Assembly (NCBI GenBank): GCA_016841205.1
Contig: JAENZP010000004.1
Coordinates: 1-64,000 of the forward strand
Length of the DNA stretch: 64,000 nucleotides
From: Desulfoscipio geothermicus
GTDB taxonomy: Bacteria; Bacillota; Desulfotomaculia; Desulfotomaculales; Desulfallaceae
Direction: 5' to 3'
Shown here: positions 1-64,000 of the stretch, piece by piece
How positions within the stretch are numbered: position 1 is the stretch's first letter
How the letters are laid out: each line of letters opens with the position of its first letter
Translations under genes and position numbers: made by a program
The notes under the pieces: model-generated
Told to the model about the DNA's origin: nothing
Database searches by the model: none
Seen by the model: the letters and a program-made list of their open reading frames with translations, nothing else

Positions 1-149
1 CCCAGCAAAACGGTTTCATTTTTTCATCTGTCTACTTGACAGGGAGCAGTTCAAACTGCAAGCCAGGGGTTATTTACTATATTGGAAAACTCGGTCCTCA
101 AAATGCGAAGTTAAAAATAATGTGTTTCTTTATAGTAGCCTTACTAATT

Positions 150-329
150 TTAGCTTTCCACCAGTTCAGTAACAGGCACCTCTTTAAGATTCTCATCACC
201 ATTTAGCGATCTAATCTTAGCTGTTTGGTTATCAGCGTTTAAACCTTCGATCCATATGGGGGAACCGTTAAACAGCACCTGATAGTTTTGTTCGGAATAA
301 AAAATTTGTTGAGCTCTAGTAACATTCAT
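150..329 (-). CDS. sspH: H-type small acid-soluble spore protein (SspH family)
   Basis: A 59-residue protein beginning MNVTRAQQIF and carrying the core FNGSPIWIEGLN followed by a TAKIR stretch and a VPVTEL end. This matches the layout of SspH-type minor spore proteins of Bacillus and Clostridia, which are made in the forespore under sigma G and associate with spore contents. The ATG lies 12 nt behind AAAGGAGC on the minus strand, a strong ribosome binding site. It is downstream of the NMT1-like gene on the same strand with an 84-nt gap, so it may be read separately. I could not pick out a convincing sigma G promoter. Family call rests on remembered motif similarity. Confidence 0.85.
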   Translation of the reverse strand: MNVTRAQQIFYSEQNYQVLFNGSPIWIEGLNADNQTAKIRSLNGDENLKEVPVTELVES

Positions 330-413
330 GATAATTCACTGCTCCTTTATTAATAGTGCTACCGTGAGTATTAATACTATTGTTGCCAAAATGACCTGCT
401 GTAATGCCAGGTG

Positions 414-1475
414 TTACTCAATAATTTTTCTAAACCAGCTTTTCTCCCGTTCTTCTTTGGGAATGTACCGGATAATGTTAACTGCCTGGCGGGCAAAGGT
501 GTTATTTACGGAATTCTCAAAAGTTACGGGTACCGCCAGTTGGCCTGTAGTTTCCATTAGATGTTGAATATCTTTAAAAGTTTTTTCTTCAATTTGGGGA
601 GATGGTGGCCACATTTTCATTTTTAAATATTGCTGAAGCATTTTATTCCTTATTTTTTTATCCAGATCACCCAAGTAAACTTCAACTGCCTTGGCCGCAA
701 TTTCAGGCTCATACTGTATACATAACTGTGCTTTATATATACCATTTACAAACCCCTGAACAGCCTCGGCGTGATTACTAATTATTTCCGGTTTCACTGT
801 GCACAATACGGAAGGAAATGATCCGGCCGCCTCACCTAGACGGGCAATTATATGCCCGGCGTCATTTTCCTCGGCTATATAAGCTTGGGCCCCTGTTAGC
901 TGTATATATGAGCCGCTGCCGGATTTAAAAACTCCCAAACGCAATTCATCAGGGATACGGTTATACAGGCACAGGTCGCGCATAGGCACCATGCCGGCGT
1001 CCCTGATTATCTTTTCCATAACCAGGCCCGGTCCGGTTTCAGGCGGGTAGCAGATAATGTTTTTATCTTTCAAGCTCTCCCAGGATATAGTTTCCTTTTC
1101 CCTGGCCAGTAAAAAGGTGCCGTCGCGGTGAGCCAGAGTGGCTACAATCACCGGTGCGGAAGGATTTACTGATTTGTGGTATATACAGTCCACCGGGTCG
1201 GTCAGTATGATATCGGCTAGGTTATCTGTATATGGATCTTTTGCTGTCGTGTCGGAACTGTTAAGCAGTTGTATTATAATACCCTGTTCGGCGAAATAAC
1301 CTTCTATCATGGCGACGTATAGTGGCATGTTCAGCATAGTATTTTCACTTTCCCATACTCTTAAGGTAATCGCTTCTTTTTCATTATCCCAAATACTGCG
1401 TATATAAAAGACCCCGCCACTTGTTATAATGCTCAGGACAAGTAACAATACCATAAAATTTCTTGGTTTAAACAA
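414..1475 (-). CDS. NMT1/SsuA-like ABC transporter substrate-binding protein
   Basis: 353 residues. A single N-terminal hydrophobic segment (about 8-26) with no lipobox cysteine suggests a signal anchor or uncleaved signal. The rest looks like a periplasmic-binding fold of the NMT1/THI5/SsuA type: a start like LYVAMIEGYFAEQGI is the usual opening strand-helix of these proteins, which bind thiamine precursors, sulfonates, nitrate or bicarbonate. The start is TTG at 1475 with GGGAGTGG about 8 nt upstream. No permease or ATPase gene is adjacent, so the transport partner must lie elsewhere or the protein acts as a sensor. The ligand cannot be read from the sequence. Confidence 0.7.
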   Translation of the reverse strand: MFKPRNFMVLLLVLSIITSGGVFYIRSIWDNEKEAITLRVWESENTMLNMPLYVAMIEGYFAEQGIIIQLLNSSDTTAKDPYTDNLADIILTDPVDCIYHKSVNPSAPVIVATLAHRDGTFLLAREKETISWESLKDKNIICYPPETGPGLVMEKIIRDAGMVPMRDLCLYNRIPDELRLGVFKSGSGSYIQLTGAQAYIAEENDAGHIIARLGEAAGSFPSVLCTVKPEIISNHAEAVQGFVNGIYKAQLCIQYEPEIAAKAVEVYLGDLDKKIRNKMLQQYLKMKMWPPSPQIEEKTFKDIQHLMETTGQLAVPVTFENSVNNTFARQAVNIIRYIPKEEREKSWFRKIIE

Positions 1476-1626
1476 ATTAGACCACTCCCAAAAGACAAGT
1501 ATTTAATATATTTAAAGCTATTTTGTTTATGGCGTTTTAATGACTAAAAAGTCTTCAATCTTTAATAAGCATATAAATATCTTTATCGCATAGGATATAG
1601 TAAATTTTTTTCTCGGGGGTAGAAAT

Positions 1627-2088
1627 ATGTTTAAAGGTATAACACTGGTTAGTTGGTCCAGTAAAGATGGACGGGCTGGTTTATTAAAACCGGCTGCAAT
1701 TTGGGCGGGGGTTGTTTGGGCGTTGACAAGTACGGTATTTTTATGCACGGCGCTGATACTTTGGGTCTTTATGACGGCACATGAGGTTTTTCATTTTAGC
1801 GCTCTTATCCTGGCTGGTGTTTGGCTGGGCGCATTGCTGGGTGGAGCGGTCGGTGGCAGAACGGCGGGGTATTTGGGTTGGTTGCACGGTGTGGCGGTGG
1901 GACTTATTTATTACCTGGCTATGATGCTGCTTTTGGCTGTCTGGAGTACATGGCTGCCTGTATGGTTTGGCAATGGCCTTGTGGTGGTAATACTGGCTGC
2001 TGTCGGAGGTGTTTTAGGAGTAAACATATCTGCGACAAGGCGTGACTCTCTAATAAACTACACACAGCGGAAGCGTTTTCCTGTTTAA
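1627..2088 (+). CDS. TIGR04086 family (YrzE-like) membrane protein
   Basis: 153 residues with four predicted membrane segments (about 22-50, 57-80, 82-106 and 112-132) separated by short Gly-rich turns, and a basic tail. Length, topology and the GALLGGAVGGRTAGYLGWLHG stretch fit the TIGR04086 family of Firmicutes, whose function is unknown. The ATG follows a GGGGG-rich site. The gene ends about 12 nt before the promoter of the valS T-box leader, so it is a unit separate from valS. Confidence 0.65.
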   Translation: MFKGITLVSWSSKDGRAGLLKPAAIWAGVVWALTSTVFLCTALILWVFMTAHEVFHFSALILAGVWLGALLGGAVGGRTAGYLGWLHGVAVGLIYYLAMMLLLAVWSTWLPVWFGNGLVVVILAAVGGVLGVNISATRRDSLINYTQRKRFPV

Positions 2089-2099
2089 CGGTATACTGG

Positions 2100-2128
2100 T
2101 TGACAAGATTAAATAAAATAATTAAGAT
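2100..2128 (+). promoter_or_regulatory. Sigma A-type promoter of valS
   Basis: TTGACA at 2100-2105 and TAAGAT at 2123-2128 with a 17-nt spacer. Predicted start near 2135, at the beginning of the T-box leader. Confidence 0.7.
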
Positions 2129-2134
2129 AAAAGG

Positions 2135-2436
2135 AGTTAATAACAATGCAAAGAAGGGGAGTTTGGCCGTAAGTGGCGATCTCAGAGAGGGAATACCCTG
2201 GGCTGTGAGGTATCCCGATTGCATCGGTCGTTGTCGCCCCGGAGCTGCCGGTTTGAACGGTTATCCCAGTGAATTATTTACTAGGAATAAGCTTGTTAGA
2301 ACCCCGCCGGGTTTAGCCCGTTACAGCTGATCAAGAGCCATGTTTGGGATATATGCTGCTTTATCCCGGCAGGAACTAAGGTGGTACCGCGGAACCTTTT
2401 TCGCCCTTAAACGAAGAAGGTTTTTATTTTTATTAG
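2135..2436 (+). promoter_or_regulatory. T-box leader of valS
   Basis: The leader carries the conserved T-box AAGGTGGTACCGCGG at 2378-2392 and, near 2190-2200, an AGAGAGGGAA Stem I motif. In T-box RNAs uncharged cognate tRNA pairs with a specifier codon in Stem I and with the T-box bulge, stabilising an antiterminator. The downstream gene is valS, so uncharged valine tRNA is the expected ligand. GTC triplets lie on the 3' side of Stem I near 2226-2236, but I cannot fix the specifier without folding. Low valine charging should raise valS expression. Confidence 0.93.
2393..2434 (+). terminator. T-box terminator hairpin of valS
   Basis: AACCTTTTTCG (2393-2403) pairs with CGAAGAAGGTT (2412-2422), followed by a T-rich run. 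It begins immediately after the T-box, so the antiterminator and this stem are mutually exclusive. Confidence 0.88.
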
Positions 2437-2468
2437 GTTATAAATTGCCATAACGGAGGTGTTTAGCA

Positions 2469-5126
2469 ATGACCGATCAGTTTAACATGCCCACTACCTA
2501 TAATCCTCATGTTGTGGAGGACAAGTGGTATAAATACTGGGAGGAAAATAAATATTTTCGCTCCGTCGTTGATTCTGAAAAAGAACCCTTTTGCATTGTG
2601 ATGCCGCCGCCCAATGTAACCGGGCAGCTGCATATGGGACATGCTCTGGATAATACTCTGCAGGATATTTTAACCCGCTGGCGACGTATGCAAGGCTATA
2701 ACGCCCTTTGGCTGCCCGGTACCGATCACGCCGGTATCGCCACCCAGGCCAAGGTGGAAGAGCAGCTGAGCAAAGAAGGCACCAATAAATATGAATTGGG
2801 CCGGGATAAGTTTTTAGAACGGGTATGGGAATGGAAAGAGCAGTACGGGGGGCGCATTACCCACCAACTGCGCCGGCTGGGTTCTTCTTGTGACTGGGAC
2901 AGGGAGCGGTTTACCATGGATGAGGGCTGCTCCGAGGCTGTGCGTGAGGTGTTTGTGCGCCTTTATGATCGGGGCCTGATTTACCGGGACTATTATATTA
3001 CTAACTGGTGCCCCCACTGTCAGACTACCATCAGTGATATTGAGGTGGAGCACCTGGATAAGCCTGGCCAGCTTTACTACATTAAATACCCGGTCCAGGG
3101 CAGCCCGGGGGAATTTGTTACCGTTGCGACCACTCGGCCTGAAACCATGCTGGGCGATACGGCAGTGGCGGTGCACCCCGAGGATGAACGTTACATGCAT
3201 TTTATTGGCAAAACTGTATTTTTGCCTCTGGTGGAACGGGAGATTCCTGTTATTGCTGATGAGTATGTCGAGCCGGAATATGGTACCGGTGCGGTAAAAA
3301 TCACCCCGGCCCACGACCCCAACGACTTTGAAGTAGGCCGAAGGCATGATTTGTCTTCGGTGCAGGTCATTGACCGGGATGCCCGGATGACCCAAGATGC
3401 CGGTGCCCGGTATCAAGGCCAGGATCGCTGGGAATGCCGGAAACGTATTGTTAAGGATTTGCAGGCCAAGGGGTTACTGGTGAAGATAGAGGATCTGTCC
3501 CACGCCGTGGGACACTGCTACCGCTGTTCATCGGTAATTGAGCCCATGCTTTCCAAACAGTGGTTTGTACGTATGAAACCGCTGGCCAAACCTGCCATTG
3601 CCGCTGCCAGGGATGGTCGTGTGCAATTTATCCCCGAGCGGTTTGCCAAGGTGTATTTGAATTGGATGGAGAATATTCGTGATTGGTGCATTAGCCGCCA
3701 GCTCTGGTGGGGGCACCGTATACCGGTTTATTACTGCCGGGATTGTGAGGAAGTAATTGTAAGCAAGACCCGCCCGGAAAAATGCCGTTGTGGTTCGGCC
3801 AATCTGGAGCAGGACCCCGATGTGCTGGACACCTGGTTCAGCTCAGCATTGTGGCCCTTCTCTACCCTAGGCTGGCCCCGTAAAACGGTGGACCTGGCTT
3901 ATTACTACCCCACCTCGGTGTTGGTGACGGGCCGGGACATTATATTTTTCTGGGTGGCCCGGATGATTTTTAGTGCTCTGGAGCACATGGATGATGTACC
4001 TTTCCGGGAAGTCTTCATCCACGGTTTGGTTATGGATGCCCTGGGCCGCAAGATGAGCAAATCGCTGGGCAATGGTGTTGACCCCATTGAAGTTATTGAA
4101 AGTCACGGTGCGGACAGTTTGCGGTTCATGCTGGTTACGGGTAATACACCGGGCAACGACTTGCGCTTCCATTTTGAACGCCTGGATGGAGCCCGTAACT
4201 TTGCCAATAAAATTTGGAATGCCTCTAGATTTGCTTTGATGAATTTACGAGACTATGCACCGGAAAAATCACCGGGACGGGAGCTATATACACTGGCCGA
4301 CTGCTGGATTATAAGCCGTTACCAGAGGACGGTGCAGGAGTGCACCGGATTTTTGGAAAAATACGAACTGGGCGAGGCCGCCCGGGTATTGTATGAATTT
4401 ACCTGGAATGAACTGTGTGACTGGTATATTGAACTGGTCAAGCCGCGTCTTTACGGCAAAACAGGGGCTGCTGACCGGGAGGTGGCTCAGCATGTGCTGG
4501 CTGGTGTGCTTCGGGGGGCGTTGGAACTGCTGCACCCGTTTATGCCATTTATTACCGAGGAGATCTGGCAGCGTTTGCCGCACCGGGGCACTACCGTGAT
4601 GCGTGCCCCCTGGCCTGAATACCGGCGGGATCAGGTGGACGGGCCCGCCGAGGAATGTATGGATATAATTATGGAGGTAACCCGGGGTATCAGGCAGATT
4701 CGCAGTGAAATGAACGTGCCGCCGGGTAAGCAGGCCGAAGCGCTTATCGTCACTGCTGTGCCCGCACTGCGTGATGTGCTGGCGGGTAACCTGGCTTATA
4801 TAGAGGGTCTGGCCAACTGCCGGGCCAAGGTAATAGCGGGGCTTAATGAAAAGCCTGAACAGGCCGCCACTGCTGTGGCCCGGGACATCCAAATTTTTGT
4901 GCCCCTGCGGGGATTAATCGATGTGGACAAAGAACTAGCCAGGCTCAACAAGGATAGGCAAGCCATGGAGAAAGACCTGGCCCGGGTGGAAGGCAAGCTT
5001 AATAACTCCGGTTTTCTAAATAAGGCACCCGCCGAGGTGGTGGAGAAGGAACGCGGCAAGCAAGCAGAACTTTCCTCCAAATTAGAAGCTATTAATGAAC
5101 GCCTGGCTATGTTTGGGGGAAGGTAG
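2469..5126 (+). CDS. valS: Valyl-tRNA synthetase
   Basis: 885 residues, the normal length for bacterial ValRS, a cytoplasmic class Ia synthetase that charges tRNA-Val. The HIGH-type motif [13 protein letters not shown] sits at about 46-58 and KMSKS at 528-532. Between them is the CP1 editing domain that removes mischarged threonine, including the [17 protein letters not shown] segment. Cys pairs in the connecting region (CPHC, CYRC, CRDC and CRCG) suggest zinc-binding knuckles. The C-terminal 70 residues are charged and heptad-like, matching the ValRS coiled-coil arm. The ATG follows GGAGGTG at 7 nt. Expression is controlled by the upstream T-box. Confidence 0.98.
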
Positions 5127-5228
5127 GCCTGGAAATTAGATATTTTCCCAACCAGCCAATCGTTTTATAAGTATAAAGAAAAGCTCTTTATTTGCCGAAG
5201 TGTTTTTAATATCTTTAGCCGGAGTGTG

Positions 5229-6539
5229 ATGACCTTGCTATATGATGAGGCTATGGAATACCTACAAAACCTAACCAAGTTTGGTATGAACTTTGGACTG
5301 GAGCGTATTACTGAATTGTTGCGCCGCTTGGGTGATCCCCACCGGCGGATTAAAGTGATACACGTAGGTGGTACTAATGGTAAAGGGTCTACCACGGCAA
5401 TGCTGGCCGGTGTTCTGCAAAGTGCGGGTTACCGGGTTGGCACATTTACATCTCCTCACCTGCATCGTTACACTGAGCGTTACCGGATCAACGGTGCGGA
5501 AATTGACCCGAACCATGTGGCTAATTTAATCACCCGGCTGCATCCGTACCTGGAAGCCATGGTGCGGGATGGTTTTGAGCACCCTACGGAATTTGAGGTC
5601 AGCACCGCCCTGGCTTTTTGCTATTTTGCCGGTGAAGCGGTGGATTACCTGGTGCTGGAGGTGGGTTTAGGCGGTGCTATCGACTCTACCAATGTGGTGC
5701 ACCCGCTGTTGTCAGTTATTACTAACGTAACTATGGACCACATGGATTATCTGGGTAATACTGTGTCTGATATAGCCAGGGTTAAGGCGGGCATTATTAA
5801 ACCTGGCGTTCCGGTAGTTACCGCCTCGGATAACCCCGAGGTACTGGCGATTATTCAGGAAACCTGCCGCGCCAAAGGCTGTCGTCTGATTCAAGTAGGA
5901 AAGGATATTACCTGGGCGTACGGCGAGCATTCTCTACGCGGGCAATATTTTGACTACCGGGGACTTAAGTGTAACTTATCGGGACTATGGATTCCTTTGC
6001 TTGGCCAACATCAGGTGGTTAATGCCGCTACAGCTCTGGTTGCGTTGGAGGTGCTGGCCGGTTTGGGCGTACACATTGCAGAAAACGCGCTGAGGAACGG
6101 GCTGGGTAAAACAGTATGGCCGGCGCGTCTGGAGCTCTTAGGCGATAAACCGCCGGTACTGATTGATGGTGCGCATAATTATGAGGGCGCTCGAAGCTTA
6201 CGCCAGGCTATTGATACATATTTCCCAAATCGGGAGATAGTCATGGTATTGGGCATGCTTGGCGATAAGGAGCGGGCCCGGGTAGTGGCTGAACTGGCCC
6301 CGCGGGCGCGTAAAGTGATAGTTACCAAGCCCAATAGTCCCCGGGCCGGCGACTGGAAACAAATTGCATGCCAGGCAAGCCGGTATGTTTCTGATGTAGA
6401 CACGGTGGGTAGTATTCCGGATGCGGTGCTGACCGCTTTGAAGCAGGCCGGAGAGGGTGATTTGGTATGTATAACCGGTTCTTTATACATGGTGGCTGAG
6501 GCCAGGGAAGTAATGCTTAGGCTACTAAAAAAAGAATAA
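5229..6539 (+). CDS. folC: Bifunctional folylpolyglutamate synthase/dihydrofolate synthase
   Basis: 436 residues of the Mur-ligase-like FolC family, which adds glutamates to folates (and to dihydropteroate in the bifunctional form) using ATP. The P-loop GGTNGKGST is at about 47-55, and the ATPase centre continues with SPHLHRYTERYRING. LDGAHN-type ligase motifs appear as IDGAHNYEGARSL near residue 315. An adjacent GTG at 5226 and a TTG at 5235 are alternative starts; the weak GGAG at 5221-5224 does not decide between them. It lies 99 nt downstream of valS, the common order in Firmicutes. Confidence 0.95.
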   Translation: MTLLYDEAMEYLQNLTKFGMNFGLERITELLRRLGDPHRRIKVIHVGGTNGKGSTTAMLAGVLQSAGYRVGTFTSPHLHRYTERYRINGAEIDPNHVANLITRLHPYLEAMVRDGFEHPTEFEVSTALAFCYFAGEAVDYLVLEVGLGGAIDSTNVVHPLLSVITNVTMDHMDYLGNTVSDIARVKAGIIKPGVPVVTASDNPEVLAIIQETCRAKGCRLIQVGKDITWAYGEHSLRGQYFDYRGLKCNLSGLWIPLLGQHQVVNAATALVALEVLAGLGVHIAENALRNGLGKTVWPARLELLGDKPPVLIDGAHNYEGARSLRQAIDTYFPNREIVMVLGMLGDKERARVVAELAPRARKVIVTKPNSPRAGDWKQIACQASRYVSDVDTVGSIPDAVLTALKQAGEGDLVCITGSLYMVAEAREVMLRLLKKE

Positions 6540-6564
6540 ATTTAATGGTTAAAAGCAATATTTA

Positions 6565-6593
6565 TTGACGAAATATGTGTTTTGAGGTAGACT
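6565..6593 (+). promoter_or_regulatory. Sigma A-type promoter of a candidate small RNA
   Basis: TTGACG at 6565-6570 and TAGACT at 6588-6593 with a 17-nt spacer, inside the folC-DUF4321 gap. Predicted start near 6600. Confidence 0.5.
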
Positions 6594-6599
6594 TGAATG

Positions 6600-6751
6600 G
6601 AAAAAAGCTCCATTATCAACTGGTTTAAATTAAGATTCCCATACCTGAAGGCAATACAATTGGCGTGGGATCCGGTATATGATTTAGAGCAACAATTACC
6701 TTTGACTTGAACCCGATCCCTGCGTATTGAAAAGGGAGATGGGATTTTTTT
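6600..6751 (+). ncRNA. Candidate structured small RNA or attenuated leader
   Basis: About 150 nt between the promoter at 6565-6593 and an intrinsic-terminator-like end, with no plausible ORF. An internal hairpin can form between TTCCCATAC near 6635-6645 and GCGTGGGATCC near 6663-6673. The 3' end has CCCGATCCCT (6712-6721) opposite AGGGAGATGGG (6733-6743), then seven T residues. The TTCCCAT block could instead pair with the terminal ATGGGAT, so two folds compete. Size and terminal pairing recall 6S RNA, but I recognise no diagnostic central bubble and do not assign a family. It could also be an attenuator for the DUF4321-maf unit. Confidence 0.4.
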
Positions 6752-6877
6752 GGTTTTACAGAAAATTTAAAAATATAAAAAGTGGCTGGTTATATATGAT
6801 GTTTTTTTATATGTATGATAGAATATATCGCAAGGAAACACTTACTCCATTTGTTAGTGTGCATTTGAGGTGATTGA

Positions 6878-7135
6878 ATGGCTAAAACTTATCGAGGGAG
6901 CAGCAGTGTCTGGGTACTTTTTTTACTGTTATTGGCCGGTGGGCTGGTGGGCAGTGCTATTTCCAATAGTCTTGCTAAAGTTGTACCACTTTTGGCAACG
7001 TCAGGTAAAATGGGTTTACAACCAGCCACTCTGGATTTGCAGTTTGTACAGATAACTTTTGGGTTTATCGTTAATGTTGGCCCGGTCACAGCCTTGGGGC
7101 TGGTATTGGGGTATCTTGTCTACCGGAGGATATAG
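6878..7135 (+). CDS. DUF4321 family membrane protein
   Basis: 85 residues with two hydrophobic segments (about 10-30 and 58-80) joined by a loop holding LQPATLDLQFVQITFGF. It resembles the DUF4321 proteins found just upstream of maf in Desulfotomaculum-type genomes. Function is unknown. The ATG follows GAGGTGAT at 5 nt. Its position at the head of the maf-radC-mreB block suggests a link to the cell envelope or elongation, but that is context only. Confidence 0.7.
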   Translation: MAKTYRGSSSVWVLFLLLLAGGLVGSAISNSLAKVVPLLATSGKMGLQPATLDLQFVQITFGFIVNVGPVTALGLVLGYLVYRRI

Positions 7136-7218
7136 TAATAAGTCTTTAACATAAATATAGCGATAAAACAGTTTGAGTTTCAGAATGTCGAAAATAACAA
7201 TTTACTTGGAGGAAAACA

Positions 7219-7806
7219 TTGCCCACCATTTATCTGGCATCGTCGTCTCCCAGACGGCGGGAGCTACTTGACCAAATTGGTTTGTCTTATATTGTAATAA
7301 CCACGGAAGTTGAAGAAAGCTTGCCGCCGGGGCTGTCGCCTGTCGAACAGGTGATTATGTTATCCCGGCGCAAAGCCGGTGCTGCGGCACCAAAACTGGC
7401 CGAAGGTATTGTTATTGCCGCTGATACCATAGTGGTGTTGGATGGTCAGGTGTTGGGCAAACCAGCCAATAAAATAGAGGCCCTGGCTATGTTGGAACGC
7501 TTGCAAGGGGGCATTCACGAGGTATTTACCGGTATTACCGTGATGGAACTGTCAGGTAGCCGGGTGCTGTCGGACTATGAGCGAACCGAAGTGCAAATGC
7601 GTGATGCATCACGGGATGAATTGATGCGGTACGTTGCCACCAAAGAGCCTTTTGATAAAGCCGGGGCTTATGGTGTGCAGGGGTTGGCGGCGGTGTTTGT
7701 GGCAGGCATCAGGGGTTGTTATTTTAATGTGGTGGGATTACCTCTTTTTAAGCTGGCTCAGATGTTGAAAAAGCTGGAGGTAGATGTATCCAATTACTGG
7801 AGGTAG
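7219..7806 (+). CDS. maf: Maf family nucleoside triphosphate pyrophosphatase
   Basis: 195 residues. The N-terminal motif LASSSPRRRELL and the later AADTIVV block with its catalytic aspartate define the Maf/YhdE family, which hydrolyses dTTP/UTP or modified nucleotides and is linked to septum arrest in Bacillus. The start is TTG at 7219 behind TTGGAGGA, a strong site. It is followed 5 nt later by radC, so the two are probably co-transcribed and translationally coupled. Confidence 0.93.
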   Translation: MPTIYLASSSPRRRELLDQIGLSYIVITTEVEESLPPGLSPVEQVIMLSRRKAGAAAPKLAEGIVIAADTIVVLDGQVLGKPANKIEALAMLERLQGGIHEVFTGITVMELSGSRVLSDYERTEVQMRDASRDELMRYVATKEPFDKAGAYGVQGLAAVFVAGIRGCYFNVVGLPLFKLAQMLKKLEVDVSNYWR

Positions 7807-7811
7807 ATTGC

Positions 7812-8507
7812 GTGGAATCTCCGGTTTATCGTGTTTCTATTAAGGACATGCCGCTGTCCTTACGACCAAGAGAAAGACTATTGCAGGAAGGGCCGGAGGC
7901 ATTATCCGATATTGAGTTATTAGCCATTATGCTGCGTACAGGTTATGCTGCCGCCAGTGCGGTGGAATTGGCCACGGCGCTGCTTGGGCATTTTGGCGGT
8001 ATTAAGCAATTGCTGGGGGTTTCAGCCGAGGAACTTAGCGCTTTTAAAGGTGTGGGTCCGGCTAAAGTAGCTCAAATCAGGGCTGCGCTGGAGTTAGGCC
8101 GGCGGGTGGCTATGGCTACCGCCTGGGACAGGCCCTATATAAAGTCACCGGAAAACGCTGCCGCACTGGTAATGGAAGAAATGCGTTACCTGGATAGGGA
8201 ACACTTTTGCGCTTTGCTGCTAAACACCAAAAATCAGGTGCTGGCCCGGGAAACGATTTCCATTGGTACACTGAATTCCTCAGCCATACACCCGAGGGAA
8301 CTGTTTAAAGCGGCCATTAGGCGCAGTGCAGCCGGGGTGATACTTTTGCATAACCATCCCAGCGGTGATCCCACGCCCAGCCGCCAGGATATAGAGGTGA
8401 CCAGTCGTTTAATTGAAGCTGGGAGTATTATCGGTATTCAAGTCCTAGATCATTTGGTTATTGGGGATAATAAGTTTATTAGTTTTAAGGCCAAAGGCCT
8501 AATATGA
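7812..8507 (+). CDS. radC: RadC family JAB/MPN-domain protein
   Basis: 231 residues. An N-terminal UPF0758 region with a helix-hairpin-helix-like GVGPAKVAQI stretch (about 80-90) precedes a JAB/MPN metalloprotease fold. The metal motif HNHPSGDPTPSRQD begins at H180. The family is conserved next to maf and mreB; its once-proposed repair role is doubtful and its true activity unsettled. The start is GTG at 7812, 5 nt after maf. 27 nt separate it from mreB, suggesting one operon. Confidence 0.93.
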   Translation: MESPVYRVSIKDMPLSLRPRERLLQEGPEALSDIELLAIMLRTGYAAASAVELATALLGHFGGIKQLLGVSAEELSAFKGVGPAKVAQIRAALELGRRVAMATAWDRPYIKSPENAAALVMEEMRYLDREHFCALLLNTKNQVLARETISIGTLNSSAIHPRELFKAAIRRSAAGVILLHNHPSGDPTPSRQDIEVTSRLIEAGSIIGIQVLDHLVIGDNKFISFKAKGLI

Positions 8508-8534
8508 AACAATGGCAGAGAGGGGCCAGTATTA

Positions 8535-9566
8535 ATGCGATTAGGCATTTTTTCCAAAGATATGGGTATTGACCTGGGAACGGCAAACTCCCTGGTCTAT
8601 GTTAAAGGTAAAGGAATTGTTCTCCGGGAGCCATCGGTGGTAGCTATCCAGCGCGATAACAGCCATGTGCTGGCGGTGGGTGAGGATGCTAAACAGATGA
8701 TTGGCCGTACCCCCGGCAATATAATAGCCATTCGTCCCATGAAGGATGGGGTGATTGCTGATTTTGACGTTACTCAGAGTATGATTAAGTACTTTATTAA
8801 TAAAGCGTTGCGTGGCCGCACTTTCCTAGTTAGACCCCGAGTGGTGGTTTCAGTGCCCTCCGGAGTTACCGCTGTGGAAGAGCGGGCGGTAAGGGAAGCC
8901 GCGATGCAGGCCGGGGCCCGGGAAGCCTATTTGATTGAAGAACCCATGGCAGCCTCCATAGGAGCTGGATTGCCGGTACATGAACCTACGGGCAATATGA
9001 TAGTGGATATTGGTGGGGGTACCACCGAGGTGGCGGTTATTTCCCTGGGAGGTATTGTCACCAGCCGTTCGGTACGCAAGGCTGGGGATGAGATGGATGA
9101 GTCTATTATTTTACATGTCAAAAAAACCTATAACTTAATGATTGGAGAGCGTACTGCTGAGGAAATAAAGATTGAAATTGGAACTGCTTACCCCCTTGAT
9201 GTGGTGGAAACGTATGAGGTGCGGGGGCGTGACCTAGTTAGTGGACTGCCTAAAACTATTGAAATTACTTCGGAGGAAATTTATAAAGCCTTATCTGATC
9301 CTGTTGCCAGTATTATGGATGCCATCAAAAGCACCCTGGAACAAACTCCGCCTGAACTGTCGGCGGATATTATGGATCGGGGAATAGTAATGGCTGGCGG
9401 TGGCTCTTTACTGCGTGGACTGGACCGCCTGGTCAGTGAGCAAACCGGTATGCCCGTGCACCTGGCCGATGACCCGCTGCTCGCAGTTGCTTATGGAACA
9501 GGGCGGGTACTGGAGAATATTCATATTTTGCGAAAAGTTATCATTCACCCCAAGAAACTGGCTTGA
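8535..9566 (+). CDS. mreB: Rod shape-determining protein MreB
   Basis: 343 residues of the bacterial actin family. The phosphate-1 motif [18 protein letters not shown] and phosphate-2 motif [15 protein letters not shown] are intact, as is the adenosine motif [13 protein letters not shown] near the C terminus. MreB polymerises under the membrane and positions the elongation machinery (RodA, PBP2, MreC, MreD), which are all encoded downstream here. The ATG follows a GAGAGGGG site. The N terminus is slightly extended (RLGIFSKD), as in membrane-binding MreB proteins. Confidence 0.97.
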
Positions 9567-9627
9567 TAAATGCATTTTACGGTTAAATAAAAAATGAGCT
9601 ATAATATAATTATAAGGTGTGTGTCAT

Positions 9628-10458
9628 GTGTCCCGTCTATCACCTAGGAAATCCTTTTTTTTATTAAGTATAGTAGTAGTTATAATAATAGTAGGTATGC
9701 ATTTATCCGCAGGGAATACGTATAAACTAACTCCCTTGGAGTCTACCATCCGGGATGTGCTATCACCGGTACAGCGGGTAGTTACTGTGGTGGGCGTTAA
9801 GATTAGTGATTTTGTTACATTTCCCGTGCGGCTGTACAAAGTTTCTGAACATAACCGGCAGCTTGAGCAGCAAGTGGTGGAACTGGAGGAGAAGCTATCA
9901 AGATATAACGAAATTAGAGCTGAGAATATTCGTCTTAAGGAGCAGCTAGCATTTAAAACCAGCTTGGTGGGCCAGATGAAAACAGAATCGGCTGAGGTTG
10001 TTGGACGTGAGGCGGATAATTGGTTTGGTATCGCTATTATTAACAAGGGTTCTGCCAGCGGCATCCGGCAGGATATGGCTGTGATCACTCCGGCCGGTCT
10101 AGTCGGCCGGGTAACCAATGTTACCGACCATACTGCAGAGGTGCTTCTAATTACCGACCCCCGCAGCGGCGTGGGTTGTTTGGTTCAGGAAAATCGTGCA
10201 CCAGGTATCGTCGAGGGAGTGGCCGGTGGACGTGGCGTTGTCAATATGGTGCATATATCATCGGATCTGACACCAAAAAAAGGTAACCGGATCGTTACCT
10301 CCGGGTATGGCAGTGTTTTCCCCAAGGGCATACCGGTAGGTACTGTGCAGGGAACCCGTAGGGAAGAGTCGGGCATGTTTAAAACGGCAGTGTTGGAGAC
10401 CTTTGTGGATTTTAACCGGTTGGAGGAGGTCCTGGTAATTACTTCAACCAATCTTTGA
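9628..10458 (+). CDS. mreC: Rod shape-determining protein MreC
   Basis: 276 residues with this start: a membrane anchor at about 8-28, a coiled coil at about 63-112 (KVSEHNRQLEQQVVELEEKL onward) and the beta-rich MreC domain after it, with NKGSASGIRQDMAVITPAGLVG and the ending FVDFNRLEEVLVIT. MreC is a bitopic extracytoplasmic scaffold that activates PBP2. GTG at 9628 is chosen because AAGG at 9614-9617 leaves only 1 nt to the upstream GTG at 9619 but 10 nt to this one. Confidence 0.94.
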   Translation: MSRLSPRKSFFLLSIVVVIIIVGMHLSAGNTYKLTPLESTIRDVLSPVQRVVTVVGVKISDFVTFPVRLYKVSEHNRQLEQQVVELEEKLSRYNEIRAENIRLKEQLAFKTSLVGQMKTESAEVVGREADNWFGIAIINKGSASGIRQDMAVITPAGLVGRVTNVTDHTAEVLLITDPRSGVGCLVQENRAPGIVEGVAGGRGVVNMVHISSDLTPKKGNRIVTSGYGSVFPKGIPVGTVQGTRREESGMFKTAVLETFVDFNRLEEVLVITSTNL

Positions 10459-10490
10459 TCCGGCTATGTAGCATCCGGAGGTGGAGAAAT

Positions 10491-11000
10491 TTGCAGCCTT
10501 TGTTTTTTTTGTTGTTAGTACTGGTGACATTAATTCTTCAAACCACAGCTCTTGATTATATGGCTATTTATGGGGTTAAACCCGACCTTGTGCTTATACT
10601 GGCTATACTTAATGGCTTCCTCCGGGGTACCCGGGAGGGGGCTTTTTTGGGTTTTTCAGCCGGTATTTTGCAAGACCTGGTTAGTGGGGGTTATTTTGGA
10701 TTGAACGCTTTAACTAAAATGGTTGCCGGTTACTTGGCGGGATTCGGGAAAGATCGGCTTTACCGGGATAATCGTGTTATTGCTGCCGGGTTGACCTGGG
10801 TGTGCACAGTGTGGTCTCAGCTGGTCTTTTATATATTGCTTTTGTTAGTTAATGTATCGGTACCTGTGGTAAAAGCATTGACTTATGTTATTTTGCCCAC
10901 GGCTTTTTACAATGCTTTGGTGGTGCTGGTTATTTACGCTTATTATTATCATTTCTGCCGGGGTGGTCCGCCTGGTAAAGGTGAATATTTTAATCCCTAA
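10491..11000 (+). CDS. mreD: Rod shape-determining protein MreD
   Basis: 169 residues, almost wholly hydrophobic, with about five membrane segments and the typical early motif VKPDLVLILAILNGFLRG. MreD is the integral-membrane partner of MreC in the elongasome. TTG at 10491 is preferred because GGAGGTGG lies 6 nt upstream; an upstream in-frame TTG overlapping the mreC stop lacks such a site. Position between mreC and the PBP2 gene supports the call. Confidence 0.92.
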   Translation: MQPLFFLLLVLVTLILQTTALDYMAIYGVKPDLVLILAILNGFLRGTREGAFLGFSAGILQDLVSGGYFGLNALTKMVAGYLAGFGKDRLYRDNRVIAAGLTWVCTVWSQLVFYILLLLVNVSVPVVKALTYVILPTAFYNALVVLVIYAYYYHFCRGGPPGKGEYFNP

Positions 11001-11027
11001 AAGAACCTCTATTTTGGACAGGTAGTC

Positions 11028-13820
11028 ATGACTTATTCAGGAGAACAGGAAAGGGCAGCGTTTATGAAAAGAAAAACATTAGTTGAAAATAGAATGAAAT
11101 ATTTTTTGGGCGCTATATTTTTGGTGCTGCTGTTATTATTGGCCAAGCTATCCTTTATGCAATTGGTGCAAACCGAGCAATTTCGTACCATGGCTCGTAA
11201 TAATTATATTCGCATAACTCCGGTTTTTGCCCCGCGGGGTGAAATTTTTGACCGTAACGGCGAAAAAATTGTCACTAATAAACCTGTTTATGCTGTATCC
11301 ATAAATGATTTGAATTTGCAGGGAACCACTTATCATCTGTATCTGGACCGTATTGGACCGGAAACAGTAAGTATGGCTGACAAACTTGCCTGGATATTGG
11401 CCGGTGATGAAGAATCTGTGCAATATTTTCAGCAAATAAGCGGTAAGACGCCGGAGCAGTTTAACAATGATGTTACCCGGGACAATGATAAGGCTACCTA
11501 TACAGCCAAAAAGCAGGCCATTGAAGAAATTATCAAAGAACGGGTCAGCAGCAATAAAGTTAATTTGGAAAATGGTGAAGCGTTGGAAATTGCTATAGCC
11601 TATAATCCTTCCACAGTGGCTACATTGCGCCAGCAGAACCTGGACTCCTTTGGCATCAGGCTGGAAAAGAGAACCGATGTACTGAGCGAATTGGTATCCA
11701 TGTTGCATAAAGAAGCAGTCTTTGAAGGAAAATCCACTTATGAAGTGGAATCGGGTGTACGGGCAACCATAAGGGAGAAAAAATACTACAGGCCATACGA
11801 ACCCGTGCAGGTAGCCGACAATGTTCCCTCCCAAACAGTGGTGACACTACGGGAAAGGCAGATGGAAATGCCCGGAGTGGTGGTGGACATCCAACCAGTA
11901 AGGGACTATCCTTACCAGAGTTTGCTGGCCCACGCGCTGGGCTATGTGCAAAATATTAAGCAGGAGCAATATGAGGAACATAAAGACGAAGGTTATTTTA
12001 TGAATGACCTTTACGGGCAATACGGGCTGGAATTAATATATGAGTCAGACCTGCGTGGTGAACCCGGCGCCAGGCAGGTGGAAGTGGATGCCAGTGGCCA
12101 GCCGGTGCGGGATTTAGGCTTGAAGCAGCCTGTACCGGGCAACGACCTGGTGCTGACGGTTGACTTGAATCTGCAAAAGGCTACGGAGAAGGCACTGGCG
12201 GACGGGGTCGCCCGAGCCCAAAGTGCGGGGTATAGTCTAGCCAAAGCCAGTGCGGCGGTGGCGATGGATGTGCGCTCCGGGGCCATTTTGGCTATGGCCA
12301 GTTATCCTTCATACAATCCCGGTGTATTCACTGAAGGGTTATCTGGCACCGAATGGCAACAATTGCAAGATTCCGGTGCACTGCTTAACCGTACCATATC
12401 AGCTATTTATGCGCCCGGATCCACTTTTAAGATGGTTACGGCGGCGGCCATACTGGAGAATAAAATTGTAGATCCTACCTATAAAATGTCCGACCCCGGA
12501 TATTACCGATTGGGCCAGGGCATTTGGCGGGACTGGAAACCGGACGGTCATGGTATGGTAGACATGCGCAAAGCGCTGGAGGTGTCCTGTGATACTTATT
12601 TTTACCGTTTTGGGCAGATGGTCGGGGTAGATGCTATAGCTAGTGTGGCCCAGGAATTTGGGCTGGGCGAAAAAACCAGCATTAAACTGCCAGGTGAAAT
12701 GAGTGGTGTAGTCCCTACCCCCGAGTGGAAATATGAACTAGTTAAGAATATGTTAATTATGTATAATGATGATTTTGCTAAAGTACGTGAACTAAATGAA
12801 CAAATTAAGAAAACTACAAGTGAATCCCGTAAACAGCAGTTACAAAAATTAAGGGATGAAGAACAGGATAAACAATTAAAAAAATATGAATGGGATCTTA
12901 ACTGGCAACAATTTGAAACTATCAACATGTCCATCGGGCAGGGGGATAATTCCTACACTATAATGCAACTGGCTGACTATGTGGCCGCTATAGCCAATAA
13001 TGGCACATTGTACCAGCCCTATTTGGTAGATAAAATTGTTGCTCCAGATGGTAAGGTTATTCGTGAGTTCAAGCCCCAGGTGAGACGCGAGGTTAACATC
13101 TCCAAGGACAACTTGCAAATTCTTCGTGAAGGCATGCGCATGGTGGCAACATCTCCCAACGGTACCGCGTCAGCAGTTTTTGGGCTTGATGTTGCAGCTA
13201 AAACAGGTACTGCGGAGGTGACGGATGCCAAAGGTAATAAAGTAGGCAATCATGCTTTATTCGTAGCCTTTGCACCTTATGAAAAACCTGAGGTAGCAGT
13301 GGCCGTGGTACTCGAATACGGTTATGCAGGTAACACCTATGCAGGTCCCATCGCCCGGCAGATACTTGATGCCTACCTTGCTGACCCTGAAACAAATGCA
13401 AATAAAGATGAACAGATTACTGCGCTCGGAAATCAACCGAACAATATTGTGGCACTGCCGGAGGGCTGGGATACGCAGCCGGCATTAAACTGGCCGGGTT
13501 GGGAACAGCTGCCTGATGATAGCGTAACGACACAAGGTGATAACTCGTCCCAAAGTAGGCAGGTTCAGGCGAAACAAGTTCCGGCGGCCTCGAGCCGGCC
13601 GGTTACATCAACCAAGCCGGTTCAAACAACAGCCCCGGTGTCTGTAACTCAATCGCTACCAGTGGTGGTTACTCCGCCGGATGAAACCCAGCCGCCACCA
13701 ACTATGTCATCACCAACTGTGGTGGCTCCTGAACCAACCCAGTCCCAGTCTGTGCAGCAGCCGTCTCAAACAACGCCTGCCATACCCGAAGAGGTGTCTG
13801 AACCGAATGGGCAGCCGTAA
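11028..13820 (+). CDS. mrdA: Penicillin-binding protein 2 (transpeptidase)
   Basis: 930 residues, much longer than the roughly 600-700 usual for PBP2. It has a membrane anchor (about 22-42), a pedestal domain starting APRGEIFDRNG, and a transpeptidase domain with S465-TFK (SxxK), S520-CD (SxD) and K725-TGT. Extra length comes from a charged insert at about 140-250, a coiled-coil-like Lys/Glu/Gln-rich insert between SxD and KTG (about 580-620), and a Pro/Thr/Gln/Ser-rich tail of about 110 residues probably lying outside the membrane. It cross-links peptidoglycan during side-wall growth with RodA. An in-frame ATG at 11064 behind AGGAAAGGG is an alternative start. Confidence 0.95.
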   Translation: MTYSGEQERAAFMKRKTLVENRMKYFLGAIFLVLLLLLAKLSFMQLVQTEQFRTMARNNYIRITPVFAPRGEIFDRNGEKIVTNKPVYAVSINDLNLQGTTYHLYLDRIGPETVSMADKLAWILAGDEESVQYFQQISGKTPEQFNNDVTRDNDKATYTAKKQAIEEIIKERVSSNKVNLENGEALEIAIAYNPSTVATLRQQNLDSFGIRLEKRTDVLSELVSMLHKEAVFEGKSTYEVESGVRATIREKKYYRPYEPVQVADNVPSQTVVTLRERQMEMPGVVVDIQPVRDYPYQSLLAHALGYVQNIKQEQYEEHKDEGYFMNDLYGQYGLELIYESDLRGEPGARQVEVDASGQPVRDLGLKQPVPGNDLVLTVDLNLQKATEKALADGVARAQSAGYSLAKASAAVAMDVRSGAILAMASYPSYNPGVFTEGLSGTEWQQLQDSGALLNRTISAIYAPGSTFKMVTAAAILENKIVDPTYKMSDPGYYRLGQGIWRDWKPDGHGMVDMRKALEVSCDTYFYRFGQMVGVDAIASVAQEFGLGEKTSIKLPGEMSGVVPTPEWKYELVKNMLIMYNDDFAKVRELNEQIKKTTSESRKQQLQKLRDEEQDKQLKKYEWDLNWQQFETINMSIGQGDNSYTIMQLADYVAAIANNGTLYQPYLVDKIVAPDGKVIREFKPQVRREVNISKDNLQILREGMRMVATSPNGTASAVFGLDVAAKTGTAEVTDAKGNKVGNHALFVAFAPYEKPEVAVAVVLEYGYAGNTYAGPIARQILDAYLADPETNANKDEQITALGNQPNNIVALPEGWDTQPALNWPGWEQLPDDSVTTQGDNSSQSRQVQAKQVPAASSRPVTSTKPVQTTAPVSVTQSLPVVVTPPDETQPPPTMSSPTVVAPEPTQSQSVQQPSQTTPAIPEEVSEPNGQP

Positions 13821-13970
13821 GTATTTCGGTTGCTATCGGATTGGAATTAAATTTTGTAAAATTTAGGTTTTTATTTTTTTAGCAGGATTTGGTTATATGG
13901 TGTAGAATTAATTATTTGCTTAGTTTTTTAAATGTCAGAAATAACTGGTTATGCGGGGAGGGCGAAAACT

Positions 13971-14390
13971 GTGGCTCCAGATTGGACTAGCGGGAATTTG
14001 GTGCAATTCCCCGGCAGAGGGGGGGGAGAGCCCGAGGAGATGATGGACGAAAATACAGTTCTGTTCCAACGCACCCTGCGTTCCGGCCAATCAATACATT
14101 TTGACGGCAATGTGGTAATTGTTGGTGATATAAACCCCGGTGGGGAAGTTGTAGCTACCGGCAATGTAGTGGTGATGGGATATTTGCGCGGAGTGGTGCA
14201 TGCAGGTGCCGGTGGTAATGAAAAGGCAGCTGTTTATGCTTTTCGCATGCGGCCCACCCAGTTGCGGATAGCCAACCATATCACTCGTGCCCCGGATGGG
14301 GATGATAGCGGCCCCATAGTACCTGAGATAGCAAGAATTAAAGACGGTACGGTGGTGATAGAAACTTTCTCATATGGACCGGAACGCTAA
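13971..14390 (+). CDS. minC: Septum site-determining protein MinC, C-terminal domain only
   Basis: 139 residues from GTG at 13971, which has GGGGAGGG 8 nt upstream; the in-frame ATG at 13932 has no site. The protein contains the MinC C-terminal beta-helix, with FDGNVVIVGDINPGGEVVATGN and MGYLRGVVHAGAGG, which dimerises and binds MinD. The N-terminal FtsZ-inhibiting domain of ordinary MinC (about 100 residues) is absent, replaced by about 35 residues of low similarity. It precedes minD and minE, so it is clearly the min-locus copy. How inhibition of FtsZ is achieved is not visible here. Confidence 0.88.
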   Translation: MAPDWTSGNLVQFPGRGGGEPEEMMDENTVLFQRTLRSGQSIHFDGNVVIVGDINPGGEVVATGNVVVMGYLRGVVHAGAGGNEKAAVYAFRMRPTQLRIANHITRAPDGDDSGPIVPEIARIKDGTVVIETFSYGPER

Positions 14391-14438
14391 ACAGTAGTCA
14401 ACTTAATGTAAAAGCATAAAAGGGAGGAAGTAATTTTT

Positions 14439-15233
14439 ATGGGGGAAGTAATAGTCATTACTTCAGGCAAGGGAGGCGTAGGTAAAACTACCACAAGTGC
14501 TAATTTGGGTGCTGGTCTGGCCTCTTTTGGTGACAAGGTTTGTCTGATTGATGCTGATATTGGACTGCGTAATTTAGATGTTGTGATGGGCCTTGAAAAT
14601 CGTATTGTTTATGACCTGGTGGACGTTACCAGCGGCAATTGTTCTTTCCGGAAAGCATTGATTAAAGATAAACGCTTTGAAAATTTATTCTTGCTGCCCG
14701 CTGCTCAAACCAAGGATAAAACAGCGGTTAACCCTGATCAGATGCGGGCACTTACTGAAGAAATAAAAAACGAATTTGATTACGTTATTGTTGACTGTCC
14801 TGCTGGTATTGAGCAAGGTTTTCGCAACGCTATTGCTGGTGCCAACCAGGCCATAGTGGTTACCACCCCCGAGGTTTCAGCTGTCAGGGATGCCGATCGT
14901 ATAATTGGCTTGCTGGAAAAAGAGGATTTGCGTGAGCCCAAGTTGGTGGTTAACCGCATGCGCTACCAAATGGTCAAGCACGGAGATATGATGAGCATCG
15001 ATGATATAATTGACATATTGGCAGTGGATCTGCTCGGCGTGGTGCCGGAGGACGAGCAGGTAGTGGTAAGTACCAACCGGGGAGATATGGTGGTAATGAA
15101 TGATTCATCCAAGTCCGGGCAAGCTTATCGTAATATTGTGCGCCGGATCAAGGGCGAAGATGTACCGATGATGAACCTTGATGATGAAGGTGGGTTTTTT
15201 AGAAAGTTAAGACAGATAATTGGCCTTAAGTAA
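14439..15233 (+). CDS. minD: Septum site-determining ATPase MinD
   Basis: 264 residues. The deviant Walker A motif SGKGGVGKTTTSANLG is at about residues 8-23, followed by DADIGLRNLD (switch I) and DYVIVDCPAGIEQGF (Walker B). The C terminus FRKLRQIIGLK is an amphipathic membrane-targeting helix. MinD binds membrane as an ATP dimer, recruits MinC and is released by MinE. The ATG is preceded by GGGAGG. It lies 48 nt after minC and 21 nt before minE. Confidence 0.97.
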   Translation: MGEVIVITSGKGGVGKTTTSANLGAGLASFGDKVCLIDADIGLRNLDVVMGLENRIVYDLVDVTSGNCSFRKALIKDKRFENLFLLPAAQTKDKTAVNPDQMRALTEEIKNEFDYVIVDCPAGIEQGFRNAIAGANQAIVVTTPEVSAVRDADRIIGLLEKEDLREPKLVVNRMRYQMVKHGDMMSIDDIIDILAVDLLGVVPEDEQVVVSTNRGDMVVMNDSSKSGQAYRNIVRRIKGEDVPMMNLDDEGGFFRKLRQIIGLK

Positions 15234-15254
15234 CAAGAGAGGGGGAGAAGCGCA

Positions 15255-15536
15255 ATGTTGGAGCTTATTAACCGCCTATTCGGCCGTGAGAACCATTCCA
15301 GTAAAACTGTGGCCAAAGAAAGATTGCGCTTGGTGCTTGTTCATGATCGTGCCGGCGTTTCACCGGAACTTTTACAGACATTGAAAATCGATTTAATTAA
15401 AGTAATATCCAATTATATGGAGATTGATGAACATGCTCTGGAAGTATCGCTTGACAGCAGCGAAAACCAGGTAGCGTTAGTGGCTAATATACCGGTGAAG
15501 AATATGAAAAGATCCATACAATCTGAAACCGCCTAA
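15255..15536 (+). CDS. minE: Cell division topological specificity factor MinE
   Basis: 93 residues. The N-terminal amphipathic stretch MLELINRLF is the membrane-binding and MinD-contact part. The body AKERLRLVLVHDRAG onward, with an ILEVI-like VISNYMEIDEHALEV, is the topological specificity domain. Presence of MinE rather than DivIVA-type control indicates an oscillating Min system, as in several Clostridia. It closes the minCDE unit; a hairpin and T-run terminator follows at 15613. Confidence 0.95.
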   Translation: MLELINRLFGRENHSSKTVAKERLRLVLVHDRAGVSPELLQTLKIDLIKVISNYMEIDEHALEVSLDSSENQVALVANIPVKNMKRSIQSETA

Positions 15537-15612
15537 ACTTCTGGTACCCGGTCCGGGTTTTACTGGGCCGGGGATCGGGGGGTAGGGGAGCTATTTTTAC
15601 CACTATGTTTTT

Positions 15613-15642
15613 GTCGGTAGCTTAATTTTACCGGCTTTTTTT
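15613..15642 (+). terminator. Intrinsic terminator after minE
   Basis: GTCGGTA (15613-15619) pairs with TACCGGC (15629-15635), then seven T residues. A GC-rich hairpin without a T-run lies just upstream near 15547-15572. Confidence 0.7.
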
Positions 15643-15701
15643 GTGCCATCGCCTGTTATATAATAAAATTTGTACTGTTAAAGCAAGGCGGTGTTTAAAG
15701 C

Positions 15702-16895
15702 TTGAAAAATAAACGGTTTATTAAAAACCTGGATTTAACCCTGGTGGGGGTAACCGGGGCTATACTGGTGTTTAGTTTGGTGATGATCGGTAGCGCCAGT
15801 ACCGATTACGGGTGGTGGATGCGACTAGGTTTGGATATGGATAAATTGCAGGATGCTAATATATTCCAACGCCTGCTGTGGATGAAAAAGGAGTATGTGG
15901 TTAAACAATTTATTTGGACACTGCTGGGCATTACAGCTGCTGCGGTCATTATATATATCCCTTATGAAGATTGGCGACGCTACACTAAGCACCTTTATAT
16001 TGCGAACTTGCTGCTACTCGGGTCGGTGTTGGCATTAGGGCGTACTGCCATGGGGGCAGAGCGCTGGATTGATATCGGTCCCTTTGCTTTCCAGCCTTCC
16101 GAGTTTGCCAAGTTAATTATTATTATTACCCTGGCTGACTTTTTAGCCAAAAGAGAGGGTCAGATCCGTACAATAAAGGACATGTTGCCATGCTTTATAT
16201 TTGTGGTATTACCTATGCTACTTATTTTAATGCAACCCGACCTGGGTACATCACTGGTTTTTATTGCTATATTATTTGGTATGCTATTTGTAGTTAGCTT
16301 AAAACCTCTTTTGGTGACCGGCATATTTAGTGCGGGGTTCGCCGCGGTGGTTGGGCTGGTCTGGTCACATCTAAAATTTGACACCTGGATCCCGATGCAT
16401 GAATACCAGCTTAGGCGGCTGACTATTTTTCTTGACCCTTGGTCTGATATGCAAGGGTCCGGGTACCATGTTATCCAGTCCCAGATTGCCATTGGTTCCA
16501 GTGGTTTTTGGGGCAAGGGACTGCTTCGGGGTACCCAGAGTTTTTTAGAGTTTTTGCCCATCAGGCATACCGACTTTATTTTTTCGGTACTGGCGGAGGA
16601 AACCGGATTTTTAGGGGCCTTATTGCTATTGATATTGTTTGGTGTTTTCTTGTACCGGGGAGTGCGGATTGCATTCGAAGCCAAGGACATGTTCGGTACC
16701 CTGCTGGCGGTGGGTATAGTAAGTATGATAACTTTTCAGATATTAGTTAATGTTGGTATGACCATTGCCATTATGCCCGTCACCGGGCTGCCTCTGCCAT
16801 TGTTCAGTTACGGGGGCAGCAGTATGATAGCTAATATGATCGCCATTGGGGTGTTGTTGAATATCAACATGCGTCGGCAGAAAAGTATTTTTTAG
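15702..16895 (+). CDS. rodA: SEDS peptidoglycan glycosyltransferase RodA
   Basis: 397 residues with about ten membrane segments, of the RodA/FtsW/SpoVE family. Family hallmarks include AMGAERWIDIGPFAFQPSEFAK in the central loop and GLPLPLFSYGGSSMIANM near the end. SEDS proteins polymerise glycan strands from lipid II with a class B PBP. Neighbouring mre genes and PBP2 favour the RodA (elongation) role over FtsW. The start is TTG at 15702 behind AAGGCGGTG. A strong inverted-repeat terminator follows directly. Confidence 0.93.
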   Translation: MKNKRFIKNLDLTLVGVTGAILVFSLVMIGSASTDYGWWMRLGLDMDKLQDANIFQRLLWMKKEYVVKQFIWTLLGITAAAVIIYIPYEDWRRYTKHLYIANLLLLGSVLALGRTAMGAERWIDIGPFAFQPSEFAKLIIIITLADFLAKREGQIRTIKDMLPCFIFVVLPMLLILMQPDLGTSLVFIAILFGMLFVVSLKPLLVTGIFSAGFAAVVGLVWSHLKFDTWIPMHEYQLRRLTIFLDPWSDMQGSGYHVIQSQIAIGSSGFWGKGLLRGTQSFLEFLPIRHTDFIFSVLAEETGFLGALLLLILFGVFLYRGVRIAFEAKDMFGTLLAVGIVSMITFQILVNVGMTIAIMPVTGLPLPLFSYGGSSMIANMIAIGVLLNINMRRQKSIF

Positions 16896-16898
16896 TAA

Positions 16899-16953
16899 TC
16901 TAAGAAAAAGGCAAGCGGCTTTAATTGTAAAAGCCGCTTGCCTTTTTCTTAGA
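16899..16953. terminator. Long perfect inverted-repeat terminator, likely bidirectional
   Basis: Arms of 24 nt (16899-16922 and 16930-16953) pair perfectly around a loop of about 7 nt. The G+C core AGGCAAGCGGCTT is flanked by A-run and T-run, giving a U-tract in either direction. It ends the rodA transcript. Confidence 0.9.
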
Positions 16954-17088
16954 TAAAATACAAATTTATTCGGAGGGCGGAAATGGGTTGGTTACCGTTT
17001 AGGTTGATGGCTATGAATCTGTGAAGCAGGTGGCTGTGGTTATGTCGCATGATCGAGCTAATTTTATATTGCACCGGCTATAAGCTCG

Positions 17089-17123
17089 TCATATTTGTCC
17101 ACCCCTTCAAATATATATATTAT
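17089..17123 (+). promoter_or_regulatory. Candidate promoter of the spoIVF operon
   Basis: Two readings overlap. A sigma A-like pair is TTGTCC (17095-17100) and TATTAT (17118-17123) with 17 nt between. A sigma E-like -35 TCATATT (17089-17095) is followed about 15 nt later by AATATATAT. spoIVF is a sigma E operon in Bacillus, so the second reading fits the genes better, but neither is proven. Confidence 0.4.
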
Positions 17124-17177
17124 AAAACCAGTTAACATCTACTGGGCAGTGAAATGGTCGGGGGGGGGAAAAAGACT

Positions 17178-17957
17178 TTGAAATGGGATAAGTTATCACG
17201 CCTGGGCTGGCGTAAAAAGAGTGGGTTTGATGAATGGGCTGATTATTACCAGTCCGTAAATGGCAGGCGCCCTATGAAACCTTCATACAAGCTTCCAACC
17301 AGACGGAACGGCATTTTTAGAATTGCTGCCGTACTGGTAATACTGGCCGTGCTAATGGTGGTACGACAGTACCCTCATCCTGTGGGTGAACAGGCCCGGG
17401 AAGGTTTAAGGCATTTACTTACGGCAGAGTGGGATTCCCAGCTCGTGGTGGATAAATCCATACAACTGGCTGCACAACTGGTTAACTGGGACAACCCGGT
17501 AATTCACGGGTCGGGCACGGGAATTGACGCCGAGCCTGTAACAGGTGCCGGATTAGCTAAAGAAGAGTTGTCTTTGCCGGTTTCCGGTAAAGTGGTGGAA
17601 GAGTTTGGTTGGACGCAGTCTCCGGTAGATGACATGGAAAGATATCACGCCGGTATTGATATCAGCGCACCACTGGGTGCCAGCGTGGTTGCCGCTATGG
17701 ACGGTCAGGTGGAAAGAACCGGCGAAAATAAAGAGCTGGGGCAATATGTATTAATAGATCATGGGAAAGGTACGTACACATTGTATGGTTGTGTGACTGA
17801 TGTCAATGTAGTGGAGGGCCAGAGAGTGCAGGCGGGTCAGGAAATTGCCCTGGTAGGCGAGAGCGGTGATGTCCCGGGCGGGGGGCTGCATTTTGAACTG
17901 CGGGAAAACGGAAAACTGGTAGACCCGCTGGCTCGCTTATCTATAAACAGAGAATAA
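17178..17957 (+). CDS. spoIVFA: SpoIVFA-like M23 (LytM-type) protein
   Basis: 259 residues: a basic cytoplasmic N terminus, one membrane segment (about 47-63) and a C-terminal M23 domain. The first metal site is present as YHAGIDI, but the usual HxH pair reads GGGLHFEL, with the first His missing, so zinc peptidase activity is doubtful. In Bacillus SpoIVFA anchors and regulates the SpoIVFB protease at the forespore outer membrane; spoIVFB follows 13 nt later. TTG at 17178 is chosen for its distance from a G-run at 17160-17168; an in-frame ATG at 17154 is the alternative, adding 8 residues. Confidence 0.75.
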   Translation: MKWDKLSRLGWRKKSGFDEWADYYQSVNGRRPMKPSYKLPTRRNGIFRIAAVLVILAVLMVVRQYPHPVGEQAREGLRHLLTAEWDSQLVVDKSIQLAAQLVNWDNPVIHGSGTGIDAEPVTGAGLAKEELSLPVSGKVVEEFGWTQSPVDDMERYHAGIDISAPLGASVVAAMDGQVERTGENKELGQYVLIDHGKGTYTLYGCVTDVNVVEGQRVQAGQEIALVGESGDVPGGGLHFELRENGKLVDPLARLSINRE

Positions 17958-17970
17958 CGGAGGATGCCTT

Positions 17971-18846
17971 ATGCGACTGGGACGTATATTGGGGGTGGAT
18001 ATTTATTTAAACCCCTTTTTTCTGGCCTTGTTAGCCTTGTATTTTGTGGCAGGGGTGTTGGACCGTGGGCTGTTGGCCTTTGGTGTAGTGTTGGTGCATG
18101 AAATGGCCCATGCTCTGATGGCCCACCGTTTAGGTATTCCTTCAAATAAAGTGGAATTGCTACCCTTTGGCGGGGTAGCCCGGGCGGGCACCGAATTACA
18201 AGTGGATCCGGTGCGGGAAACGTATACCGCTCTGGCCGGTCCCGCTAGCAACCTGGTGATGATCGCACTTTGTGTAGCACTAAAAAATTACGGGCTCTGG
18301 CATGCTGACCTGGGCCCGTTTTTTTTACAGTGCAACCTGTTGATGATCGCCTTTAACCTGCTGCCTGCCCTGCCGTTGGATGGCGGTAGGATATACCGTT
18401 CCTACCTGGCCGCTCGAATTGGTATCACGCCGGCTACCTACCAGGCTGCTATACTAGGGCAAATTTTTGCCATGGTCATTGCAGTATTCAGTATTTTGGG
18501 GATATGGTGGGGGGCCTGTGGGCTGGATATTCCGGTTACAGCATTGTTCCTTTTTTACACGGCAACCCGGGAGCGCAGCGCGGCACCATACTTGTTTATG
18601 CAGCTTTTAATACGGAAACAGCAGGAGCTGCTCCGGGAAGGGGTGTTACCTGTAAAACAACTGGTGGCCATCGAAAACATCCCCCTGGGACAATTAATGC
18701 AGCCATTTTTACCACGCCGGTTTCACCTGGTGACGGTGCTGGACCAGCAATGGCAGTATTTAGGCATCGTGACCGAGTCAAACATTATTGATACATTACT
18801 ACACCGGGGCGCTGATGTGCCGGTTGGTGAGCTAATTGAAAGGTAA
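17971..18846 (+). CDS. spoIVFB: Stage IV sporulation intramembrane metalloprotease SpoIVFB
   Basis: 291 residues, polytopic, of peptidase family M50 (site-2 protease). The zinc motif is H43-E-x-x-H47 (HEMAHALMAHRLG), and the third ligand is D137 in LPALPLDGGRIYR. In Bacillus this enzyme cleaves pro-sigma K in the mother cell, under control of SpoIVFA and BofA. The C-terminal third is a soluble region of about 100 residues resembling a CBS-type nucleotide-binding segment (QWQYLGIVTESNIID), as known for SpoIVFB. GGAGG precedes the ATG. Confidence 0.93.
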   Translation: MRLGRILGVDIYLNPFFLALLALYFVAGVLDRGLLAFGVVLVHEMAHALMAHRLGIPSNKVELLPFGGVARAGTELQVDPVRETYTALAGPASNLVMIALCVALKNYGLWHADLGPFFLQCNLLMIAFNLLPALPLDGGRIYRSYLAARIGITPATYQAAILGQIFAMVIAVFSILGIWWGACGLDIPVTALFLFYTATRERSAAPYLFMQLLIRKQQELLREGVLPVKQLVAIENIPLGQLMQPFLPRRFHLVTVLDQQWQYLGIVTESNIIDTLLHRGADVPVGELIER

Positions 18847-19019
18847 AGGGCATGGATTGCTGTAATATTATTTTATATGGGTAAAATAATATTGGGATAA
18901 ATAGGGGCAATAATTTCATTGGGCTATATTTTATGGTATATTAAATAATAGTATTTGTTAGTATGTTTGTTATCTTTGTTGTGATGGCGGCTATTAATAA
19001 TCTGGAGGACTGTTGTTGA

Positions 19020-20900
19020 ATGGAGAAACAGCTGGAAAAGATAATACGGCGGGTGCAAAAGCCCGGCCGGTATTCCGGTGGCGAATGGAACACGGTATGT
19101 AAAGATTGGCAGAACACGTATGTTAAGATGGCCTTTGCTTTTCCCGATGTGTATGAGGTGGGCATGAGCCACCTTGGACTACAGATTTTGTATGGTATAG
19201 TCAATGGTCGTGAGGATGCTCTGCTGGAAAGGGTGTTCGCGCCCTGGCCGGACATGGAGCAACAAATGCGCAACACTGGCCTGCCGTTGTTTAGTTTGGA
19301 ATCCCGCAGGCCGTTGCGGGATTTTGATATAATTGGCTTTACCTTGCAGTACGAATTAAGCTTTTCAAATATACTTAATATGTTGGATCTTGCCGGTATA
19401 CCCTTGCGGTCGGCTGACCGGACGGGGGGAGACTATCCCCTGATAGTGGCTGGTGGACCCTGCGCTTTTAACCCTGAGCCTATGGCGGAGTTTATTGATG
19501 TATTTGCTATCGGTGAGGGTGAAGAGCTGCTTAATGATTTGTTGGACGCATACCTTGCTTCAAGGCGAAGCAGCGAGGTTCGACAGGATTTGCTTATACG
19601 GCTTGCCGGCATCGACGGAATTTACGTGCCGGCACTATACCGGGTGGAGTATAATAACCTTGGGAAAATAAACATAGTAACCCCGGTGTGCGAAGGTGTG
19701 CCCGCCCAGGTGCAAAAAAGGTTGGTAGCGGATGTGGACGCAGCATTTTTCCCCACCCGTATGGTGGTGCCTGCAATTGAAGCGGTGCATGACCGGGCTA
19801 TGCTGGAGGTACAGCGGGGCTGTACCCGGGGCTGCCGTTTTTGTCAGGCCGGTATAATTTACCGTCCGGTGCGGGAAAAGGAACCGGAAATATTGCTGCG
19901 CCATGCTGGTGAGCTGCTCGGTTCCACCGGATGGGGGGAAATATCGCTGACCTCGCTGAGTACCTCGGATTATTCCCGGGTGATACCGCTTGTTGGCGAG
20001 CTTATCAGAAGGTACGGGTCCCTAGGCGTTAATGTATCGCTACCGTCGCTGCGTGTAGACGCCTTTTCTGTTGACCTGGCCAAGGAAGTACAAAAAGTGC
20101 GCCGTTCCAGCTTGACCTTTGCTCCCGAGGCCGGCACCCAGCGCCTGCGGGATGTGATTAATAAGGGTGTAACCGAGGATAATCTGATGGCTGCTGTCGA
20201 TGCAGCTTTCTCGGCGGGATGGCATTCAATCAAACTGTATTTTATGATTGGCCTGCCCACGGAAACCGATGAGGATTTACATGGGATTGCCAATCTGGCC
20301 CGGAAGGTGCTGGATAGGGGGCGCAAGCTGGTCAGATCTAAAGGGCGGCTTAAAGTGACTGTCAGTGTGTCTTCATTTGTGCCAAAGTCCCATACTGCAT
20401 TTCAATGGGAACCCCAGAATTCCATAGCTGAGTTAAAGCGCAAGCAAGCCTTATTGCGTGAGCTTTTGCGTGGCCGGGGACTGGTTTTTAAATGGCACGA
20501 CCCGGAGGGCAGCTTTTTGGAGGCCGTACTGTCTCGCGGCGACCGGCGTCTGGCTGGTGCCATTGAGGCGGCATGGCGCAACGGTGCCCGCTTTGACGGC
20601 TGGTCTGAGTTTTTTGATATAAGCAAGTGGCTAATGGCTTTTACCAGTACCGGCATTGATCCTGATTGGTACGCATACCACCGGTACCATTATGATGATA
20701 CTCTGCCTTGGGACCATATTAGTACCGGAGTAAGTAAAAAATTTTTAATGCGGGAACACCTATGTTCTCTGGAAGGGGCCACTACTCCTGATTGTCGCAG
20801 CGGGCGGTGCCAGGGGTGCGGATTGTGTACCTCCCTGGAAGTAAAACGGTATCTGGCGGGGGGTGAAACTGTTGCCTCGTTATCGAATACAGTACAGTAA
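19020..20900 (+). CDS. TIGR03960 family radical SAM protein
   Basis: 626 residues. The N-terminal part is a B12-binding-like region (FPDVYEVGMSHLGLQILY), followed by a radical SAM barrel with the cluster motif C268-TRG-C272-RF-C275. The C terminus has a Cys-rich end with CRSGRCQGCGLC. TIGR03960 proteins occur beside TIGR03936 genes in many Firmicutes, usually near rng and rplU, which suggests RNA or ribosome modification; the substrate is unknown. The ATG follows GGAGG at about 12 nt. Its end overlaps the start of the next gene. Confidence 0.92.
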   Translation: MEKQLEKIIRRVQKPGRYSGGEWNTVCKDWQNTYVKMAFAFPDVYEVGMSHLGLQILYGIVNGREDALLERVFAPWPDMEQQMRNTGLPLFSLESRRPLRDFDIIGFTLQYELSFSNILNMLDLAGIPLRSADRTGGDYPLIVAGGPCAFNPEPMAEFIDVFAIGEGEELLNDLLDAYLASRRSSEVRQDLLIRLAGIDGIYVPALYRVEYNNLGKINIVTPVCEGVPAQVQKRLVADVDAAFFPTRMVVPAIEAVHDRAMLEVQRGCTRGCRFCQAGIIYRPVREKEPEILLRHAGELLGSTGWGEISLTSLSTSDYSRVIPLVGELIRRYGSLGVNVSLPSLRVDAFSVDLAKEVQKVRRSSLTFAPEAGTQRLRDVINKGVTEDNLMAAVDAAFSAGWHSIKLYFMIGLPTETDEDLHGIANLARKVLDRGRKLVRSKGRLKVTVSVSSFVPKSHTAFQWEPQNSIAELKRKQALLRELLRGRGLVFKWHDPEGSFLEAVLSRGDRRLAGAIEAAWRNGARFDGWSEFFDISKWLMAFTSTGIDPDWYAYHRYHYDDTLPWDHISTGVSKKFLMREHLCSLEGATTPDCRSGRCQGCGLCTSLEVKRYLAGGETVASLSNTVQ

Positions 20901-21528
20901 AAGAGGACCGGCCAGCTATATATCACATTTGGATTTGGTGCGCACTCTGGAACGGGCCTTTCGCCGGGCTGGTTTGCCTATTGCTTATTCCGAGGGATTT
21001 AATCCGCATCCCCGGTTTAGTTTTGCTGCCCCGCTACCCGTAGGTGTTGAGGGACTCGCCGAGGTATTGGATGTTGAGATGCAAGATTCTGTAAATCATC
21101 AGGATCTGGCCGAACGCTTAAATGGCGCACTGCCGCCGGGGTTGGCGGTGCTGGAAGTGACCGATGTATCTGACAATACCCTTGCGCCCATGGCCGAGTT
21201 TAACGCTGCCGGTTATATAGTGCACCTTGACGAAGATGACTTGCCCGGGCCTCTGCCTAGCAGAGCCGTGCAGGATTTTTTGACCGAGGAACAGATAGAA
21301 GTGACCCGCAAGGGTAAGGACGGCAGGGAAAAAATACGCGATATTCGGCCCGGTATATTGAAGCTGGATGTACTTTCCCAGGTAAGCGGTTTAACCATGC
21401 AGCTTGAATTAAAGACTGGCAGCATTATGAATGTACGTCCTGAAGACGTAGTGGAAGCTTTTTTCCGGCACGCCGGTATGGTGGTGGATAAAGCGGATCT
21501 GCAGACTATTCGAACAGGGCTATTTTAA
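20872..21528 (+). CDS. TIGR03936 family radical SAM-associated protein (DUF2344)
   Basis: 218 residues, opening with YRIQYSKRGPASYISHLDLVRTLERAFRRAGLPIAYSEGFNPHPRFSFAAPLPVG in overlapping short motifs typical of DUF2344. There are no cluster cysteines, so it is a partner and not itself a radical SAM enzyme. It overlaps the end of the TIGR03960 gene, implying coupled translation and a joint function. TTG at 20872 is preferred over GTG at 20863, which sits on top of the G-rich binding site. Confidence 0.9.
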   Translation: MPRYRIQYSKRGPASYISHLDLVRTLERAFRRAGLPIAYSEGFNPHPRFSFAAPLPVGVEGLAEVLDVEMQDSVNHQDLAERLNGALPPGLAVLEVTDVSDNTLAPMAEFNAAGYIVHLDEDDLPGPLPSRAVQDFLTEEQIEVTRKGKDGREKIRDIRPGILKLDVLSQVSGLTMQLELKTGSIMNVRPEDVVEAFFRHAGMVVDKADLQTIRTGLF

Positions 21529-21570
21529 CCCTCCCGGGCAAGCGGAAAGAAAAGATGGTGGGAAAAGAGA

Positions 21571-23265
21571 ATGTTTAAAGAGATAATTATTAATGTGGGT
21601 GAAGAGGAAACCAGGGTAGCCGTGCTGGAAAACAAAGTTTTGGTAGAAATGTATATCGAGCGCGCGCCAAATCAGCGGCTGGTGGGCAATATATTTAAGG
21701 GCCAGGTGGAAAACGTGTTACCTGGGATGCAGGCTTCCTTTGTAGATATTGGTTTGGAAAAAAATGCCTTTTTATATGTGGAGGACGCCATCCCTGCCCG
21801 TACCCCCGACGCCGGGCCTGGCCAAGGTAATTCAGCATTGGGCATTAATATATGTGATATTTTAAAGCAAGGCCAGGAAGTAATTGTGCAGATTGTTAAA
21901 GAACCTATTGGTACCAAGGGGGCACGGGTGACCACGCATATTACGCTGCCAGGGCGCTACCTGGTACTCATGCCCAACGTGGATTATATCGGTATATCCA
22001 GGCGTATAGAGAATGACAAGGAAAGAGACCGCTTGCGGGAAATGGCTGCCCGCATCAAACCTGATGGTATGGGGGTAATTGTACGTACCGTGGCCGAAGG
22101 GGTCGATGAGGAAGAGTTGTGCCTGGACATCAACATGTTAGCCAATCTATGGGACAAAATCGTCAATCGTTCTAATCACGGGCCGGTGCCTAATTTGGTG
22201 CACCGGGATTTGGAACTGGTGCAGCGTATTTTAAGGGATATCTTTACCGAAGATGTTGACCGGCTGATTATCGACTCTAGCTATGAATACCAAAAAATAT
22301 TAGATTTGTTGGATATCCTGGGTCCGCGTTTAAAGGTGAAGGTCCTCTTGGAAGAAAGAAAAAACCTCTTTGTAGAAAACAATGTGGATATTGAAATGGA
22401 AAAGGTTTTAAAGAATACTGTTTGGCTCAAGTGCGGGGGTTATATCGTTATCGACCAGGCCGAGGCGCTCACTGCCATAGATGTAAACACAGGCAAATAT
22501 GTGGGCAGTACCAATCTTGAGGACACGGTGCTTAAAACAAATCTGGATGCTGCGGTGGAGATAGCTCGCCAGCTCCGCCTCCGCAACATTGGTGGTATTA
22601 TTATAGTGGACTTTATTGATATGGGCAAGGAGGAACACCAGCGGCAGGTGCTTGGCGTCCTTGAGGAGGAAATTCGCAAGGATAAAACAAAAACTAATAT
22701 ACTGGGGATCACTCAGTTGGGCCTGGTGGAAATGACCAGGAAAAAAGTGCGGCCCAGTTTGGCCGAAGTGCTGCAAAAAACCTGTCCATACTGTGATGGG
22801 CGGGGCAAAGTACTGTCAGAAGAAACAGTAGGTATCAACATTAAACAGCAAATCTACCAGATGGCCAAACAGACCGGAGCCGGCACTATATTAGTGGAAG
22901 CCAACCCGTTGGTGGCGGCCAGACTTATCGGCAGCGGGGGTGCCAACCTGCGAGATTTAGAGGCTCGCACAGGTAAAACCCTATACATCAGAGGTTCTGC
23001 CGAGCAGCATATTGAGTTGGTCACCGTGCGTCCCATTTATGACCAGGCTGATATCAAATCTAATAATCTACCGGTCAAGCCTGGTCAGGTGCTGGAAGTG
23101 CTGGTTGAGGAACCTCATACCAGCAACATTAATGATGGTATTGCCCGGATTAACGGATTTATACTGGATATCGAGGGGGGCGGACCAATGGTTGGCGAAA
23201 CAGTGGCAATAGAAATAAACAGGGTGTTTCGCACCTACGCTCGCGCTAAATTAATCAAAGGATAA
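21571..23265 (+). CDS. rng: Ribonuclease E/G family protein
   Basis: 564 residues of the RNase G/E catalytic core without the long C-terminal scaffold of E. coli RNase E. An S1 RNA-binding domain lies at about 35-120 (GNIFKGQVENVLPGMQASFVDIG). The catalytic aspartates are D304 (AIDVNTGKY) and D347 (IIVDFIDM), and the zinc-link motif is C405-PY-C408. The enzyme makes single-strand endonucleolytic cuts near monophosphorylated 5' ends in rRNA maturation and mRNA decay. Its position before rplU-rpmA is common in Clostridia. Confidence 0.96.
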   Translation: MFKEIIINVGEEETRVAVLENKVLVEMYIERAPNQRLVGNIFKGQVENVLPGMQASFVDIGLEKNAFLYVEDAIPARTPDAGPGQGNSALGINICDILKQGQEVIVQIVKEPIGTKGARVTTHITLPGRYLVLMPNVDYIGISRRIENDKERDRLREMAARIKPDGMGVIVRTVAEGVDEEELCLDINMLANLWDKIVNRSNHGPVPNLVHRDLELVQRILRDIFTEDVDRLIIDSSYEYQKILDLLDILGPRLKVKVLLEERKNLFVENNVDIEMEKVLKNTVWLKCGGYIVIDQAEALTAIDVNTGKYVGSTNLEDTVLKTNLDAAVEIARQLRLRNIGGIIIVDFIDMGKEEHQRQVLGVLEEEIRKDKTKTNILGITQLGLVEMTRKKVRPSLAEVLQKTCPYCDGRGKVLSEETVGINIKQQIYQMAKQTGAGTILVEANPLVAARLIGSGGANLRDLEARTGKTLYIRGSAEQHIELVTVRPIYDQADIKSNNLPVKPGQVLEVLVEEPHTSNINDGIARINGFILDIEGGGPMVGETVAIEINRVFRTYARAKLIKG

Positions 23266-23303
23266 GGTTTCGCTGGCGTCACATGCATCATAATCAGTTA
23301 AGC

Positions 23304-23331
23304 TTGACAAAGGTTGCCGTTGTGGTAAAAT
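23304..23331 (+). promoter_or_regulatory. Promoter of the rplU-rpmA unit
   Basis: TTGACA at 23304-23309 and TAAAAT at 23326-23331 with a 16-nt spacer. Confidence 0.75.
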
Positions 23332-23339
23332 TATTTATT

Positions 23340-23462
23340 GTAGGCTATAAATAAATACCGCTCGGAAAGGGTTTAAACAGGTAAAGCCCTTATTCTTTAG
23401 ATCTTCTTAATTGTAGAAGGCAATAGCCTTACCCGCTTCCGGCGAGTCCTGAAAAAAAGGGG
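23340..23462 (+). promoter_or_regulatory. Probable L21 leader RNA
   Basis: About 120 nt of untranslated leader before rplU contain small hairpin-forming segments, such as AGGCAATAGCCTTACCCGC and the CGCTTCCGGCG stem near 23431-23443. Firmicute rplU genes usually carry a conserved leader (Rfam L21_leader) thought to bind a ribosomal protein. The call rests on location and general appearance, not on a covariance match. Confidence 0.5.
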
Positions 23463-23469
23463 GAAAATT

Positions 23470-23781
23470 ATGTACGCCATTATCGAAACAGGTGGCAAAC
23501 AGTATCGTGTTAGTGAAGGAGATACCCTGTTCATTGAGAAACTACCCACTGAACCCGGACAAACTTATGAAGTAGATAAAGTGCTGGCCATAGAAAAAGA
23601 CGGTCAGCTGCAGGTTGGTACGCCTTTGGTGGAAGGCGCTAAGGTACTGCTAAAAGTGGAAAAGCATGGCAAGGATAAGAAAATCATTGTTTTTAAATAT
23701 AAACCCAAAAAAAATTATAGGCGTAAAAAAGGTCACCGTCAGCCCTTTACCCGGGTTGTGGTGGAAAAAATACAAGCCTAA
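23470..23781 (+). CDS. rplU: 50S ribosomal protein L21
   Basis: 103 residues, standard length. It opens [18 protein letters not shown] and ends with the basic [26 protein letters not shown] signature that contacts 23S rRNA. It is first in a two-gene unit with rpmA, only 18 nt apart; the prp (ysxB) gene that separates them in Bacillus is absent. Confidence 0.98.
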
Positions 23782-23799
23782 CCACGGAGGTGAAGTAAA

Positions 23800-24069
23800 T
23801 TGGCACATAAGAAAGGTGTAGGTAGTTCACGTAACGGTCGCGATTCCAAACCTAAAATGCTTGGTGTTAAGCGGGGCGATGGTCAATTTGTTACCGCAGG
23901 TAGCATTCTGGTTCGTCAGCGGGGCACTCGGATACATCCCGGTCAAAATGTGGGACGCGGTGGAGACGATACCTTGTTTGCCAAGGTGGACGGTATTGTA
24001 TCCTTCCAGACCAGAGGTAAAGATAAAAAGGTAGTTAACATTAAAGAGGTCGAAGAAGCGGTCATATAA
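23800..24069 (+). CDS. rpmA: 50S ribosomal protein L27
   Basis: 89 residues from a TTG start behind GGAGGTGA. It begins [16 protein letters not shown], so the mature N terminus that reaches the peptidyl-transferase centre is encoded directly. Bacillus and many other Firmicutes encode an extra N-terminal peptide of about nine residues removed by Prp. Here both the extension and prp are missing, which is self-consistent. Confidence 0.98.
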
Positions 24070-24146
24070 TTTCAGCAAGCTACTCAAGGTAATCACGTTT
24101 TTGGCTAAACAGAAGATGTTTAAAAATTATTATCTTTGCTGAACAG

Positions 24147-24178
24147 AAAAACAGCCTAGACTAAGTGGGCTGTTTTTA
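24147..24178 (+). terminator. Intrinsic terminator after rpmA
   Basis: AAAACAGCC pairs with GGGCTGTTTT across a 10-nt loop, followed by a short T-run. Confidence 0.8.
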
Positions 24179-24268
24179 ATTTGTTAATGTTTAATAATAT
24201 TTATTTGGTAGGGGAAATTATTCATAGCTTTGAATAGTACCATTATTTAGCGCATAAATATTTTTTTA

Positions 24269-24277
24269 TGGTATAAT
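24269..24277 (+). promoter_or_regulatory. Extended -10 promoter of spo0B
   Basis: TGGTATAAT at 24269-24277 is an extended -10 (TGn plus TATAAT) with no good -35. The predicted transcript start near 24284 would fall on the first in-frame ATG, which argues that translation begins at the downstream TTG at 24336. Confidence 0.5.
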
Positions 24278-24335
24278 ACCAAATATGCTGTCGGTAAACT
24301 GGCCGGTTTATCGAAGTAAGATGGGAGAGGTTTTA

Positions 24336-24812
24336 TTGGATACTGCAAAAATGCTGGAACTGCTTTCAGTACAAAGGCATGATTTCCTCAACCACCTGCA
24401 GATCATATCCGGACTTCTGCAATTGAAAAAGGAAACCGAGGCCAGGGAATATATACGTACTGCCGCCAGTGCTATTATCAGCTTGAGTAAGGTTGTGCAT
24501 CTTGAAGTTCCCGAGGTGGCCGCTGTTTTGCTGATTGCCCATAACCGGGCTGCGAACTATCAAATAAAGATTAAGATCGATGTGCAAGCTAATCTAAGTG
24601 GTTGTGTGGTCCCCGGTGATAAAATTGCGGCTTTACTGGATGAAATTTTAAACAATATTATAAATAACCTGGCGTCATTAGAGATTGCCAACCGCGAAAT
24701 ATTAATTAGCATAACCGGCATTCCGGGTGAAGGTGCATGGCAGATTGGCTTTAGTGCTGAAGGGGTCATGCTTAAACTTTATATAACCAACTATAATAAC
24801 AATATATTATAA
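24336..24812 (+). CDS. spo0B: Spo0B-like sporulation phosphotransferase
   Basis: 158 residues. The helical N terminus carries RHDFLNHLQIISGLLQLKK, where the first His is the phosphate-accepting residue of Spo0B-type proteins. The C-terminal half (VPGDKIAALLDEILNNIINNL) resembles a degenerate histidine-kinase ATPase fold with an N-box remnant but no complete nucleotide site. In Bacillus Spo0B passes phosphate from Spo0F to Spo0A. TTG at 24336 has GGGAGAGG 5 nt upstream. Position between rpmA and obg is exactly that of spo0B in Bacillus. Clostridia often lack a full phosphorelay, so its partner is uncertain. Confidence 0.8.
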   Translation: MDTAKMLELLSVQRHDFLNHLQIISGLLQLKKETEAREYIRTAASAIISLSKVVHLEVPEVAAVLLIAHNRAANYQIKIKIDVQANLSGCVVPGDKIAALLDEILNNIINNLASLEIANREILISITGIPGEGAWQIGFSAEGVMLKLYITNYNNNIL

Positions 24813-24878
24813 TTAAAGGAAACGCCGTGTATAATACTGTATGAGACATCGATATAGAAATGCGAGGGCGTCTCCTAA

Positions 24879-26168
<1,290 letters not shown>

Positions 26169-26184
26169 AAAGCGGAGTGTTTTT

Positions 26185-27300
26185 ATGGATAGTAGAAAAT
26201 ACAGCTGTCTGCAGCGGATAGTAGTAAAGATTGGCTCCAGTTCGCTTACCTACGACACCGGTAAGTTAAATATCGGACAAATTGAGGCGATGGTCCGGCA
26301 ATTGTCCGACCTGCACAATCAGGGCCTGGATGTTTTACTGGTTACTTCCGGGGCGGTGGGGGCCGGTATGGGTAAACTAGGTTTTACTCAGCGGCCCCGC
26401 ACCATGCCCGAAAAACAAGCGGCTGCTGCGGTGGGACAAGGTTTACTGCTGCATATGTACGAAAAAATATTTGCCGAATACGGGCTGGTGGTGGGGCAGG
26501 TGCTCTTGACCCGGGAGGATTTTGCTGATCGCAAGCGGTTCTTAAATGCCCGTAATACTCTGCATACTATGCTGAGCATGCATATCATACCGGTGATCAA
26601 TGAAAATGACACTGTGGCGGTTGACGAAATCAAATTAGGCGATAACGACAACCTGGCGGCTATGGTGGCCGCGCTAGTTGATGCGGATATTTTAATACTG
26701 CTTTCGGATATAGACGGGTTGTATAGTGATAAGCCGGGTAGGCCGGGAGCCCGGATAATCCCGGAAATACACGAGATTAACGATAAGGTAGAAGCCTTTG
26801 CCGGCGGCGTGGGGTCGGCAGTTGGCACAGGCGGCATGGCTACAAAAGTTCAGGCCGCACGTATTGCGATGCACTCCGGACTGGTTACCATAATTGCCAG
26901 GGCCGCGGAGAACAATGTAATTAGACGGCTGGTGGCCGGAGAGCCGCTGGGCACTGTATTTTGGCCCTCCATTAAACTGGTTAATAAAAAAAGATGGATT
27001 GCCTTTAGCGCTACTGTCTGCGGGCAAATATACATAGATGAAGGGGCGGTCCGGGCGCTGCGGGAAAAAGGTAAAAGCCTGCTGCCCTCAGGTGTTACGG
27101 GCGTTGAGGGCAGTTTTGAAATGGGTAACACGGTGAGCGTGATTGCTCCGGACGGCAGAGAAATCGCCCGGGGGATCGTCAATTATGCTTCGGCTGAAAT
27201 AGAACAAATCATGGGTAAGCAAACCAGCGAAATAAACCGGGTACTTGGCCACAAAGACTATGATGAAGTAATACATCGGGACAACCTGGCGCTGGAGTAA
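26185..27300 (+). CDS. proB: Glutamate 5-kinase
   Basis: 371 residues: an amino-acid kinase domain (about 1-255) with VVKIGSSSLT, the ENDTVAVDEIKLGDND block and GTGGMATKVQAA, then a C-terminal PUA domain. It phosphorylates glutamate in the first step of proline synthesis and is usually feedback-inhibited by proline. The ATG at 26185 is chosen because GCGGAG lies about 8 nt before it; the reading frame extends back to TTG 26152 inside obgE. proA follows after 42 nt. Confidence 0.96.
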   Translation: MDSRKYSCLQRIVVKIGSSSLTYDTGKLNIGQIEAMVRQLSDLHNQGLDVLLVTSGAVGAGMGKLGFTQRPRTMPEKQAAAAVGQGLLLHMYEKIFAEYGLVVGQVLLTREDFADRKRFLNARNTLHTMLSMHIIPVINENDTVAVDEIKLGDNDNLAAMVAALVDADILILLSDIDGLYSDKPGRPGARIIPEIHEINDKVEAFAGGVGSAVGTGGMATKVQAARIAMHSGLVTIIARAAENNVIRRLVAGEPLGTVFWPSIKLVNKKRWIAFSATVCGQIYIDEGAVRALREKGKSLLPSGVTGVEGSFEMGNTVSVIAPDGREIARGIVNYASAEIEQIMGKQTSEINRVLGHKDYDEVIHRDNLALE

Positions 27301-27342
27301 TAATGAAAATGTTAAAGATAAAGTCGTAAGGGGGCAAAAACC

Positions 27343-28593
27343 ATGAAAAAACAGGTTATAGCCAAGGCGCAGAAAGCCAGAGAGGCGGCCCGTAAGCTGG
27401 CCTATATATCTACAGATATCAAGAATGATGCCTTACTGGCTATGGCAGACAGCTTGCTTAAGAATACCTATAACATACTCGAAGCCAACGAGCAAGATGT
27501 CCGGGAGGCGGATAAAAATGGGCTTTCCCAGGCGCTAATCGATCGGTTGTTATTAAACCAGGCACGCGTGGCGGATATGGCAAATGGCGTGGCCATGGTA
27601 GCCACGCTGCCCGACCCGGTGGGCGAAGTGGAAAGTATGTGGACCCGCCCCAACGGGTTGCGGATAGGGCGCACCCGGGTACCCCTGGGCGTGGTGGGTA
27701 TCATTTATGAAGCTCGGCCCAATGTAACGGTGGATGCAGCCGGTTTATGCCTGAAAGCGGGCAACGCAGTGGTACTGCGGGGCGGTTCCGAAGCTATTCA
27801 CTCCAATACTGCCATTGCCAATATCATTGCTGAGGCTGCTACCCGGGAGGGACTGCCCGAGGGAGCCATCAACTTGATTGAAACTACCGATCGGGAAGCG
27901 GTTAACTTCATGCTCAGGTTAAATGACTATATTGATGTGATTATTCCCAGGGGTGGCGCCGGCCTTATTCAAACCGTGGTGCAAAATGCCACCGTACCGG
28001 TTATTGAAACCGGTGTGGGCAACTGTCACGTTTTTGTCGACCGCTATGCTGATCTGGAAAAGGCCCGGCGCATTGTTATCAACGCCAAATGCCAACGCCC
28101 CGGAGTGTGCAATGCCCTGGAATCTCTGCTGGTCCACCAGGCCATTGCGGCAGAGTTTTTACCCGGAATGCTGGAGGCGTTAAAGGCAGCCGGAGTGGAA
28201 GTGCGCGGCTGCGAGCGCACCAGGGCAGCGGCCGACTGGGTTAAACCCGCTACTGAGGAAGATTACGCCAACGAATTTTTGGACCTGATTATTGCTGTTA
28301 AAGTGGTAAATAGCTTGGATGAAGCGCTGGATCACATTTATCGATACAGCACCAAGCATTCCGAGGCCATTATTACTGAAAATTACACTCGGGCCATGCG
28401 CTTTTTAAATGAAGTAGATGCCGCGGCAGTGTATATCAATGCCTCAACACGCTTTACCGATGGCGGGCAGTTCGGCTTTGGTGCCGAAATCGGCATCAGT
28501 ACTCAAAAGCTGCATGCTCGTGGACCGATGGGCTTAAAAGAACTGACCACCAATAAATATATATTGTTCGGTGATGGCCAAATCAGGGAGTAG
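27343..28593 (+). CDS. proA: Glutamate-5-semialdehyde dehydrogenase (gamma-glutamyl phosphate reductase)
   Basis: 416 residues of the aldehyde dehydrogenase superfamily. The catalytic cysteine is C256 in QRPGVCNALE, and IIPRGGAGLI, EARPNVTVDAAGL and FTDGGQFGFGAEIGIST are family motifs. It reduces gamma-glutamyl phosphate with NADPH to glutamate semialdehyde, directly after ProB. The ATG has an AAGGGGGC site upstream. Confidence 0.97.
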   Translation: MKKQVIAKAQKAREAARKLAYISTDIKNDALLAMADSLLKNTYNILEANEQDVREADKNGLSQALIDRLLLNQARVADMANGVAMVATLPDPVGEVESMWTRPNGLRIGRTRVPLGVVGIIYEARPNVTVDAAGLCLKAGNAVVLRGGSEAIHSNTAIANIIAEAATREGLPEGAINLIETTDREAVNFMLRLNDYIDVIIPRGGAGLIQTVVQNATVPVIETGVGNCHVFVDRYADLEKARRIVINAKCQRPGVCNALESLLVHQAIAAEFLPGMLEALKAAGVEVRGCERTRAAADWVKPATEEDYANEFLDLIIAVKVVNSLDEALDHIYRYSTKHSEAIITENYTRAMRFLNEVDAAAVYINASTRFTDGGQFGFGAEIGISTQKLHARGPMGLKELTTNKYILFGDGQIRE

Positions 28594-28691
28594 CAACAAC
28601 CTCTTCATCCTAAGTACTTAATAATTAGTGTAAAATATGGCAGTTTGTAATGCGCATAATGTATGTTGGGGTAGAACGGAGTTTACTGAAG

Positions 28692-29324
28692 ATGAGTATT
28701 AGGCTCTATCAGCCAGAAAAAAGAAGACTCGGTCTGATGGGCGGCACATTTGATCCTGTGCATTACGGACATTTGGTGGCGGCCGAAGAGGCCCGCTACC
28801 AATTTGACATGGAAAAAGTAATCTTTATCCCGGCCAGCAAACCACCGCATAAAACTAGGAGGGATATTTCCACGCCTGAGCAGCGACTGGAAATGACTAA
28901 AAACGCAATTAGCTCCAACCTTCATTTTACTATTTCCGACTTGGAGATTAAAAGGGAAGGTCTATCTTATACTATTGATACAGTACGGGCTATGAAGGAA
29001 ATTTATGTCGGGTGGGAAATTTATTTTATTACCGGTGCGGATGCCATATTGGATATATTGACTTGGAAAAACATTGAAGGTCTGCTGAAGGAGTGTTGTT
29101 TTGTTGCGGCCACCCGGCCGGGTTTTCATCTTGAGAGTATCGGTTTTAAACTAGGTAATTTGTCCAAAGAGGCCCTGGCTAAAATTAAAACCATTGAAGT
29201 ACCGGCACTGGCCATATCATCGACCGATATCAGGCAACGGGTCCGTGAGGGCAGGCCGATTAAATATTTGCTTCCTGAAGTAGTGGAAAAATTTATTTAT
29301 CGAAATAATTTATACCACTCTTAG
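28692..29324 (+). CDS. nadD: Nicotinate-nucleotide adenylyltransferase
   Basis: 210 residues. GLMGGTFDPVHYGHL is the nucleotidyltransferase T/HxGH-type motif, and ISSTDIRQRV is the ISSTxIR signature near the end. The enzyme adenylates nicotinate mononucleotide in NAD synthesis. The frame extends upstream to ATG 28650, but ATG at 28692 with CGGAG about 10 nt away gives the normal family N terminus. Confidence 0.94.
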   Translation: MSIRLYQPEKRRLGLMGGTFDPVHYGHLVAAEEARYQFDMEKVIFIPASKPPHKTRRDISTPEQRLEMTKNAISSNLHFTISDLEIKREGLSYTIDTVRAMKEIYVGWEIYFITGADAILDILTWKNIEGLLKECCFVAATRPGFHLESIGFKLGNLSKEALAKIKTIEVPALAISSTDIRQRVREGRPIKYLLPEVVEKFIYRNNLYHS

Positions 29325-29427
29325 AGCTGGTAAAATCTTAGCCCACTCTTATTGCATTAGGCATTTTTCTTTTGTAAATAATACTTATACATTATTAAGA
29401 AAGCAGCAATGGAAAAGAGGTGATCTG

Positions 29428-29676
29428 ATGGCGCGTACATTATACGTAGGTAATTTACCATGGGGTACTAAAGCCGATGATTTAGGTGAGGCCTTTTCAA
29501 GATACGGAGAAGTTCTGGGTAGCCGTATTATTACCGATAGGGAAACCGGTCGCTCACGTGGCTTTGGTTTTGTGGAGGTAAAAGACGAGGACGCCGAAGG
29601 GATGATTGCAGCGTTAAACGGTACTGATTTCGAAGGACGGGTCATCACCGTCAACGAAGCCCGGGCCAGAGAATAA
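29428..29676 (+). CDS. RRM-type RNA-binding protein
   Basis: 82 residues forming one RNA recognition motif. RNP2 is TLYVGNLPW and RNP1 is RSRGFGFVEV, both with aromatic residues in place for stacking on RNA. Single-RRM proteins are known in cyanobacteria and scattered through other bacteria including Desulfotomaculum relatives; their targets are poorly known. The ATG follows AGAGGTGAT. It is a monocistronic gene followed by its own terminator. Confidence 0.93.
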   Translation: MARTLYVGNLPWGTKADDLGEAFSRYGEVLGSRIITDRETGRSRGFGFVEVKDEDAEGMIAALNGTDFEGRVITVNEARARE

Positions 29677-29698
29677 CATTAGCCAAGCCAATAAAGTG

Positions 29699-29728
29699 AA
29701 CCTCCCTTGTTGTGGGAGGTTTTGCTTT
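29699..29728 (+). terminator. Intrinsic terminator after the RRM gene
   Basis: AACCTCCC pairs with GGGAGGTT across a 7-nt loop, followed by TTGCTTT. Confidence 0.8.
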
Positions 29729-29794
29729 GAGTAATATGTTTGCCCATAGCGGAGCTCTTTAGATTTTATAGCGATTTGATTTATGGAGATAAAA

Positions 29795-31360
29795 ATGAAA
29801 AAATTACTAGCATCTATTAACGAGATTATCGGTGCTTCCGGCAACCGGGTTTATATTGTAGGCGGCTGGCTGCGGGACCGGCTGCTGGGCCGTTCACCCG
29901 GAGACGTGGATCTAATTGTGGAAGTGCCGATCATACCTTTACCCAATTGGCAAGAGGTTGTCCACAGGTTAAACGGTACGCTGGTTATTCTGGATGAGGG
30001 GCGCGGGCTATACCGGCTGATTGTGTCGGCAGGTGACGGTAAAGTTCAGGTAGATATAGATATGATTGCTGAGGGCACTCTGGCCGAGAACTTAAAACAA
30101 AGGGATTTTACTATTAATGCGTTGGCCTTGCCTTTATCCGCCTATCTACGTGGGGAGCTTGAAGAAGAGCAGGTGATTGATCCCCTGGGCGGTCTGACTG
30201 ACCTGCGGGCAGGCTTAATCCGGGCCTGCGGGCCGGATGCTATTGGTGATGACCCCCTGAGGGCGCTGCGTGCTTTTCGTTTAGCTGCCAAACTGGGGTT
30301 TGCTATCGAGCCCCGCACTATGGAAATGATCCGGCATACTAGCCGACCTGTGATCGGCTGCGCAGGCGAACGGGTGTGGGATGAGTTAAGCGCTATTCTG
30401 GAATTGCGGGCTGCGCCGGTGATCAGGCGGCTGGATGGGGAAGTTGGGCTGTTGGAGCAAATACTACCAGAAATAAGACCGCTAAAAGAACTGTCCCAGG
30501 GGGGTTATCACGTGGATGACGCCTGGGAACACAGCTTGAAAACGCTGGAGCAGTTTGAAGTTCTCTGGCAAAGCCAAGACATGACTTGTTGCCCGTTATA
30601 CAGTGATGTTCAGGAAAATGGTTTTGAGGACGATCCACACAGCTGCATGGAACCATCAAATGAAAAATGTGCCAGGATTTTACCTGGTGAACTTTACGAT
30701 AATATCGCGGACTACCTAAACGGCTATATCACCCGTTCACGAACTCGTGTGCAGGTATTTAAGCTGGCTTGTTTATTGCATGATGTGGGTAAACAATTCA
30801 CTCGCCAGTATGCGGGGAACGGTAAATACACCTTTTACGGGCATCACCAGGACGGGGTGCCAGTGGTACGGGCGGTGGCGGATAGGCTTAAAATGAGCGG
30901 CCATGAAAAGGATGTACTGGCTGTGCTGGTGGGTGGGCATATGGATCCGCTGTTTCTTTACAAAGCAGCTCCCCCGACCCCGGCGGCCGTGCGACGGTTT
31001 TTTAAGCGGGCAGGACAAGAAGCCCCGGGACTGCTGATGCTATCCTTGGCAGACATTCGTTCCAGCCGACTGGCCGCCGGCCGGAAAGAAGAAGCTAGGG
31101 CTTATGCGGTATTCATCCAAGAAATGCTGCAGAATTACTTTAATGAGCATGATGTAATTGCGCATCCAATCGGGTTGCTGGACGGTCATGAAGTGTGCTT
31201 CCTGCTGGGCATCAAACCCTCACCCTTGGTGCGCCGGGTGCTGGAGTCGCTGGCCGATGCCCAGGTTGAGGGCAAGGTCAAGACCAAAGCGGAAGCAGAA
31301 GCTTTCGTGCTGTACATACGCAGTGCGGGTTTGGATTGCGCAAATGAGGACGGTTGTTAA
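29795..31360 (+). CDS. CCA-adding/poly(A) polymerase-like nucleotidyltransferase with HD domain
   Basis: 521 residues. The head domain has the nucleotidyltransferase signature IVGGWLRDRLLGRSPGDVDLIV with the metal-binding DVD, then LKQRDFTINALAL and DPLRALRAFRLAAKLGF, as in class II tRNA nucleotidyltransferases. The C-terminal part is an HD domain with LACLLHDVGK and GHHQDGVPVVRAVADRL. Such fusions may add CCA or repair tRNA ends, with phosphohydrolase activity from HD. ATG at 29795 is chosen over 29783 because GGAG lies between them at 5 nt spacing. Confidence 0.85.
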   Translation: MKKLLASINEIIGASGNRVYIVGGWLRDRLLGRSPGDVDLIVEVPIIPLPNWQEVVHRLNGTLVILDEGRGLYRLIVSAGDGKVQVDIDMIAEGTLAENLKQRDFTINALALPLSAYLRGELEEEQVIDPLGGLTDLRAGLIRACGPDAIGDDPLRALRAFRLAAKLGFAIEPRTMEMIRHTSRPVIGCAGERVWDELSAILELRAAPVIRRLDGEVGLLEQILPEIRPLKELSQGGYHVDDAWEHSLKTLEQFEVLWQSQDMTCCPLYSDVQENGFEDDPHSCMEPSNEKCARILPGELYDNIADYLNGYITRSRTRVQVFKLACLLHDVGKQFTRQYAGNGKYTFYGHHQDGVPVVRAVADRLKMSGHEKDVLAVLVGGHMDPLFLYKAAPPTPAAVRRFFKRAGQEAPGLLMLSLADIRSSRLAAGRKEEARAYAVFIQEMLQNYFNEHDVIAHPIGLLDGHEVCFLLGIKPSPLVRRVLESLADAQVEGKVKTKAEAEAFVLYIRSAGLDCANEDGC

Positions 31361-31581
31361 CTTGCCAGGTCCTTATAAACGACATTCTATTAATTTATAT
31401 TCCTCATGTCACGATGGTATATCAAATGCTTGAAGTAGTTTGTGGAGATTTTAGTTTTTAGGGGAACAATCCTCCTTAAATTTAAGTCAAGGTTATAAAG
31501 TACGGGCGCAGCGATTCTCATTTTGGGGTTACATCATGTGCCTGGTTGTTAAGCTAAAAATTAATAACGGGGGGATTAACT

Positions 31582-32526
31582 ATGCTGATAAGAAAGGTCG
31601 TATTATCAGTAGTATTCATTATGTGCATCAATTTAACATTAATGGGGTGTTCCTCAACGAATCAAGCAGTTACTGACAGTGACAAGTCGGGACAAAACCA
31701 GGCTAAGGATCAAAGAAACAAAGAACAAAAAAAAATGATGAGTGAATTTAACATATTATTGGAAAACAATGGCGATATTGCGGAAATAATTAAATATATG
31801 GATAATAACATTGCGAAGCTTTCCCCGGAGAACGCTTCGCAAATGTTTATACAAGTGGAAAAGGCCCAACAAAATTATTTACCTGAGTTTGAGACCAAGT
31901 TTTACGGTGCTTCTATAACACAAAAGTTTTATGATGCTTACTACAAAACCGGTATAGATTTAAATGATGTTAATGCTGTACAAGACCAGGAGTTAAAGCA
32001 GTTATTGACCCAAACTAAAGGCGCCGGTTATAAAGTGGATACTGCCGAGGGCATGTTTTACCCAATTATTGACTATCAACAATATCAGGACTATAATACT
32101 TTGGTGACGCCGGATATCAAAGCATATATTGATATTATGGCAGTGGAATCCAATGATCCCTCTGCAAAGGATGCCGCACTGGTTATTGGTTGGGATGAAG
32201 TTTTAACCAGAGCGCTAAACCAGGAAAAGTTTATCAATACGTATGGTGCTTCGGCCAAGCTTGCTGATGTGCAAAAACTTTATGGGCGGTATGTTCAATT
32301 TTGTTTATTAGGCTCCAATAACACTCCTCTTTTCAGTTATGATGATAAAACGATGTCGTCTGAAGCCAGGGCAAGCTATGCTAAGGTTTTGGCTGAAAGC
32401 AAACCAACTGAATTAACTAAAATAATTCAAGACTTTCTTGACATAGCTGAACAGAACAATTACCGGCTAACAGCTGAAGTTGAGAATTACAGAAAAAATT
32501 GTTTTGAAGAGTTAGGCATTAATTAA
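31582..32526 (+). CDS. Predicted lipoprotein of unknown function
   Basis: 314 residues. A signal peptide ends in the lipobox LMGC (cysteine at about residue 23), followed by a Ser/Gln/Lys-rich linker. The remainder is helical and polar, rich in Asn, Gln and Lys, with no family I recognise. The ATG follows a GGGGGG site. Base composition is more AT-rich than the neighbouring cca gene. It probably sits on the outer face of the membrane. A second unknown gene follows 63 nt downstream. Confidence 0.7.
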   Translation: MLIRKVVLSVVFIMCINLTLMGCSSTNQAVTDSDKSGQNQAKDQRNKEQKKMMSEFNILLENNGDIAEIIKYMDNNIAKLSPENASQMFIQVEKAQQNYLPEFETKFYGASITQKFYDAYYKTGIDLNDVNAVQDQELKQLLTQTKGAGYKVDTAEGMFYPIIDYQQYQDYNTLVTPDIKAYIDIMAVESNDPSAKDAALVIGWDEVLTRALNQEKFINTYGASAKLADVQKLYGRYVQFCLLGSNNTPLFSYDDKTMSSEARASYAKVLAESKPTELTKIIQDFLDIAEQNNYRLTAEVENYRKNCFEELGIN

Positions 32527-32589
32527 GGCAAAACGTTTATTTTTGTGTATAATAAAAATAAACTATTGCTTTGATAAAGGAGAGAACGG

Positions 32590-32925
32590 ATGGAAAATAA
32601 CGAAAAAAATAAAGATGCGCGTTATTTACTGGCCGCGTTAATTGAAATTTATCGTGGTAACAGTGTTTTTCTGCCGGATTTTGACCACCAAATGGAAAAT
32701 ACTTTGTTACGTGATGTTTTTTCTTCAGCCATTAGCTTTGCGCAGTATGATGAGTCGCGGTTTACATTAAGTGATGAAATATTTAAAAGCGCCAACGAAG
32801 GGGTTACTGTGAAGGAACAGGTGGAACTGGCCAAAATCCAAACTCCGGATGTGTTAAATGCCAAAATGATTGCCGCAGCGCATGTTTTGAGACTTGTGGA
32901 TGATCAACAGTTTATGCTTTCCTAA
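32590..32925 (+). CDS. Hypothetical protein
   Basis: 111 residues, acidic and helical, with no membrane segment or recognisable motif. The ATG sits behind AAAGGAGAG, so it is very likely translated. Its partner may be the upstream lipoprotein, which shares its strand and AT-rich composition. A terminator follows at 32978. Confidence 0.65.
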   Translation: MENNEKNKDARYLLAALIEIYRGNSVFLPDFDHQMENTLLRDVFSSAISFAQYDESRFTLSDEIFKSANEGVTVKEQVELAKIQTPDVLNAKMIAAAHVLRLVDDQQFMLS

Positions 32926-32977
32926 TCATTAATATCCCTGGGTATTGGCTGTAAAATATAACTTTTAATTTGCGTAT

Positions 32978-33014
32978 AAGATAACCCTACAATAAGTTAG
33001 AGGTTATCTTTTTT
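32978..33014 (+). terminator. Intrinsic terminator
   Basis: AAGATAACC pairs with GGTTATCTT, followed by a T-run. It separates the hypothetical gene pair from the zinc island. Confidence 0.85.
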
Positions 33015-33085
33015 GTTTTTGTTAATTGTAACTTCTAATCATTTAAATTAGTAAATACTATTACTTATGGATACCGGCCATTGAC

Positions 33086-33114
33086 TTGACAAATCAAGCC
33101 AAGTGAAGTATTTT
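33086..33114 (+). promoter_or_regulatory. Promoter of the fur/zur-znu operon
   Basis: TTGACA at 33086-33091 and TATTTT at 33109-33114 with a 17-nt spacer. An AT-rich element with GAATAATTC symmetry lies just downstream (about 33126-33134) and might be a Fur-family operator; this is tentative. Confidence 0.65.
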
Positions 33115-33156
33115 ATTGTTAATTAAGAATAATTCCTGTTTAGGAGTGATACCGTT

Positions 33157-33588
33157 TTGAGTATACAGGACATTATTGTTAAGCTAAAGGAACATGGTTA
33201 TAAAATAACCCCCCAGCGCCAGGAGATTATCAATGTGATGGCACAGGAGAACAGGCATATGACGGTGGAAGATATTCACGGCAAAATATCAGCTCGTTTT
33301 CCGAGCTTGAGTGTGGATACCGTTTATCGTAATGTCGGCGTACTGGAACGGCTGAATATGTTGGATAGAACGGATTTCGGCGACGGCACAGGCAGGTATA
33401 AACTGGTGGAAAACGGCAGCCACCGGCACCATTTAATCTGCCTGAATTGCGGTTGTTCCGAGGAAGTGGATTTTTGTCCCCTGGATTATATAGATCAACA
33501 GCAAATTAAGGACAAAAATTTTGCCATTGCCAGGCATAACTTTGAGATATTTGGCTATTGTGCCCGGTGTTCGAAAAAGGAGGAGTAG
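33157..33588 (+). CDS. Fur family transcriptional regulator (probably Zur)
   Basis: 143 residues: a winged-helix DNA-binding domain (GYKITPQRQEIINVM, then the recognition region LSVDTVYRNVGVLERL) and a dimerisation domain with HRHHLICLNCGC and a C-terminal CARC pair, which together bind structural zinc. Its position at the head of a zinc ABC-transporter operon makes Zur the likely identity; Fur or PerR cannot be excluded from sequence alone. TTG start. znuA follows after 4 nt. Confidence 0.9.
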   Translation: MSIQDIIVKLKEHGYKITPQRQEIINVMAQENRHMTVEDIHGKISARFPSLSVDTVYRNVGVLERLNMLDRTDFGDGTGRYKLVENGSHRHHLICLNCGCSEEVDFCPLDYIDQQQIKDKNFAIARHNFEIFGYCARCSKKEE

Positions 33589-33592
33589 GTAA

Positions 33593-34573
33593 TTGCGTAA
33601 AGCGATTGTTTTATGGGGATTAATCTTATTAATAATTAGTTTAACTGGCTGTTCCGGCACTTCCGATCAGGAAGCTACCGGGCCGGTCGGGGATGATGTG
33701 CTGGTTTATGCGACTATCTACCCGGTTTGCGATTTTGCAACGCAAGTGTGCGGTGACAAGGCCCGGGTGTTGCAATTGGTGCCCGACGGAGTAGAACCCC
33801 ATGATTGGGAGCCGTCACCAAAGGATATGGTCAATTTACAGCGAGCCGATGTGATAATTTATAATGGTGCGGGTATGGAAACCTGGGTGCAAAAGGTGTT
33901 AAACAATCTGAAAAAGGAAGGGCCGGTTCCTGTGGACTGTAGCTCGGGTATTGAGCTGCTGCACGTGGATACACATTTGAATACCGATGCATACGCTCCT
34001 GGTGAGGACGCCAATTCCCAAAACGACGGGCATATGCATGATCCAAGCACTGACCCGCATATCTGGCTAGATCCCCACAATGCTAGTTTGATGGTGGATA
34101 ATATATTACAAGGCATGCAAAAGGCAGACCCGGATAATGCTGCTTACTATAGTGACAATGCTCGGCAATATCAGGAACGGTTAAACGATTTGGATAAAAA
34201 ATATGCGGAAACGCTGGACGGTGCTACCGTTCGTAAATTTATTGTTTCTCATGCGGCCTTTGGTTACCTTGCTCACCGATATAACTTGGAACAAGTAGCC
34301 ATCCGGGGTATCTCTCCGGATGCGGATCCCAGTCCGGCCCGCATGACGGAAATTATTGATACGGCGCAGCAGGCCGGGGTCAAGTATATCTTTTTTGAAT
34401 CGTTGGTCAGCCCGCGGGTATCCGAAGTGATTGCTCGGGAAGCGGGTGCTGAAACACTGGTGTTGAACCCCTTGGGTGGTATTACTCCCGAGGAAAGACA
34501 GGCCGGCAAAGATTACCTGATCGTGATGGAGGAAAACCTGAAACACCTTTCCCAGGCATTGGGGGTGAAATAA
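33593..34573 (+). CDS. znuA: Zinc/manganese ABC transporter substrate-binding lipoprotein
   Basis: 326 residues of the cluster 9 (ZnuA/TroA) family. A signal peptide ends in the lipobox LTGC. Metal ligands are suggested by GVEPHDWEPSPKD, HIWLDPHN, VSHAAFGYLAHRY and a late Glu/Asp region. A His/Asp-rich loop (NDGHMHDPSTDPHIW) is typical of zinc-specific members and supports zinc over manganese. TTG start at 33593, 4 nt after the regulator. It delivers metal to the ZnuB permease. Confidence 0.92.
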   Translation: MRKAIVLWGLILLIISLTGCSGTSDQEATGPVGDDVLVYATIYPVCDFATQVCGDKARVLQLVPDGVEPHDWEPSPKDMVNLQRADVIIYNGAGMETWVQKVLNNLKKEGPVPVDCSSGIELLHVDTHLNTDAYAPGEDANSQNDGHMHDPSTDPHIWLDPHNASLMVDNILQGMQKADPDNAAYYSDNARQYQERLNDLDKKYAETLDGATVRKFIVSHAAFGYLAHRYNLEQVAIRGISPDADPSPARMTEIIDTAQQAGVKYIFFESLVSPRVSEVIAREAGAETLVLNPLGGITPEERQAGKDYLIVMEENLKHLSQALGVK

Positions 34574-34578
34574 TAGCC

Positions 34579-35331
34579 ATGATTGAATTAAGTGACGTTC
34601 ATTTTACTTACGGGTGCCACCCGGTGCTCGATGGCATTTCCTTGCAAGTGCAAGAGGGTGAGGTGGTGGGTATTACCGGTCCCAACGGGGCAGGGAAGAG
34701 CACTTTGCTTTATGTTATTATGGGGTTAATTAAACCCCAGTCCGGGGAAATAAAAGTCTTTGGGGTGCCGATTAATAAATTTAAGGATTGGCACCGGATT
34801 GGTTATGTTTCCCAGCAGGCTACCCTTTTTAACCGCAGTTACCCGGCCACGGTATTAGAGGTGGTGCTTTCGGGACGGGCGGCATTGCGCGGCATGTTTC
34901 GCTTTTTTGGGCGAGAGGATAAACGTTGTGCAGAGGAGGCACTGGAGCGAGTAAATATGCTGTCCCGGCGCAATGCTGCGTTGTGCGAATTGTCCGGGGG
35001 GCAGCAACAAAGGGTAATGATTGCCCGCGCTCTAGCGGTACAGCCCCAGGTTTTAATAATGGATGAGCCTACCAATGGCGTAGATGCCGTTAACCTGGCA
35101 GATTTAGCCCGGCTGCTAAAAAATTTACATGAAGATGGTGTCACCATGATGCTGGTCTCCCACGAATCGGAATGGCTGTCGTCCTTGGTCAACAAGCGGG
35201 TATGCCTGGATCGAAAGATTTGTTCTTGTAACTGTCATTATTATCCCAGTGAAATACGCTGGCGGGATTGCATGAACAGCCGGCAAGAAAATATTAGCCT
35301 GGATTATACCGACAGCTTGATTAGGGGGTAG
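34579..35331 (+). CDS. znuC: Zinc ABC transporter ATP-binding protein
   Basis: 250 residues. Walker A GPNGAGKST, signature LSGGQQQR and Walker B VLIMDEPTNGVD are all intact, with a switch His in LVSHE. An unusual C-terminal tail of about 35 residues contains CSCNCHYY and a further Cys (RDCMN), which could sense or bind zinc. It lies between znuA and znuB with gaps of 5 and 6 nt, one operon. Confidence 0.93.
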   Translation: MIELSDVHFTYGCHPVLDGISLQVQEGEVVGITGPNGAGKSTLLYVIMGLIKPQSGEIKVFGVPINKFKDWHRIGYVSQQATLFNRSYPATVLEVVLSGRAALRGMFRFFGREDKRCAEEALERVNMLSRRNAALCELSGGQQQRVMIARALAVQPQVLIMDEPTNGVDAVNLADLARLLKNLHEDGVTMMLVSHESEWLSSLVNKRVCLDRKICSCNCHYYPSEIRWRDCMNSRQENISLDYTDSLIRG

Positions 35332-35337
35332 GCGCTA

Positions 35338-36147
35338 TTGGATATATTTCAATATGATTTTATGCTGCGTGCCCTGGTAGGTGGGCTGCTGGTGGGAATA
35401 ATCTGTCCTATTATCGGGCTTTTTATTACCCTACGCCGTATGTCCATGATTGCGGACGCCCTGTCTCACGTTTGTCTATCCGGAGTGGCGGCAGGCCTTT
35501 TAATGGGTGCTCAGCCCGTGCTATCGGCCTCGGCCTTTGCCCTGGGCGGCTCGTTTTTAATAGAAGGACTGCGGGAAAAATATAAAAACTATTCCGAGCT
35601 ATCCATAGCTATTATTTTATCTGCCGGGGTAGCTATAGCAGCCATACTGATCGGCTTGGGCAATGGCTTTAACGGCGGTATTATGAGTTACCTGTTTGGC
35701 AGTGTCGTGCTTATCACCGTTGAGGATATTTATGTCATAGCGATGATCGGCATTCCTGTGCTACTGCTGACGATATTTTTTATCAAGGAGTTATTTGCTA
35801 TTACTTTTGATGAGGAAACCGCCCGCGCCAGTGGGCTGCCGGTGAAGTTAATTAACGTGGGCTTTACGGCATTGACGGCCTTAACCATTGCCGTATCTTT
35901 GCGCATTGTGGGTATTCTGCTTGTTTCATCCCTTATGGTTTTGCCTGTGGCGGTAGCTATGCAATTAGCTAAGAGCTTTCGGGGAACCCTGGTCACTGCG
36001 GTTGTCTCCGGGGAGGTATCTGTTATAATTGGGCTGCTGTGTTCTTTTTATCTTGACCTGCCGCCGGGAGGTGCTATAGTAATGACCCTGGTGCTGATGC
36101 TGGTTTTGGTGTTAGTACTAACCTCACGATGGGCAGTTTCTGTGTGA
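35338..36147 (+). CDS. znuB: Zinc ABC transporter permease
   Basis: 269 residues with about eight membrane segments, of the ABC-3 family. The early segment RRMSMIADALSHVCLSGVAAG is the conserved loop that meets the ATPase. TTG start at 35338. It ends the four-gene zinc operon, and the Nudix gene follows after about 40 nt. Confidence 0.92.
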   Translation: MDIFQYDFMLRALVGGLLVGIICPIIGLFITLRRMSMIADALSHVCLSGVAAGLLMGAQPVLSASAFALGGSFLIEGLREKYKNYSELSIAIILSAGVAIAAILIGLGNGFNGGIMSYLFGSVVLITVEDIYVIAMIGIPVLLLTIFFIKELFAITFDEETARASGLPVKLINVGFTALTALTIAVSLRIVGILLVSSLMVLPVAVAMQLAKSFRGTLVTAVVSGEVSVIIGLLCSFYLDLPPGGAIVMTLVLMLVLVLVLTSRWAVSV

Positions 36148-36190
36148 TGTGTCATAGTTAACCACGGGTGACTGGAGGGTGAAAAAACCT

Positions 36191-36730
36191 TTGGCTATAA
36201 ATGAACAACGATTTTATTACTGCCCCAAATGTGGGGGAAAGCTAACATACCGGTATATCGGAGAGGAACGGCCCCGCCTGGTTTGTGATGCCTGCCAGTA
36301 TGTTTTGTATGAAAACCCTGTGGTAGGTGTAGCCGCCATTGTTTTAAACAATCACAAGCAAATTCTTTTGGGACGTAGAACCGGGGGGAGATATCCGGGC
36401 TTGTGGTGTATTCCCTGCGGTTACGTGGAATATGATGAAGATGTGTACGATGCAATACGGCGTGAATTTAAAGAAGAAACTAATCTGGATATTGAGCCGG
36501 TTAGGGTGTTTACGGTGCTGTCTAATTTTCATGACCCGGAAAAACACAGCGTGGGTATCTGGTTCTGGGCACGGGTAAATAGCGGGGAGCCGCTGGCGGG
36601 TGATGATCTGGATCAAGTGGCTTTTTTCGATTTGTCAGATCCCCCACCGCTGGCTTTTCCCACCGACCGGGTGGTTATTGAACGATTGCACGCTGATAAC
36701 GGAAAAGAGCAGTTGAACATTGTTTTGTAG
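36191..36730 (+). CDS. Zinc-ribbon Nudix hydrolase
   Basis: 179 residues. An N-terminal zinc ribbon (CPKC and CDAC, about residues 8-40) precedes a Nudix domain whose box reads GYVEYDEDVYDAIRREF then KEETNL. Such proteins resemble NudC-like or ADP-ribose/NADH pyrophosphatases, but the substrate cannot be read. TTG at 36191 is chosen because GGAGGGTGA ends 8 nt upstream; the in-frame GTG at 36179 abuts the site. Confidence 0.88.
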   Translation: MAINEQRFYYCPKCGGKLTYRYIGEERPRLVCDACQYVLYENPVVGVAAIVLNNHKQILLGRRTGGRYPGLWCIPCGYVEYDEDVYDAIRREFKEETNLDIEPVRVFTVLSNFHDPEKHSVGIWFWARVNSGEPLAGDDLDQVAFFDLSDPPPLAFPTDRVVIERLHADNGKEQLNIVL

Positions 36731-36757
36731 AAACAATTCAAAAACCAATAGAGTAAT

Positions 36758-36786
36758 AACCAGCCCTTATTGTGGCTGGTTTTTTT
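36758..36786 (+). terminator. Intrinsic terminator after the Nudix gene
   Basis: AACCAGCC pairs with GGCTGGTT across an 8-nt loop, followed by a T-run. Confidence 0.88.
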
Positions 36787-36887
36787 GACGCCGGCAATTT
36801 AACAAAAAATTATTTGTAATGTATATTAACACTTTCCAAGGGCTTTGAATAATATGATTTGAAAGCTGGTGGAAAGGGGGGTTATAA

Positions 36888-36995
36888 ATGGCTTTTGGTG
36901 CAACCAGTGGTAGCTTTATCCTGTTCCTGATCCTAATCCTGCTGGTATTTGGCATGGGATTCTGTGGATGTGGCGTTACTGCGGTAGAGGAATAG
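36888..36995 (+). CDS. YjcZ-like small hydrophobic protein, copy 1
   Basis: 35 residues: a short Gly/Ser head, then the core GSFILFLILILLVFGMGF and a Cys-Gly end. The ATG has GGAAAGGGGGG upstream. Tiny proteins with this single hydrophobic segment resemble the YjcZ/YtcB-like sporulation family of Firmicutes, found in spore membranes or coats. A close paralogue lies 41 nt downstream. Too short for ordinary gene finders, but ribosome site, paralogy and codon pattern support it. Confidence 0.75.
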   Translation: MAFGATSGSFILFLILILLVFGMGFCGCGVTAVEE

Positions 36996-37035
36996 ATGTT
37001 GTAATTAATAAAAATATTAAAAGGAGGAAAAAATA

Positions 37036-37152
37036 ATGGGTTTTGGTGTCGGTGGTGGTTGCGCGCCAGGCTTTGATGGCAGCTTTATTCTCTTTTTAAT
37101 ACTAATACTGCTTATTTTTGGTATGTGCGGGTTTTGTTTTTTTGATAAATAG
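37036..37152 (+). CDS. YjcZ-like small hydrophobic protein, copy 2
   Basis: 38 residues with the core GSFILFLILILLIFGM, near-identical to copy 1, after a Gly-rich head (MGFGVGGGCAPGFD). The ATG sits behind AAGGAGGAAA, an excellent site. The tail CGFCFFDK is Cys/Phe-rich. It was most likely produced by tandem duplication and is followed by its own terminator. Confidence 0.78.
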   Translation: MGFGVGGGCAPGFDGSFILFLILILLIFGMCGFCFFDK

Positions 37153-37160
37153 CTAAATTA

Positions 37161-37232
37161 CCAAAGGGTTGCTGTTCATCAGCAACCCTTTTGATATCAA
37201 GGAAAGTAAAATGCCAAAGGGTTGCTGTTCAT
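37161..37232 (+). repeat. Direct repeat of a terminator arm
   Basis: CCAAAGGGTTGCTGTTCAT occurs at 37161-37179 and again at 37214-37232, 53 nt apart. In the second copy the 3' arm is mutated (TTAGTAAC in place of TCAGCAAC), so the hairpin no longer closes well. This indicates local duplication and decay. Confidence 0.85.
37163..37193 (+). terminator. Intrinsic terminator after the small-protein pair
   Basis: AAAGGGTTGCTG pairs with CAGCAACCCTTTT across a 5-nt loop. A partial, broken duplicate follows at 37214. Confidence 0.85.
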
Positions 37233-37276
37233 TAGTAACATTTATTATTTTTGTGTCAAATACAGTGGTAAGTAAA

Positions 37277-37303
37277 ATACCCGGGACATATTTTCCCGGG
37301 TAT
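37277..37303 (-). terminator. Terminator-like hairpin for the minus-strand small gene
   Basis: ATACCCGGGA (37277-37286) pairs with TCCCGGGTAT (37294-37303). Read on the minus strand it is followed by ATTTTA, just beyond the end of the proline-rich gene. Confidence 0.6.
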
Positions 37304-37330
37304 GCATATTTAATTATATCTTTATTTGCT

Positions 37331-37489
37331 CTAAGGCGTCTTGCCTTTCAGCGGTTTGCCCGGCATAGATGGTTTTTGTCCCGGACTGCCAGGTTTGCTG
37401 ATTTTGCTCTTTGACGGTTTGCCATGTGGTGGTTTGGCATTCTTGTCAGGCTTACCCTGGGGCGGTGCGGAACCAATTCCGTATCCCAT
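37331..37489 (-). CDS. Small basic Pro/Lys/Gly-rich protein
   Basis: 52 residues, MGYGIGSAPPQGKPDKN followed by repeated PxGKP, SKP and GKPLKGK units. It is strongly basic, with no hydrophobic segment, and likely unstructured. AAAGGAGG lies 7-8 nt before the ATG at 37489, better than the upstream ATG that opens the frame. The composition resembles small spore-coat or DNA/polyanion-binding peptides, but no family is recognised. Neighbours are small spore-type proteins, which suggests a sporulation role by context only. Confidence 0.6.
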   Translation of the reverse strand: MGYGIGSAPPQGKPDKNAKPPHGKPSKSKISKPGSPGQKPSMPGKPLKGKTP

Positions 37490-37683
37490 TAATATTCCTC
37501 CTTTATTATTTACCACTAATATATAGTCATGGGAAAAAAATGTTACTTAATTTTAGAAGTTTTTTCATATGAATATTTTGAGAGGTAATGGTAATCTGTC
37601 GCCGGTAACAACGTAATGGATAACTGAATAGTATGTGGTTGCATTACAAAAAACAATTAAAGGCGTTTTCGCACTAAGTCCAA

Positions 37684-37722
37684 TGGTAGCTTTATCCTTT
37701 TTCTGGAATTAAAAAAGGAGAG
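37684..37722 (+). pseudogene. Truncated copy of the YjcZ-like small-protein gene
   Basis: TGGTAGCTTTATCCT occurs here at 37684-37698 and also at 36908-36922 in copy 1. Read in the matching frame it gives SNGSFILFLELKKER then a stop, so the GSFILFL core is followed by a divergent end. No start or ribosome site is seen upstream. Its end forms the AAAAAAGGAGAG site of the next gene, so decay fixed part of the copy as a leader. Confidence 0.6.
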
Positions 37723-37728
37723 ATAATT

Positions 37729-38778
37729 ATGAAAGTTGATATTACAAGGGTCAATAATCATTCCGCGATGTTGTCCTTTTTGTCGGTGCCCTCTTTGGTT
37801 TACGGGCAAGGGGATGTGCCGCCTTCTGCAAATAAGTACGCCACCAGTATGCGTTTTGTACCTCTGGTTAATTCATTATTGCATCATCTACAGTTTGCTA
37901 ATTTTGTGGCTTTTGCGGATGGACAGCCGGTTGGTCGGATAACCGCATCAATTGATCGATTAAACCCCCGGCCGGAAGAAGGGTTCTGGGGTTGTTTTGA
38001 ATGCATAGATAATGAAGATGCAGCTACGGCCCTTCTTGATGCTGCAGCCGGTTGGCTTCAAGAACAGGGGAAAACAGTGATGATCGGTCCAGCTACATTA
38101 AATACCAACCAACAGGTGGGCTTAATGATTAAGGGATTTGAATATGAACCGCAAATGGAGATACCTTATAATCCCCCTTACTATCAAAAGTTGGTGGAGA
38201 ATGCAGGTTATAAGAAAATACATGACCTTGAATGCTTTAAATGGACACTGCCTGATGAGCTTCCCAGAGAGCTGACCCGGTCGGATGATCAAACCGATGT
38301 AGTTGTTCGAAAAGTAAATTATTTAGATGCTCGCGAGGCTAAGGTTATCCGGGAAATTAACAATAAGGCCATGTCGGGAATTTGGGGTTTTATACCAATG
38401 TCACTGGCGGATACCCAGGGGTTTTTAATGAGTCTGGTAGGGCAGGTTCCACCGGATTTATTTATGATTATCGAGGTAGCCGGCCAGCCGGCGGGTATGT
38501 TTTTATCCATTCCGTATAAAAAGCCTGGCCGGGGAGATAACGGTGGGATAATAAGACTGGCTATTGGCGGTATAGTACCTGAATTCAGGCATAAGGGTAT
38601 CCATTGGAAAGTATTGAGGAGTTTCTATGCTTGGTGCAGAAAGCATGGTTATACTGAGGGGGAAGCTTCTCAGATAGCCGAAAGCAACGATACTGTTAAA
38701 AGGAAAATTATCATGCCTCTATTTGGCGGTCAACTTATTAAGCTCTTCCGGGTTTATCAGCGGGAACTGGGCAGATAG
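37729..38778 (+). CDS. GNAT-fold protein (YghO-like, double acetyltransferase fold)
   Basis: 349 residues. Two weak GNAT-like halves are suggested: about 30-170 (FVAFADGQPVGRITASID, then GPATLNTNQQVGLMIKGF) and about 190-345 (MIIEVAGQPAGMFLSIPY, then IGGIVPEFRHKGIHWKVLRSFY, resembling an acetyl-CoA loop). It looks like the YghO-type proteins of unknown substrate. The ATG follows AAAAAGGAGAG. It is not clearly linked to its neighbours. Confidence 0.65.
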   Translation: MKVDITRVNNHSAMLSFLSVPSLVYGQGDVPPSANKYATSMRFVPLVNSLLHHLQFANFVAFADGQPVGRITASIDRLNPRPEEGFWGCFECIDNEDAATALLDAAAGWLQEQGKTVMIGPATLNTNQQVGLMIKGFEYEPQMEIPYNPPYYQKLVENAGYKKIHDLECFKWTLPDELPRELTRSDDQTDVVVRKVNYLDAREAKVIREINNKAMSGIWGFIPMSLADTQGFLMSLVGQVPPDLFMIIEVAGQPAGMFLSIPYKKPGRGDNGGIIRLAIGGIVPEFRHKGIHWKVLRSFYAWCRKHGYTEGEASQIAESNDTVKRKIIMPLFGGQLIKLFRVYQRELGR

Positions 38779-38794
38779 TTTAATTAGCTTGGTA

Positions 38795-38947
38795 AAATGG
38801 TTGGGTACTGCTCTCTTATAATATTAATCCTGCGCAAGGGCATCTAAAAAGTGCAGAAGAGATTCTTTATAAAGCGGTAATTGCTGATGCAGGAATAAAT
38901 ATCCTGACAGGCGAAAAGAATAATCATTATGCCTTCTTACAGATGAT
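38795..38947 (+). other. Possible gene remnant in intergenic DNA
   Basis: An open stretch reading SYNINPAQGHLKSAEEILYK and onward to a stop has protein-like composition but no start codon or ribosome site. It may be the tail of a lost gene, or chance. The promoter-like TATAAT near 38817 is also present. Confidence 0.2.
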
Positions 38948-38985
38948 ATTTTTCATTGGTAGTTAGTTATGGAGGATAAAATTAA

Positions 38986-39708
38986 TTGAGTATATTTGCC
39001 ATTGCAGATTTGCACTTATCTTTTTCAGGTTTCTTGAACGTGGTAAACTGGGAAGAGAACCGGGAGTATAAGCCCATGGGAGATTTGGACCAAACTTGGC
39101 ATAATCATGCCCGCAGGATTTATGAAAATTGGCACTGGGTGGTTCAAGATTGTGATATAGTGCTGGTGCCTGGGGATATATCCTGGGCTATGCGGCTTGA
39201 TGATGCCCGCCCGGATTTAAATTACCTGGGATTGTTACCAGGACGCTTGGTTTGTGTCCAGGGCAACCACGATTACTGGTGGCAGAGCATTTCCCGGGTC
39301 AGGGAAGCGGTGCCCTCTAACGTGCAATTAATTCAAAACGATCATGTTAAACTGGATGGCGTTAATATTTGTGGCACTCGGGGTTGGCTTTGCCCCAATG
39401 GCGCTTATTTTAAAAAAGAAGACGAAAAAATTTATCGCCGGGAATTAATCCGGTTGGAGAATTCATTGCAAAGCGCTAAAACAGGGCCAAGATTGGTGAT
39501 GATGCATTATATGCCTACCAATGAAAAACACGATTACTCCGGTTTTATAGAACTGTTTCAAAAATATGAGGTGGAAACTGTAGTATACGGTCATATACAT
39601 TCAAATGCCTGCCGTTACAGGTTGCCCAACCAGGCCTGGGGTATAGATTTTTATTTAACCAGCGCTGATTATCTTAACTTTACGCCCCGGTTAATTATTG
39701 AGTGTTAG
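38986..39708 (+). CDS. Calcineurin-like metallophosphoesterase
   Basis: 240 residues with the ordered metal motifs of the superfamily: D-x-H in IADLHLSF, GD in LVPGDISWAMR, GNHD in VQGNHDYWW, a single H in MMHYMP, and GHIH in VYGHIHSNA. The family is like the YpgA/ykuE-type predicted phosphohydrolases; the substrate is unknown. TTG start behind GGAGGA. Its stop overlaps the stop of the convergent minus-strand gene by a few bases. Confidence 0.9.
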   Translation: MSIFAIADLHLSFSGFLNVVNWEENREYKPMGDLDQTWHNHARRIYENWHWVVQDCDIVLVPGDISWAMRLDDARPDLNYLGLLPGRLVCVQGNHDYWWQSISRVREAVPSNVQLIQNDHVKLDGVNICGTRGWLCPNGAYFKKEDEKIYRRELIRLENSLQSAKTGPRLVMMHYMPTNEKHDYSGFIELFQKYEVETVVYGHIHSNACRYRLPNQAWGIDFYLTSADYLNFTPRLIIEC

Positions 39709-40544
39709 GCATCATCTTTAAGATGAATAAAACAGTTCGGGTGGCCAAAAATAAATTCCTTGTCCCTGTGGGCGTGTAATGCCTTGGTTCCGGTAGGAAC
39801 TTCCTGCTCGCAAACTCTGCAGGGGAGAGTTTCCCTGGCCGGTAAAATTACACCATGCAGCACTTCACCCCGCCAGTAAATGTGCGCTTGCTGTAGCTTA
39901 TTTTTTTGCGGTTTGACCGGTGAACAAGCGGGGTGGTAATAATGACACTTTTTTTTGCCAAAATCCCTAAAGCGATACTGAACTATGGGGCTGTAAGGCA
40001 ATATTTTTTTGCGGCAACGGGAACAGGTGCGGGTGCCGCCGGCATTGCCCTTTAGTATATAGCGAAGGCTGGCCGGTTTACACCGTACTTTTATATCTTT
40101 TACATATTGGGTACGGGCGGGGTCTTCTTTGATCCAGGCATCAACTTGCCGGTAATAATCCCGGTAATTGCGTTCTTCAAGCCGAATTTCTGCTGGAAAG
40201 CCAGCTGATATAATTTGTTGTTGAAAAGTATGCTCGGCTACTTCATGGGCCAGGCCGTCCATTTTGGCGGTTTCCCAGTGGTAGCCGTTTTCGGTGAGCC
40301 ATTTATGCAACCCGAAAAAAATATTACCGGAACAGACGTACAGGTAGTCATCTTGTTTGACACCCGCTTGTTGCATCATTTCCAGTACCTTCTGGCGGGC
40401 CATTTCTTCCAGGCTCAGTTTATTGTCCCAGGTTAACGGTAAAAAACTTTGATATATGAGCCGGGGGTTTTCGCAGACCAGCACTAGCACTTCAGAGAAT
40501 GATCTGCAGCCGCCCCCTGCGTCTTCAATATACCATTGCAACAT
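39705..40544 (-). CDS. Hypothetical protein with two C-terminal Cys/His zinc sites
   Basis: 279 residues. The N-terminal 150 show no known domain. The C-terminal part has two zinc-finger-like clusters: CSRCRKK with CHYYHPAC, and CRVCEQ with a HAH and HPNC. The pattern is reminiscent of PARP-type or LIM-like fingers that bind nucleic acid or protein, but this is only a resemblance. ATG behind GGGAGG at about 12 nt. It meets the phosphoesterase gene tail to tail. Confidence 0.65.
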   Translation of the reverse strand: MLQWYIEDAGGGCRSFSEVLVLVCENPRLIYQSFLPLTWDNKLSLEEMARQKVLEMMQQAGVKQDDYLYVCSGNIFFGLHKWLTENGYHWETAKMDGLAHEVAEHTFQQQIISAGFPAEIRLEERNYRDYYRQVDAWIKEDPARTQYVKDIKVRCKPASLRYILKGNAGGTRTCSRCRKKILPYSPIVQYRFRDFGKKKCHYYHPACSPVKPQKNKLQQAHIYWRGEVLHGVILPARETLPCRVCEQEVPTGTKALHAHRDKEFIFGHPNCFIHLKDDA

Positions 40545-40632
40545 ATTCAGTTAGAACCTCCCTATACACCGGTGCGGCAGCGAGTTAGGTAATGGTGCTT
40601 GCCCTATTTAGGTTCTGGTTAGCTTACCGACA

Positions 40633-40648
40633 TTATAATATATTATAA
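40633..40648. promoter_or_regulatory. Perfect AT palindrome with back-to-back -10 boxes
   Basis: TTATAATATATTATAA is a perfect 16-nt palindrome carrying TATAAT on each strand. It lies about 90 nt upstream of the minus-strand zinc-protein gene. It could be an operator, a pair of divergent promoters, or simply AT-rich chance. Confidence 0.35.
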
Positions 40649-41025
40649 CATAGGGTATTAGACCGTATGTGTTTTTTCAAGGGGGAGTATATATTAATAT
40701 CCAGGTTTGATGGTGATATTTGCGGGGAAGAAGTTATCGTTTATGAAGGGATCCTTACCTGAGCCAGGGACGATGAAACATTGTCCAATTTTACACTGAC
40801 CCATAAAAATTCTTCCGAACATATTTGCCAGTAAATAATAACCGTTTTAAATATTTGTATACTTTAACTATAATTAACGGTTATATGGAATTTATAGACT
40901 ATTTGGTTGACCGATGGAAAAATGGTTTTTACCTTAAAGATACTGAATCGTTAAAAAAAGTGTTGGGACAATTAAATTTGCATATGCATGAAAAGGTTAT
41001 ACTATTAGCCGAAAAACGATTAATA

Positions 41026-41074
41026 AGAAAAAGGGGGATGTCTTTTATTTACTAAGATACTCCCCCTTTTATTG
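41026..41074. terminator. Bidirectional terminator after the aminotransferase gene
   Basis: AAAAGGGGGA with TGTCTT pairs with AAGATA then CTCCCCCTTTT; A-run and T-run flank both sides. It lies 35 nt past the minus-strand aminotransferase stop. Confidence 0.8.
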
Positions 41075-41108
41075 TTAAGGAAATTATGTTTTGTCACCTT
41101 AAACCGGC

Positions 41109-42290
41109 TTATTTAAATTCCCCGGCCAGCTCGGTGAAAGCGGGTATTGAGTTGCGGATTATCTGCATGTCCATGCAGTAAGAAATTCTAAAATAGCCTG
41201 GCAGTCCGAATCCGCTGCCGGGTACCAGCAGTAGATTATATTTTTGTGCCCGACGTACAAACTCTACATCATCATCAATAAAGCAGCGGGGGAAGAAATA
41301 AAACGCGCCCATTGGCTTGGTTACTTCAAATCCCAGTTCGGTGAGGTGCTTATAAAGGAAATCTCTTTTTTCCCGGTAGATATCTACATTTATTTTTACC
41401 CGTTGCAGAGTTGTTATCAAACGTTGCATTAATGCGGGTGCGTTGACAAAACCCAGAGTGCGATTGCAAAATAATAACCCGTTGAAAATAATCTCGCTAT
41501 CAGTAATGTCCGGGTTTATAGCAACGTAGCCGATGCGTTCACCGGGCAGTGCCAAATCCTTACTATGCGAGGTAACTATAAATGAGTTTTTAATATACTT
41601 AAACACATTGGGCACAGTAACGCCGTCATAAACAATTTTGGCGTAGGGTTCGTCTGAGATTACATATACGGATGTGCCCAGTTCCTTTTCTTTTTCTTCC
41701 AGCAACCGGCCCAGGCTGGCCAATGCTTCTGCCGGGTAAACTACCCCGGAGGGGTTATTGGGTGAATTGATAATTATGGCCCGGGTTTGGGGTCCGATGG
41801 CGTTAACCACTGCCGTCGGGTCCAGTTGGAAACCTGCCGAAGTGGGCACTTCTCGTATTTTACCACCATGGTTTTCTACATAAAAGCCGTATTCTACGAA
41901 ATATGGGGTTGTGACGATTACTTCCTCACCGGGGTTGAGCAGTGTTTTTAAAACCACGTTTAGCCCGCCACCTGCCCCGCAGGTCATGACAATATGGCCC
42001 GGCGTTACGGGCCGGCTGCTTTCCTCAGACAGCACATTGGCAATGGCTTGCCTGGTTTCGTCGTAACCGGCGTTGCTCATGTACCTGTGCATGCCAGGTA
42101 TGGGGTTAGCGGCGATCTTCTGTAACTCCCGGTTGAATTCCTCGGGCGGCTCTACGTCGGGATTGCCCAGAGTTAAGTCATATACCTTGTCTGCCCCATA
42201 GATTTTGCGTAATTTCTCTCCTTCTTCAAACATTTTGCGTATCCAGGATGAACTAGCTAGGGAACTTTCTATTTTTTGCGCAATGGGCAT
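41109..42290 (-). CDS. Pyridoxal-phosphate aminotransferase (class I/II, AspC-like)
   Basis: 393 residues of fold type I. LTLGNPDVEPPEEF is the N-terminal substrate loop, NSPNNPSGVVYP and ISDEPYAKIVYDG carry the PLP-contacting Asn, Asp and Tyr, and SHSKDLALPGERIGY contains the Schiff-base lysine. FRISYCMD near the C terminus holds the arginine that binds the substrate carboxylate. It is annotated as aspartate-type in relatives, though the amino acid cannot be fixed. ATG behind AAAGGAGAG on the minus strand. Monocistronic, with a terminator downstream. Confidence 0.9.
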   Translation of the reverse strand: MPIAQKIESSLASSSWIRKMFEEGEKLRKIYGADKVYDLTLGNPDVEPPEEFNRELQKIAANPIPGMHRYMSNAGYDETRQAIANVLSEESSRPVTPGHIVMTCGAGGGLNVVLKTLLNPGEEVIVTTPYFVEYGFYVENHGGKIREVPTSAGFQLDPTAVVNAIGPQTRAIIINSPNNPSGVVYPAEALASLGRLLEEKEKELGTSVYVISDEPYAKIVYDGVTVPNVFKYIKNSFIVTSHSKDLALPGERIGYVAINPDITDSEIIFNGLLFCNRTLGFVNAPALMQRLITTLQRVKINVDIYREKRDFLYKHLTELGFEVTKPMGAFYFFPRCFIDDDVEFVRRAQKYNLLLVPGSGFGLPGYFRISYCMDMQIIRNSIPAFTELAGEFK

Positions 42291-42668
42291 AAATCCACTC
42301 TCCTTTCATGATGTCGTGGGCATCAGGTGCTTCTTATTGTTGACCCGTCTTATTAACAGGCTGTAAATTATTTCTGGCTTAAAATAAAAAATACCTGCCT
42401 GGAAATAAAATAAAATATTAGGCTAACGCATAGTGATCTAACGCTGTTTAGTTTTAGCGTTCCCCGGCACTGCTATACGGGAGAGGGTCCACCGATCATG
42501 CTTTGACCACGGGCGAGGCACTATATAATGTCTGTTAACCCCTATACCTTGTTTGATGACCGGATTAAAGTACATTGTGATTAATGTCACACGAAAGCGC
42601 GAGCTAGATTACTTTAATTAGCGGTTTGTAGGGTTATGTTAATGATAGTAAAAAACGAGGTGATAAAT
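42291..42668. other. Intergenic region with promoter-like and CRP/FNR-like elements
   Basis: No gene is visible. A possible promoter on the plus strand is TTGACC (42503-42508) with TATAAT (42524-42529), spacer 15 nt, or TTTGAC with 16. The CRP/FNR-type palindrome at 42576-42591 lies about 40 nt past the predicted start. The left part is AT-rich upstream DNA of the aminotransferase gene. Confidence 0.5.
42576..42591. promoter_or_regulatory. CRP/FNR-family operator
   Basis: TGTGA-TTAATG-TCACA is a perfect match to the TGTGA-N6-TCACA palindrome bound by CRP-family regulators. It lies 78 nt before the start of the broken ferredoxin gene. Family members in anaerobes respond to CO, NO, redox or nucleotides; which one acts here is unknown. 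Confidence 0.65.
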
Positions 42669-42999
42669 ATGGCTGATAGGCAAATTGTTAAAATAGACGG
42701 GGAGAGGTACAACGGTTGTGGGCAGTGCGTAAGCCCATGCGTGGAAGGTGCCGTCACTATCACAACGGTAAGACCAGGGTTAAACGTGACGGGGCCGGTT
42801 TTTTACATCGGAATCTGTCCCAGAGCGCATTGCCGATTTTGATGAGCACGCGGTGGAAATGCATGTAAAACAAAACCCGGGGTCATATATTCCCCAGGCC
42901 TGCTTTAATTACGGTAAACTGAAGCACGAGGTTACTGTTCTGCCATGCCGTAAAGGGGGTCAAGCCTTTGGGTATGCACCAAATGCCTGCCGGTGCTAA
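42669..42999 (+). pseudogene. Frameshifted 4Fe-4S ferredoxin-type gene
   Basis: The ATG at 42669 lies behind GAGGTGAT and starts MADRQIVKIDGERYNGCGQCVSPC, like small anaerobe ferredoxins that open MADRQIVKID. The reading frame then breaks: after the first cluster region it loses the second CxxC segment and stops near 42842. A second frame picks up at about 42805 with ERIADFDEHAVEMHVKQN and runs to TAA at 42997, ending LPCRKGG and NACRC. An intact relative would continue from a second cluster into a conserved FDEEAV segment. At least one frameshift and a deletion are implied. Confidence 0.75.
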
Positions 43000-43011
43000 T
43001 TCAAGGTTAAG

Positions 43012-43239
43012 TTATTTAGTATCATCGGGCTCGTTATTTGAGTTCATGAACATGATGCGTGCATGCTCAAAACTTGTGTTCATGGCAGTAATCCCTTCTC
43101 GGAGGCTACCTAAAGAACGCGATGTTTGGTCGATTAGCCCCCTGATGAATCCCAATTTGACTTCTGCCTGGTTATCAGTACTTAGGACTAGCAAAATAAG
43201 TATTAAAAACAGCGAAAAAGGATTTGCATTATTAGACAA
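43012..43239 (-). CDS. Small protein with YjcZ-like hydrophobic head
   Basis: 75 residues from a TTG behind AAAGGAGG at 8 nt. The head NPFSLFLILILLVLS is similar to the GSFILFLILILL core of the small proteins at 36888 and 37036, then a hydrophilic helical tail of about 50 residues follows (QAEVKLGFIRGLIDQTSRSL). It may be a fused or extended member of the same group. Its function is unknown; a spore role is inferred from the shared core only. Confidence 0.6.
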   Translation of the reverse strand: MSNNANPFSLFLILILLVLSTDNQAEVKLGFIRGLIDQTSRSLGSLREGITAMNTSFEHARIMFMNSNNEPDDTK

Positions 43240-43356
43240 CCATATGGCCTCCTTTCACCCAGTATATATTTTTATAATATGCCGCGAAGATTTTATGGTG
43301 AAAGGCAAAAATTATCTCCTGCGGGTATGTAACCAGCGGGAATTTTTTGTATCTCG

Positions 43357-43575
43357 CTAAACTTTGCACAGTGGCACCGAAATTACTTGGTCTGCTCCAC
43401 AAACCGGGCAGGTAAAAAGGTGATGGCAGTAGTCATTTTCAAAGCATGTATTGTAATAAGGACTATACGGACCTGCGTAATCCGTTACCGGACCTGAATC
43501 GAGCATAATTTGTCCGCAGGAACATTTGGGGAACAGTCTTTCCATAGAATTGCATAATGCACAAGCAGTATCCAT
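43357..43575 (-). CDS. Small Cys-rich zinc-ribbon-like protein
   Basis: 72 residues with CALC, CSCG and a C-terminal TCPVCGADQ, plus HH. Two Cys pairs could coordinate zinc. ATG at 43575 with GGGAGC about 11 nt upstream; an upstream ATG at 43632 opens the frame but has no site. No known family. It lies between two small genes on the minus strand. Confidence 0.5.
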   Translation of the reverse strand: MDTACALCNSMERLFPKCSCGQIMLDSGPVTDYAGPYSPYYNTCFENDYCHHLFTCPVCGADQVISVPLCKV

Positions 43576-43884
43576 AAGCCAAAACAGCTCCCTAATTTTT
43601 TTATTATCTTGCCCGGTAGCCGGCCAATGCATGAAAAAACTGAGTAATAATCACGCGGGTTTTGTCGTTGGGAGATATAAATATTTGCTGCCCTTATCGG
43701 CTTGGTTATGAGTACAAGGGGAGGTTTATTAACAACTGCCATATTGGCGGACGCTATGAGGATATGAATCTACATTCTCCAATGTTGACAAGTTAATAAA
43801 TTATACCAGATGTATAGACGCTGCAAAATTGCAGAGAATATGTACCATAAAAAATATAACCATAAAAATCATCGGGAGGTTGCT

Positions 43885-46119
43885 ATGCACCATAGGGTTA
43901 AAATTCATTACGACAACAAAAACGGTTTCTTAGAGCCGATTATGTGGGTGTGGGTAAGTGACGGGGCTACTCTGGAAAGGGAAGTAGCTCCCAGCGGCAG
44001 TGATGATTTTGGGGTTTATTATAACCTGTCTTATAACCGCAGCAGTTTTAACTTTATATTTAAGGATGGCCAAGGGGAAGACGTTCCATGGGAAGAGGAT
44101 AAATTTAATAGATCATTTCATGCGCATCTGGGTGAAGAAATCTGGTCCATGGCGGACAGGCATAATATTTATAATGTTCGTCCGGCATCTCCCGTGGGTA
44201 ATATAAAGGATTATTACCGTCAAATCAGCCATCTTGTTCCAAAAGAAAATTTTTATTTTCCCGACACCGACGTTTCCGGTCTTGGTATGATCTCAATGCT
44301 GGGAGCTAATACTCTGGCTGACGGGACTGTAGTTTTCGGCTTTTTTCATCCTCGCGCGGCAAGGGTCTACCTGGTTGGGAATTTTAACGACTGGCAGTGT
44401 CCCGCTCATCCTTTACCGCAGCCGGATAAATTTATTCCTATGGATCTCTATCAGGGTTTCTACTATCAACCCAATATTTGGCTGGCAAAAATTAGTCCTG
44501 AAACAAATTCTCCCATTGAGTATAAGTTCTATATACAGGGCGGCACCCTTGCAAGTGAACGATATGTAACAGATCCTTATACTCGGCTGTTTAGCGATGA
44601 TTATAAATATCGCAATGCTGTGGTGGTAGATCCGACAAAGTTTAAGTGGACCGATCAGGACTGGAGAACTCCGGATATTAAGGACTTGATTCTTTATGAA
44701 TTAAATGTATACGGTTTTACTGATAACGATCCCGAAATACGCGAAGATATGCAGGGAACATTTAAGGGGGTTGCCCGCCGTATCAAGGACGGCTATTTTG
44801 ATAAGCTGGGTATAACCGCGTTGGCACTGATGCCTACGGCTGAAGTGCCGATGAAGAAAGGACTTGGTTATGAGCCATGCACCTTCATGGCCGTGGAAAA
44901 GGACTTTGGTACCCCTGATGATTTTAGGGAAATGATTAATGAAGCACACCGGCACGGTCTTGCCGTACTTATGGACCAGGTTTTTAATCATACCTCGAAC
45001 GATTTTAACCCTTTATGGAACCTTATTGACGATGGTTCAGGTGATGGCGGTTTTTATTTCGCGGGTAAAACAATGTGGGGGAATAAAGTAGGTACGGGAA
45101 AAGACGAAGTGGATAATATGCTCATTGATTCTTGTAAACTGTTTATTAAGGAATATCATATTGACGGTTTTCGATTTGACGCTACCCACAGCTATTTTTT
45201 AAACCATAAATTGTTGCACCGGTTGGCCCACGAAATTAAGGGTAAGGGATTTAAATCCGATACCATTTTGATTGCCGAAAATTTACCTAATGAAAAAGAC
45301 CTAAACATAGAAGGATATAACGGCTATGCCCAGTGGTCCAACCTTTTCCACGATAAAGTAAAGGCTTTGCTGCGCGAAGGAGTATTCGAGGGGGTAGGCA
45401 ATGGAACGGATAACCTGGGAAGCATGATTTATTTCAGCAAAGATAGATTTGCGGCCCATACCAACAATGTTATCAATTATTGCGAAAGCCATGACGAAAA
45501 CAGCGTTCAGTTTGAGGTGGCCACCGGCGGGGAACACTTACAGGATCCAAAAGTTAAGGAAAGAAAAGCTCGCCTTGGGTTAATGACTACCATGGTAGCC
45601 CTGGGGCAGCCAATGATCTACATGGGGCAGGAGTATGGCGTCGAGAGGGAAAGAAATAGGATTAAAGTAAGGTGGAGTACGTATTCCGAGGATACCAGTA
45701 AATTTTATCAGTGGGCGAGTGCACTGATTAACCTTAGAAAAAGGTACGAGGCGCTAAAGCTCAGCGGTTATAATCCCATCGATGATGGTAAATTTAACTG
45801 GCTGGTGGGGCCCTGGATGAGCGATAACAAGGGCGGCAAAAAAAGAGTTATTGGGTGGAAAACAAATAGCGGTAGTTCTCCATCTGAACAATTGCTGGTC
45901 ATGCTTAACTTTGAAGGGCATGATGTTCCCGTAGATATTCATTTCGACCCGGGGCGGTGGATTAAATTAGGCGACATTGAACATATTAACGACCTCCCGC
46001 CTGTTGGTAACAAGGACCCATATGACGCAGACAGCATTAATATTAGCGATAACGTGCCGACGCAGCACTTTGTGCTACCTCCTTACAGCGGATTTATTTA
46101 TAAATACCAACAGGCCTGA
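43885..46119 (+). CDS. GH13 alpha-amylase family enzyme with starch-binding-like N terminus
   Basis: 744 residues from ATG 43885, which has GGGAGG 5 nt upstream. The first 90 residues look like a CBM25/26-type starch-binding module (VKIHYDNKNGFLEPIMWVWV). A CBM48/E-set-like domain follows (FFHPRAARVYLVGNFNDWQ). The TIM barrel has nucleophile D432 (GFRFDATHSY), acid E465 (LIAENLP) and D537 (ESHDENS). No signal peptide is seen, so it is probably cytoplasmic. Layout resembles pullulanase- or branching-type GH13 enzymes; exact specificity is open. It starts the alpha-glucan island and is followed 78 nt later by a GH57 gene. Confidence 0.9.
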   Translation: MHHRVKIHYDNKNGFLEPIMWVWVSDGATLEREVAPSGSDDFGVYYNLSYNRSSFNFIFKDGQGEDVPWEEDKFNRSFHAHLGEEIWSMADRHNIYNVRPASPVGNIKDYYRQISHLVPKENFYFPDTDVSGLGMISMLGANTLADGTVVFGFFHPRAARVYLVGNFNDWQCPAHPLPQPDKFIPMDLYQGFYYQPNIWLAKISPETNSPIEYKFYIQGGTLASERYVTDPYTRLFSDDYKYRNAVVVDPTKFKWTDQDWRTPDIKDLILYELNVYGFTDNDPEIREDMQGTFKGVARRIKDGYFDKLGITALALMPTAEVPMKKGLGYEPCTFMAVEKDFGTPDDFREMINEAHRHGLAVLMDQVFNHTSNDFNPLWNLIDDGSGDGGFYFAGKTMWGNKVGTGKDEVDNMLIDSCKLFIKEYHIDGFRFDATHSYFLNHKLLHRLAHEIKGKGFKSDTILIAENLPNEKDLNIEGYNGYAQWSNLFHDKVKALLREGVFEGVGNGTDNLGSMIYFSKDRFAAHTNNVINYCESHDENSVQFEVATGGEHLQDPKVKERKARLGLMTTMVALGQPMIYMGQEYGVERERNRIKVRWSTYSEDTSKFYQWASALINLRKRYEALKLSGYNPIDDGKFNWLVGPWMSDNKGGKKRVIGWKTNSGSSPSEQLLVMLNFEGHDVPVDIHFDPGRWIKLGDIEHINDLPPVGNKDPYDADSINISDNVPTQHFVLPPYSGFIYKYQQA

Positions 46120-46197
46120 ACTAGCCCGCCCTTTGCTTTACTCAGGAAGTGACACCCCGGCGGAGGAGTTATTAATTTGTCAGCGGAGGTGACCAAA

Positions 46198-48195
46198 ATG
46201 AAAAATGTATTCGTAATAATGGCTTTTCATGCCCATGAACTGCTTTGGGATCTGCCCGAAACCTTATTAACGTACCTTGATAAAAAAAATCCCATGAAAG
46301 AATCCTTTTTGGACGAGAATTATCTTAAGAAAAGGAAAAAAGAGGGGCGTGATATCTACTCTCTATGCAGCATACTGGGGGAAAATCTTGGCGCGCCCAT
46401 GTGCGTGGAGTATACCAATGAGCTTTTGGTTCAGGTTAAAGACGTAATGCCACAGGTATTTGACAGGCTTAAAGATGATTACAGCAAGGGACGACTGTAC
46501 CCGATATACGGTCATGCCCATCATTCTCATGTTTCACTGCTGCGTTCTGAAGAAATCACCCAGGAAATTGTTTGGAACAGGCAGTATCTGCACAACTATA
46601 TGGAGGTGCCTTATCCCAAGTATAACGGACTGTTTCCTCCGGAAGACTCTCTGGTTTACGAAAAAATGGAAGCAATAGAAAAAGCAAATGTTGATTATGT
46701 CATATTCCCACATCTTGACGAAAACAAGGTCCCATATGAAATTTTGGGTGAAGGGGATTACGTTTATAAACCTTTTTTAATTCGTACCACCCGGAAAAAC
46801 ATTATTGCTCTACCCCGCAATTTTCCTATATCCCAGGAGATTTGGCGACCAATTACCAAAATGAAAAGGGATGATGTAAAATCTCAAGGGTACATGCTGG
46901 GTGACTTTCCCGTATTTGATAATGAATATCTATACGGTGAGCAGGAGGAGTACCCCATCGACATGGATACGGGTGTGGGCATTTATAAGAAAGTCCTGCT
47001 TCGTGAATTGGATAAGGCTCCTGAAAATGGTTTGCTGCTGTATGTTCAAGATCTTGAGTTGATGGATTTTGGTGATATTGCCCTGGAAATAATCGAGAAA
47101 GCCTGGCAAGAAATACTTGCCGAATACAGTGACAAGTACAAGGTGCATTTTGTTACTCCTGACCATTATATCGATGAGGTGCTGGCTCACGAAGGGCTTG
47201 ATAAACTTCCTGAAATTAAGTTTGACCGGATCACCTGGGCGCCGGAAATAAGACTCATACTGCGGGCTGACGGACAATATCCTCCCCTGGGGGTTACCGG
47301 TGTTGGAGGTTATGATACGCATAAAACAGGGATATATGAGCACCCACATGTTTTCTGGGAAAACGGTAAATATTTTTGTGGTATATTTGATACTTTACTG
47401 GAAAACATGGGTATATACACTAATATTCCGATTAACGTGGAACGGTTAGCTGAAACCGGGTATGATCTGGCCAGGAAAAGCCCCGATAGCCAGGCGATAC
47501 TATACCTGCGCTTGATGAAAAGGGCATGCAATTGGGGCTGGAGGCCGACGGAGGGAAGGCAAAAGCGTCCATGTCTGCTTGGGTACTTGCTGGTTGATAT
47601 TTTGCTGGGCAGATTGCAGAAATCCCCATCTCATTTGACATTAAGCCGGCAGTATAAAATGATCAATCCCCGCAACTTTGTGGGACTTTGTGAAACTCTT
47701 AAAGTTTTTATCGACAATCGCCTTAACTATCTGCGATACGGCCTGGATCAGTACGCTAAGGAAAAAGAGAGGGATTTGCGGGCGGCCTATGCCTTGTTCG
47801 AACCTGTTGAGCAATGGAAGGCGGTGGCAGTGGCCAAAGCCGGGGAGATGTTTGTCGTCAACCGGCGGGGTCCGGCTGAATTGCAAAATTTTTTAAAGCT
47901 GTTGCAGGAATATGTGCAGGGTGTATACATGGCCACGGATTATATACAGGCAATATGGACCGAAAGCCCGGATGCCGAATATCTTGTGGATAAAATGTAT
48001 CATTATCTGTATAATATTTATCCCCCTATGTTCCCATCCATGATTGAAAAGATCGATGCCATGAGCGAGCAGGATGTGGAAGAATACTTTAACTTCATTG
48101 AGCAACCGCAAAACCATAGACACCGGGTAGAAATGAGTGTGCCTGTTCATCAGGATCAGCAAGCGAATGAACATGAAACCCTTTTTACACAATAA
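46198..48195 (+). CDS. Glycoside hydrolase family 57 protein
   Basis: 665 residues from ATG 46198 behind GGAGGTGA. The N-terminal domain begins FVIMAFHAHELLWDLPET, which recalls the first conserved GH57 region, and YGHAHHSHVSLL and a later FPHLDEN/DGQYPPLG region fit the family. GH57 enzymes include amylopullulanases, 4-alpha-glucanotransferases and branching enzymes. I could not confidently assign the catalytic Glu and Asp. Co-location with GH13, TreZ and TreT suggests a role in alpha-glucan processing. Confidence 0.8.
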   Translation: MKNVFVIMAFHAHELLWDLPETLLTYLDKKNPMKESFLDENYLKKRKKEGRDIYSLCSILGENLGAPMCVEYTNELLVQVKDVMPQVFDRLKDDYSKGRLYPIYGHAHHSHVSLLRSEEITQEIVWNRQYLHNYMEVPYPKYNGLFPPEDSLVYEKMEAIEKANVDYVIFPHLDENKVPYEILGEGDYVYKPFLIRTTRKNIIALPRNFPISQEIWRPITKMKRDDVKSQGYMLGDFPVFDNEYLYGEQEEYPIDMDTGVGIYKKVLLRELDKAPENGLLLYVQDLELMDFGDIALEIIEKAWQEILAEYSDKYKVHFVTPDHYIDEVLAHEGLDKLPEIKFDRITWAPEIRLILRADGQYPPLGVTGVGGYDTHKTGIYEHPHVFWENGKYFCGIFDTLLENMGIYTNIPINVERLAETGYDLARKSPDSQAILYLRLMKRACNWGWRPTEGRQKRPCLLGYLLVDILLGRLQKSPSHLTLSRQYKMINPRNFVGLCETLKVFIDNRLNYLRYGLDQYAKEKERDLRAAYALFEPVEQWKAVAVAKAGEMFVVNRRGPAELQNFLKLLQEYVQGVYMATDYIQAIWTESPDAEYLVDKMYHYLYNIYPPMFPSMIEKIDAMSEQDVEEYFNFIEQPQNHRHRVEMSVPVHQDQQANEHETLFTQ

Positions 48196-48379
48196 TTTAG
48201 TATCTCTGATAAACCGTTGGAAAATTTCCCAAATCTTTTTCTGCGTAACGGTGAAAAGGGGATACTCCTCTGTTGAGGCGTGTCTCCTCACCTTATTTGT
48301 CTACTATCATAAAACACTCGTGGCCGGACTTAAATATAGCCATCTTAGACCGGCGCTTAGCGACTGCTAAAAAACAATG

Positions 48380-50185
48380 TTAAATGCCGTTCCGTTTATC
48401 TTCCAATATGATCATTTGTCCTTTTCGTAAAATACCTTCTTCGGCTTCATCGCTCCCGCCGTAAGACGCCCTCTGGGAATTGAATATTTCCTTGCCTTGA
48501 ACATCCTTTATAACAATATCAGTTGAACCAAGATTAAACAAACCAATTAATACTATATGCCGGTTCCACCGAGTTATTTTGACTACCTTGTTTTTTTTAT
48601 CCACTTTCACTTTTAATTTGTTTTTATCCAAGTTTTTCAAAACTGGGTGGGAAGTTCTCAAGCTGATTAGATCCTTGTAGAAGTTAAACAGCATTTGGTG
48701 TTGATTTTCCCACCGGCTGCGGGGAGTTAGCCTGGAAGTATAAAAGGTTAGCGGGTCCTGGGGGTCCGGCACGTTTTCCCAGCTAAACTTGGCAAATTCT
48801 TTTTTTCTGCCCCGGGATACAGCCTCTTGTAAAGCGGGGTCCTGGTAATCCGTAAAAAATAAAAAAGGATTTTTTTCACCATATTCTTCCCCCATGAAAA
48901 TCATAGGCAAGTAGGCTGAAAAAAACATCAAACCGGCGGCGGTCTTTAAATAATTTAATTCCAACAGTGTTGAGAGCCTGTCTCCTCTGGCCCTGTTGCC
49001 CACCTGGTCATGGTTTTGTATAGCCACTAAAAACTGTTGGCCGGGATTGCGGGAACCGTCTGTTCCCCGTGCCTTCCCCCAGTATTTTGAATATTCACCG
49101 GTATATAAATAATTTTTATATACTTTTTCCAAATCTTTTATGCGACCGTAATCCATGTAATACCCTTCCCGCTCTCCTGTTAGCACAGTATGGATACAAT
49201 GATGAAAATCATCCATCCATTGGCAATCCATGCCTAAGCCGCCTTTATCCAGGGGAGTAATGAGACGGGCATTATTTTCATCACTTTCAGCGATAATAAA
49301 TTTTCCCCGGTTTTGCTTGCCGGCAGAGTTTTTAGCAACCAGGCTTATTTCCTGGAGAATATGGATCGGACTGAAGTCTTTAATGGCATGAACGGCATCC
49401 AGTCTTAACCCGTCAAAATGGTAAACCTCCAGCCAGTACCGGACATTATCCAAAACCATTTTCCTGGTCTGCTCGTTATACAGGTCGTCGAAATTTACGG
49501 CCTTTCCCCATGGTGTTTCGTGCTTACTCGTGAAATAGGGGCCGTAAACCGGCAAATAATTACCTTCCGGACCGAAATGGTTATAAACAACGTCCAGAAT
49601 CACCGCCAGGTTTTTTTGGTGACAGCGGTCCACCAGGTGTTTTAAATTATCAGGGGTGCCGTAATTGTGATTCACGCTGAAAAGGTTTACCCCGTCATAA
49701 CCCCAGTTCCACCTGCCGGGAGTCTGGGTCACGGGCATCAGCTCGATGGCGTTAACCCCCAATTCTACAAGATAGTCCAGTTTTTCTGCAACGCCGTCAA
49801 AAGTACCGGTATCTGAAAATGTGCCTACATGAATTTCAATGATCACCAGTTTTTCGATAGCTCTGCCCGGCCAGTGGTCATCTTGCCACCGGTAGGTTTC
49901 ATGGTCGACCAGCTTGGAAAAACCATGCACACCGAAGGGTTGAAAGTTAGCATAAGGATCGGGGTATTCTTTATCACCGTCTAATTTAAACTTGTACAAA
50001 AGGTCTAAACCTATACCCTCGATGATGGTGCTGTAGACATAAGGCATTTCTTCAATCATGGGAAACACGGTTTTTTTATCGCCCGACTTTACAACCACGG
50101 AAACCTCCTGCCTATCGAGGGCAAAAACTTTGAAAGATACTATACTTTTTTCACTGTTTATAATATTTGCGCCCATTTTGAACAT
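48380..50185 (-). CDS. treZ: Malto-oligosyltrehalose trehalohydrolase
   Basis: 601 residues of GH13. After an N-terminal E-set domain (about 1-95), the barrel begins with IEIHVGTFSDTGTFDGVAEKL. The nucleophile is D263 (GLRLDAVHAI), the acid lies in FIIAESDE, and the late motif QNHDQVGNRARGDRL is characteristic of TreZ. The enzyme releases trehalose from malto-oligosyltrehalose. TreY, which makes that substrate, is not in the window. It is transcribed away from treT, sharing an 84-nt upstream region. Confidence 0.9.
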   Translation of the reverse strand: MFKMGANIINSEKSIVSFKVFALDRQEVSVVVKSGDKKTVFPMIEEMPYVYSTIIEGIGLDLLYKFKLDGDKEYPDPYANFQPFGVHGFSKLVDHETYRWQDDHWPGRAIEKLVIIEIHVGTFSDTGTFDGVAEKLDYLVELGVNAIELMPVTQTPGRWNWGYDGVNLFSVNHNYGTPDNLKHLVDRCHQKNLAVILDVVYNHFGPEGNYLPVYGPYFTSKHETPWGKAVNFDDLYNEQTRKMVLDNVRYWLEVYHFDGLRLDAVHAIKDFSPIHILQEISLVAKNSAGKQNRGKFIIAESDENNARLITPLDKGGLGMDCQWMDDFHHCIHTVLTGEREGYYMDYGRIKDLEKVYKNYLYTGEYSKYWGKARGTDGSRNPGQQFLVAIQNHDQVGNRARGDRLSTLLELNYLKTAAGLMFFSAYLPMIFMGEEYGEKNPFLFFTDYQDPALQEAVSRGRKKEFAKFSWENVPDPQDPLTFYTSRLTPRSRWENQHQMLFNFYKDLISLRTSHPVLKNLDKNKLKVKVDKKNKVVKITRWNRHIVLIGLFNLGSTDIVIKDVQGKEIFNSQRASYGGSDEAEEGILRKGQMIILEDKRNGI

Positions 50186-50269
50186 AGTATATATAGCCCC
50201 TTGTTTATTTTTTCAAAAATAAGTATATCCGTATTAGGTAATAAAAATTATTTTAAAGAGGTTATGCCC

Positions 50270-51514
50270 ATGGAATTTGTAACAACCGCCTTAAAAAAAT
50301 ACGAAGATTATTTGAAAATAATTAACATAGACACCAAGGCGCAACTGGATTATTTCGTAAATAAAATGCAAGGAAAAAAGATAGCTATGGTAAATGCCAC
50401 GTCATTTGGTGGGGGGGTAGCCGAAATACTTCATTCCATGGTGCCACTGGCCCGGGATATGGGGTTAAACATGGATTGGTGGGTAATTAAAGGTGCCGAC
50501 GAATTTTACAATGTAACCAAGACATTTCATAATTGCCTGCAGGGAGAGGAAGGGGCTCTTAGTCCGGAGGATGAGAAAATATATCTTAAATATAATGAAT
50601 TAAACGCTGCAGCTGTTGAGGAATGGGATTATGACTTTATTATCATTCACGATCCTCAGCCGGCGGCATTAATAGAGTTTATGGCATCAAAAACAAAGGA
50701 GAGTGCCAAGTGGGTTTGGCGCTGTCATATTGATACCTCAACTCCCAATCCCGATTACTGGCGTTTTTTGTATAAGTACATTAAACAATACGATGCTTGT
50801 ATTTTTACAATGGAGGAATTTGTCCATGAAAAAGAGAGGCTTCAAAACCTTACCTTCATTACTCCGTCAATAGATCCCTTAAGTACCAAAAATATAGAAT
50901 TAGATGTAGAAGATGCCAAGCAGATAATCGCCCGATTTGGGGTTGACATCCATAGACCGCTAATTACTCAAATTTCGCGGTTTGATCCGTGGAAGGATCC
51001 ATTGGGTGTTATTGACACATACAAAATAGTAAAAAAAGAATATCCCAGCGTTCAACTGGCCCTAGTGGGTTCCATGGCTTCGGATGACCCTGAAGGCTGG
51101 GGTTACCTGTACCGAACTTTGAGGCGGGCCGGTGAGGATTACGACATCAAAGTTATAACAAATTTTAACGGTGTGTCTAACAGGGAAGTCAACGCTTTCC
51201 AAACTGCTTCTGATGTTATACTTCAAAAATCCCTCCGGGAAGGTTTTGGACTGACTGTTTCCGAGGGAATGTGGAAGGGTACACCCGTTATCGGGGGTAA
51301 TGTAGGTGGTATAAAATACCAAATCATAGACGGTATTACCGGATATCTGGTAGACACCGTGGAGGAATGTGCCGAAAAAGTATTGAAATTGCTGAGAAAC
51401 CCCACCCTGGCCCAGGAAATGATAGAAGCGGGCAAGGAAAGGGTTCGCCGGCATTTTTTAATAACTACCCATCTTTTAAATTACTTAAAACTATTGGACA
51501 AGCTGGACGGCTAA
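50270..51514 (+). CDS. treT: Trehalose glycosyltransferring synthase (TreT-like, GT4)
   Basis: 414 residues from ATG 50270, with AAAGAGG 8 nt upstream. It is a GT-B glycosyltransferase of family GT4: an N-terminal domain with VNATSFGGGVAEILHSMVP (the typical TreT opening), WRCHIDTSTPNPDYWRF, and a C-terminal nucleotide-sugar domain with ITQISRFDPWKDPLGVID and SLREGFGLTVSEGMWKG (the ExFGLxxxE motif). TreT makes trehalose reversibly from NDP-glucose and glucose. Its pairing with TreZ supports trehalose metabolism. Sucrose-type relatives are a less likely alternative. Confidence 0.85.
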   Translation: MEFVTTALKKYEDYLKIINIDTKAQLDYFVNKMQGKKIAMVNATSFGGGVAEILHSMVPLARDMGLNMDWWVIKGADEFYNVTKTFHNCLQGEEGALSPEDEKIYLKYNELNAAAVEEWDYDFIIIHDPQPAALIEFMASKTKESAKWVWRCHIDTSTPNPDYWRFLYKYIKQYDACIFTMEEFVHEKERLQNLTFITPSIDPLSTKNIELDVEDAKQIIARFGVDIHRPLITQISRFDPWKDPLGVIDTYKIVKKEYPSVQLALVGSMASDDPEGWGYLYRTLRRAGEDYDIKVITNFNGVSNREVNAFQTASDVILQKSLREGFGLTVSEGMWKGTPVIGGNVGGIKYQIIDGITGYLVDTVEECAEKVLKLLRNPTLAQEMIEAGKERVRRHFLITTHLLNYLKLLDKLDG

Positions 51515-51566
51515 GTGGGGAGTTAATTTAACTCATAGCCTATCGGACGAGGTAGCTCATTGTGCA

Positions 51567-52676
51567 TTATGGTCGTAATAGCCTGGCTACGGAAAATGGG
51601 TCTGAACTTATAACGCTGGTAGCAAACAACTCCATAGCACCGAAATCGGTCGTGCGGTTAAACACATTACCGCGGTCCACCAGACGGGCCAGTATAGGAA
51701 ATTCTTTCCAACCGACGGCGTCCGCTTCCATTTCTAGAGGTGGAAGGTAAACCGCTACGTTAAAACTTTGTATGGGGGTTTGTTGTTTTAGACGGTTTAG
51801 CACGCGACATACCGCCCTGCCAACCAGCCCGAGTTTATCAAAGGTTACAGGACCCAAGGGAGGAAATATCCAAACTTCTTTTTCCTTTATAGGGGTAAGT
51901 AAAGATAGCAGGCGGAATTCGTCTTCAGCCCAACTTAATCCCAATGCTTTGTGTAGGACATATAGATCCTGGAAGTAATTACTGCTATAGTTATATGCAT
52001 ACCGGAGACTACATTGCCGCAGCTGTTCAACCTTTGGATAATGGCGTTTCGGGGTCACGGTCACCTGAAGATGTCCATGCACTACGGAAGAACCGGCAGG
52101 CCAAAGGCAGTTCCACATTAGAAAGGGGTAAAGTGTTGCAGTGCTGTCACCCTCTGAGGCTGCGTAAACGTTTACCTCATGGAACCAACGGGCCGCCACC
52201 TGGAAATAATCCTCCACCATATCCTCGTCGAACCGTAGCGGATGATGCTCCCGGGGTATGATTAAGCTGTGATAACCGTCATATTTGGTCAGATTGGCCG
52301 CTGTAAGGCAGTATTTTCCCCGGATGCGCCCGAAACTATCTTCGGGGGTGCGGTCTTCCGGTGAGCAAAAAGGGCAGCCCTGCCGGTGTTCCTCCACCAG
52401 GGAATCCAGGTCCCTGCTGGGAAAGCGTGTCATAGGGCGCTTGCTGCGAAGACTATTAAATAGTGCTCCTTCTCCGGTTATTAAATTGGTTACCCGTATA
52501 ATTTTATGATCTTCCACTTCCGACACGCTTCCAAACTTTTCTTCAACCCAACTGCGGATACCTGAAACTAATCTAAGTTTGCTTTGCAACACATTAACTT
52601 CATAAATTCTATTCCACAGTGTATTTTCCCAAAATGGTAGTTCTTCCGCCAACCGAGGTAGTTCTAAAATAGACAC
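51567..52676 (-). CDS. GalT-like nucleotidyltransferase (HIT superfamily)
   Basis: 369 residues. CPFCSPEDRTPE is the zinc-type motif near residue 108, and GSSVVHGHLQV is the active-site histidine segment, in place of HPHxQ in classical GalT. RPMTRFPSRD and IIPREHHPLRF are further GalT-like segments. The family transfers UMP or AMP between sugar phosphates (GalT) or phosphorolyses nucleotide sugars. Beside TreT it could supply or use NDP-glucose. It runs convergent to treT. Substrate is inferred from context, not motif. Confidence 0.8.
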   Translation of the reverse strand: MSILELPRLAEELPFWENTLWNRIYEVNVLQSKLRLVSGIRSWVEEKFGSVSEVEDHKIIRVTNLITGEGALFNSLRSKRPMTRFPSRDLDSLVEEHRQGCPFCSPEDRTPEDSFGRIRGKYCLTAANLTKYDGYHSLIIPREHHPLRFDEDMVEDYFQVAARWFHEVNVYAASEGDSTATLYPFLMWNCLWPAGSSVVHGHLQVTVTPKRHYPKVEQLRQCSLRYAYNYSSNYFQDLYVLHKALGLSWAEDEFRLLSLLTPIKEKEVWIFPPLGPVTFDKLGLVGRAVCRVLNRLKQQTPIQSFNVAVYLPPLEMEADAVGWKEFPILARLVDRGNVFNRTTDFGAMELFATSVISSDPFSVARLLRP

Positions 52677-52939
52677 AATAAAAAACTCCTTCTTTCAACT
52701 GTGCATGCGGAGAATTAATTAATTAATATCTTTGAGTAATTTCTAAAATAGTTTTTGCTAAACATAATATAATTATTTATTAATGTTGAGCGGAAGGATA
52801 TGTAGAAAAGGCAAGAGGGTGGCGGATGGGTTCGTAAGAACAATGAGCTGGGGTAATACCGAAGCAGTCAAGGAGCGTATTCTGAAATTTTATTGATACT
52901 GAGGTACAAGAAGGTATTTTCCTAGCTTGCAGGCTGGAT

Positions 52940-53290
52940 TCACGATGTCTTTCTTCTTCTCACCAGGTAAACTAAAACCAGTCCCAGTCCGGTACCCAAT
53001 AAATCCCGAGTTAAATCGAAAATGTCGGGGAAACGGGTAGGGACGAAATACTGATGAAATTCATCGGTGATGCCATAAAAAAGGCACAATAAAAAAGCTT
53101 TAAAAAAAGGACCGGTGCGGTGATACTTTTGCAGTGCAAGGTAAAATAAGGGCCCTAGCACAAAATAAGCTACTATATGGCCCGGGTTTAAGTTGTTTAT
53201 AAATGGAAATAATAAGTGCAATTCACTGCTCGTACGCCCGGACAGGTAAAATATCAAGGCCATCCAGAGGATGGCGGGAATCCAGTACAT
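52940..53290 (-). CDS. VanZ-like family membrane protein
   Basis: 116 residues with four membrane segments and the VanZ signatures YWIPAILWMALIFYLSGRTS near the start and FYGITDEFHQYFVPTRFPDIFDLTRDLLG in the second half. Function of these small VanZ-like proteins is unsettled. It is divergent from lspA, 72 nt away. Confidence 0.85.
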   Translation of the reverse strand: MYWIPAILWMALIFYLSGRTSSELHLLFPFINNLNPGHIVAYFVLGPLFYLALQKYHRTGPFFKAFLLCLFYGITDEFHQYFVPTRFPDIFDLTRDLLGTGLGLVLVYLVRRRKTS

Positions 53291-53361
53291 AACTGTTGGC
53301 TCCCAAATCTTAGAGATGTGGTATTATATCATATAGCGTTATATTTGGGGAGGTTAATAAT

Positions 53362-53832
53362 TTGCGCTTTACTATTATCGTGCTGGTCACATTGCTGCTG
53401 GACCAGTTTTCCAAACATATAATCACCTCGCGAATGCTGTTGGGGGAATCTATACCCGTATTCCCACCGGCATTTTATATTACTTATATTTTAAATCCTG
53501 GCGCCGCTTTTGGCATGTTGGCCAATCGCACTACTTTTTTTATTGTTCTCTCGCTAATAGTGATAGTGGGTGTGCTGGTAGTTTACCTTTATTTACCAAG
53601 AGAAAGGACTTTGATGCGCCTTGCTTACGGATTGGTGGTGGGTGGTGCACTGGGCAACTTGATTGACCGGGTGCGCCTGGGACGGGTAATTGACTTTTTG
53701 GATTTTCGGGTTTGGCCAATTTTTAACCTGGCGGACTCGGCCATAGTTATCGGGGCTTTGCTTTTAATTATCGATCTTTGGCGCAGTGATAAAGTGGAAC
53801 AGCAAAGGGTGGATGCTAGTGCCGACAACTGA
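53362..53832 (+). CDS. lspA: Lipoprotein signal peptidase (signal peptidase II)
   Basis: 156 residues with four membrane segments. Catalytic motifs are LNPGAAFGML, GGALGNLIDRVRLGRVIDFLDF (first Asp) and FNLADSAIVIG (second Asp). The enzyme is an aspartic protease that removes the signal peptide from prolipoproteins at the lipobox Cys. TTG start behind GGGGAGGTT. The downstream rluD overlaps it, so the two are co-translated. Confidence 0.96.
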   Translation: MRFTIIVLVTLLLDQFSKHIITSRMLLGESIPVFPPAFYITYILNPGAAFGMLANRTTFFIVLSLIVIVGVLVVYLYLPRERTLMRLAYGLVVGGALGNLIDRVRLGRVIDFLDFRVWPIFNLADSAIVIGALLLIIDLWRSDKVEQQRVDASADN

Positions 53833-54760
53833 ATTATACCAAGTAGGAGCGGAGGATGTCGGAGTGCGCCTGGATGTTTATGTGGCCTCCAGGGATGAGC
53901 AGCTGAGCCGGTCGTTTGTGCAAAAGCTGATTGGCGATGGCGCTATCACGGTGAATCAGAAAACAGCCCAGGCTAATTATCGCTTAAAGGAAGGCGACTC
54001 GGTAGCGGTGGCCGCACCACCGCCCGTGGAGCTTAAAGTGTGTCCGGAGCTCATGCCTCTTGACATATTTTATGAAGATAAAGATGTCATTGTCGTGAAT
54101 AAGCCCAGGGGGATGGTGGTACATCCGGCAGAAGGCAATTATACAGGCACGCTGGTCAATGCTTTGCTGTATCACTGCCAGGATCTTTCCGGTATTAACG
54201 GCGTGCTTCGGCCTGGTATTGTACATCGCATTGACAAGGATACCTCGGGTTTATTAGTGGTAGCCAAAAACGACCTGGCTCACGAGCATTTGGCAATCCA
54301 GTTCAAGGAGCATACTATCCGGCGTGGCTATGTGGCGCTGGCCCATGGCGTACTGGCTAGTGAACGGGGTGTGGTGGATGCACCCATTGGAAGGGATCCA
54401 CGTGACCGGCAGAAAATGTCTGTAAACAATCGTAATGGTAAGGCAGCGGTGACCCACTACCGGGTTCTGGGCAGTGCAGGTAATTATACATTGTTGGAAC
54501 TGCGCCTGGAAACGGGGCGTACACACCAGATCAGGGTGCATATGGCTTATATCGGCCACCCTCTGGTGGGGGACACCAGGTACGGTCCAAGTAAGTCCCA
54601 TTGGGGTTTGGAGGGCCAGTTTTTACATGCTTACTTGTTGGGGTTTGCCCACCCCCGCAGTAGTGATTACTTGGAATTCAGGGCTCATTTGCCGACGGAG
54701 CTAACTATTATTTTGCAAAAGCTGGACATTGGCGAAAACAGCCTTAAACTATTGAAATAA
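53819..54760 (+). CDS. rluD: RluD family pseudouridine synthase
   Basis: 313 residues from GTG 53819, with AAAGGGTGG 6 nt upstream and overlap with the end of lspA. An S4 RNA-binding domain (VRLDVYVASRDEQLSRSFVQ) precedes the catalytic domain, whose Asp lies in HRIDKDTSGLLVVAKN; LRLETGRTHQIRVHMAYIGHPLVGD is the next family motif. The RluA/RluD family modifies 23S rRNA uridines. In Bacillus the same gene (ylyB) sits between lspA and pyrR; here pyrR is displaced by about 5 kb. Confidence 0.94.
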   Translation: MPTTELYQVGAEDVGVRLDVYVASRDEQLSRSFVQKLIGDGAITVNQKTAQANYRLKEGDSVAVAAPPPVELKVCPELMPLDIFYEDKDVIVVNKPRGMVVHPAEGNYTGTLVNALLYHCQDLSGINGVLRPGIVHRIDKDTSGLLVVAKNDLAHEHLAIQFKEHTIRRGYVALAHGVLASERGVVDAPIGRDPRDRQKMSVNNRNGKAAVTHYRVLGSAGNYTLLELRLETGRTHQIRVHMAYIGHPLVGDTRYGPSKSHWGLEGQFLHAYLLGFAHPRSSDYLEFRAHLPTELTIILQKLDIGENSLKLLK

Positions 54761-55201
54761 ACGGATTGTTTCCAGAAACAGCGCAGTGAGTCCGGCCGCC
54801 ATCAGTGGCCCCACTGGGACGCCATCTAAAAAAACAATACCGATCATAGAACCAATGAGTATGCCGAATATCATTTCGGGATCTATTTGTAATAGCCGCA
54901 AGCCCTCGCCGTTTAAATGGGTGGCAAGTGCTCCTCCTACGATAGCAAGTATGCCTGGCACTGAAGTAAAGGTAATGAATAATTCTTTTTCCGTTACTTT
55001 GCCGCTGGCTACGGGCACTAATATGGCCAGTAACAAAAATAACAGGCCTATTTCCAGACCTCTTCTTTCCAATAGGGAAAATATAAAATACAGGTTGCTA
55101 AATTTAATAATCAGTAATACGCAGGCAGCGGTGGCAATTAAATTGGAGCGGGAAATGATACCCACCAGGAGTAGTGCCACTAGCAGTGGTACCCCATTCA
55201 T
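54749..55201 (-). CDS. DUF441 family membrane protein
   Basis: 150 residues, mostly hydrophobic, with about four membrane segments and the family end DGVPVGPLMAAGLTALFLE. DUF441 (YeaL-like) proteins have no known function. It is convergent with rluD and overlaps its last 12 nt. Confidence 0.85.
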   Translation of the reverse strand: MNGVPLLVALLLVGIISRSNLIATAACVLLIIKFSNLYFIFSLLERRGLEIGLLFLLLAILVPVASGKVTEKELFITFTSVPGILAIVGGALATHLNGEGLRLLQIDPEMIFGILIGSMIGIVFLDGVPVGPLMAAGLTALFLETIRLFQ

Positions 55202-55356
55202 AGTCTCGCCTCACAATGACAATTATTAGTAAAATATATGCCACCGCTATCCATTGTATTACCAGGTTAAACTGAGCGGTTAAGTTACAGTTTGTTATAC
55301 AATGCTTAAGCCAGCACATATATAACATAATATTGATCTATTGATTTTTGGTTACT

Positions 55357-56175
55357 TTAAATCTCGTTAAGATTGGCTATAGCCAACTTCAGGGTATCCG
55401 CCCGCAGGCCTACGCGGAGGGCTTCTACGGCTAGAACCTCCTGGGCCGGGATATTACCCAGGTTCACGTCCGAACCAAATCGGGTAATCAGGTCCTGCTG
55501 TTGATTTTTAAGCGGGGCTTCCCAGATAATTAGAGCTGGGTTGCCTATATAATCCATAAATACTTGTAAATCGTCATCTGCTATTTTGCCCTTGGCATCG
55601 TAAAGTCCTACATTTAGACCGCTTTCCCTGCCCTCCAGGATAACCTTGTAAGCACCGTTTTGCAAATCACGTAGGGCCATTTGGGCTAGTGTTTTTACAG
55701 GTACTTCAGCGCTGTTAATTTTTTTACCCACCTCAGTCAATACCCTGAAGCCCATTTCGGCTGCCAATCTGATAGTTTGTTCTCTCACCTCCCCGCTCAA
55801 GTGTATTGTCCCATCGCTAACTTCAATGGTCGTAAAACCCAAGGAATGGCATGTATCGAGAAACTCCCTTATTTTATTTTGTATTATGGCAACTTCCAAG
55901 AAGGTGCCCCCCGGGTAGATGTCAACGTTATAAGAACGCACTAGCTGTATTTTTTCTTCTAGAGTGCCTGCAGCATAAAGCATGGAGGTGCCAAACCCCA
56001 GCTTGATAAAATCAATGTGCTGATAATTGATTTGTAGCAAGTCGCGGGTTTCTCCTATACCCATGCCTTTGTCGATTACCATGGTCAGACCCTTGTTCCT
56101 AGGTTTGGCCGTCCGCTCGCCCAGCGGGTAGGATATTACCTCCCGCCAGAAATTGTTTTGTGCATATTCAGACAA
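55357..56175 (-). CDS. comA: Phosphosulfolactate synthase (ComA family)
   Basis: 272 residues of a TIM-barrel family. GLTMVIDKGMGIGETRDLL, HIDFIKLGFGTSML and YPGGTFLEVAIIQNK are the typical early motifs, and VILEGRESG is the later one. The enzyme condenses sulfite with phosphoenolpyruvate to phosphosulfolactate, used for coenzyme M in methanogens and for sulfolactate in Bacillus spores (YitD). comB and comC are not seen nearby, so the later steps must be elsewhere. It sits alone on the minus strand. Confidence 0.9.
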   Translation of the reverse strand: MSEYAQNNFWREVISYPLGERTAKPRNKGLTMVIDKGMGIGETRDLLQINYQHIDFIKLGFGTSMLYAAGTLEEKIQLVRSYNVDIYPGGTFLEVAIIQNKIREFLDTCHSLGFTTIEVSDGTIHLSGEVREQTIRLAAEMGFRVLTEVGKKINSAEVPVKTLAQMALRDLQNGAYKVILEGRESGLNVGLYDAKGKIADDDLQVFMDYIGNPALIIWEAPLKNQQQDLITRFGSDVNLGNIPAQEVLAVEALRVGLRADTLKLAIANLNEI

Positions 56176-56661
56176 ATTATCAACTTCCCTTCCGGTTATT
56201 ACACGCGTGCTTTAATGGACGCATGCAGACGCCCACCCCCTTTAAGTTATTTCACCGGGATAGGGATTATTGTGCACTTGGTATGAAAATATTCATTATT
56301 TATAAAGATGGTTACCAGGTTGGCCTACCAAATTACGGAGCTATTGTGTATATTAAGCTAGGTGGTTAAATCCATCCAAAAAACATTGTCATAGGCTATT
56401 GATATTAATAATCCGGATTTGACAATTAAGTTAAAGAAAAAAGTGAAAAAGGACTGTAGGTATACAGTGTATATCCCTGAGAAAATAAATCAAAAAAAGA
56501 TAAACGAAGACGAGTAAATGCATAAATACTTGAGCTGGAGGGGGGGCGTAGCGGCTTCTCTTTTTTGTTTTTTGCAAGGTTAACTTTTACATGTACATCC
56601 GGCCTGTTGGGTTGCTAATCACAGGAGTTAATGAGAAAATAAAAAAGACTTGAAATGAAAG
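56176..56661. other. Intergenic region with possible gene fragments
   Basis: No intact gene is evident. Two protein-like fragments are seen on the plus strand: MKIFIIYKDGYQVGLPNYGA from ATG 56283, stopping near 56369, and, in a different frame from about 56399 to 56517, a Lys-rich stretch with KDCRYTVYIPEKINQKK. Together they could be a single decayed small gene, but neither has a ribosome site. The right end is AT-rich and leads to the YgjP-like gene. Confidence 0.3.
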
Positions 56662-57402
56662 TTGGTGCCTGCTTTGCCACAATTAGTATTTTATGATCGA
56701 GTGATAGAATACACAATTAAATACAGTAATCTAGCCTCGTCCTTAAAAATAATTGTTGATGCAAAGGATGGTGTTCAGGTTACGGCACCGTTACAATATA
56801 ACGATCTGACTATCAGTAGCATTATGCAGGATAAAAGTATCTGGATATTAGAAAAATTGGATTATTTATCGGTATTGGCAGGGTGTTCTGTGCCCAGAAT
56901 GTTAGTGGATGGAGAGCAACTCTTTTTTTTGGGTAAACGGTTTACGATAAAAGTGAATACTAGTGACAAAGCAATAGATAATGCAGTAATAATTAATGGT
57001 CAACAAATGCTTATCGAGGTGCCTCGGGCAGCATATCAAGATGGTCGGACCGCCGCGGTTCGTAATACCCTGGTTAAATGGTATAAAAAGCAAGCTAGTT
57101 TTATCATAAACAATAGAATTTATTTATATGCTGATAACATTGGTGTTGAATTGGCGAAAATCAGGATTAAGGAGCAAAAACATCGCTGGGGCAGTTGTTC
57201 GGGAAAGGGTAATTTAAATTTTAACTGGCATTTGGTGATGGCTCCATTAAATATCATTGATTACGTTATTGTGCATGAGTTATGCCATTTAAAAAGACTT
57301 GATCACAGCCCGGTGTTTTGGAGTCTGGTGAAAGCAGTGCTGCCGGATTACCAAATTCGCCGTCAATGGCTGAAACAGTATGGGCCGGTGCTTACTTTTT
57401 GA
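56662..57402 (+). CDS. YgjP-like M48 metalloprotease (DUF45)
   Basis: 246 residues. IKEQKHRWGSCSGKGNLNFNW followed by HELCHLKRLDHSPVFW (HExxH zinc motif) is the standard DUF45/YgjP signature, with conserved downstream aromatic residues. Such proteins are often partners of type I restriction systems or stand-alone metallopeptidases of unknown substrate. No restriction genes are near. The start at TTG 56662 has no strong site, so the N terminus is uncertain. Confidence 0.88.
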   Translation: MVPALPQLVFYDRVIEYTIKYSNLASSLKIIVDAKDGVQVTAPLQYNDLTISSIMQDKSIWILEKLDYLSVLAGCSVPRMLVDGEQLFFLGKRFTIKVNTSDKAIDNAVIINGQQMLIEVPRAAYQDGRTAAVRNTLVKWYKKQASFIINNRIYLYADNIGVELAKIRIKEQKHRWGSCSGKGNLNFNWHLVMAPLNIIDYVIVHELCHLKRLDHSPVFWSLVKAVLPDYQIRRQWLKQYGPVLTF

Positions 57403-57526
57403 TAGCAGGCCAAGCGATTGCATGATTCTCAAAATCAAGTGCTTATAACCGATAAGAAATAAGATAGGTTTAAAATACCCTGGGGATGATGTACTCTTTT
57501 GTCTATTGGGTGGGAGGTGAATTGAT

Positions 57527-57877
57527 TTGGTTTCATCGGAAAGCAAACTTATGGGTGCGATTTGTCATGGTTCTATATTCCTGGGTTTACCTATTTTGGT
57601 GCCCTTAATTGTTTATTTACTAAAGAAAGATGATGATTTTGTGAACCATCATGCCCGGGAGTCGCTGACCATGCACATTATATCACTGCTCCTAGGCGTG
57701 GCGGTGGGAGTACTATGCCTGATACTCATTGGACTTTTACTGGTTATACCACTGGCTATATTGGGGCTGGTATACGCTGTTTTTGCAATTGTGGCGATTA
57801 TTAAATGCCTGTCAGGTGAATATTACCATTACCCGGTTACTTCGAAATATGCGGAATCCTGGTTTAATTCAAACTAA
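57527..57877 (+). CDS. DUF4870 family membrane protein
   Basis: 116 residues with three membrane segments and the DUF4870 motif DDDFVNHHARESLTMHIIS. Start TTG behind GGGAGGTGA. Function is unknown. It lies 125 nt downstream of the YgjP-like gene. Confidence 0.88.
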   Translation: MVSSESKLMGAICHGSIFLGLPILVPLIVYLLKKDDDFVNHHARESLTMHIISLLLGVAVGVLCLILIGLLLVIPLAILGLVYAVFAIVAIIKCLSGEYYHYPVTSKYAESWFNSN

Positions 57878-57993
57878 ACTTTTGTAATATAATTTTATTA
57901 GAATCTTATCAATTAGGAAATAATTACTTTCCTTGCGCGATAAAGATACAATAACATCCATATAATAAAAATCAGGGGATGGCTATAATTGAT

Positions 57994-59331
57994 TTAATTC
58001 CGCTTGTTATTCCCCGCGTTTTCCTTTTCCCCAGGCAGAGGCTTACGGGTCGGGGCAAATACAAATTCTGTTTTAATGGCTTGTATAGGAGTGTTTGCTT
58101 GCTGCGGCTGCTGTCCTTGTCCCGTAGCACCTGCCATGCTCAAGTCCTTGACTCTGATGAAAAACAAGGCTATCACCGCTGTTACCCCGGCCAATATAGC
58201 GCCGCCCCAGTACATGTAGGTGTTACTAATGCCCATAAGGTAGCCAAAAAGGGGAGGCCCCGCTGCTACACCTAAAAAGCGTACACTGCCATATATAGAA
58301 GTGATCAAGCCCCTTTCCTCGGTGGAGGTAGTGCTGGTAATAATAGTGTTCAAACATGGCAAAAGTATTCCCGTGCCCAGTCCGGTAATAGAAATGCCGG
58401 CGAAGAAAAAATAAATATTCTGGAATATGTTTAATGCGGCCAGAGAAGCTGCCACCAACCCGAGTCCGGTTACCACCAACCACTTCATCAACTGGACATT
58501 TTTTTTGATGAGCAGACCGGTGACATATGAGGTAATGGACATGAATAGCACTGGTACAGCCAGGGCTGCGCCCTTAACGATACCAGTTAGACCTACGGTT
58601 TCCTCAAGGTAATCGCTCAGAAAAAATAATATACCGAAAAGTATAAGCAGGGCAACCATACCACTTAAGAAAATTGTAACGAGTAAAACTGATTTCTTTT
58701 GAAAAACTTTTTTTATAGATTTACCATACTGGGCTATGCTTTGAGTGGCCCGATTATTTTTAGGTTCTTTTACTAAAAACCAAATGCCCAGTGCGATGGG
58801 GATAATAATTGCAGGGAAAAATAAAAAGGTAGCATACCAAGCAATCAAGCCAATGGCGGCACCAAGAACGGGGCTGAGCACTTTGCCAAAACCGTTGGCA
58901 GCTTCCACTACCCCCAGTGCCTTGCTTCGTTTGGGGCCGGTAAATAAGTCCCCGGTCAGGGCCATGGCGATGGGAGTGGTACCCGCAGCACCGATTCCCT
59001 GGACAATGCGCCCTCCGATAATCCAAGTATAGGCCCTTCCATCTAGAAATATTGCAGCCAGCCCGGCGATGATCCCGCCCAGGCCGTATAAAATCAAACC
59101 GGGAATAATTACTTTTTTACGGCCGATGCGGTCGGATAAAAAGCCGGCCAGCGGTATGAGCAGGCCGGGTATAGAAAATGCGGTGATGATCATGCTAACT
59201 TTTAATTTGCTGAGGTTCAGTGCTTCTTGTAATTGCGGTAGTACCGGTATGAGCATGGAATTGCCCAACACCATAATAAAGGGTACGCCAGCTATGGCGG
59301 CCAATACGGCGGTTCCGGCTTTCGCCCCCAT
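57994..59331 (-). CDS. Major facilitator superfamily transporter
   Basis: 445 residues with about 12 membrane segments. PLAGFLSDRIGRKKVI is the loop 2-3 MFS motif A, and IVQGIGAAGTTPIAMAL is the motif C-like region of drug/proton antiporters. A hydrophilic tail of about 45 residues follows the last segment. ATG at 59331 is chosen because AAAGGA lies 11 nt before it, while the ATG at 59343 abuts that site. Substrate is unknown; DHA-type efflux is likely. Confidence 0.85.
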   Translation of the reverse strand: MGAKAGTAVLAAIAGVPFIMVLGNSMLIPVLPQLQEALNLSKLKVSMIITAFSIPGLLIPLAGFLSDRIGRKKVIIPGLILYGLGGIIAGLAAIFLDGRAYTWIIGGRIVQGIGAAGTTPIAMALTGDLFTGPKRSKALGVVEAANGFGKVLSPVLGAAIGLIAWYATFLFFPAIIIPIALGIWFLVKEPKNNRATQSIAQYGKSIKKVFQKKSVLLVTIFLSGMVALLILFGILFFLSDYLEETVGLTGIVKGAALAVPVLFMSITSYVTGLLIKKNVQLMKWLVVTGLGLVAASLAALNIFQNIYFFFAGISITGLGTGILLPCLNTIITSTTSTEERGLITSIYGSVRFLGVAAGPPLFGYLMGISNTYMYWGGAILAGVTAVIALFFIRVKDLSMAGATGQGQQPQQANTPIQAIKTEFVFAPTRKPLPGEKENAGNNKRN

Positions 59332-59446
59332 GGTGATCCACATCCTTTCTTGAACACCGATATTTTACCTCCTGATTGAAAGTGCTATGCATTTAAATGC
59401 CCGTCCCGGCATAAGAAAAGATAGTAAATAATCGGGGGTGTGAATT

Positions 59447-59722
59447 ATGTTCATTATATTCGATAAAATTGTCTTTTCCATGGCAGCCATGCGGTTATTA
59501 TCAGCCACCATTGAATTAACAGCGGCCTTGTTAATGCTGCACTTTAACAAGGTGGAGACAGCTTTTAAAATTAATGCTGTACTGGCCATGATTGGTCCCA
59601 CCGTGCTGATTATCGTTACCACCCTGGGACTGGTGGGGCTGGCCGGCAAAGTGTCTTTACCGGGTATGGCTTCCATTATGCTGGGGGTAGCCTTAATTTT
59701 TTTAGGTATTAACAAACTTTGA
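59447..59722 (+). CDS. yqhV: YqhV family membrane protein
   Basis: 91 residues with three membrane segments. FDKIVFSMAAMRLLSATIELTAALLML and NKVETAFKINAVLAMIGPTVLI match the DUF2619/YqhV family, which is linked to sporulation genes in Bacillus (next to spoIIIA). Here spoIIIA is not adjacent. ATG start; function is unknown. Confidence 0.85.
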   Translation: MFIIFDKIVFSMAAMRLLSATIELTAALLMLHFNKVETAFKINAVLAMIGPTVLIIVTTLGLVGLAGKVSLPGMASIMLGVALIFLGINKL

Positions 59723-59835
59723 CATTTCTATTTTCCCCGTGGTCATTTAGCTTTTAAATCTAGCACCAGGTAAATGGCATGATATTATCGGTAATGCACA
59801 AACGTGAGATTTGGAGAGAATGGGCTTAATAACCA

Positions 59836-59864
59836 TTGACGCCTTCATTTGTTTTTGATAATAT
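59836..59864 (+). promoter_or_regulatory. Promoter of the pyr operon
   Basis: TTGACG at 59836-59841 and TAATAT at 59859-59864 with a 17-nt spacer; predicted start near 59871, just before the first PyrR-type site. Confidence 0.65.
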
Positions 59865-59890
59865 TATTTAGATGAAAAATCACCTTTAAA

Positions 59891-59977
59891 ATCGGTCCCG
59901 TGAGACCGGTAAGGATACATAGTGTAAACAGGATTAGTATGCCTGTCTATGCCTCTTGCCGGATAGACAGGTTTTTT
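59891..59977 (+). promoter_or_regulatory. PyrR-binding attenuator upstream of pyrR
   Basis: ATCGGTCCCGTGAGACCGGT (59891-59910) matches the PyrR anti-antiterminator consensus with UCC-n-GUGAG. A terminator stem CCTGTCTAT (59942-59950) with ATAGACAGG (59963-59971) and six T residues follows. UMP-bound PyrR is expected to promote termination, and low UMP to allow read-through. Confidence 0.88.
59942..59977 (+). terminator. Attenuator terminator upstream of pyrR
   Basis: Stem 59942-59950 with 59963-59971 followed by T-run 59972-59977. Confidence 0.9.
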
Positions 59978-59987
59978 AATGCCATAA

Positions 59988-60557
<570 letters not shown>

Positions 60558-60574
60558 AAGAATGGCTCCTTTTA

Positions 60575-60693
60575 AGCGGTCCCGTGAGGCTGACAAGGGA
60601 GAGCTTCAAGCTCAAATGGGGATTATGTAAGCATATCCCCAATAGCTCAGTCGGCCTCCGCCGGGTTTATAAAAAAACCGGGGAGGCTTATTT
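60575..60693 (+). promoter_or_regulatory. PyrR-binding attenuator between pyrR and pyrB
   Basis: A second GCGGTCCCGTGAGGCTGAC site at about 60575-60593 again carries the UCCCGUGAG loop. It is followed by a terminator stem GCCTCC(G)CCGG...CCGGGGAGGC at 60654-60687. Two attenuators in series, as in Bacillus. Confidence 0.85.
60654..60693 (+). terminator. Attenuator terminator upstream of pyrB
   Basis: GCCTCC (60654-60659) with CCGG pairs with CCGG then GGAGGC (60682-60687), followed by a T-rich run. Confidence 0.85.
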
Positions 60694-60717
60694 ATTGGGA
60701 AGGGGGGTTCCCTTAGA

Positions 60718-61656
60718 TTGTATAAACACAAGGACTTGATGGAATTAAAAGAGCTGACTGCCGATGAAATCAACTTTTTGCTGGACACGGCCGTGCCCAT
60801 GAAGGAAGTTATATCCAGGCCAATTAAAAAAGTACCCACTCTGCGAGGGCGTACGGTAGTAAATCTGTTTTACGAGAACAGCACCCGCACTCGCAGTTCC
60901 TTTGAGGTAGCGGCCAAGTATCTGAGCGCTGACTGTATCAATATATCCAGCGCCGCCAGCAGTGTGGCCAAAGGGGAAAGTTTATATGACACTGCCCGAA
61001 CTCTCCAGTCGCTAGGCGCGGATGTGATAGTGGTGCGCCACCCCATGTCCGGGGCACCGCATTTACTGGCCCAAGTGGTTAAAGCTGCGGTGATTAACGC
61101 GGGGGATGGCACTCACGAGCATCCCACCCAAACGTTACTGGATCTTTTTACTGTACGTGAGCATCGTGGGGAAATAGCTGGTCTTACAGTGACAATTGTA
61201 GGTGACATCTTACACAGCCGGGTGGCTCGCTCAGGCATCTGGGGATTTACTAAATTGGGGGCCGAGGTGCGGGTTTGCGGGCCGCCTACGCTGATGCCAC
61301 CCGGACTTGCCCAAACCGGTGCCCGGGTGTTTTACCGGCTCGAAGAGGCGCTGGTGGGTGCGGATGTAGTCATGATGCTGCGTATCCAAAAAGAAAGGCA
61401 GCAGCAGGGCTTGTTCCCCGGCTTACGGGAATACTCTCGGTTGTTTGGTCTAAATCGGGAACGTTTGGCTTTGGCTAAGCCTGATGCGCTGGTCTTGCAT
61501 CCCGGGCCCTTGAATCGCGGGGTGGAAATCGCTCATGATATTGCCGACGGACCTGCGGCGGTAATTGAAGAACAGGTTACCAATGGAGTAGCGGTGCGTA
61601 TGGCCTTGCTGTACCTGCTTACCGGAGGAGGTGCTCACAGTGAAGCTGATTATTAA
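60718..61656 (+). CDS. pyrB: Aspartate carbamoyltransferase catalytic subunit
   Basis: 312 residues. [19 protein letters not shown] carries the carbamoyl-phosphate-binding STRTR motif, HPMSGAPHL and [15 protein letters not shown] follow, and [11 protein letters not shown] is near the C terminus. It condenses aspartate and carbamoyl phosphate. TTG start. Its end overlaps the first codons of pyrC, suggesting coupling; no pyrI is present. Confidence 0.97.
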
Positions 61657-62908
61657 AGGCGGTCGGTTAGTAGATCCGGCCTCGGGCAGGGACGAAATGA
61701 CCGATGTATATGTGCAGGACGGTATCATCTGCACCCGGTTTGTGCCGGATAAAAGCACAGAAATAGTTGATGCTGCAGGCAAGTTAGTGGCACCCGGTTT
61801 TATCGATATGCATGTGCATTTGCGGGAGCCTGGTTATGAGGCCAAGGAAACCATTGCCACCGGCACTGCGGCGGCGGCCCGGGGTGGTTATACCGGTGTG
61901 GCCTGCATGCCAAACACCAATCCGGTGGCAGACAATCGTTTTATTATTGAGTTTATCCGCAAGCGGGCGGCTGAAGAAGGCAGGGTTAGTGTCTACCCTA
62001 TTGGTGCTATCACCAGAGGCAGTAGGGGTGAGGAACTGGCTGAATTGGGTGACATGCGGGACGCCGGGGCGGTAGCCTTTTCCGACGACGGCCGGCCGGT
62101 GTCCGATGCCGGACTGATGCGCCGGGCCATGCAGTACTGCAAGATGCTGGGAGCCCCTGTGATTTCTCATTGTGAGGATCAAACCCTGGCCGCAGGGGGA
62201 GTAATGCACGAGGGATATAATTCCACAATACTAGGGCTGAAAGGGATTCCCGCCTCAGCCGAAGAGGTTATGGTGGCCCGGGATATTATACTTGCGGCCG
62301 AAACCGGCTGCCCGCTGCACATTGCTCATATAAGCACTGCGGGTTCAGTGGCGCTGGTTCGGGAGGCTAAAAAGCGTGGCTATCCGGTCACCGCAGAGGC
62401 GACGCCGCAACATTTTACTTTAACCGACCGGGCGGTGGCGCGGTACAATACTGCTGCCAAGGTCAACCCGCCGCTGCGCGGGGAAGAGGACGTACAGGCG
62501 GTGCGGGAAGGATTAGCGGACGGTACAATTGATGTAATCGCCACCGATCACGCTCCCCATACCTTTGATGAAAAGAACGTAGAATTCGATTTGGCTCCCT
62601 TTGGTCTGGTGGGGCTGGAAACTGCGGTGGGGCTGGTTTGGACAGAACTGGTGCATACCGGCATACTCACTCCTTTGCAGGTGGTGGCAAAATTATCGCA
62701 GCACCCGGCTCGTATATTGGGTCTTGACCGGGGCAGTTTGGCCGAGGGAAGCGCGGCGGATATTACCATTATAGATCCCGTATTTACGCAAACGGTGGAT
62801 CCCGAACAATTTGCCGGTAAGGGCAAAAATACTCCCTTTGCCGGTCGCACCCTACAAGGGCTACCGGTAATTACTTTACGATCAGGCCTTTGTATATATG
62901 CTGCGTAA
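61640..62908 (+). CDS. pyrC: Dihydroorotase
   Basis: 422 residues of the amidohydrolase family. [16 protein letters not shown] has the HxH metal motif, and later metal-site segments are [17 protein letters not shown] and [12 protein letters not shown]. It closes carbamoyl aspartate to dihydroorotate. GTG at 61640 is chosen because GGAGGAG lies 9 nt upstream. It overlaps the end of pyrB by 17 nt. Confidence 0.97.
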
Positions 62909-63053
62909 GCTTACAGCCATTGTTGGGTAATGCTGCGAAACTAACGAATAGGTTATTTGTATCGCCTAAGCTGTTAACAAAAAGCTTTCCAACAGGGCAG
63001 TTTAAATACTATAGGTTCAGGTATAACTGAAATAACTGCGGAGGTGATGCGTT

Positions 63054-64000
63054 TTGAAAGCTTTTTTAGCTCTTGAAGACGGGACCCTTTTCACTGGCCA
63101 GTCATTTGGTGCCACAGGGGAGCAATGGGGCGAGGTTGTGTTTAACACCGGTATGACCGGTTACCAGGAAATATTGACTGATCCTTCCTATTGCGGTCAG
63201 ATAGTAGTAATGACTTACCCGCTGATCGGTAATTATGGCATTAACCGGGATGACTTCGAAGCCCGAAAATCCTTTGTTCGAGGTTTTGTGGTTAAGGAGG
63301 CATGTGACCATCCCAGTAACTGGCGTGCCGGTTACCGCATTAGTGATTTTTTAGCCCGGGAGGGAGTGCTGGGTATCAGTGGGGTGGATACCAGGGCGCT
63401 TACCCGGCACCTGCGCAGTTACGGTACCATGCGGGGTGTTATCGCCACCGGTGCGGTGGACACTGCTCAACTTGTAGAGAAGGCTAAAACCTGCCCGTAC
63501 TTGAGTGGCCAAAAATTAGTGGCCGATGTGGCCGTTAAAGAGTCCTTCATTATTGAAGGCCGGGGTCCGCAGGTGGTGCTCATTGACTTGGGAGTCAAAC
63601 AAAACATTATCCGCAAACTCAAAGAGCGGGACTGCACGATAATTGTGGTGCCACCTGACATTACTCCCGGGCAAATCGACCAGTTTGCCCCCGACGGGGT
63701 GCTGATTTCCAACGGCCCCGGTGACCCGGTGGATGTGCCGGTTACTATAGCTACCACCCGGTCTATTATCGGCAAGTACCCCCTTTTTGGCATTTGCTTG
63801 GGTAATCAGGTGATGGCGCTGGCACTGGGTGCTAAAACCTATAAAATGAAGTTTGGTCACCGTGGTGCCAATCACCCGGTGAAGGATTTGCGTACCGGCC
63901 GGGTCTACATTACCTCGCACAATCACGGGTTTTCCGTGGATGAGGAGTCACTGAAAGACTTGGATATTGAAATCAGCCATATAAATTTAAACGATAACAC
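63054..64000 (+). CDS. carA: Carbamoyl-phosphate synthase small subunit (partial at right edge)
   Basis: 315 codons are in the window, from a TTG behind GGAGGTGATG; the 3' end lies outside. The N-terminal domain (KAFLALEDGTLFTGQSFGA) is followed by a class I glutamine amidotransferase domain: FGICLGNQVMALALGAKTYKMKFGHRGANHPV, with the catalytic Cys in GICLG and Asn where His is usual after it. It supplies ammonia to the large subunit, expected just beyond the window. Last gene of the visible pyr operon. Confidence 0.95.
   Translation, partial: MKAFLALEDGTLFTGQSFGATGEQWGEVVFNTGMTGYQEILTDPSYCGQIVVMTYPLIGNYGINRDDFEARKSFVRGFVVKEACDHPSNWRAGYRISDFLAREGVLGISGVDTRALTRHLRSYGTMRGVIATGAVDTAQLVEKAKTCPYLSGQKLVADVAVKESFIIEGRGPQVVLIDLGVKQNIIRKLKERDCTIIVVPPDITPGQIDQFAPDGVLISNGPGDPVDVPVTIATTRSIIGKYPLFGICLGNQVMALALGAKTYKMKFGHRGANHPVKDLRTGRVYITSHNHGFSVDEESLKDLDIEISHINLNDN

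Follow-up and report, generated by a model that had tools for sequence, protein, structure and literature searches.

The gene island described here for Desulfoscipio geothermicus carries, beside treZ, a gene for a GH57-fold protein (designated GH57L), which we propose, with a probability of roughly 60%, to be a non-orthologous maltooligosyltrehalose synthase acting in place of TreY. The island lies in a window (the whole stretch of DNA analysed, 64,000 nt of the forward strand of contig JAENZP010000004.1, assembly GCA_016841205.1), in which all five carbohydrate ORFs named by the initial annotation were confirmed at their positions. The features are as follows, with residue numbers referring to an alignment of GH57L proteins (A2).

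43885..46119, + strand: GH13 protein with PUD, CBM48 and alpha-amylase domains (Pfam); gggagg precedes ATG 43885
46198..48195, + strand: GH57L, proposed maltooligosyltrehalose synthase; first ATG at 46198, with ggaggtg upstream
46642..46644, + strand: GH57L Glu codon (residue 151) in GLFPPE, proposed GH57 catalytic nucleophile
47050..47052, + strand: GH57L Asp codon (residue 287) in QDLELMDFG, proposed proton donor
48380..50185, - strand: TreZ, maltooligosyltrehalose trehalohydrolase of the GH57L-linked clade; TIGR02402 660.5 bits
50270..51514, + strand: TreT, trehalose synthase (GT4), divergent from treZ; aaagagg precedes ATG 50270
51567..52676, - strand: GalT-like protein with CxxC and an invariant HGHLQ, a candidate NDP-glucose phosphorylase working with TreT

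The grouping of GH13, GH57L, TreZ and TreT recurs in genomes from other families, so the island is not a chance arrangement. Within the genus of the window, all five genes lie together in genomes G019, G020 and G021, and in G024 they do so except that a few genes separate the GalT-like gene from the rest. Among the main-clade GH57L loci, treZ is opposite in strand to GH57L in every one of the 33 that contain both genes and is located within two genes of it in 29 of 42, and six of the nine loci without treZ have at most one ORF beyond GH57L. Promoter-like and terminator-like sites in the island showed no excess over shuffled sequences. As well, the listed ORF of GH57L begins earlier than its first ATG, at TTG 46177.

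To our knowledge, the maltooligosyltrehalose synthase step has been described only for the GH13 enzyme TreY. According to excerpts of a recent review, TreY starts the release of trehalose from glucan, and TreX, TreY and TreZ all belong to GH13 (PMC11046441). The initial annotation reported treY as missing from the window, which is also true of the whole genome (99.94% complete), where a profile search with TIGR02401 found no TreY and gave only weak cross-matches to TreZ and the GH13 protein (47.9 and 31.4 bits against a cut-off of 498.65). PF00128 detected just two proteins in the host genome, TreZ and the island GH13, and as a control it detected the known TreY of both G022 and G017. An overlooked TreY in the host genome is not supported, the TreY and PF00128 searches adding nothing more; the complete treY at a distant site that the initial annotation had named as refuting evidence was thus sought and not found. 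Candidate genes for glucan synthesis and glucan phosphorolysis are present elsewhere in the genome. The island is similar to the known TreY-TreZ (TreX-TreY-TreZ) pathway in its TreZ over the curated cut-off, its GH13 partner gene and these glucan and phosphorylase genes, but differs in that a GH57-fold protein lies beside TreZ in a genome where TreY was not found.

Evidence for the proposal comes from the distribution of GH57L, which was surveyed in 113 genomes of the host class. GH57L is present in seven of them, all with TreZ and none with TreY, while TreZ over the cut-off occurs in 41 and TreY in 36 (35 over the cut-off). The 41 TreZ genomes comprise 33 with TreY only, seven with GH57L only, none with both and one with neither (Fisher p=3.6e-7, uncorrected for relatedness), and the last of these is G048, whose TreZ is cut by a contig end. 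A separate scan yielded 38 further main-clade GH57L genomes, with TreZ over the cut-off in 35 and TreY in one; loci L094, L095, L096 and L108 do not enter these counts, being taken as G020, G025, G111 and G019. G134 (locus L119), which counts against the proposal, has all three genes, with GH57L and TreZ sharing a contig and TreY on a different one. Altogether, 44 of 45 main-clade GH57L genomes are without TreY, and the distributions of GH57L and TreY are complementary. Genome G017 carries a TreZ of the GH57L-linked clade beside GH13 and TreT, is without GH57L, and possesses TreY on the same contig. In G111, which is listed as 100% complete and has GH57L without the island GH13, PF00128 finds TreZ only, so that no recognisable GH13 is left to supply the TreZ substrate. 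GH57L resembles TreY in genomic role, being the partner of TreZ where TreY is absent, but differs from it in family, as a GH57-type protein with two invariant carboxylates and not a GH13 one.

The assignment of GH57L to GH57 rests on its relatives and its modelled fold. Neither Pfam nor NCBIfam matches the window protein at E<=0.01, and PF03065 gave no match at E<=10 for it or for main-clade L121. Of five GH57L proteins scanned with PF03065, three from a distant clade (38-40% identity) pass the gathering score of 21.2 (L142 35.5, L139 27.9 and L144 29.1) and two from the main clade do not. Searches against PDB sequences with the single sequence and with a profile gave chance-level matches only, and therefore the fold and the distant relatives were used for the assignment. 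The structure model (pLDDT 90.7, pTM 0.90; an earlier one from 7 sequences, with pLDDT 57.5, was set aside) has the incomplete barrel and helical bundle of GH57, and it matches best to a GH57 amylopullulanase (Z 24.4, rmsd 3.1, 336 aligned), with the 4-alpha-glucanotransferase of T. litoralis at Z 23.3. The fold alone cannot fix the family, because the Z-scores of deacetylases (up to 19.1) and GH38 (16.1) overlap those of GH57-type matches, which extend down to 17.3; likewise, Foldseek TM-scores by query length are low for the GH57 rows (0.34-0.41), and GH38 and deacetylase folds match too.

Two carboxylates, E151 and D287, are invariant in all 50 sequences of A2, which contains 49 of the 52 loci plus the window (L122 was excluded for a stop codon in the span, and L125 and L128 as partial). 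E151 aligns with the Glu of a canonical GH57 profile (E=7e-5, 62.6% probability), and D287 is the end of a model strand (280-287). According to parts of a survey of the family, GH57 enzymes are retaining, include transglycosylases, and carry a Glu nucleophile on strand 4 and an Asp proton donor on strand 7 (PMC6037648), and the two residues of GH57L are proposed to play these roles as nucleophile and acid/base, respectively. GH57L is alike to known GH57 members (4-alpha-glucanotransferase, amylopullulanase and branching enzyme) in fold, in the invariant Glu and Asp and in having distant relatives that pass PF03065, but the window protein differs in escaping that profile and in being tied to TreZ.

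TreZ itself is recognised readily (TIGR02402 cut-off, 538.8 bits; E=1.2e-140 to glycosyltrehalose trehalohydrolase 1eh9), and its three GH13 catalytic-motif residues are 100% conserved across both TreZ clades. In a tree of 35 of the 42 GH57L-linked TreZ over the cut-off and 23 of the 32 TreY-linked TreZ besides G017 (L109 was dropped as short), the GH57L-linked proteins form one clade, which leaves few independent events, plus long retention, behind the pattern. This clade has another consensus at 53 of the 225 columns conserved in TreY-linked TreZ. Both points count against the proposal. The correlation of TreZ and GH57L tree distances (r=0.76) was dropped as specific evidence, because TreZ and TreT correlate as well (0.81).

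On this basis, GH57L would carry out the TreY reaction, an intramolecular transglucosylation in which the alpha-1,4 linkage at the reducing end of a linear maltodextrin becomes an alpha,alpha-1,1 linkage, with Glu151 acting as the nucleophile and Asp287 as the acid/base, and TreZ would then release trehalose. TreT would work reversibly between trehalose with NDP on one side and NDP-glucose with glucose on the other. The GalT-like protein would probably do so between NDP-glucose with phosphate and glucose-1-phosphate with NDP; together they could let trehalose enter or leave the glucose-1-phosphate pool, with the flux possibly running in either direction. The island TreT (PF21269 193.6 bits against a cut-off of 27, plus PF00534) is similar to the TreT known from Thermococcales and Thermoproteus, with E=1.2e-141 to the solved P. 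horikoshii protein, but differs in adjoining TreZ and in reaching 522.5 bits where the Thermococcales cut-off is 775.

The initial annotation also noted HGH in place of HPH in the GalT-like protein, and this proved to be a fixed feature, since HGHLQ and CxxC are invariant in 16 of 16 aligned orthologs (G013, the seventeenth, is cut by a contig end). The link of this protein to TreT by genome distribution is real: it is present in 17 of 113 class genomes, all 17 with TreT (hypergeometric p=1.5e-6, uncorrected), against 56 of 113 genomes with TreT overall, and its gene adjoins two different kinds of TreT. It is a candidate NDP-glucose phosphorylase that would serve TreT, presumably comparable to ADP-glucose phosphorylase, and the case for it is weaker than that for GH57L. 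A less probable reading of the same protein, yet one of some weight, is that it has no part in trehalose metabolism and acts as a plain galactose-1-phosphate uridylyltransferase or as a dinucleoside polyphosphate enzyme. This reading is favoured by the 27-36% identity to GalT-type paralogs, with HxHxQ common to both, by a position next to neither TreT nor GH13 in six of the 17 genomes, by presence in just two of 42 main-clade GH57L loci, and by G025, where only a weak paralog match was found. However, the TreT in every carrier genome, the neighbourhood of two TreT kinds, and the invariant HGH against HPH in all five paralogs with the motif seen speak against it. The protein shares CxxC and HxHxQ with GalT-type nucleotidyltransferases, but neither Pfam nor NCBIfam matches it at E<=0.01.

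For GH57L, the main rival is that the protein shapes dextrins for the pathway as an ordinary GH57 amylase, amylopullulanase or 4-alpha-glucanotransferase, perhaps being the counterpart of the GH57-DUF3536 enzyme of TreY operons, with TreZ fed by an unrecognised enzyme or changed in its substrate. The top structural matches, amylopullulanases and a 4-alpha-glucanotransferase about 1 Z apart, are consistent with it, as are the differences of the TreZ clade. A GH57-DUF3536 gene is located between treZ and treY in all three TreY-type operons covered at length (L087, L091 and L093) and is absent from the main-clade GH57L loci examined; because GH57 genes also sit beside TreY, GH57L might replace the GH57-DUF3536 enzyme rather than TreY. 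The nearest precedent is Pontibacter PoGH57, a GH57-DUF3536 protein from a locus with TreZ and TreY, which the accessible portion of its report describes as a 4-alpha-glucanotransferase with hydrolytic action and which favours this rival (PMC11206854). Judged from the same portion, PoGH57 resembles GH57L as a GH57 gene product of a TreZ locus but, unlike it, coexists with TreY and has DUF3536. Moreover, blastp between GH57L and the GH57-DUF3536 protein of L087 stays at chance level (best E 0.17). If GH57L were an ordinary GH57 enzyme, 44 of the 45 main-clade genomes would also have nothing to perform the TreY step. Nor would G017 be accounted for, in which a TreZ of this clade occurs with TreY and without GH57L, and no GH57-DUF3536 gene was found near that TreY (L086). 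We regard this rival as less likely than the synthase reading.

Replacement of TreY by TreT, which would glucosylate the reducing end of a maltodextrin to form maltooligosyltrehalose for cleavage by TreZ, is very improbable. TreT is present in 28 of 42 main-clade loci, often divergent from treZ, but it does not swap with TreY, since it is common in TreY genomes too, and locus L097 has GH57L and TreZ, several ORFs past TreZ, and no TreT within the locus.

Synthesis of the TreZ substrate by the island GH13, which is a GH13 enzyme like TreY and whose gene directly precedes that of GH57L in 20 of 42 main-clade loci, hardly survives, and as a general TreY substitute the protein was rejected: it coexists with TreY in six of 79 genomes searched (41 class TreZ genomes and 38 outside main-clade genomes) and 21 of the 45 main-clade genomes, including G111, lack it, against 24 in which it is present (one a fragment). 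The earlier suggestion was that the GH13 or the GH57, both unassigned glycosidases, stands in for TreY; the genome distribution supports this for GH57L, and the co-occurrence with TreY and the absences speak against the GH13. The latter falls under the cut-off of all 25 NCBIfam models among the matches listed (34 models matched) and is possibly a debranching or dextrin-trimming enzyme. TreY and this GH13 are also both present in G086, a genome outside the 79.

A GH57 enzyme tied to maltooligosyltrehalose formation was not found in the titles and abstract openings returned by searches of the open-licence PMC literature, nor is such formation reported in the accessible portions of PMC11046441, PMC6513891, PMC6037648, PMC11206854, PMC5352709, PMC6133358, PMC5146329 and PMC2694162; in the text available of PMC6513891, TreY is absent, but TreZ is absent as well. 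We lean towards GH57L being the first non-GH13 maltooligosyltrehalose synthase, from a clade in diverse Firmicutes, with distant relatives that may mark an all-GH57 two-step route from glucan to trehalose. If true, an unusual intramolecular transglucosylation would have evolved convergently, GH57 would gain a specificity not seen among those given in excerpts of a survey of 1602 GH57 sequences (PMC6037648), and dozens of genomes with an apparently orphan TreZ would be explained. The industrial making of trehalose, for which the mainstream method uses TreY- and TreZ-type enzymes according to parts of PMC10451709, could also gain a further enzyme.

Finally, nine of ten distant-clade genomes are without a TreZ over the cut-off, which counts against the proposed role. 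The distant-clade GH57L genes come after a short GH57 gene, and two of these loci are near TreT or OtsA-OtsB.

The five carbohydrate genes placed together at 43885-52676 by the initial annotation were all found there, with the following order, strands and start codons:

43885-52676: GH13 (+), GH57-like (+), TreZ (-), TreT (+) and GalT-like (-) genes
46198 (+): ATG start of the GH57-like gene, preceded by a ribosome-binding-like sequence
50270 (+): ATG start of TreT, preceded by a ribosome-binding-like sequence

Judged from sequence, the assignments of TreZ (maltooligosyltrehalose trehalohydrolase) and TreT (trehalose synthase, GT4) can be taken as secure. The island GH13 has three domains (PUD, CBM48 and alpha-amylase); TreZ is its top NCBIfam model, with a score of 173 bits, the cut-off being 539. 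No hit at E<=0.01 in Pfam or NCBIfam was obtained for either the GH57-like protein (GH57L) or the GalT-like protein of the window.

GH57L is the proposed replacement of TreY, maltooligosyltrehalose synthase, which had been described as lacking from the window. The same was seen for the genome containing the window (G000; 3.38 Mb, 99.94% complete), where neither the TreY profile nor PF00128 revealed a treY elsewhere. The profile gave weak cross-matches to the window's TreZ and GH13 and nothing else, and PF00128, searched in nine genomes, recovered only TreZ in G111, two GH13 proteins in G000 (the island GH13 besides TreZ), and three each in G022 and G017, TreY included.

Among 113 genomes of Desulfotomaculia, GH57L was present in seven, from three genera and three families, TreZ scored over the cut-off in 41, and TreY was found in 36 (35 over the cut-off). 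The 41 TreZ genomes comprise 33 with TreY and no GH57L, seven with GH57L and no TreY, none with both and one with neither, G048, whose TreZ is cut by a contig end; this distribution gives a Fisher p of 3.6e-7, with no correction for relatedness. TreY was present with no TreZ over the cut-off in G071, G086 and G087.

A seven-sequence GH57L alignment scanned against 84,980 species genomes yielded 52 loci, of which 42 fall into a main clade with identities of 53-92% and the other 10 into a distant clade (38-41%), with labels including Desulfoscipio, Peptococcaceae, Dethiobacter, Syntrophomonadaceae, Thermacetogenium, Candidatus Frackibacter, Halanaerobiales, two Desulfovibrio MAGs and many Bacillota MAGs. 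Four of the 42 main-clade loci lie on contigs of the same lengths as in class genomes already searched; the remaining 38 outside genomes include 35 with TreZ over the cut-off and one with TreY (G134, which has GH57L, TreZ and TreY), so that the pooled main clade of 45 genomes holds 42 with TreZ over the cut-off and one with TreY. Because completeness figures are not given for these 38, the absence of TreY from any single one is weak evidence; the pattern across them is not weak. Few events underlie it, a single main origin and two individual genomes, of which one has TreY instead of GH57L and the other has both. The treZ and GH57L genes lie on opposite strands in all 33 main-clade loci containing both, and treZ is missing from 9 of the 42, six of these having at most one ORF after GH57L.

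In a tree of 59 TreZ sequences, the 35 GH57L-linked TreZ and the TreZ of G017 form one clade (support 1.0), complementary to a group of 23 TreY-linked TreZ (support 0.71). G017 is the most telling single case, as its TreZ belongs to the same clade and TreY stands in GH57L's stead: GH13, TreZ, TreT and GalT-like genes occur together, GH57L is absent, the treZ-GH13 gap where most others place GH57L is 23 bases, and a full TreY lies about 7.6 kb beyond GH13 on the same contig. TreZ and GH57L distances are correlated in 34 genomes (r=0.76, reached by 0 of 2000 permutations), but this is no higher than the TreZ-TreT correlation (0.81, in 29 genomes with TreZ, GH57L and TreT) and is therefore evidence of common inheritance only. 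GH57L-linked TreZ differ in consensus at 53 of the 225 columns conserved in TreY-linked TreZ, and retain all three catalytic-motif residues.

The strongest counter-case is that GH57L might be the counterpart not of TreY but of the GH57-DUF3536 enzyme, as the TreY-type operons of relatives likewise contain a GH57 gene, of about 810 aa, between treZ and treY:

L087:9001-11430 (+): GH57-DUF3536, from the domain scan
L091:7040-9466 (-): GH57-DUF3536 homolog, from tblastn
L093:9726-12149 (-): GH57-DUF3536 homolog, from tblastn

In Pontibacter, a DUF3536-type GH57 encoded alongside TreZ and TreY is reported to be a 4-alpha-glucanotransferase that also has hydrolytic action (PMC11206854). However, such a role would leave the GH57L genomes without TreY's step, and G017, which has TreY, carries no GH57-DUF3536 gene in the 19 kb around TreY. 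The island-type GH13 is a poorer candidate for this step: it was found in 24 of the 45 main-clade genomes (one a fragment), accompanies TreY in six of 79 genomes searched, and is absent from G111. As TreZ is the only GH13 that PF00128 finds in that genome, a non-GH13 protein would be expected to make its substrate there.

As regards the family of GH57L, the window's protein did not match the Pfam GH57 model, whereas distant-clade relatives (38-40% identity) exceed its gathering score, and profile-profile comparison with canonical GH57 gave E=7e-5 and a probability of 62.6%, with the conserved Glu aligned. The top structural matches of the predicted model (pLDDT 90.7, pTM 0.90) are all GH57, namely amylopullulanase (Z 24.4), 4-alpha-glucanotransferase (23.3) and branching enzyme (20.5); deacetylases score Z 19.1 and lower, as do some GH57 entries. 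Foldseek TM-scores by query length were 0.34-0.41 for GH57, and GH38 mannosidases were also matched. E151 and D287 (numbering of alignment A2), the proposed nucleophile and proton donor, are invariant in 50 sequences. A survey of 1602 GH57 sequences describes the family as retaining, with Glu as nucleophile and Asp as proton donor; it lists no trehalose-forming activity, and its main text lacks the word "trehalose" (PMC6037648). Such a mechanism suits transglucosylation. TreX, TreY and TreZ are all given as GH13 in a Chemical Reviews article (PMC11046441).

In six of the 10 distant loci (L135-L144), namely L136, L137, L140, L141, L142 and L144, the gene directly before GH57L belongs to one family of short GH57-type genes, the other five being 51-92% identical to that of L136; the two scanned (L136 and L142) match PF03065. 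Upstream of GH57L, L142 has TreT and GH57-DUF3536, and L144 has GH57-DUF3536; in L144 an OtsA-OtsB fusion lies downstream. Neither TreZ nor TreY exceeded the cut-off in nine of the 10 genomes, and the distant clade may comprise further trehalose-linked enzymes or ordinary ones.

The GalT-like protein does carry HGH in place of HPH, as previously noted; HGH is invariant in 16 aligned orthologs, and the five GalT-type paralogs with the motif seen have HPH. Orthologs (at least 48% identity) occur in 17 of the 113 class genomes, all 17 with TreT, compared with 56 of 113 overall (p=1.5e-6, uncorrected). The gene adjoins the island TreT in five genomes, a 37-40%-identical TreT in four others (in one of these, L046, Pfam places OtsA, OtsB and a GDE-type gene in the same cluster), GH13 in two, and neither in six, including G111, where it lies at the contig edge, and G024, where TreT is a few genes away. 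As it is present in only two of the 42 main-clade loci, L094 (G020) and L108 (G019), both of the window's genus, it lies outside the GH57L core. We infer that it may be an NDP-glucose phosphorylase, which would connect TreT's NDP-glucose to glucose-1-phosphate without ATP.

Candidate glucan supply genes were also found in G000, with two phosphorylase genes flanking the first of the following:

L166:8553-11342 (contig 32): 930-aa protein in which a GH57 branching enzyme (PF03065 and BE_C) is fused to a group 1/starch-synthase-type glycosyltransferase (PF00534, PF08323)
L168:5963-8509 (contig 13): nucleotidyltransferase, hexapeptide and phosphoglucomutase (PGM) domains fused in one protein, adjoining a GlgA-like glycosyltransferase

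Elsewhere in the window, 39705-40544 (-) encodes a 279-aa protein with several cysteine pairs, 93% identical in L108, for which neither Pfam nor NCBIfam gave a hit at E<=0.01. As well, a phosphosulfolactate synthase is encoded near the island at 55357-56175 (-) (arch_ComA, 345.8 bits against a cut-off of 280).
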